DNA of 24,001 bases from a virus: positions 1 to 24,001 of the IMG/VR virus record IMGVR_UViG_3300017989_000437; one strand, given 5' to 3'. The notes beneath the pieces were generated by a model that was not told where the DNA came from, made no database searches, and saw only the letters and a list, made by a program, of their open reading frames with translations. Positions 1-24,001 of this stretch are shown in pieces; position 1 is the first letter of the stretch; the number at the start of each line of letters is the position of its first letter. The position numbers and the translations under genes are program-made.

Positions 1-1
1 A

Positions 2-160
2 GTCTACGTCTTACTTCACTCAGACAGTCTTTCTCAAGCCTACGGTTCAGTCTATGGAGTCTACAAAACTAGAAGCTTGGCAGAAAGTGCAATGAAAAAC
101 CTCGAAAGGAAGTACCCACAATATAAGTATTGGTACGAAATCCACGGAGTAGGCAAATGA
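2..160 (+). CDS. Unknown phage protein, C-terminal fragment (5' end outside window)
   Basis: The frame is open from the left edge of the window to the TGA at 158-160 and encodes the last 52 residues of a protein. The fragment is rich in Tyr, Lys and Ser and ends in YWYEIHGVGK. It counts as coding because the next gene's ATG overlaps its stop codon (ATGA), the junction used throughout this operon, and because the next gene's Shine-Dalgarno lies inside it. I do not recognise the family. A paired Tyr/Lys-rich C-terminus of this sort is common in small phage proteins and does not indicate a function. The start and full length cannot be seen. Confidence 0.6.
   Translation, partial: VYVLLHSDSLSQAYGSVYGVYKTRSLAESAMKNLERKYPQYKYWYEIHGVGK
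146..149 (+). promoter_or_regulatory. Ribosome binding site deciding the metallophosphoesterase start
   Basis: GGAG lies 7 bases before the ATG at 157. It favours that ATG over the upstream in-frame TTG at 130, which would add nine residues unlike the family and would enlarge the overlap with the preceding gene. Confidence 0.65.
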
Positions 161-930
161 GTAAGACAGCCATTGTATATACATGCGCGCACTCTGATCC
201 CTCGGTTAGTAACGAGCGTTTCACTTGGTTGGGCGACCTTATTGAGGATGTCAAGCCCGACTATGTTATTGACCTAGGTGACGGTGCCGACATGCGGAGC
301 CTTAATTCTTATGACACTCGTTACCCTCAAGCAATTATTAGCCAAAATTACGAGGCTGATATCAACTCGTATAATGATGCTATGTCTCGTATTTGGGATC
401 GTTATCGCATCTCAAAGAGGAAGCGTCCCTTCCGTATCGGATTTGAAGGAAATCACGAAAACCGGATCAAGAAAGCTGTTGCACACGATCCGCGTCTTGA
501 AGGCAATCGTTACGGCATCTCCTTCAGTCATCTCCAGACGGACCACTGGTTTGACGAGTATCACGAATACTCTAATTCCGCCCCCGCGCTCGTTGCTTAT
601 GACGATGTCCTCTACGGCCACTATGTTGCTACTGGGAATTACGGTAGTGCAATGGCAAACAAGCATCATGCTTGTGCTCTTGTTGAAAAAACAGCCTGTT
701 CTACAACTGTTGGTCATAGTCACAAATTTCATCATTACCGTAAAGCTGATGCACGACCTCTACATCTTATGGGTCTCGTTGCGGGATGTTTTAAGGGAAA
801 AGAAGAACCTTGGGCCGGTCAAGCCAACGGAGAGTGGACCTCAGGAGTGGCGATCAAGAAAGACCTAGAGAACGGTGTCTATGACCTTGAGTGGGTCAGT
901 TACCGTCGCTTGCAGAGGGCTTACCAATGA
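157..930 (+). CDS. Calcineurin-like metallophosphoesterase
   Basis: This 257-residue protein resembles the phage branch of the calcineurin-like metallophosphoesterases, two-metal enzymes that hydrolyse phosphomono- or diesters. Visible motifs are GDGAD (41-45, metal-bridging Asp42), GNHE (98-101), a His in LYGHY (155) and GHSH (186-189), followed by GLVAGCF. The first motif, normally D-x-H, reads C10-A-H12-S-D14, so the expected Asp appears to be Cys. It may still bind metal through Asp14, or it may be altered in activity. The physiological substrate is unknown; in phages these enzymes are usually placed with DNA or nucleotide metabolism, which fits the neighbours. The start is ATG 157, overlapping the upstream stop, and the stop overlaps the next ATG. 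The family call is firm. Activity and substrate are inference. Confidence 0.85.
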   Translation: MSKTAIVYTCAHSDPSVSNERFTWLGDLIEDVKPDYVIDLGDGADMRSLNSYDTRYPQAIISQNYEADINSYNDAMSRIWDRYRISKRKRPFRIGFEGNHENRIKKAVAHDPRLEGNRYGISFSHLQTDHWFDEYHEYSNSAPALVAYDDVLYGHYVATGNYGSAMANKHHACALVEKTACSTTVGHSHKFHHYRKADARPLHLMGLVAGCFKGKEEPWAGQANGEWTSGVAIKKDLENGVYDLEWVSYRRLQRAYQ

Positions 931-1091
931 TCTACAGTGTGCGCCTGTTGGTAGCCATCGATCCTGATTCGTCTGTCATCCCCTCGGATGAAAACGAAGA
1001 ATACCTTGTTGACTTGTTCCACGACTTGCTGTATGATCTCACTGACCTAGAACTAAAAGCTGTTGATATAGAAAGGACTGAAGATGTCTGA
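927..1091 (+). CDS. Small unknown phage protein (54 aa)
   Basis: This is a short acidic protein starting at the ATG of an ATGA overlap with the metallophosphoesterase. It reads as a hydrophobic beta strand (YSVRLLVAID), an acidic linker, an amphipathic helix (YLVDLFHDLLYDL) and a second strand (ELKAVDIER). This suggests a tiny alpha/beta fold. Small proteins of this plan are common in early operons of marine phages and have no known function. A GTG at 891 in the same frame would lengthen it by 12 residues, but ATG 927 keeps the overlap pattern of the operon. I do not recognise a named family. Confidence 0.6.
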   Translation: MIYSVRLLVAIDPDSSVIPSDENEEYLVDLFHDLLYDLTDLELKAVDIERTEDV

Positions 1092-1368
1092 AGAAAACGA
1101 AGATACTTTCCGGGTTATCACCCCCACCGATGAAATCCTGCGGTATGCTGAGTCTGTCATCTTTGATGATAAGCTTGAAAGCTCCGACGAAATCTTGAAC
1201 AAGACAATGGTCGGCATGTATGGCACTCTTGTTGTTCTCGGCATTGCCGGGTATGATGCCGATCAACTTAAGAAAACTGTCTCTGATGCTGTGGACACTG
1301 CTTACCCCATGATCGAAGAGGTTCGCACTCAGTTTCAAGCCATGATCAAAGGAAGGATCAACCGATGA
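1084..1368 (+). CDS. Unknown phage protein (94 aa)
   Basis: The protein is 94 residues, acidic at the N-terminus and helical in prediction by eye, with a basic tail (IKGRINR). An AAAGGA-type ribosome site lies just upstream, and the ATG falls 8 bases before the end of the preceding gene, so translation is probably coupled. The middle contains a small hydrophobic stretch (GTLVVLGIAGYDADQL) too short and too polar to be a clear membrane segment. No motif is recognised. Its position between the metallophosphoesterase and MazG suggests an early-expressed accessory protein, but nothing more can be said. Confidence 0.7.
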   Translation: MSEENEDTFRVITPTDEILRYAESVIFDDKLESSDEILNKTMVGMYGTLVVLGIAGYDADQLKKTVSDAVDTAYPMIEEVRTQFQAMIKGRINR

Positions 1369-1745
1369 TCACCCGTGAAGACATTACTGCGATGAGCGGT
1401 TGGGAGTATTGGTATGAGGTTGGGGAAACTCTCTCCCCCAATCTCTACTCCGAGTTTGTCGAAAGCATGATGCTTACCAATGGCAAGGATCGTTTGATGG
1501 AGAACACCCTCGGCCTCGTAGGAGAGGCTGGGGAGGTCGCAGAGAAGGTCAAGAAGACTGTTCGCGGCGACAGGGAACTTGACCCGAAGGAGGTCTTGAA
1601 AGAGCTTGGGGATGTGCTGTTCTACGTCACCGGGATCGCCAACCATCTTGGTTACACCCTTGACGATGTTATCGACCAGAATGTTGGTAAGCTGGTAGAT
1701 CGTAAGTCAAAAGGAAAAGTCAGGGGAGATGGCGACAACCGCTAG
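1365..1745 (+). CDS. mazG: MazG-like nucleotide pyrophosphohydrolase
   Basis: This 126-residue single-domain MazG-like protein probably hydrolyses (d)NTPs or related nucleotides to monophosphate plus pyrophosphate with Mg2+. The family signature is present: helix LGLVGEAGEVAEKVKK with E54-x-x-E57, and ELGDVLFYV with E80-x-x-D83, which together form the metal site. The C-terminal run KLVDRKSKGKVRGDGDNR is typical of the phage all-alpha NTP-PPase group. The length fits a single domain rather than the two-domain bacterial MazG. It starts at an ATGA overlap and has AAGGAAGGA upstream. In phages the enzyme has been proposed to lower (p)ppGpp or to balance nucleotide pools; which applies here is not known. 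It sits directly upstream of the RNR promoter. Confidence 0.88.
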   Translation: MITREDITAMSGWEYWYEVGETLSPNLYSEFVESMMLTNGKDRLMENTLGLVGEAGEVAEKVKKTVRGDRELDPKEVLKELGDVLFYVTGIANHLGYTLDDVIDQNVGKLVDRKSKGKVRGDGDNR

Positions 1746-1752
1746 ATTGTTC

Positions 1753-1780
1753 TTGACTTCCTGACCTAAATAGATATAAC
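1753..1780 (+). promoter_or_regulatory. Sigma70-like promoter for the RNR-PhoH genes
   Basis: TTGACT (1753-1758) and TATAAC (1775-1780) are separated by 16 bases. Each matches the bacterial consensus at five of six positions. They lie in the 59-base gap between MazG and RNR, the only true intergenic gap of the left operon. The expected start of transcription is near 1787, leaving a short leader with the ribosome site. This implies use of host RNA polymerase. It was seen by eye and not tested. Confidence 0.6.
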
Positions 1781-1794
1781 TTACCGTCTTTGAC

Positions 1795-1799
1795 GGAGG
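1795..1799 (+). promoter_or_regulatory. Ribosome binding site deciding the RNR start
   Basis: GGAGG lies 5 bases before ATG 1805. It would be inside the coding region if the in-frame TTG at 1790 were used, so the ATG is preferred. Confidence 0.7.
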
Positions 1800-1804
1800 A
1801 CAAC

Positions 1805-3733
1805 ATGAACGACTACCAGAAATTTATCGCGATATCTCGCTATGCCCGGTGGGATGATTTTAACCAGCGTCGGGAGACTTGGGAAGAGACCGTTGACCGC
1901 TACATGGGTAATGTAGTGGCTCCCCATGTGGAGGATAACTACCAAGACCTCCGCAATGCCATCGTCAACCTCGACGTGATGCCCTCCATGCGGGCCATGA
2001 TGACCGCAGGGGCTGCTCTTGAGCGTGACAACACCTCTGGCTACAACTGTAGCTACCTCCCCGTCGATGACCCTAAATCCTTTGACGAGGCCATGTTTAT
2101 CCTCCTTTGTGGGACGGGTGTTGGCTTCTCTGTGGAGAGGCAGTATGTCAACAAACTCCCCGAAGTGCCGGAACAGCTTTTTGAATCTGATACAACGGTT
2201 GTGGTTAAGGATAGCAAGGAAGGGTGGGCGAAAGCATACCGACAACTCGTTGCGCTTCTCTATAGTGGCGAAATCCCCAAATGGGACACGTCGAAAGTAC
2301 GTCCTGCTGGGTCCCGTCTTCGAACTTTCGGGGGCAGAGCAAGTGGGCCTAGACCTTTGGAAGAGCTTTTCCGGTTCACTATCGATGTGTTTAGAAATGC
2401 GAGTGGACGACGACTCAGTTCCATCGAATGTCACGACATTATGTGTAAAATTGGCGAGGTCGTCGTTGTCGGAGGAGTTCGAAGAAGTGCTATGATCTCT
2501 CTGTCCAATCTGTCCGACGAGCGCATGCGCCATGCCAAGTCCGGTCAGTGGTGGGAAGCTAACTCCCAACGGTCTCTCGCTAATAACTCCGTCTCGTATA
2601 CCGAGAAGCCGGATATGGAGACCTTCATGCGGGAGTGGATGGCTCTTGTCGAAAGCAAGAGCGGCGAGCGTGGCATTTTCTCTCGCGTTGCAGCCAAGAA
2701 GCAAGCTGGTAAGAATGGTCGTCGTGAGACTGACTACGAGTTTGGGACCAACCCCTGTTCGGAGATCATCCTTCGTCCTTACCAGTTCTGCAACCTGACA
2801 GAGGTTGTGGTGCGGGCAGAGGATACTCTTGAGACCCTCAAGCGTAAGGTGGAGCTTGCTACCATCTTGGGCACCATCCAGTCTACCCTCACCCACTTCC
2901 CCTACCTTCGTAAGGTGTGGAAGAACAACACGGAGGAAGAGCGGCTGCTTGGTGTGTCCCTCACGGGCATCATGGATAACTCCATCCTCAATGGCACACG
3001 TGATTATGACATGATGCCGACCAACCCCATCCACGGTGGTAAAATGACCATCGCACAAATCCTTGAGGAGCTTCGCGATGTCGCTATCGACACTAATAGA
3101 GTTTGGGCTAGCCGCTTGGGCATTAACGTTTCTACTGCTATTACTTGCGTCAAGCCCTCGGGGACAGTTTCACAACTGGTTGATTCTGCTAGCGGCATTC
3201 ACGCCCGCCATAGTGACTATTATATTCGCACTGTCCGTGGTGATAACAAAGACCCCATGACCCAGTTCATGAAGGACCAAGGTATCCTCAACGAGCCGGA
3301 TGTGATGAAGCCGGATAGCACTACGGTGTTCAGCTTCCCTGTCAAGTCGCCGGAAGGGGCAGTCACCCGCAACGACCTGTCTGCCATTGGACAGCTTGAG
3401 TTGTGGCTGACCTACCAGCGTCACTGGTGTGAGCACAAGCCCTCCATCACGGTTACTGTTCGTGACTCCGAGTGGCTTGAGGTCGGGGCGTGGGTCTACA
3501 AGCACTTCGATGAGGTAAGTGGGATTTCTTTCTTGCCTCACTCTGACCACTCTTACCAGCAAGCGCCTTACCAAGAGGTTGGCAAAACTGATTACGAGGA
3601 ACTTCTCTCCCTCATGCCGGGAGAGATCGATTGGTCAAAGCTCTCGGATTACGAGCGTGAAGACAACACAAAGGGAATGCAGACTTTCGCCTGCTCTGGC
3701 GATAGCTGCGAAATTGTGGACCTAAGTGCATGA
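1805..3733 (+). CDS. nrdJ: Class II (adenosylcobalamin-dependent) ribonucleotide reductase, monomeric type
   Basis: This 642-residue enzyme should reduce ribonucleotides, probably triphosphates, to deoxyribonucleotides using adenosylcobalamin and a thiyl radical. It follows the monomeric Lactobacillus leichmannii plan. Cys82 (GYNCSYL) and Cys329 (QFCNL) would be the substrate-reducing pair. NPCSE (316-320) supplies Asn316, radical Cys318 and Glu320. Cys318 and Cys329 are 11 residues apart, as in the reference enzyme (408/419). The C-terminal pair Cys630/Cys635 has the reference spacing of five and would re-reduce the active site. SGERGIFSR and KPSGTVSQL are further family motifs. It is shorter than the 739-residue reference, so some peripheral regions are reduced. 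It has its own promoter and overlaps PhoH by ATGA. The enzyme would supply dNTPs for phage replication and would depend on host B12. Confidence 0.93.
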   Translation: MNDYQKFIAISRYARWDDFNQRRETWEETVDRYMGNVVAPHVEDNYQDLRNAIVNLDVMPSMRAMMTAGAALERDNTSGYNCSYLPVDDPKSFDEAMFILLCGTGVGFSVERQYVNKLPEVPEQLFESDTTVVVKDSKEGWAKAYRQLVALLYSGEIPKWDTSKVRPAGSRLRTFGGRASGPRPLEELFRFTIDVFRNASGRRLSSIECHDIMCKIGEVVVVGGVRRSAMISLSNLSDERMRHAKSGQWWEANSQRSLANNSVSYTEKPDMETFMREWMALVESKSGERGIFSRVAAKKQAGKNGRRETDYEFGTNPCSEIILRPYQFCNLTEVVVRAEDTLETLKRKVELATILGTIQSTLTHFPYLRKVWKNNTEEERLLGVSLTGIMDNSILNGTRDYDMMPTNPIHGGKMTIAQILEELRDVAIDTNRVWASRLGINVSTAITCVKPSGTVSQLVDSASGIHARHSDYYIRTVRGDNKDPMTQFMKDQGILNEPDVMKPDSTTVFSFPVKSPEGAVTRNDLSAIGQLELWLTYQRHWCEHKPSITVTVRDSEWLEVGAWVYKHFDEVSGISFLPHSDHSYQQAPYQEVGKTDYEELLSLMPGEIDWSKLSDYEREDNTKGMQTFACSGDSCEIVDLSA

Positions 3734-4473
3734 CAATTGAAGAGATCGGGAAGCGGTCCAAGCGGGCCAGCAAATACAAGAAGGCAGCGGAAGAAGGCGC
3801 ATCCAAGGTAGTCAACTTACAGCCACTGAACGACAATCAGCGCCGATACATTAACGCACTTGAGGCTTACCCTCAGGTGATCGTTAGTGGACACAGTGGT
3901 ACGGGAAAGACATACATCGCGGCGACAATCGCTTCGAACATGTATGCGACGGGACAGATCGACAAGATCATCATTACCCGTCCTAACATCTCGGTTGGCA
4001 AAGAACTTGGATTCTTCCCCGGCACTCTTGAAGAAAAGTTTGCCCCTTGGGCCGCTCCCGTGTTGGATGTTCTCACCGAGCATCTAGGTAAGGGCGTTGT
4101 GGATACAGGGATCAAGAACCGTAACATTGAGATGGCACCACTCTCAACCATGCGGGGACGATCCTTCCACAACGCTTTTATCATACTCGACGAAGCCCAA
4201 AACACAACCATCGCCGAGATGAAAATGTTCTTGACAAGGATCGGAAATGGGTGTACAGTTGTGATAAACGGGGACATTCGTCAGTCTGATCTGGTAGAAG
4301 ATTCTGGCCTAGCTAAGGCAATCAGCTTGGCTGAAAGCAACAACATAGACGTCCCTGTTATTGAGTTTGGGATCAAGGATATTGTCCGTTCTGACCTGTG
4401 TAGAGAGTGGATCATCGCCTTTGAGACTGAACGTGACAACTGGAAAGACACCATCAAAGGATTTGCCGTATGA
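3730..4473 (+). CDS. phoH: PhoH-like ATPase
   Basis: This 247-residue PhoH-family P-loop ATPase has Walker A GHSGTGKT (54-61) and Walker B FIILDEAQN (150-158, Asp154/Glu155), with the family segment RPNISVGKELGFFPGTLEEK between them and VINGDIRQSD after. The basic N-terminal tail of about 30 residues is rich in Lys and Arg. PhoH is very common in marine phages. The host gene is phosphate-regulated in E. coli, and related proteins have been linked to RNA metabolism, but the role in phage infection is unresolved. It starts at the ATGA overlap with RNR. No good ribosome site is visible just upstream, so translation probably depends on coupling to RNR. The family call is firm and the role is open. 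Confidence 0.92.
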   Translation: MTIEEIGKRSKRASKYKKAAEEGASKVVNLQPLNDNQRRYINALEAYPQVIVSGHSGTGKTYIAATIASNMYATGQIDKIIITRPNISVGKELGFFPGTLEEKFAPWAAPVLDVLTEHLGKGVVDTGIKNRNIEMAPLSTMRGRSFHNAFIILDEAQNTTIAEMKMFLTRIGNGCTVVINGDIRQSDLVEDSGLAKAISLAESNNIDVPVIEFGIKDIVRSDLCREWIIAFETERDNWKDTIKGFAV

Positions 4474-4835
4474 CGGAACTTACATGGAAGAAGTACCATC
4501 AACCACTGGATGACTTGGAGCACAACTTGGGACTGCAAGAAAGATACATGGACGAATTGGCCCAAGCCAAAGGGGAATATCACCATTTTCAATCTCAACT
4601 CGACAACACCCCCGTCGAGCGACCGGACATGGTGAACCAACCACCTCACTACAACCAAGGCAACATTGAGTGCATTGACTACATCGAAGACTTCCTTACT
4701 GAGGATGAATACCGGGGCTACCTCCGTGGCAACATCGCCAAGTATCTTCATCGCTATCCCCTTAAGGGTGGTCTCCAAGACCTCAAGAAAGTCCAGTGGT
4801 ATTTGCAGCGTTTGATTGATCTGGAGGATAGATAA
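4470..4835 (+). CDS. DUF3310 family phage protein
   Basis: This is a 121-residue protein. The first 50 residues are a variable, helical, acidic region. Residues 53-118 match the DUF3310 pattern: MVNQPPHYNQGNIECIDYIE, then a short acidic loop, then YRGYLRGNIAKYLHRYPLKG and LQDLKKVQWYLQRLI. The domain is widespread in phages. From memory the T7 gene 1.7 product, a nucleotide kinase, carries a related region; this would fit a position beside RNR and MazG, but it is inference and no kinase motif is visible here. The gene overlaps PhoH by ATGA and has AAAGGA upstream. Its TAA overlaps the next ATG by one base. Confidence 0.85.
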   Translation: MTELTWKKYHQPLDDLEHNLGLQERYMDELAQAKGEYHHFQSQLDNTPVERPDMVNQPPHYNQGNIECIDYIEDFLTEDEYRGYLRGNIAKYLHRYPLKGGLQDLKKVQWYLQRLIDLEDR

Positions 4836-5032
4836 TGTTCACTCTTGTTTTTCTCATCTGCACGACAGACGGGTGTATGTCTCAATCCAACCCCACCACC
4901 TTTGCTGACAAAGACTATTGCCATGCGGTTGGTGTAGAGACTGCAACAAAGAGCAGAGAGATGGTTATCACCGGGGAAGCTCCACCCCACAACATCAACT
5001 TTCAGTGTGTAAGTTGGGGAGAACAAACGTGA
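4835..5032 (+). CDS. Small cysteine-containing phage protein (65 aa)
   Basis: The protein begins with a short hydrophobic run (MFTLVFLIC) and has four cysteines at 9, 14, 29 and 58, which could bind a metal or form disulfides. The hydrophobic run is only eight residues and lacks a basic N-terminus or a cleavage site, so a signal peptide is doubtful; it reads better as a first beta strand. A strong GGAGG site lies before the ATG, and the start overlaps the upstream TAA by one base. Similar small proteins are frequent in phage genomes, with no assigned function. Confidence 0.65.
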   Translation: MFTLVFLICTTDGCMSQSNPTTFADKDYCHAVGVETATKSREMVITGEAPPHNINFQCVSWGEQT

Positions 5033-5211
5033 AACTCTACTATAACCAAGGTTATGGGGCTTTTGTAGACGGTTTGTGGAAAGAGGGGAATCCCCACCAC
5101 CCCGACAGCTACGAGTATCGTGAGTGGGAACGCGGCTTCAACTCCGCCTACTTTAAGAATTTGGAGTTCGTGAATGGCAGGAAGGCCAAGAAAAAAGCTC
5201 CTTCCCATTGA
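5029..5211 (+). CDS. RMF/CrpP-like small protein
   Basis: This 60-residue protein starts at a GTG that overlaps the preceding stop (GTGA), with GGGGAG upstream. The core GYGAFVDGLWKEGNP, followed by a spacer and then EWERGFNSAY, has the spacing of the ribosome modulation factor family (G-Y-x-A-x3-G ... P ... W-x2-G-aromatic-x2-A). The bacterial protein inactivates 70S ribosomes as dimers in stationary phase. The fold also occurs in small phage- and plasmid-borne proteins such as CrpP. The C-terminus is basic (GRKAKKK), consistent with RNA binding. The match is by pattern only. A role on host ribosomes is inference, and other small DNA- or RNA-binding roles are possible. Its 3' end overlaps the next gene by 38 bases in another frame. 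Confidence 0.55.
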   Translation: MKLYYNQGYGAFVDGLWKEGNPHHPDSYEYREWERGFNSAYFKNLEFVNGRKAKKKAPSH

Positions 5212-5395
5212 GGAAGAAGCTAAGAAGTTTATTGAGGAACAAAGAGCGCTTTCCCCGCCTCAAGTCTTGACTGCGAGACGTTATATAGCAGGCTGTGCCC
5301 TAGCAGGACTGCTGTCGCGTTCTCACAGTTACAGGTTGCAGGAGTTAAAGGAGGAAGCATATCGTATAGCAGACTTCATGCTAGACGACGACTGA
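5174..5395 (+). CDS. Small basic/helical protein with GRPRK N-terminus (73 aa)
   Basis: This is the last gene of the left operon. Translation starts within the 3' end of the RMF-like gene, with GGAG nine bases before the ATG, and the TGA forms the foot of the terminator hairpin. The protein starts MAGRPRKK, an AT-hook-like core (GRPRK) that can contact the minor groove of A/T DNA. It continues as a charged helix (EEEAKKFIEEQRAL), a hydrophobic segment (YIAGCALAGLL) and a charged C-terminal helix ending in DDD. The function is unknown; DNA binding is possible from the N-terminus but not shown. Confidence 0.65.
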   Translation: MAGRPRKKLLPIEEEAKKFIEEQRALSPPQVLTARRYIAGCALAGLLSRSHSYRLQELKEEAYRIADFMLDDD

Positions 5396-5419
5396 GGCCC
5401 TTCGGGGCCTTTTCCTTTA
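5395..5419 (+). terminator. Intrinsic terminator of the left operon
   Basis: A six-base-pair stem (AGGCCC/GGGCCT, 5395-5400 with 5405-5410) has a TTCG loop closed by C-G, the very stable UUCG tetraloop type, and is followed by a T-rich tract. It lies immediately after the last + strand stop codon. Read on the - strand the same hairpin is followed by CAGTCG with no U run, so it should act mainly on + strand transcription. Confidence 0.85.
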
Positions 5420-8400
5420 TTTAGGCAGGGGGTAAATCTCTTCCCAGTTCTTGATGAGGTACTGGAGAGTATCCAGTTGCTTTTCATTAAGTTCCGAGAT
5501 GTCATCATAGCCAAGCTTCTTGAGAGCTTGTTGCAGTTCTGCCTTAGAAGACTGCCGCTGAATTTCTTCTATCTTTGAGAGACGAGGGTCATCCTCCCCC
5601 ATCACACCACGACGAAGAAACTCCTTTGTCTTTTCTTTGGCGTTTGTCAACCTTTGTTCAATGATACTTTCTTTTTGTTCCGTCGTCATGTGAGTGAAGA
5701 AGTCGGGATACTCTTGGAGCATCTGGTTGATCTCGTAGTTAGCCACCTCTTCAAAGATAGCATCCAACCTATTCTTCATCTCAGGAGGTCCTTCAAAACC
5801 CCTGTCGGGAATAGCCTTCCAGTGTGCCCTACCAATAGAGGCAAGGGCTTTCTCAACCATGTTCGGCTCAGGAGAGCTACGAGCGCCCATGAGAATGCGC
5901 CCATAGTCAGGGGGAGAATCACCAGCACCCCTAGTTGGTCGTTCCCTTTGCGGTAGTTCATCTGCCGAGGGTTGACCAAAGAGCTTAGGGAAGTCGCTGA
6001 TTACAGGAATTTGATCAACATAACGGAGAGAGGTGTTCAAGAACTCGGAACCCTGACGGCGATCCGGGTTAATCTGACCCTCTCCCGACATGATCCCTGC
6101 GATTTCATTGATGGGTTCAAGAGGTCGAGTGGCACCGGAGATGATCTTACCACCAAGACCAACCGTGGCATCAAACAAGAGTTGACCGGAAGAACCCACG
6201 TCGCCTTGGAAGATGTCCTCGAAAGCTTGCCAGACAACATCCATACCATCCCCAACCTCACGGAAAGCCTGACCAACAAAGAGTTGAGCAGCTTCAGCCC
6301 CAAGATCGTCCGGAATGGCCTTCTTGATATCTTCAGCAGTCAATTCGCTGATACTTTCAATACCCTTGTTCTTCATGTCAAGTCGAATGTGGCCCAAGAT
6401 TTGGGCAAGCATCAGGCCATGAGACTTCGGCCAGTCATAGGATTCGTCCGACAGGGTGGGAGACTCTTCACCAAAGAGCCCGTCCCTGACTTGGTTCCAA
6501 GTAAGGCCCTGTTCAATTTTCTCCATAGCATTGTCGGAGAGCAGCCAGACCGCACCCCAACCAGCAATACCTTTTGCAAGAAGTTCAGAGAACTCTTCTT
6601 CAGCAGGGTCAACAGCAGCGCCCATCAGCTTGCCAGCGTAACTCTTCTTCACCAGTTGTCTTGCAGCGTTTATGCCCGTAAAGTCACCAGCAACAGCAAT
6701 GGTAGTGTTGAAAAAACGACCGAAAGGAACAGCATAACCAAAAGTGGGACTGTTGGAGATTTGCTCAATCCATTTTGCAGTGCTTCTGGAAAAATTTTTC
6801 GCAGGGCCGCTAGACCAACTTTTTGAAGCCGTCTCCTTGAGTGTGCGATTGGTAGCCCTCTGGATAACAAGACTGAACTTGTTAGTCCCCATCTCCACAA
6901 CAGCCTGATCACCAAACTCTTTCAAAAAATCTGTGTAGCCCATGCCATAAGTTCTGGCGATCTCTCTGTCGATTGCAGCGACAAAAGAGAGTTGCTTGGT
7001 GAGTTCGTCCTGAAGCTTAACCCCAGTCCAAGTCTGTGCTGCGTTGGTAAATGCTTCCGCAGCCCTGACACCAGTGTTACCAGTGTCCATGTGGAACCTT
7101 TCAGCAGCATCCAAGAAGCCAGCATCGCCAGACAGAGAGCGGGACAGAGCCTTGTTTGCATTCTCCATCTGCATGGTAGAAAGAAGAATGGTAGCTTCGT
7201 CCATCTGAGAGGTCGGGTTCAGAAGGTTGGCAAAGCGTCGAGTAGAAGACAGAAGAGTTGCTTTACCCTGCCGGAATTGACGCATACCAGCTTCCTTACC
7301 CCCAAGGAACATGGGGACAGAAGTTGCCATATCCATAGTCCCTTGGACAGCATCGGCAACACCGTTCATGACATACATGGTTCCCCAACCCTTCACGTTG
7401 GCACCAGTCGTACCAAAGTGAGAGGTCAAAAGCCTTTTCCAGACAGACTGCACATAGTGTCCAATCTCTGCTGCATGCTTGTCAGGATCAACGACATCAC
7501 CCATAGCCCCCACACCATTCTTGGCGCGAGCAGCCATCTCTGCGGAGAGAGCAAGACCACCTTTTGAGCCATTGCCACCAAACCTTTTGGCAAGAGCAGC
7601 AATGTCAGCGAGGCCAACACCCAGCAAACTGTTCCTAGCCTTATACACAGAAGCAACTTCACTTACCAAGTCACCCTGCATATTGAAGCCAAGGCTCTTC
7701 CCAGTAGCATCTTCGAAGTCAGTCACAGCCTTGCGAATGGTGCTGTCATCCAACCAAGAGAGAATGTCCCCCATCCAGTTAGACATGTTGTCGTCAGAAA
7801 ACCGGCTCGTATACACAAAACCAGATTTATCCAGAACATCTGCAATACCACCTTCAAAAGTGCCGTCTGCATTTTTTACGCCAAAAATCATGGTGCGATA
7901 AAAATCGTTGTAGCGCTGAAGAAGAGTATCCTCAATGCCCGCCTCATCCATCACATCCTTGGCAGTAAGCTTGGCAGTTTCCCAAGTCTGGAAGGGGTGC
8001 TCCTTAAACCTCTTGAAGGCGTCACTCACAGAATCACCAAGCACCTTGGAATCAACCTTCTCTTTCACAGCAGCTTCAAGGTAAGCTTTGTTCTTACCAT
8101 AAGCCGCTTTCATGATCCCTTCGTAGTTTTGAACAGCTTTCTCAAGACCGGGAATTTTCTTAAGCATTGCTTGAGAAGCCTTACCTCCAGCAATAAGGGA
8201 GGGAAGAACAACAACACCGAGACCGTTCAATGCAGTCTGACCAACGCTGAAGTTCTCCTGAGAACCAACATCCTGTTTTGCAATTTGGTAAAGAACGTCA
8301 GAGCCAACTGCCGCAACAGCATCAGCAGCACCGTAAACCACAGCGTCCTTGGCAAGTTCTTTGAAGCCATTGGCGGCAGCATGTTGTGCAATAGCTTCTG

Positions 8401-9082
8401 CACTTTCCTTGGCAGCTACATGGGCAGCAAAAGGAACTGCTTTCGTGGCAACCTGTTGAGAGGCTTTCACAGCCGCAGCAGCAGCCTTCGCACCACCAGC
8501 GGTGTATGCCCTACCAACACCAAAAGAAACCAGAGTGGAGGGGTCCCACACTGCATTCTTGAGGTAGTCCCAAGTTCCATCAACCTTTTCCCAGAAGCCA
8601 TCTCCCCGAGTGTAGAGGTTACCCATGCTGTCGAAAAGGTCATAACCATCCTTGAGAACATTCTTGGTTCTCTCGTCAGCTTTCTGGACGTAGCCAAACT
8701 CATTCAACGTAGTAACAGTTTGACCAGCAGCAAAAGACCTTTGGTAATTTTGCCACATGTCAAGTGCCTCTTCGTCTGAAAGAGTATCTGCATAGTTAGC
8801 AGTTGCACCACCACCAGCCCAAGTAGCAAGACCAGCCATAAGATTTCGGTCAGAGAAGCGAGTGCGAAGGTTCTCCCTGACTGCCGTCATCAGATACTTG
8901 TCATTGAGAATGTCTTCCTCGTTAAGACCTTTGTCTCCGTAGACCTCTGCGACATAGTCTCTGATCCCACCAACCTCTGGGGTGGCAGCTTTCATGGTAG
9001 AAAAACGGTTTGTGACAGGCTCAACAACCGGCTCTTGAACCGACGGAGGTTGAGCAATCATGTTTGCGAAACGATTTTCCAT
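5417..9082 (-). CDS. Large internal virion / ejection protein (1221 aa)
   Basis: This is the largest gene and the last of the virion operon; its ATG overlaps the preceding TAA by one base. The protein is soluble-looking and helical, with Ala-rich stretches (about residues 190-265, for example KAAAAAVKASQQVATKA) and a Gly/hydrophobic segment near 280-300 (LNGLGVVVLPSLIAGG). The C-terminal 120 residues are strongly charged helices. I see no lysozyme, protease or other catalytic motif. Size, composition and place after the coiled-coil and lysin genes fit the giant internal proteins that podoviruses eject ahead of their DNA (the role of T7 gp16), but sequence similarity to T7 gp16 is not visible. 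Internal/ejection protein is therefore a contextual call; a structural role elsewhere in the virion is possible. Confidence 0.65.
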   Translation of the reverse strand: MENRFANMIAQPPSVQEPVVEPVTNRFSTMKAATPEVGGIRDYVAEVYGDKGLNEEDILNDKYLMTAVRENLRTRFSDRNLMAGLATWAGGGATANYADTLSDEEALDMWQNYQRSFAAGQTVTTLNEFGYVQKADERTKNVLKDGYDLFDSMGNLYTRGDGFWEKVDGTWDYLKNAVWDPSTLVSFGVGRAYTAGGAKAAAAAVKASQQVATKAVPFAAHVAAKESAEAIAQHAAANGFKELAKDAVVYGAADAVAAVGSDVLYQIAKQDVGSQENFSVGQTALNGLGVVVLPSLIAGGKASQAMLKKIPGLEKAVQNYEGIMKAAYGKNKAYLEAAVKEKVDSKVLGDSVSDAFKRFKEHPFQTWETAKLTAKDVMDEAGIEDTLLQRYNDFYRTMIFGVKNADGTFEGGIADVLDKSGFVYTSRFSDDNMSNWMGDILSWLDDSTIRKAVTDFEDATGKSLGFNMQGDLVSEVASVYKARNSLLGVGLADIAALAKRFGGNGSKGGLALSAEMAARAKNGVGAMGDVVDPDKHAAEIGHYVQSVWKRLLTSHFGTTGANVKGWGTMYVMNGVADAVQGTMDMATSVPMFLGGKEAGMRQFRQGKATLLSSTRRFANLLNPTSQMDEATILLSTMQMENANKALSRSLSGDAGFLDAAERFHMDTGNTGVRAAEAFTNAAQTWTGVKLQDELTKQLSFVAAIDREIARTYGMGYTDFLKEFGDQAVVEMGTNKFSLVIQRATNRTLKETASKSWSSGPAKNFSRSTAKWIEQISNSPTFGYAVPFGRFFNTTIAVAGDFTGINAARQLVKKSYAGKLMGAAVDPAEEEFSELLAKGIAGWGAVWLLSDNAMEKIEQGLTWNQVRDGLFGEESPTLSDESYDWPKSHGLMLAQILGHIRLDMKNKGIESISELTAEDIKKAIPDDLGAEAAQLFVGQAFREVGDGMDVVWQAFEDIFQGDVGSSGQLLFDATVGLGGKIISGATRPLEPINEIAGIMSGEGQINPDRRQGSEFLNTSLRYVDQIPVISDFPKLFGQPSADELPQRERPTRGAGDSPPDYGRILMGARSSPEPNMVEKALASIGRAHWKAIPDRGFEGPPEMKNRLDAIFEEVANYEINQMLQEYPDFFTHMTTEQKESIIEQRLTNAKEKTKEFLRRGVMGEDDPRLSKIEEIQRQSSKAELQQALKKLGYDDISELNEKQLDTLQYLIKNWEEIYPLPK

Positions 9083-10188
9083 TATTGGATGTACCTCAGG
9101 TGTGCTCCGGGTCCAAAGATTTCGTCAAACTCTGCTATGATAGCCTGACGTTCTTCGGGAGAAGCCCCCTCCGTTCCAGCCTTAAGCATTTCAATAGCTT
9201 CTTGAGTCGGCATGGCAGGGGGTTGAGCAGTTTGCTCAAGATCGTCCCCGGCATAGGTTTCAGTTTCAGGAATAGCAGAGGTTGCATCGGGGACACTTCC
9301 GGTAGCAGTCTGCGAAGGCTCAAGGCTAATCTCGGTGGGGTTCAGGAGATTGTCGATAGCCCAGCCGTAATAACCCTCTGCATACTGCGGGTTGTGTTCA
9401 AACCATTTGTCGATAAACTCCCTGCCAAAGTTCTCATCCCTTTTCGTTAGCACTTCAATAGCACCGTAGAAGCTGCCATTTTTAAGGCTTTCAAGGGCAT
9501 TATCAATAGCTTGAGAGTCTTCAAGACTTACGTTAAGCCCTGCTTCTCCGCCAGCCCTGACGGCTTCAAGGGCCTCGTTTTGCCGCTGAAGCAAGTAATC
9601 TTGAAGGTCTTCCTTGAGAAGATCGCGCATGCTGGCCTGCTCTTGAATAGAAAGAGGCTTCTGGAACTGGTAGGTGAACGAAGTCTCCCTCTGGACTCCG
9701 CTAGGAGTGAGTGCAGTAAGGAAAGACTGGCCCTCGGGGCTGAAGTCATCAAACGTCATACCCTTTGGCAGATGAGGCGTCCAGTCATAAGGTCCAACTT
9801 CATAAACAGTATGAATGGCGGAATCAAGAAATTGCGTAAGACCTTCGTTGGTCAAACCCTCTACTTCGCTAAGGGTGTCTACAGCTTTCCTAAGGGCTTC
9901 TTGACCACCACCGATCTCAAGCTCCCTGACTTGCTCTTCGGATGCGCCATAACCCATGAGAACCTTGGACAGGTGAGCAGCAGAGAAACGCTCATCGCTG
10001 CTTGAGCCACCACCAGAACCCCCGGAAGAACCAAGACCCCTGCCACTTGCTTTGATAAGATCAGGTGCGAGAGAAAGAAAAGTAGTTTCCCTCTTCATCT
10101 TCATCTCTTCTTCAAACATCCTACGCTTTTCTTGCCGATCCATCTCGGCATGCCACCCTTGGGCAAAACCTCTCCAAAAACCGGGCAT
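9082..10188 (-). CDS. Probable internal virion protein (368 aa)
   Basis: The gene starts at a TGATG overlap with the preceding gene and ends in TAATG with the 1221-aa gene. The N-terminus MPGFWRGFAQGWHAEMDRQEKRRMFEEEMKMK is an amphipathic, charged helix, followed by a Gly/Ser linker (about 50-65, SGRGLGSSGGSGGGSSSD). The rest is acidic and helical, with a Pro/Thr-rich segment near 295-330. No enzymatic motif is seen. Its position between the lysin cassette and the giant internal protein suggests a middle-sized ejection or core protein, comparable in place but not in sequence to T7 gp15. I do not recognise the family by sequence. Confidence 0.6.
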   Translation of the reverse strand: MPGFWRGFAQGWHAEMDRQEKRRMFEEEMKMKRETTFLSLAPDLIKASGRGLGSSGGSGGGSSSDERFSAAHLSKVLMGYGASEEQVRELEIGGGQEALRKAVDTLSEVEGLTNEGLTQFLDSAIHTVYEVGPYDWTPHLPKGMTFDDFSPEGQSFLTALTPSGVQRETSFTYQFQKPLSIQEQASMRDLLKEDLQDYLLQRQNEALEAVRAGGEAGLNVSLEDSQAIDNALESLKNGSFYGAIEVLTKRDENFGREFIDKWFEHNPQYAEGYYGWAIDNLLNPTEISLEPSQTATGSVPDATSAIPETETYAGDDLEQTAQPPAMPTQEAIEMLKAGTEGASPEERQAIIAEFDEIFGPGAHLRYIQ

Positions 10189-10745
10189 CAGAAGTCCTCC
10201 TTAGCCATAAGTCCACGAGGCTTCTGCATAGGAGCTTCCTGTTCCTCGTCAATCTCTTCCAAAAACTCTTCAGTGAAAGAGTCGTCTTGTTCTCCTAAGA
10301 AAAGCTTCCGTTTTTGCTTTCCTCTTTCCTCTTTCATCATCTTCTTGTTGCGCGCTTTGATCTTGAGGCTCTTGACCATTCGCTCTTCTTCGGCATCCCG
10401 TTCCGGGTCCTCAAAGCCTTCGTCATATTCAACACCAAGGTCGTCAGCCATACCTTTGATCGCCTCATGGATGGCAGGAGCAACAAGCAAGCTCACATCA
10501 ATCGTATGAAGCCCTTCCGAGACACCCACACGAAGAAGACCCTCAGTCAAACCCTTGATGCTCATCCCAAGCTCCAGAGCATCCATCATGCGTCGCATGA
10601 CTTTCGGTTCCATGATCTTGTCGATATAGAACATGAGTGCATCTTCCGGGTCCACGAACTCGGGGGGACGTTCCCAAGCAAACTTCTTGGGTTCCCTCGT
10701 AAGGGATTCTCCGGGGATTGGTCCGTCAAAGGGTCTATTTAGCAT
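10188..10745 (-). CDS. Conserved phage virion-region protein (185 aa)
   Basis: The N-terminal part (LNRPFDGPIPGESLTREPKK and then WERPPEFVDPEDALMFYIDKI) and the middle (LHTIDVSLLVAPAIHEAIKG) resemble, from memory, a conserved protein of unknown role in marine phages, often placed among structural genes. The C-terminal third is highly charged (many Glu, Lys and Arg) and probably extended or coiled. A strong AAGGAGA ribosome site lies 5 bases before the ATG and overlaps the stop of the upstream lysin gene. The stop overlaps the next ATG (TGATG). The function is not known; a scaffold, core or chaperone role for ejection proteins would fit the context but is a guess. Confidence 0.7.
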   Translation of the reverse strand: MLNRPFDGPIPGESLTREPKKFAWERPPEFVDPEDALMFYIDKIMEPKVMRRMMDALELGMSIKGLTEGLLRVGVSEGLHTIDVSLLVAPAIHEAIKGMADDLGVEYDEGFEDPERDAEEERMVKSLKIKARNKKMMKEERGKQKRKLFLGEQDDSFTEEFLEEIDEEQEAPMQKPRGLMAKEDF

Positions 10746-10755
10746 TGTTATCTCC

Positions 10756-12192
10756 TTAGCTCATATGGATTCGCATGTAGTCAGTCAAAGTCCTGTGACC
10801 ATCACTGGGGTTATACCTGCCGTTGCTTGCGAGATGTTCTTTAAGGCCGGTCTGACCACCAAGGTGAGCAGCAGCAATCATACCGCCCATAGTAACCCTA
10901 ACACCATTGATCGTCTTTCCAATGTATCGGTCAAGCTTGTTACGTTTGATGAAGTTCTCGATATCCTTGAAATGCCAGTTCTCGGCAGCAATTTGGATAT
11001 CCTTGTTTTCCGGTTTTGCAAACTCTTCAATCGGCATATCTTTGGGGACAGCCCCCGCTGCTTGAGCTTCGGAATACCGACCACGACTGAACTGAACCCT
11101 ACCAAAGTGCCCCTTGCCACCGGAACCTTCGGCATCGTTGGTTGCATCCCAATGTCCACGGCTTTCTTCGTGAACAAGAGAGGCAGGGGCCAGAGAACCT
11201 GTTCCAGTGGAAGTTGGCTCGACAGAAGCTGTCGGACGTTCCATAAGGCCCCTAGTCTGTTCTGCATCTTGCGCAAACTGCTGGGGGATTCTGCCTGCAC
11301 GGGCATTGTTCCAAGCCTCCCATAGCCAGTCAGCAGGGCGACCAGTGCCACCTTTACCCCACACGGCGGGGTTACCATAGCCAAGGTGAACGCTCTTTGT
11401 TCCCATGTATTCAGCGTGAGCACCCCAACCTTGGACACCGTTCTGGTAACCACGGTAGAAGATTTCTTGAAAGATGCGCTTGTTTTCCGGCTTACTCCAG
11501 TCAAGAACCTTGCCAGTTCTCATATCCACGAAGTAGGCGTCGGCAGCATTACCATCGTCGTGACGAGTGCTACCAGTGCGACGATTCCCGTGACCTTTGG
11601 CATCCTGACCACCAGAGTAAACAACCATCTGAATACCCATATCTTGAAGAAAAGACATATCTTCAAGAAGCGCAGAGCTTACGGGTTTATTACGAATGGT
11701 GTTATCACCAAATTGGTATTTCACAAAGTCAAAGTTCTTCACGGTTCCGCCCCCTTCTACATGTTGACTAAAGTCTTGACGCATTCTCTCCTGCCTTTCG
11801 GCTTCGATGTCGTCTGGTGTCTGTTCTCCGTTGTCAGCCCGATTTTGACGGGTGTTGATTTGAGGACCAAACATAGCCATTGTTTCCCCCAAGAAAGTGG
11901 GGTAGTTATCCCCTTCTACATCAACACTCCCGGTGGGCTTATCTGCTTCAATCGTACCTGTATCATCGGTATTCATCATTTTGCTGAAGGCTTCCGAGAA
12001 ACCTCCAAGAAAGCCTCCACCACCCCCGCCGGGGAGTTCCGTGGTGTCTTTCTTTTCCTTTTTAGTCGGTCGCCTAACAATCCCAGCAGACTCCCTCCTT
12101 GACTGGGCGGAAGCCCGGTGACCTTGATAAGTCCCGTTACGGATCATGTCCGCAACTTTACTTGCCTGCATGTAGAAGTCTTGATAGCTCAT
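10756..12192 (-). CDS. Virion-associated peptidoglycan hydrolase: M15-like peptidase plus transglycosylase-like domain
   Basis: This 478-residue protein appears to have two cell-wall-cleaving domains. After a basic N-terminus and a Gly-rich linker (55-63), residues 150-285 look like a D,D-carboxypeptidase/M15 fold: VYSGGQDAKGHGNRRTGSTR, then H211-DDGNAA-D218, and SVHLGYG (H269), giving candidate zinc ligands His211, Asp218 and His269. A Pro/Thr/Ser linker (315-336) leads to residues 338-478. That part resembles lysozyme-like transglycosylase modules of phage virions, with HEESRGHWDA (candidate catalytic Glu342/343), GHFGRVQF and MIAAAHLGG. There is no signal peptide and no adjacent holin, and the gene is embedded in virion genes, so entry of DNA through the cell wall is more likely than final lysis. 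The first domain call is firmer than the second. Confidence 0.75.
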   Translation of the reverse strand: MSYQDFYMQASKVADMIRNGTYQGHRASAQSRRESAGIVRRPTKKEKKDTTELPGGGGGGFLGGFSEAFSKMMNTDDTGTIEADKPTGSVDVEGDNYPTFLGETMAMFGPQINTRQNRADNGEQTPDDIEAERQERMRQDFSQHVEGGGTVKNFDFVKYQFGDNTIRNKPVSSALLEDMSFLQDMGIQMVVYSGGQDAKGHGNRRTGSTRHDDGNAADAYFVDMRTGKVLDWSKPENKRIFQEIFYRGYQNGVQGWGAHAEYMGTKSVHLGYGNPAVWGKGGTGRPADWLWEAWNNARAGRIPQQFAQDAEQTRGLMERPTASVEPTSTGTGSLAPASLVHEESRGHWDATNDAEGSGGKGHFGRVQFSRGRYSEAQAAGAVPKDMPIEEFAKPENKDIQIAAENWHFKDIENFIKRNKLDRYIGKTINGVRVTMGGMIAAAHLGGQTGLKEHLASNGRYNPSDGHRTLTDYMRIHMS

Positions 12193-14042
12193 TAGAAGAT
12201 ACCGCCAAAAATCCCTGCTGCAATGCTTCCGATAACAGAACCCATCCCAGCGTTGTCCTCTGCGTCAAGTTCCATTCTTGCGATCTCTCTGCTCATGTCA
12301 GCGGTGATCAGAGACACCCGACGATCCTGTGCGTTTTCCGCAGAGGTAAAGGCATAGGACATCAGGTCTCGTTCAGTCTGCCACAGGTAGTCAAGACCAG
12401 CAGCAGTGAGACCAGTAGCAAGCTGAGCAGCCTGCATGTTACTTTCATGCTGCGCTTGGAACTCGGTAAGAGCAATTGTCTGACGCCACTGGGCATTAGC
12501 TTGGGCAATAATCAAAGAGTTCTGTGCATTGAATTGCTCTCGCTGGGCCTGAAGCTGAGCATTGAATTGGGCAGCTTGGTTAGACTGAGCGGCGTTAAAC
12601 TGCATCTGCTGGTTGGCTTCACCAACGTTGAACATGTTGATCCGGTTGGTTTCACCGGCATTGAACATGTTGACTTGGTTAGCCTGAGCAGCATTGAATT
12701 GAGCCTGAGCATTCCGTTCCGCCACGTTGAACATTGCAACTTGGTTAGCCTGTCCAGCGTTGAACATGTCAACTTGGTTGCGCTGGGCTGCGTTGAACTG
12801 GCGCATGCTGTTAATTTGGTCAGCGTTGAAGCGAGCAATGCTTTCTTGAAGACCGGCGAAGAACTGGTTCGTCTGGTTCTCAGAGGCAGCATTGAACTGA
12901 GCAGCGGCGTTACGAGCAGCCTGATCCGACAGGAGTGCGTTGGCCCTCAACTGGGTGTTGAAAATAAGGGACTGCTGTTCGTTGGCGAGGTTTTGTAGTT
13001 CGAACTGAGCATGAACACGAGCATCCTCGACAGCAATAGGAAGAGCAGCTTCCATAGCGGCTTGCACAATGGCTTGGCCAGCCATAGAGCTTGCACCAAG
13101 TCCACGCTGCTTCATTGCAGCCATAGCCTCACGCATGGCACCCTGTGCCCACGGAGGAGTCCCCTGCTCAAAGTCCTGCATCAACTCAGAAAGCTGACCT
13201 TGCACCGTGGCACGGGCTGAAGGATCGGCAGTAGCAAAGTTGCTACCATACATGTTGATCAGGTCATCCATAGCCCCGGAGACTTCAGATGCTTGGTAGG
13301 TAGCAGCAGGGATGTAATCTGGGGCTTGAGCCGTGACAGCTTCACCGGCAGAGGTATATCCAGCCGTAGTCGTACCGGCTTGTGCAGCAGGACCAGCAGT
13401 AGTAAGACCAGCTTGCGCAGCCCCACCCACTTGGGCAAGACCAGCAGACGTGACACCAGCTTGGGGTGCAGCACCCGCCTGACCAGTTCCCGCAGCAATC
13501 AGTCCGTTGTTAACCCCATCAGCACTGAAGCTGGGAGCCGTGGCAGAGGTGACAAGGGAGGCAGGGTCCATAATGGCCTGACCGGCAGCCTCACCACCGG
13601 AGGGCATGACACCCACGTTGAAGTTCTGTTGTGCGACAGCCAAGGCTTGCTCGGCATCAGCCAAGCGACTCTGTCTTGTGGTGCTGTTGGGGGCCTCGGC
13701 CAACTGCTGAAGTCGCAGGGCGTAAAGGGCCTGTGCATCATTCAGTTCCGCAGTCAACGCTTCGGGAGAAACAGAAGCTTGAGTGGAAGCACTCATCTCG
13801 CTGAACGGGGTAAAGGTTGTTCCACTTGAGGTAGTGCTTGTAGTAGACGTGGGGGTCGTGACATTCGTTGGGGAAGTCACGTTGGTGGTGTTTAGAGAGT
13901 CTAGCTGACTCTGCAAGCTGGCAAGCGTAGCCTCGTACTGAGGAAGAATAGTGGACCTTTGCCCAGCATTCATCCAGCTAGAGTTATCAATATAACTCTG
14001 GTACTGGTCGATCTGTGCCTGTAGTTCTGCTGCAGTAGGCAT
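12192..14042 (-). CDS. Internal virion / ejection protein with twelve hendecad repeats (616 aa)
   Basis: Residues 1-50 form a helical, Gln-rich start and are followed by a Thr/Ser/Val-rich linker. Residues 180-235 carry degenerate AQAGxTTAG-type repeats. Residues 381-512 are twelve consecutive 11-residue repeats with the core xxFNAxxxNxx, a pattern typical of right-handed hendecad coiled coils. The protein ends in a Gly/Ala/Ile-rich tail (VIGSIAAGIFGGIF) that could insert in a membrane. Long helical bundles with a hydrophobic segment fit ejection-channel proteins such as T7 gp14, which is a comparison of role and not of sequence. The genes on both sides overlap by TAATG. A tail-fibre role is the main alternative, given the upstream fibre genes. 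Confidence 0.7.
   Translation of the reverse strand: MPTAAELQAQIDQYQSYIDNSSWMNAGQRSTILPQYEATLASLQSQLDSLNTTNVTSPTNVTTPTSTTSTTSSGTTFTPFSEMSASTQASVSPEALTAELNDAQALYALRLQQLAEAPNSTTRQSRLADAEQALAVAQQNFNVGVMPSGGEAAGQAIMDPASLVTSATAPSFSADGVNNGLIAAGTGQAGAAPQAGVTSAGLAQVGGAAQAGLTTAGPAAQAGTTTAGYTSAGEAVTAQAPDYIPAATYQASEVSGAMDDLINMYGSNFATADPSARATVQGQLSELMQDFEQGTPPWAQGAMREAMAAMKQRGLGASSMAGQAIVQAAMEAALPIAVEDARVHAQFELQNLANEQQSLIFNTQLRANALLSDQAARNAAAQFNAASENQTNQFFAGLQESIARFNADQINSMRQFNAAQRNQVDMFNAGQANQVAMFNVAERNAQAQFNAAQANQVNMFNAGETNRINMFNVGEANQQMQFNAAQSNQAAQFNAQLQAQREQFNAQNSLIIAQANAQWRQTIALTEFQAQHESNMQAAQLATGLTAAGLDYLWQTERDLMSYAFTSAENAQDRRVSLITADMSREIARMELDAEDNAGMGSVIGSIAAGIFGGIF
12507..12902 (-). repeat. Twelve tandem 33-bp coding repeats (11-residue hendecads)
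   Basis: Residues 381-512 divide without any insertion or deletion into twelve units of exactly 11 residues, such as RQFNAAQRNQV, DMFNAGQANQV and NMFNAGETNRI. Phe at position 3 and Asn at position 4 are kept in nearly all units; the second unit has FF. The flanks (for example LIFNTQLRANA) hold weaker units. The DNA copies have diverged from one another, so the array is under selection at protein level. Confidence 0.9.
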
Positions 14043-14554
14043 TAGTTACCCTCCATCTTTGCTCGGACAACTGCTTCCTTTGCAGCCTCTTCCGGGTTGG
14101 GGAAGCCGGCGGCAGTAAACAGTTTAATCAAAAGAGGCTCATCCTCTTTGATATGTGTAGTCAACTCCCAGTCCTCCCGTTCTTCTTGAGTTGCGGTATT
14201 AGCAAAGTAGTTTTTTGCAAATCCCCATGCGTTTTGTCCTTGGTAATTACGAGTCCTTAGAAACTTGACAAACTGTTTCTTGGCGACAACAGCGGGTTGA
14301 GGAGGAAGAGGCTCAGGAAAAAGACGCTTACGAATTGTCCCCTTGGCACCAATAGCAACACCTCTTTTCTGCTTGACCGAGTTTACCCAAGTCCAGATAG
14401 GGGCGTAGGTTTCAACGAGGGTGTTGAAATCTTCATCCTCCAAAGGGCGGTGTGTAGACACAAGGACATCTTCAAACCCCTCGCTCTTGTAGCGAATGAG
14501 CATAGACTCTTCGGTTACTTCCTCCACCTCGTAGGTGTATTCAATCTCTTCCAT
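14042..14554 (-). CDS. Unknown protein between adhesin and ejection genes (170 aa)
   Basis: This is a 170-residue protein without recognised motifs. The N-terminus is very acidic (MEEIEYTYEVEEVTEES), with a beta-strand look up to about residue 40, then a helical WTWVNSVKQKRG region and a charged C-terminal half. AAGGAAA lies before the ATG, and the gene ends in a TAATG overlap with the 616-aa gene. Its place directly after the tail fibre and the glycine-rich adhesin is where many phages carry a fibre assembly chaperone, so that is a candidate role, but nothing in the sequence proves it. It could equally be a small structural protein. Confidence 0.6.
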   Translation of the reverse strand: MEEIEYTYEVEEVTEESMLIRYKSEGFEDVLVSTHRPLEDEDFNTLVETYAPIWTWVNSVKQKRGVAIGAKGTIRKRLFPEPLPPQPAVVAKKQFVKFLRTRNYQGQNAWGFAKNYFANTATQEEREDWELTTHIKEDEPLLIKLFTAAGFPNPEEAAKEAVVRAKMEGN

Positions 14555-14565
14555 TCAAGTTTTCC

Positions 14566-15510
14566 TTAAACTATTGGTCCGGTTCTCGTACCGGTGCTAA
14601 GCCAAGTGATGTTAGCGTTCCCGTTTACGGCCTGACCAGCAGCACCACCTGCACCACCCGAAGTCTGCCCGGCGGGACCATCTGCTGGTCTGCCCGCAGT
14701 ACCTGCTGCACCATAGGTGCCACCCCCTCGGCCACCGCCACCATCTGCGTAGAAAACGTCCCCACCAGAACCACCACCACCGGCAGCAGAAGAAGTCCCA
14801 GTCCCACCGGCACCCCCGTTTTCATCAGAGTTATTATCCCCACCAGACGCGGTAGCACTGCTACCAGAACCCCCCGAAGCAGAGTAAGAGGCGTTCGTGC
14901 GACCACCGCCACCACCACCGCCACCGGCAGCGTAGTAGTTAAGTGGTTCATCTTGACCCTGCCCGATTGCCGAAGAAGCAGCCCCACCGCCACCTCCGCC
15001 ACCTCCGCCACCCCCATGGATAGCTCCGTTGTTGTCTACAATACACGGAACAGTGACACGAAGGGCACGTCCACCAGCGACACCGGCAGAGCCGTTATTT
15101 GAACTACTCGGAGCGGTAGCACTGCCACCAGAACCACCGGCACCACCACGACCAACAATAGTCCCGTCGTTGATTAGCGTGACACCATTAGGAAAGTCCC
15201 CAGAAACGGTGACAGCAGCAGTAGAATTGCCTTGGGTAGAACCCCTTATCTCACCCGTAATGGTAAAGACAAGTCGAGAGCTTCCATCCCAACCGTTAGC
15301 CAAGGCATAAGTTCTAACATCCAGATTACCAGCCTGAGTACCTCTGCTGACGTATTGAGTATAGAAGTCAGAGAAAGAGATCGCGCCACTTGAGATACCA
15401 ACCAAGGCTCTAATGTCAGAGTCATTCAAGGAAGCAGTGGTGCCAGCAGAACCCCCAGCTTCGGTGTGGAGATCATCCATGTCAATTGCACCACTACTGG
15501 GAATTGGCAT
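14566..15510 (-). CDS. Glycine-rich tail fibre tip / adhesin (314 aa)
   Basis: The N-terminus (MPIPSSGAIDMDDLHTEAGG, then SLNDSDIRALVG and ISFSDFYTQY) is a module found at the start of many phage fibre-tip and tail proteins, probably for attachment. A beta-rich region (about 60-125) follows. The remaining 190 residues are dominated by Gly-rich stretches, including an 11-Gly run, separated by Ser/Ala/Asn/Thr segments. This resembles the polyglycine II-helix adhesins of the Salmonella phage S16 gp38 type, in which variable loops between Gly helices bind the receptor. The gene begins inside the last codons of the upstream fibre gene (17-base overlap, GAGGAG ribosome site), so the two are translated together. 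Receptor binding is inference from composition and position. Confidence 0.75.
   Translation of the reverse strand: MPIPSSGAIDMDDLHTEAGGSAGTTASLNDSDIRALVGISSGAISFSDFYTQYVSRGTQAGNLDVRTYALANGWDGSSRLVFTITGEIRGSTQGNSTAAVTVSGDFPNGVTLINDGTIVGRGGAGGSGGSATAPSSSNNGSAGVAGGRALRVTVPCIVDNNGAIHGGGGGGGGGGGAASSAIGQGQDEPLNYYAAGGGGGGGGRTNASYSASGGSGSSATASGGDNNSDENGGAGGTGTSSAAGGGGSGGDVFYADGGGGRGGGTYGAAGTAGRPADGPAGQTSGGAGGAAGQAVNGNANITWLSTGTRTGPIV
14983..15015 (-). repeat. GGN-rich microsatellite coding for eleven glycines
   Basis: Eleven Gly codons in a row include a nine-base unit (GGT GGC GGA) repeated in tandem, with neighbouring GGN-rich stretches around 14890-14930. Such tracts can gain or lose units by slippage while staying in frame when whole triplets change. 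The G-rich strand could also form short quadruplexes. Confidence 0.75.
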
Positions 15511-17128
15511 TCTTCAACTCCTCAACTTCTTTCTTCAACTCCTTGACAGCCTCGACAAGAAGACCAACAAGGTTCCCATAGCAAACCGTGTAATATCCAT
15601 CATCACCCTCAAGAACAACTTCCGGTACAACTTCCATCACTTCTTGAGCAATAAGGCCGATGTTACGACGATCAAACCTTTCGTAAGACACACCCCTCAG
15701 CTTGGAGACTTTTTCGAGACCACCTTCAATTGTTTCAATGTTGTCTTTCAATCTTGCATCCGAGTACGCTGTGACGTTTCCGTAAGCATAAAAATCCCCG
15801 GTTGTCCTGCGAGAGTAAAACATATGCTGCGCCCCATCGTCATCGTAACAACGGAAAAGGTCTGAACTGGCGTAGAGTCTGATCAGAGCACCCGTATCCG
15901 TTTCACTAAGATAAATTCTGGGAGCAGTTCCGGACAAAGTTATATAACCAGTCGAAGCATCAAGAAGTATGTAGTTTCCTACTTGCAAGTCTCCACTCAT
16001 CGTATCCCCGTTGACGTTGACAAAGTCGCTATAGTCAGACGTGGGGATGTAATTACTGAGAGAGCTTGTAGTTGCGTAGTTGGAAAGGGCACTAGTGACA
16101 TAAGAAGTCGTAGCATACCCACGGGTGGTGACCCAGCTTTCAGTGGCATACCCGCTCAAAGCAGAAGAAGTGATATAGCCACGGGTGGTGACCCAGCTTT
16201 CTGTAGCATAACCTTGCCCTGTTACATAAGCGGTAGTAGCATAACCAGAGATCGTAACACCACTGATGCTACCACCAGTGATGGCCACGTTTCCTGCAGA
16301 CTGGTATGCCATAGTGTTCAGGTTTAGGAGTGACTGAAGGCTCCCAAGGTCACTGACACCCGTGCCACCATAGGCAACCGAAAGTGGGGCAGACAGGCTG
16401 CTGACGGTGGCTCCAAGAAGGTTGCCAGAGAAAGTCCCAGTGGCAATGGTCACTCCGTCAATAGTCCCGCCATCAATATTCACCGTATCTGCACGGAGGT
16501 CATCAACGTAGGCAATGCCATCGATGTAGAGATCGCGAAACTCAAAGCCCGAAGAACCGAGATCATAAGCGTCATCAGTCGTAGGCAAAATGTGGGCAGA
16601 GGGGGAGATGTCCACACCACCACTGACAATCAGGTTCCCGTCTACAGTCAAGTTATCAAAAGTGCCATCAGCAGGGGTCACCCCGCCGATCACTGTTCCA
16701 TTAATTGCACCACCGTCGATACCAACCGAAGTAGCCGTCAACGTAGTGAAGTCTGCTGCGGCAGGAGAAGTTCCTCCGATGACAACGTTGTCCAGCGTAC
16801 CACTAGTCATGGTAACAGTATCGGCTTCAAGGTTGTCGATATAGGCAGTTCCATCGATGTAGAGGTCTTTCCACTCATACACCGGGGTACCAAGGTCATA
16901 CACGTTGTCCGTCTTCGGACGGAGGGCAGACGAGGTAGCAACGGTATCCTGAGCAGGACCAATGACGGATACAGGACCACCCTCAGCAGCCGTGCCATCG
17001 TGGGTATGACCAGTCGTGGCATTGAACGCAGCCTCAACCGCATCATATTCACCATCCAAATCCGCTGCCCGGATGACGTTCCCAGTAGCGATGTTGTCAG
17101 GAGTATCATTTCTGATGTAGCCAGCCAT
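15494..17128 (-). CDS. Tail fibre with C-terminal S74 intramolecular chaperone
   Basis: This 544-residue trimeric-fibre candidate has an N-terminus (IRNDTP ... HTHDG) typical of phage fibre attachment regions. Residues 69-122 and 180-230 are two copies of a YDLG...DLYIDGxAY unit. Residues 295-361 are short Gly-Tyr-Ala-Thr repeats (GYATESWVTTR twice), then NVNGDTMSGDL. Residues 456-544 form the peptidase S74 chaperone, starting SDARLKDNIE with the presumed cleavage at the Ser-Asp, then GLIAQEV and a C-terminal Lys/Glu coiled coil. In this family the domain folds the trimer and then cleaves itself off. The start is two bases after the nozzle gene's stop, with AGGA upstream. The end overlaps the adhesin gene by 17 bases. 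Confidence 0.9.
   Translation of the reverse strand: MAGYIRNDTPDNIATGNVIRAADLDGEYDAVEAAFNATTGHTHDGTAAEGGPVSVIGPAQDTVATSSALRPKTDNVYDLGTPVYEWKDLYIDGTAYIDNLEADTVTMTSGTLDNVVIGGTSPAAADFTTLTATSVGIDGGAINGTVIGGVTPADGTFDNLTVDGNLIVSGGVDISPSAHILPTTDDAYDLGSSGFEFRDLYIDGIAYVDDLRADTVNIDGGTIDGVTIATGTFSGNLLGATVSSLSAPLSVAYGGTGVSDLGSLQSLLNLNTMAYQSAGNVAITGGSISGVTISGYATTAYVTGQGYATESWVTTRGYITSSALSGYATESWVTTRGYATTSYVTSALSNYATTSSLSNYIPTSDYSDFVNVNGDTMSGDLQVGNYILLDASTGYITLSGTAPRIYLSETDTGALIRLYASSDLFRCYDDDGAQHMFYSRRTTGDFYAYGNVTAYSDARLKDNIETIEGGLEKVSKLRGVSYERFDRRNIGLIAQEVMEVVPEVVLEGDDGYYTVCYGNLVGLLVEAVKELKKEVEELKNANSQ
16119..16201. repeat. 23-bp direct repeat, two copies 60 bp apart, in the fibre gene
   Basis: The 23 bases at 16119-16141 and 16179-16201 are identical and lie exactly 60 bases (20 codons) apart. 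They encode the two identical GYATESWVTTR units. Identity at DNA level, including third positions, implies a recent duplication or gene conversion within the shaft repeats. Confidence 0.85.
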
Positions 17129-17130
17129 GT

Positions 17131-19122
17131 TTAGTTCCTGTCGTGCAGCATGTATTCAATCAAGATCGTATCAAGAGCAAAGGGAGCTTGGTCTGCCTCG
17201 TTAAACGTATAGAGCAGGGAGTAGGTATAACCAGAACCAGTAACAGTGACAGGGAAGATAGAGATCAGCTTGTCACCAAAGTAACTGGAATCATAGACAG
17301 CGTTACCGTAAGTTGAACCCCCACCACTACCGGCGTTACTTAGTTCCCGAGACGAGGGTTGGATACCGCCCGGCTCGTCTTGGTCAAGTCGGGTAGCTAG
17401 GGTTCCTACAACTTCACCGGTGGTGTCAATGTGAGTAGTCACCCGGTAGAAACTTTTACGCATTGCCGGGTCATCAAAAGAAAAATAGGGAGAGTAGAAA
17501 GAAGCGTTGATCGTCACCCCGTCAAAGTCATTCCCATTCTCCATCTTGTAGACAAACCCAGTGTCATAGGCAAAGACAATTACCTCGTCGTCATCCACGT
17601 TGGAGTAGACAGAATCAGAGACGTAGACCTTCATCCCCTCAATCTGTCCCCACGCAATCCCCTCAGAAGTCTGGTCAGCAAACTGAGTCCCGATGAAGCC
17701 TTCCGCAGCAGAAGACTGGACAGCCTCAGAGTAACCAAAGATACGATACTGGTTTTTCTTTCTCACAACCATAGCTTCAAAGCTGGTGTTGTTGGTGAAG
17801 AAAGAAGTCATCTCGTCCTGAATGTTACGGGAGATCACGGCCAGACCAAAGTCACCAATTCGTTCCGTAGCAGTCAGCAGTCGCACACCGTCGATGTAGG
17901 CGAAGGCAATGTCACCCCCGACTTCCTGAATAGTGTCCGGCTGGGAGCAGCCCACGTTCTGAGTAATAGGGGCGAGAGCAAAATCCGTAGAACTAGAACC
18001 CGTCAGTCGGTAGATCGTGTTGGTAGAGAAAATGATCAACTGGTCACGGAAGACAATGACACCAGTGATTTCGTGGGGGAAGCTGATTACCCCCGCACCA
18101 TTACCAGAGTCAAAATCATCGTCATCAAACGGGGCACTGAATGCAAGGCTGTTGTTCTTCGCAAAGAACATGTGCTCCTTGAAGTCCGTAACAAAGGTGG
18201 CAGATTGAACGTCGTTAGGAGCCTCTGTATAGACCGTATAGGCACCGCCAGCATACTTGATGGGGAAGTTCACCCCGTCCGCAGCAATCAGCGTAGGCGT
18301 ACCGGAGTAGTCGTGACGAGCAAAGCGAACCTTGTCAGTGGGAAGGCTTCGTCCAGCGGACTTGAAAGTGATTTCAGCATTGTCAGAGGGGGTGGAGTCA
18401 AGGGCAGGGGTAATAGTAAGGGTGCAAGCCCCAGCCGTCACGGTGCCCACAGCAGTAATTGTGTAGAGTAGGTTCACCCCGGCAATATTGAAGGTGTCAC
18501 CAATTCGGGGAGTAAGAGTCAGCCCGTCCACGTTAAGAGACGTACCACTCTGAGCACCCCCATCTACGAGGACTGTACCATACGCTGGAGCAGAGGTTAT
18601 GCGGGTCCACGTAGACCCCCCGTCAGACCCCTCCCAGAGGTCCACACCCCTGCTTGCAATAGTCTTCCCTTCGAAGTAGGTGATGCCATTGATCACCTCG
18701 CTGTTGTTCCCAAAGGTCACTGCAGCTTGGTCAGCAGGGGAAGAAGCGAGTGACTGGTTTAGGGTGAGGGTGGCTGTGCGGTTAGTGGAATTGAAGCTCA
18801 CCCCCGTAATTGTGTAGGTACCGGTAACCCCGGCAATCGTAATGGTGTCGTCTACCTGAGGCGTAACGTGGATGTCGGCAATGTTCAGAGAACTACCCGA
18901 TTGGCTACCACCCTGAACCACAGGCTCCCCGTAGGGAGGAATATAGCCGGTGTTGAATTTCTCATAGCCAAGAATACGACGATAGCCACCCTCGACCGAA
19001 GGCTCAAAGTTGATAAGCTGGCGGGCAGACCCCGGTTCCATGATGCCCTGCTGAAGGGGGCTGTAGTTGGTAACCAACCCACCCCTGAGAGCTACAGGAA
19101 AAGTCTTCCAGCGAGAAGCCAT
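17131..19122 (-). CDS. Tail nozzle / stabilisation-type protein with duplicated insert domain
   Basis: This 663-residue protein begins MASRWKTFPVALRGGLVTNY, and FEPSVEGGYRRILGYEKF is characteristic of the head-tail stabilisation and nozzle proteins of short-tailed phages (the P22 gp10 / SU10 nozzle / T7 gp12 role). It continues in a beta-rich pattern suggesting a propeller (residues 260-560; VIVFRDQLIIFSTNTIYRL, DTIQEVGGDIAFAYIDGVRLL). Two related beta domains are inserted near the N-terminus, at residues 68-138 and 185-254. The nozzle would close the tail tube and carry the fibres. The gene is coupled by TAATG to the adaptor gene upstream, in the usual adaptor-nozzle-fibre order. Confidence 0.8.
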   Translation of the reverse strand: MASRWKTFPVALRGGLVTNYSPLQQGIMEPGSARQLINFEPSVEGGYRRILGYEKFNTGYIPPYGEPVVQGGSQSGSSLNIADIHVTPQVDDTITIAGVTGTYTITGVSFNSTNRTATLTLNQSLASSPADQAAVTFGNNSEVINGITYFEGKTIASRGVDLWEGSDGGSTWTRITSAPAYGTVLVDGGAQSGTSLNVDGLTLTPRIGDTFNIAGVNLLYTITAVGTVTAGACTLTITPALDSTPSDNAEITFKSAGRSLPTDKVRFARHDYSGTPTLIAADGVNFPIKYAGGAYTVYTEAPNDVQSATFVTDFKEHMFFAKNNSLAFSAPFDDDDFDSGNGAGVISFPHEITGVIVFRDQLIIFSTNTIYRLTGSSSTDFALAPITQNVGCSQPDTIQEVGGDIAFAYIDGVRLLTATERIGDFGLAVISRNIQDEMTSFFTNNTSFEAMVVRKKNQYRIFGYSEAVQSSAAEGFIGTQFADQTSEGIAWGQIEGMKVYVSDSVYSNVDDDEVIVFAYDTGFVYKMENGNDFDGVTINASFYSPYFSFDDPAMRKSFYRVTTHIDTTGEVVGTLATRLDQDEPGGIQPSSRELSNAGSGGGSTYGNAVYDSSYFGDKLISIFPVTVTGSGYTYSLLYTFNEADQAPFALDTILIEYMLHDRN
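18361..18570 (-). repeat. Nozzle insert domain, copy 2
   Basis: Residues 185-254 (VDGGAQSGTSLNVDGLTLTP ... DNAEITF) align with copy 1 at 18709-18921 in the same order: a GG-QSG-SLN start, TP-DT-IAGV, YTIT, a Thr-rich strand, and a closing SxPxDxAxxTF. Confidence 0.8.
18709..18921 (-). repeat. Nozzle insert domain, copy 1
   Basis: Residues 68-138 (VVQGGSQSGSSLNIADIHVT ... DQAAVTFG) are the first copy of a beta domain of about 70 residues, repeated 117 residues later. Confidence 0.8.
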
Positions 19123-19844
19123 TAAGTCAGCCTTTCATAAACACTTGCATTCGATTGTTGAACACGAGTATCCCGAATATATTCAAAACGGTTGATATAG
19201 ATTGACCGCATATCTTTCAGACCCATATCGAACCTGTTGAAAGAGCGGTCAGCATTTTCAATATCCCCACGGAAGCTGTAAATGTAGAACATTGCACCAT
19301 CAATAATTACATGACGGAAAGCTTGAGGAATTGTAGGAACATCAGTGTAGAGATTCAAGTCTACAGGAAGAAGGTAATATTCGTAGACAAGCTCGTAGGC
19401 TTGATCCGGGGAGGGGTAGACAAGGTATTCATTACCCGGTCCACGAATAATGAACTTGGGCATATCCCTGATACTGGTATTGGCAGTATTATATTCAGAG
19501 TCTGCATATTTATCCAGAAACTCTTCATAATCCATTTGCCAAAGTTTTTGAGTCGTGGTCCCGAAAGAAGAATTTCGCTTGACACGAAAGGTGTTATAGT
19601 CTACATGCTTTGCGTTGTTGGGAATGGGGTATCTTACTACCCCAGCAGTCAGAACATCTTCTTGTTGGACGTAATTGAAGGGCCAAGTAAATTTGTCTTG
19701 ATTGATATAACGAATGGAAGAGTTAACAGCCTCTTTAGCCATGCTGTAATAACCTTCAGCAGAAGCAAAGTTGGAAGAAGTCAAAGGAACTTCGTTCACT
19801 CGACCATTAACATCATTCACAAGACCGAGAAAGCTGTAAGGCAT
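19122..19844 (-). CDS. Tail adaptor protein (SU10-adaptor / gp11-like)
   Basis: This 240-residue mixed alpha/beta protein starts MPYSFLGLVNDVNGRVNEVPLTSSNF, with FTWPFNYVQQEDVLTAGVVRYPIP and YLVYPSPDQAYELVYEYYLLPVDL further on. That is the pattern of the short-tail adaptor proteins that form a 12-mer ring under the portal (SU10 adaptor, with the same role as T7 gp11). The helices in the second half (QAFRHVIIDGAMFYIYSFRGD) would pack in the ring. The length is near the usual 200-250. The ATG directly follows the stop of the fibre-adaptor gene, and the stop overlaps the nozzle ATG. The portal and capsid genes would be expected to the right of the window. Confidence 0.8.
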   Translation of the reverse strand: MPYSFLGLVNDVNGRVNEVPLTSSNFASAEGYYSMAKEAVNSSIRYINQDKFTWPFNYVQQEDVLTAGVVRYPIPNNAKHVDYNTFRVKRNSSFGTTTQKLWQMDYEEFLDKYADSEYNTANTSIRDMPKFIIRGPGNEYLVYPSPDQAYELVYEYYLLPVDLNLYTDVPTIPQAFRHVIIDGAMFYIYSFRGDIENADRSFNRFDMGLKDMRSIYINRFEYIRDTRVQQSNASVYERLT

Positions 19845-20165
19845 TTACTTCTCCCTAATCGACAGTCGGATGGTTCTAGTAGCAATCAAGTTGCTGGCAC
19901 CGAAAGTGATTTGGCAAACTACGTTATAAGTAGAGTTCAAAGTCCCATCGGCAATCTGAGCAGTGGCCACCGTATCGGTATTGCTAACCGCAGTAATGGT
20001 CAAACCGTTAACAGTCTCCGGTGCAGAGATGGTATTGTAGGTTCCATCAGTGTCTTCAATTTTCCATACGACACTAGAGATCGTATCGCTGCCCAAGAAA
20101 CGGGACCAGTCTACGGAGTAGTCCAAGGTTTCATCCGGGTCTTTAGGTGGCCATTTTAAGCTCAT
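19845..20165 (-). CDS. Phage fibre-tail adaptor, Ig-like fold
   Basis: This 106-residue protein (MSLKWPPKDPDETLDYSVDW ... DTISSVVWKIED ... NSTYNVVCQITFGASNLIATRTIRLSI) has the pattern of a single Ig-like beta sandwich seen in fibre-tail adaptor proteins of SU10-like phages, which attach fibres to the tail. A start at 20210 would add 15 residues inside the upstream gene. ATG 20165, one base after the upstream stop and preceded by AGAGGA, is preferred. It sits directly before the tail adaptor gene, as expected for this module. The family is recognised by pattern only. Confidence 0.72.
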   Translation of the reverse strand: MSLKWPPKDPDETLDYSVDWSRFLGSDTISSVVWKIEDTDGTYNTISAPETVNGLTITAVSNTDTVATAQIADGTLNSTYNVVCQITFGASNLIATRTIRLSIREK

Positions 20166-20166
20166 A

Positions 20167-23100
20167 TCAGTTCCTCTTTGTGGCGTATACCACCCTGTTT
20201 TCGTAATCAATCAATTGGGTGATGCTTGTGTCTTGCGCTTCAACAGTTGCAACTCTGTTCTCTTGCAAGACAAGTTGAACCACGTTTGACTCCGGGGCCT
20301 CAACGTGAATCACGCGGTGCTCGAAATCTACAAGGACTTGTGCTTCTGGATTGAGCGAACCGACATTAAATGCCCCAGAGACTGGTGCAATTCCGGTAAG
20401 ACTAATTATACTCAAATTTATCGAAATGTCAAGTCCAATCGACATTTCGGGGGCAAATCCCTGCAAAATAATCTCTGCAGGGGCTGGTGTAGGCAGGGGT
20501 CCACCAACAGGAGCAAAGCCAGAGAAGGTAACACCACCAACTGGCACCTCTTCTCCTGCCCCAAATCTGCTTTGGGGAGCATAACCAACAACAGTAATTG
20601 CTCCAGCATCAACAGGGACAATGGTGTTGAAGAAGATATCACCAGCACCGTCTACCTCAACGGGGGTAATGGACACATCACCTGTTGCAAACACCGACTT
20701 CTTACCATTACCAGAAGCGGTAACAGCAGGGATCGTGATATCACCAGAGGCTGTTGCAGCCCTCTCAGCAACACTGGAGACTTCAGTGGCAGGGGTGGTA
20801 ATTGCACCAATACCAAAGACTTCTTTTCCTGCACTACCGGAGACAGTGACAGGGGTAATCGCAACGTCACCATCGGCAATGATGGCCGGTTCAGCGACAA
20901 TCTGGAACTCAACCCAAGTGACAATAGCCCTGTTGGCTGCACCCTTGGTGGCTGAACCAGAAGTGGTGACAGGGGAGATTGTTACGTCAGCACTTGTAGT
21001 CTTGATTTCCCTTTCTGCACTACCGGAAGCAGTAACAGGAGAAATCGTAATGACACCAGAGCCAACAACTCCCTTGTTACCAGAACCAGAAACGGTGACA
21101 GGAGAAGTGGTAATCGAGTCAGAGATAACCTGACCCTTGGATGCAGAGCCACTAACCTCTGTGACAGGGGTAACAATACTTGCAGTAGAGGTTACTTCAC
21201 GTTCAGCAGAACCGGAGGCAGTAATAGCTCCGGTGGTGATGTTGCCAGAAGAAGTAACCTCTCCGGCAGTGCTAACAAGAGAGTCAATAGTGACCGCGCC
21301 AAGAGTAATGTTAGCGCTTTCACTAACAACTTCTTTTTCTGCCAAACCGTTAGTTGCAACAGGGGCAATGCTGACAGCACCACTTGCAACTCTGGTGATC
21401 TCACCTGCACCACTAACCGCAGTGGGAGAAACAGAAATAGCACCCGAGGCAGCTTTGCCAAGAGTGCCAAAAACCTCGACGGCTCCGGTGGTAATAGCAC
21501 CAGACCCAGTAATGACTCTTTCCGCAGACCCCGTAACAGTCGGTGGTCCGGTAGTCATGTCCCCAGAAGACGTTAGCTGCCTTTCAGCAACACCAACAAC
21601 TTGGGCCGTAGGCAGGTCAACAGAACCCTCGCCAACGACCTCGTTTTCTGCTTCACCACCAATCTCGACTGGGGTAATGGTAATAGCTCCGGAGCCAGTA
21701 ATGGCACGAGAGCCACTACCAGAGGCAGTTGTAGCTGCTGTAGTAATAGAACCGGTAGCTTCATGCTCAAGGCTAGCCTCTGGCCAGTAGCTAAACTCTA
21801 CCCAAGTTACAATAGCCCTGTTGGGGGCGACTTTATCAGCAGAGCCACTAACTTCGGCAGAAGAAGCGACTATACTTGCGCTGCTGCTAGTGATGCTTCT
21901 TTCTGCTGCACCGGAAACAGTTACCGCAGAGAAGGAAGAAGAACCATCCGTAGCAGTGTGCTCGGTTGTAGTGGCCGTAAGGGTGTCAAGATTGATGCCC
22001 CAAAAGCCAGTCCAACCGGCAATGGTATCAACTGTGCCACCCTCACCGCCAGAGATTTTGCCAGCATCAACGCCAAGGTCATCACCGGTGCTACCGGCAA
22101 CAAAGCTCATTAGGTTGGCAGACCAACCCCAAGTATCAGTTGTACCTTGGTCACCGCGACTGTAATCACCGGCAACGGAGTAAGTTTCACCCGTGCCGTT
22201 GACTGTGAACTCTGCGTAACCAGTGTAGCGGGCACTACTGCTGGAGGCATAACCACCACTAACGTTAGCACCGAGGAGAACATCTGCATCGGTTTCAAGG
22301 TTGATAGCGGTATTGGAAGTTTTGGTGAAGCTAGAGCTATCGTTAAAGTCAACAACGTCAGCAACTTGAATATCAACCCTAGCGCCAGCAGTATCAATAT
22401 CTTGTTGAGTATTACTTACAGACCTAAAAACCTCTGCACTGTCGTTAAGCTCAAGAACAACAAACGAGTGCTGGGCTTCCGTAGAGCCGGTTCCAACGTC
22501 AGAGTCGGCACCAGTCTGCGGCCAAGTCCCGAGAGCTTCCCCAGTAAAGACGACATTAGAAAGAGCCAGATCAGCAGTAGATGTCTCAACAATGGTGGTG
22601 TACATATCACCAGCCATGCTGTTGGAAGAGTCTCTGACATAGCTGTAAGCACGAACGTCATTTTCAAGAGACCCCCCAACGGCAAGACCATGCCAACGCT
22701 GGGTTCTTGAGCCAAAGGAAGTATGCCACCACTGGCTACCAAGCACAAGGTACCTTTTGTTGTCCCCTTTGATGGTGACAACGCCAGAAGAAATCTCAAT
22801 CGCAGCGGTGTTGCTCTGGTCTTCGGTAGTCCAAGATGTAATAGTGTTGGGCGTTGTGCCACCAGCCACAGTAGCGTCAGTGCTGCTATAAATGCCGTGG
22901 TTGGAGTAGTAAAGAGGGATAACTTGGAGTTGAGACCTTACCGTTCCACCGGTGGGAGAATCCGAGTCCCTTCTCCACTGGAATTGAATTGTAGCAGAGG
23001 CAGAGGGGTTGTCGATAAATGCCCAAGTACGGACATAGGCTCTATCTTCTGAAGCATCTCGGTTGTAGCCACTGGAGACCCCAGAAACAAAAGTACCCGT

Positions 23101-23358
23101 TCCCCCGGTTTGTTCAAATCTGGCTACCGGGTTGTGACGGCCACTGCTGGCGTCCTCAAACTCGTATGCACCAATAACAAGATACCCATCTGCCAAGTCA
23201 CTGGACGGAAGGGTTAAAGTGGAGGTAGAGGAGTTGAAAGAGTAAGCAGCGCTATCGTTTCTAGTAGCTGTACCAGAAAACAAACCGTTTGGTGCTGCCC
23301 AAGACGTAGTGGGCAGGAGACTAGTTGTACCGCCCCTCCATTCGCCAAGAACAGCCAT
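20167..23358 (-). CDS. Repeat-rich beta structural protein / appendage (1063 aa)
   Basis: The N-terminal 330 residues look like two consecutive beta-sandwich domains with a shared plan (DGYLVIGAYEFED and KRYLVLGSQWWHTS mark their first strands). A third beta domain runs to about 450. Residues 460-915 are about twenty degenerate repeats of 18-22 residues of the form SGxITITPVTVSGSAEREV, broken twice by ANRAIVTWVEF. Then come four GxAP units (917-1003) and three ENRV-type units (1004-1063). Such repeats suggest an elongated beta-solenoid or extended stalk on the virion. No catalytic motif and no signal peptide are seen. It lies just upstream of the fibre-tail adaptor and shares its repeat type with the gene before it. 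Head decoration, tail appendage or receptor binding are all possible. Confidence 0.65.
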   Translation of the reverse strand: MAVLGEWRGGTTSLLPTTSWAAPNGLFSGTATRNDSAAYSFNSSTSTLTLPSSDLADGYLVIGAYEFEDASSGRHNPVARFEQTGGTGTFVSGVSSGYNRDASEDRAYVRTWAFIDNPSASATIQFQWRRDSDSPTGGTVRSQLQVIPLYYSNHGIYSSTDATVAGGTTPNTITSWTTEDQSNTAAIEISSGVVTIKGDNKRYLVLGSQWWHTSFGSRTQRWHGLAVGGSLENDVRAYSYVRDSSNSMAGDMYTTIVETSTADLALSNVVFTGEALGTWPQTGADSDVGTGSTEAQHSFVVLELNDSAEVFRSVSNTQQDIDTAGARVDIQVADVVDFNDSSSFTKTSNTAINLETDADVLLGANVSGGYASSSSARYTGYAEFTVNGTGETYSVAGDYSRGDQGTTDTWGWSANLMSFVAGSTGDDLGVDAGKISGGEGGTVDTIAGWTGFWGINLDTLTATTTEHTATDGSSSFSAVTVSGAAERSITSSSASIVASSAEVSGSADKVAPNRAIVTWVEFSYWPEASLEHEATGSITTAATTASGSGSRAITGSGAITITPVEIGGEAENEVVGEGSVDLPTAQVVGVAERQLTSSGDMTTGPPTVTGSAERVITGSGAITTGAVEVFGTLGKAASGAISVSPTAVSGAGEITRVASGAVSIAPVATNGLAEKEVVSESANITLGAVTIDSLVSTAGEVTSSGNITTGAITASGSAEREVTSTASIVTPVTEVSGSASKGQVISDSITTSPVTVSGSGNKGVVGSGVITISPVTASGSAEREIKTTSADVTISPVTTSGSATKGAANRAIVTWVEFQIVAEPAIIADGDVAITPVTVSGSAGKEVFGIGAITTPATEVSSVAERAATASGDITIPAVTASGNGKKSVFATGDVSITPVEVDGAGDIFFNTIVPVDAGAITVVGYAPQSRFGAGEEVPVGGVTFSGFAPVGGPLPTPAPAEIILQGFAPEMSIGLDISINLSIISLTGIAPVSGAFNVGSLNPEAQVLVDFEHRVIHVEAPESNVVQLVLQENRVATVEAQDTSITQLIDYENRVVYATKRN
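20170..20345 (-). repeat. Three C-terminal ENRV-type repeats
   Basis: The last 60 residues hold three units of about 18-20 residues, with FEHRVIHVEA, QENRVATVEA and YENRVVYATK as the conserved cores. Short strand repeats of this kind occur in other phage structural proteins. Confidence 0.7.
20172..20177 (-). promoter_or_regulatory. Ribosome binding site deciding the fibre-tail adaptor start
   Basis: AGAGGA on the - strand lies six bases before ATG 20165 and inside the end of the preceding gene. It supports the shorter start. Confidence 0.6.
20350..20610 (-). repeat. Four GxAP-type repeats
   Basis: Four units in residues 917-1003 share a hydrophobic strand ending in G-x-A-P: ITVVGYAP, VTFSGFAP, IILQGFAP and ISLTGIAP. 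Spacings are uneven, from 22 to 30 residues. Confidence 0.7.
20610..21980 (-). repeat. Tandem beta repeats (about twenty units of 18-22 residues)
   Basis: Units such as SGVITISPVTASGSAEREI and DGDVAITPVTVSGSAGKEV repeat through residues 460-917. Two copies of ANRAIVTWVEF lie exactly 888 bases (296 codons) apart, near 20910-20943 and 21798-21831. The repeats have diverged at DNA level. Confidence 0.8.
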
Positions 23359-24001
23359 CAGACCTCATCCGCTTCAAACTCTATGTGTAGATCATCATAG
23401 TCCGTGATGCTTGCTACTTCAGGTGCAGTAAGTGTTTGTTCACTTTCCGCAATGGTAGTGGAGATGTCGTTGTGAGTCCACGTAGCAATAGTCGTAGAAG
23501 CACCTTGGACCAACCTCACGGTGAGATTTACCGTGGAGTCATTCGTTGCCTTCCTGTAACGATACCTGATCCTGTGGGGCATATCGGTTTGGACGTTGGT
23601 AGCAGGGTTGCTAAGCGCAATCTTCGTCACGCTTGCAGAAGGAGAGGCTTCACTCTGGATGTAATCAGAGTCGTTCGCACTTACTTCATCGATAGCTTCA
23701 AACAGGTTGGTCGTCGCACCAGTGTTGGTCGTCCAAGAACCCACAGTGGTGTCTGCATTGGGGCGAAGATAGGCAAGCTGACCAAGACCGGCAGTAGCTT
23801 GGGTTGTAATACCCGCAAAAGAAAAGGCACCGGAAGCCGTGAGTACACGCTCCGCAGTGCCAGAAACAGTGACTGGAGTAAGGGATACGATCCCGCTTTC
23901 TGTGTTAATAGAGCGCTCTGCACTACCGGAGACAGTGACAGCAGCAAAAGAAGAAGAGCCGTCCGTGGCAGTATGCTCAGTAGCAGAGTCTTCCACGAAG
24001 A
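23358..24001 (-). CDS. Repeat-containing structural protein, C-terminal part (5' end outside window)
   Basis: The frame is open to the right edge of the window. A GTG at 23996 is probably an internal Val, because the next codon upstream (Phe) is also in frame and the repeat pattern has already begun. The visible 214 residues start with EHTATDGSSSFAAVTVSGSAERSI, three to four of the same 18-22-residue beta repeats as in the next gene. They end in a beta-sandwich-like domain (YLRPNADTTVGSWTTNTGAT ... DYDDLHIEFEADEV) that I recall as a common terminal domain in phage structural proteins. The stop overlaps the 1063-aa gene's ATG (TGATG). The start, full length and role are unknown. Confidence 0.65.
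   Translation of the reverse strand, partial: FVEDSATEHTATDGSSSFAAVTVSGSAERSINTESGIVSLTPVTVSGTAERVLTASGAFSFAGITTQATAGLGQLAYLRPNADTTVGSWTTNTGATTNLFEAIDEVSANDSDYIQSEASPSASVTKIALSNPATNVQTDMPHRIRYRYRKATNDSTVNLTVRLVQGASTTIATWTHNDISTTIAESEQTLTAPEVASITDYDDLHIEFEADEV

Follow-up and report, generated by a model that had tools for sequence, protein, structure and literature searches.

Variable numbers of 11-residue repeats marked by Phe or Trp are a feature of the tape-measure proteins of siphophages such as TP901-1 (Belcaid et al. 2011, PMC3271669; PMC5099701). A hendecad-bearing tube is also found in the H protein of phiX174, whose lining consists mostly of amide and guanidinium side chains (PMC7354561), and in T7 the proteins gp14, gp15 and gp16 exit the head and build a channel (PMC8954989, PMC11784390). 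Here we describe a hendecad protein of a marine short-tailed phage, encoded in a viral DNA window (the whole stretch of 24,001 nt that was analysed, from IMG/VR record IMGVR_UViG_3300017989_000437). The RCA phages related to the window phage have been reported to be short-tailed (PMC6918029). The protein resembles tape-measure proteins and phiX174 H in kind, and it has been shown to belong to neither family. Since its family is unnamed, we label it HEND. The gene, its parts and its downstream neighbours are as follows.

12192..14042, minus strand: HEND gene, an ORF with an ATG start that encodes the 616-aa hendecad protein; homologues in 305 loci
13047..13250, minus strand: conserved N-terminal anchor, residues ~265-332, PPWAQGAMREAMAAMKQRGLGASSMAGQAIVQAAMEA, the most conserved stretch of alignment A1
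12483..13034, minus strand: full hendecad array, residues ~337-520, 16-17 units, predicted helix without Pro, delimited by the register test, AlphaFold and composition
12507..12902, minus strand: the twelve reported hendecads of F-N type, residues 381-512, from splitting the translation into 11-residue units
12195..12251, minus strand: hydrophobic Gly-rich C-terminal tail, residues 598-616, AGMGSVIGSIAAGIFGGIF, located by hydropathy
10756..12192, minus strand: adjacent 478-aa putative cell-wall lysin, whose residues 330-476 match a PHROG endolysin family (1e-23)
10188..10745, minus strand: p185, a small conserved gene downstream of HEND, present in 72 of 85 loci and in 277 loci of a larger set
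9082..10188, minus strand: p368, a fast-evolving middle gene in a position like that of T7 gp15/P22 gp20, assigned by position and size only
5417..9082, minus strand: a 1221-aa giant protein that closes the operon in the position of T7 gp16, identified from its place and size, with homologues at 119 loci

The initial annotation of the window had described twelve gapless 11-residue units at residues 381-512, and these were recovered exactly, at 12902..12507 and free of indels. Phe occupies unit position 3 in all twelve and is followed by Asn in 11 of them (the exception is unit 2, NQFFAGLQESI), while Asn is found at position 9 in nine units, in agreement with the pattern that had been noticed. 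When the protein was shuffled 20,000 times, the longest phase-11 run of Phe was 4. Autocorrelation of residue identity gave z = 9.1 at lag 11 and z = 1.3 at lag 7 in HEND, and lag-11 values no higher than 3.3 in the other proteins tested. The extent of ~132 residues originally given to the rod proved too short: the units are there, but the register runs wider, over residues ~337-520 or roughly 16-17 units. Identity between units of the twelve-unit array at the DNA level ranged from 9 to 25 of 33 positions. The units are thus old and diverged, which rules out a recent slippage array or micro-expansion. The same array is present in two close relatives (L003 and, in part, L002). As for the flanks, the N-terminal anchor has short helices followed by a Gly-Ser turn, and AlphaFold predicts helices at 280-292, 297-313 and 319 onward. 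The C-terminal tail contains the peak 19-residue hydropathy of the protein (1.64), and it is hydrophobic in many, though not all, relatives.

Comparison of repeat number in related phages, which the initial annotation had proposed as a check, proved the most informative analysis. Rod length was taken as the distance between two conserved anchors that profile HMMs located in 305 homologues, one ending near residue 345 and the other starting near residue 509, after earlier passes of the same test on 74 and then 185 homologues. This distance left a remainder of 10 modulo 11 in 304 of the 305 homologues, so that rods of ~10 to 70 units differ by whole units. We found 20 in-phase lengths between 98 and 758 residues: 98, 109, 120, 131, 142, 153, 164 (the class of the window protein), 186, 197, 208, 230, 263, 296, 318, 406, 428, 516, 538, 648 and 758. 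When representatives with less than 60% anchor identity were considered, 15 out of 15 were in phase across nine lengths, for which the chance expectation is ~(1/11)^8. These lengths are only partly independent of one another, many of them differing by a 110-residue cassette, as in the ladder 98, 208, 318, 428, 538, 648 and 758. This cassette corresponds to a super-repeat of ten hendecads, seen in rods of 758 (L339, L341, L371), 648 (L340, L345, L381) and 538 residues (L378, L379); in L339 the autocorrelation at the 110-residue super-repeat was 0.56 against a mean of 0.10. The sole out-of-phase homologue (L063, 170 residues) falls 38 residues short of the 208 class, unless it was misassembled. 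The flanks accept other indels, the distance from the GQL motif to the following W being 14, 17, 18, 21 or 22 residues and the C-terminal lengths being scattered, and the restriction of register is therefore specific to the rod. Unequal recombination between units accounts for the gains of whole units, and the absence of small out-of-phase indels suggests that selection acts on the helical register. An apparently independent expansion of FN-type hendecads was observed in a phiM6-like relative (L183, rod of 263 residues), where xRFNxxExN units are interspersed with DMTxLNxxExN units.

A non-helical fold had been named beforehand as the outcome that would speak against a rod, and AlphaFold predicts helix almost throughout. 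Modelling of residues 262-616 gave a mean pLDDT of 76.9 and helix across 319-612 with two short breaks, and a full-length run gave a mean pLDDT of 65.4. Over the array, the predicted helices span residues 319-429 and 438-543. The position of the break in the rod should not be trusted, because it falls at 468-473 in one run and at 430-437 in the other; structure prediction is known to bend long coiled coils spuriously (PMC11676326). Composition across the family agrees with a helix: in 245 distinct rods totalling 59,512 residues there is no Pro and no Cys, Gly amounts to 1.3% and Asn plus Gln to 31%. Taken together, periodicity and structure prediction, both computational, support a register-locked hendecad helix.

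The nature of its packing surfaces differs from what had been anticipated. Since 11 residues make three helical turns, Asn and Phe recur every third turn and not in every turn as first stated. The Phe ladder is a trait of the lineage of the window; in the family Phe makes up 24% at position 3, and the constant element is Asn at position 4 (69%). Apolar residues favour two pairs of unit positions, 3 with 11 and 2 with 5, placed on different sides of the three-turn hendecad, and a one-face (first-harmonic) apolar moment was no better than that of random position labels (p ~0.97). A single amphipathic stripe with a core of the a/d/e/h type was thus rejected; the Fourier peaks of apolar residues were not above those of shuffles either. 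What stands of the proposed coiled-coil rod is an 11-residue helical rod, backed by the predicted helix, the Pro-free rods of the homologues and the almost exclusively whole-hendecad indels; a conventional coiled coil with one simple core is not supported. Gln gathers on one face (p ~0.008) and charge prefers positions 1 and 8. Packing of the helix on two sides, such as a barrel or a sheet of helices would give, is compatible with the data, a hypothesis for which the two-sided apolar moment was not significant (p 0.13-0.18). The coiled-coil families of hendecad type (Martinez-Goikoetxea and Lupas 2023, as cited in PMC11676326) are likewise mostly hendecad helical repeats; unlike them, HEND carries its apolar positions on two sides and has no single core stripe.

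HEND is an unnamed family of HMO-2011-type and related podoviruses. Its relatives occur in phages of Roseobacter, SAR116, Pelagibacter, Vibrio, Aeromonas, Rhizobium, Sinorhizobium and Pseudoalteromonas, where they are annotated as hypothetical or not at all, except for one labelled 'huntingtin'. The search for remote homologues that had been suggested found no significant sequence-family match in Pfam, PHROG, NCBIfam or PDB, and no match was obtained in plasmids. The hits of fold searches were generic helices, functionally uncharacterised phage proteins or what look like further members of HEND itself, and the lack of a named match in such searches carries little weight. Neither the family and its length series nor virion proteomics of any member was found in the freely accessible papers searched. 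HMO-2011-type contigs (L299-L305 and L308) were binned in metagenome-assembled genomes assigned to Blastopirellula, Flavobacteriales, Neomarinimicrobiota, Rhodobiaceae, Euryarchaeota and Sphingobacteriales. Two of the contigs, identical in name and length, were assigned to two different genomes, and these bins therefore look contaminated.

The order HEND, a small ORF in some cases, a protein of ~180 aa, a middle protein and a giant recurs in phages of Roseobacter, SAR116, SAR11, Vibrio, Aeromonas, Rhizobium, Sinorhizobium and Pseudoalteromonas. This operon lies downstream of tail nozzle and fibre genes, often beside lytic enzymes; in several isolates, a gene for a lysozyme or an M15 peptidase is close to HEND. 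Many neighbours are unannotated; the recognisable ones are an adaptor of the SU10 type (the adaptor gene of the window matches that of SU10 at 7e-15), a nozzle-like protein and tail fibres. Nozzle homologues are still present in loci with rods of up to 538 residues, so these appear to be podoviruses as well. p185 gave no family match and can be called an orphan, conserved as a partner of the rod protein; p368 had no profile match.

A parallel to this arrangement is the set of T7 gp14/gp15/gp16 and P22 gp7/gp20/gp16 (PMC8954989), which shares with the HEND operon its place after the tail genes, the order small, middle, giant and the short tail. The agreement concerns position and size only, and HEND is an extra gene upstream of the small-middle-giant set. 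None of HEND, p185, p368 and the giant showed profile similarity to T7 gp13-16 or to P22 gp7, gp20 and gp16. The best of 30 neighbour comparisons (the giant against P-SSP7 gp16, P = 0.005) was not significant after correction, and the giant had no significant match to gp16 of T7, P-SSP7 or P22. Homology to P22 gp7 and T7 gp14, which the Gly-Ser motifs and Gly-rich tails had suggested, was discarded after profile comparison gave nothing. With phiX174 H, HEND shares a hendecad helix, a Gln/Asn-rich region and a hydrophobic Gly-rich terminal segment. However, H has three hendecads only, followed by heptads, and its tube comprises 121 residues per chain, whereas HEND arrays range from ~100 to 760 residues; a role in DNA delivery has been demonstrated for H and is proposed for HEND. 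The amide content of 31% is at most compatible with an amide-lined lumen of the H type. Alignment of HEND with the single phiX174 H sequence by hhalign detected no relation (local P = 0.26), and no member of alignment A1 matches phrog_1471, the family of H.

On synteny, we consider that HEND has about an even chance of being an internal virion protein, of pilot or ejection type, in a short-tailed phage; it is the missing profile similarity to the T7 and P22 proteins that keeps the estimate at this level. The DNA-ejection role and envelope-spanning channel of the initial annotation fare accordingly: gene order fits, and no profile match to T7, P22 or phiX174 H backs them. In such a role, the middle of HEND would form one long alpha-helix with a three-turn 11-residue register between the N-terminal anchor and the C-terminal region. 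Several copies might pack side by side through two apolar strips, their Asn/Gln positions making polar ladders, and the assembly would exit the head together with the DNA or ahead of it, forming or lining part of the conduit for delivery. The rod would change in length through unequal recombination between units, with register-preserving changes alone surviving. The full picture, a proline-free alpha-helical barrel providing a conduit lined by Asn/Gln ladders, varying in steps of 11 and 110 residues and unrelated in sequence to known ejection proteins, is tentative and, taken as a whole, unlikely. Whatever its exact role, the rod is probably not a gauge of envelope width: even within the phages of Pelagibacter, HTVC033P has 14 units and HTVC115P has 28, which disfavours an envelope-length ruler.

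The length of the largest members bears on where the protein could reside. A rod of 758 residues would measure ~114 nm if straight (1.5 Å per residue); it is too long to lie straight in a podovirus head of usual size or to cross an envelope, and long members must bend or fold. Rods of this length would suit a fibre outside the particle better than the head interior, and HEND could then be a helical whisker on the tail or head that serves adsorption, its length variation reflecting host interaction. The gene does lie just downstream of fibre genes, and two weak BFVD matches are annotated as intramolecular chaperone. Searches of the long N-termini of some members for fibre, receptor-binding or chaperone domains found none, however, and the idea that they are fused to fibre domains was dropped; moreover, the anchors stay well conserved from host to host, as receptor-binding parts typically do not, and HEND and p185 go together. 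We regard an external fibre as quite improbable. Still fainter is the prospect that HEND serves in scaffolding or core assembly, where its helices would be bundled around the portal and organise the head interior or DNA spool without being ejected. Extended, proline-free helices rich in Ala and Gln are common among scaffolding proteins, but the gene sits in a late operon of tail and internal proteins, not next to capsid and portal genes, and many members have the hydrophobic Gly-rich tail.

A tape-like rod instead of a tube is a doubtful but possible alternative to the barrel. One or a few long helices would be stored in the head or in the portal-tail channel and expelled ahead of the DNA, and the 11-residue periodicity would fit binding partners or rings, with no barrel. 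Siphophage tape-measure proteins share with HEND a variable count of gapless 11-residue units, a fixed aromatic marker and a long helix (PMC3271669, PMC5099701). The window protein fits the published pattern 7 x [FW]-x(10) from residue 383, and TP901-1 mutants indicate that periodicity counts more than side chains. Yet the aromatic pattern was found in only 1 of the 305 relatives, the marker being restricted to the lineage of the window, and HEND further differs in its high Asn/Gln, in the 110-residue super-unit of its longest members and in the absence of a family-model match. The gene context also looks like that of a podovirus, the recognisable neighbours being of the adaptor and nozzle type in a group reported as short-tailed (PMC6918029).

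Returning to the conduit reading, if it is true these short-tailed phages would have a tape measure without a long tail. Long-tailed phages have a tape measure that also varies by whole units, and this analogy hints at a rod or conduit for phage DNA delivery. With a more than 7-fold range of length, almost always in whole hendecads, the HEND rod amounts to a natural experiment on helical register. With it one can test whether HEND forms a tube, whether the Asn/Gln ladder contacts DNA and what rod length measures in a phage without a long tail.

Other genes of these loci gave minor observations. In the window, a Gly-rich 314-aa protein (14566-15510, minus strand) with weak matches to GP38 adhesin and tail-fibre families is a possible receptor-binding protein. 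A 1063-aa fibre-like protein (20167-23358, minus strand) has a repeat of roughly 21 residues (lag-21 z = 6.3) and adjoins a partial ORF (23358-23999, minus strand). Annotations of toxin-activating lysine-acyltransferase occur near the rod gene in CRP-235 (L294, 2575-2997) and HTVC115P (L297, 5405-5854).
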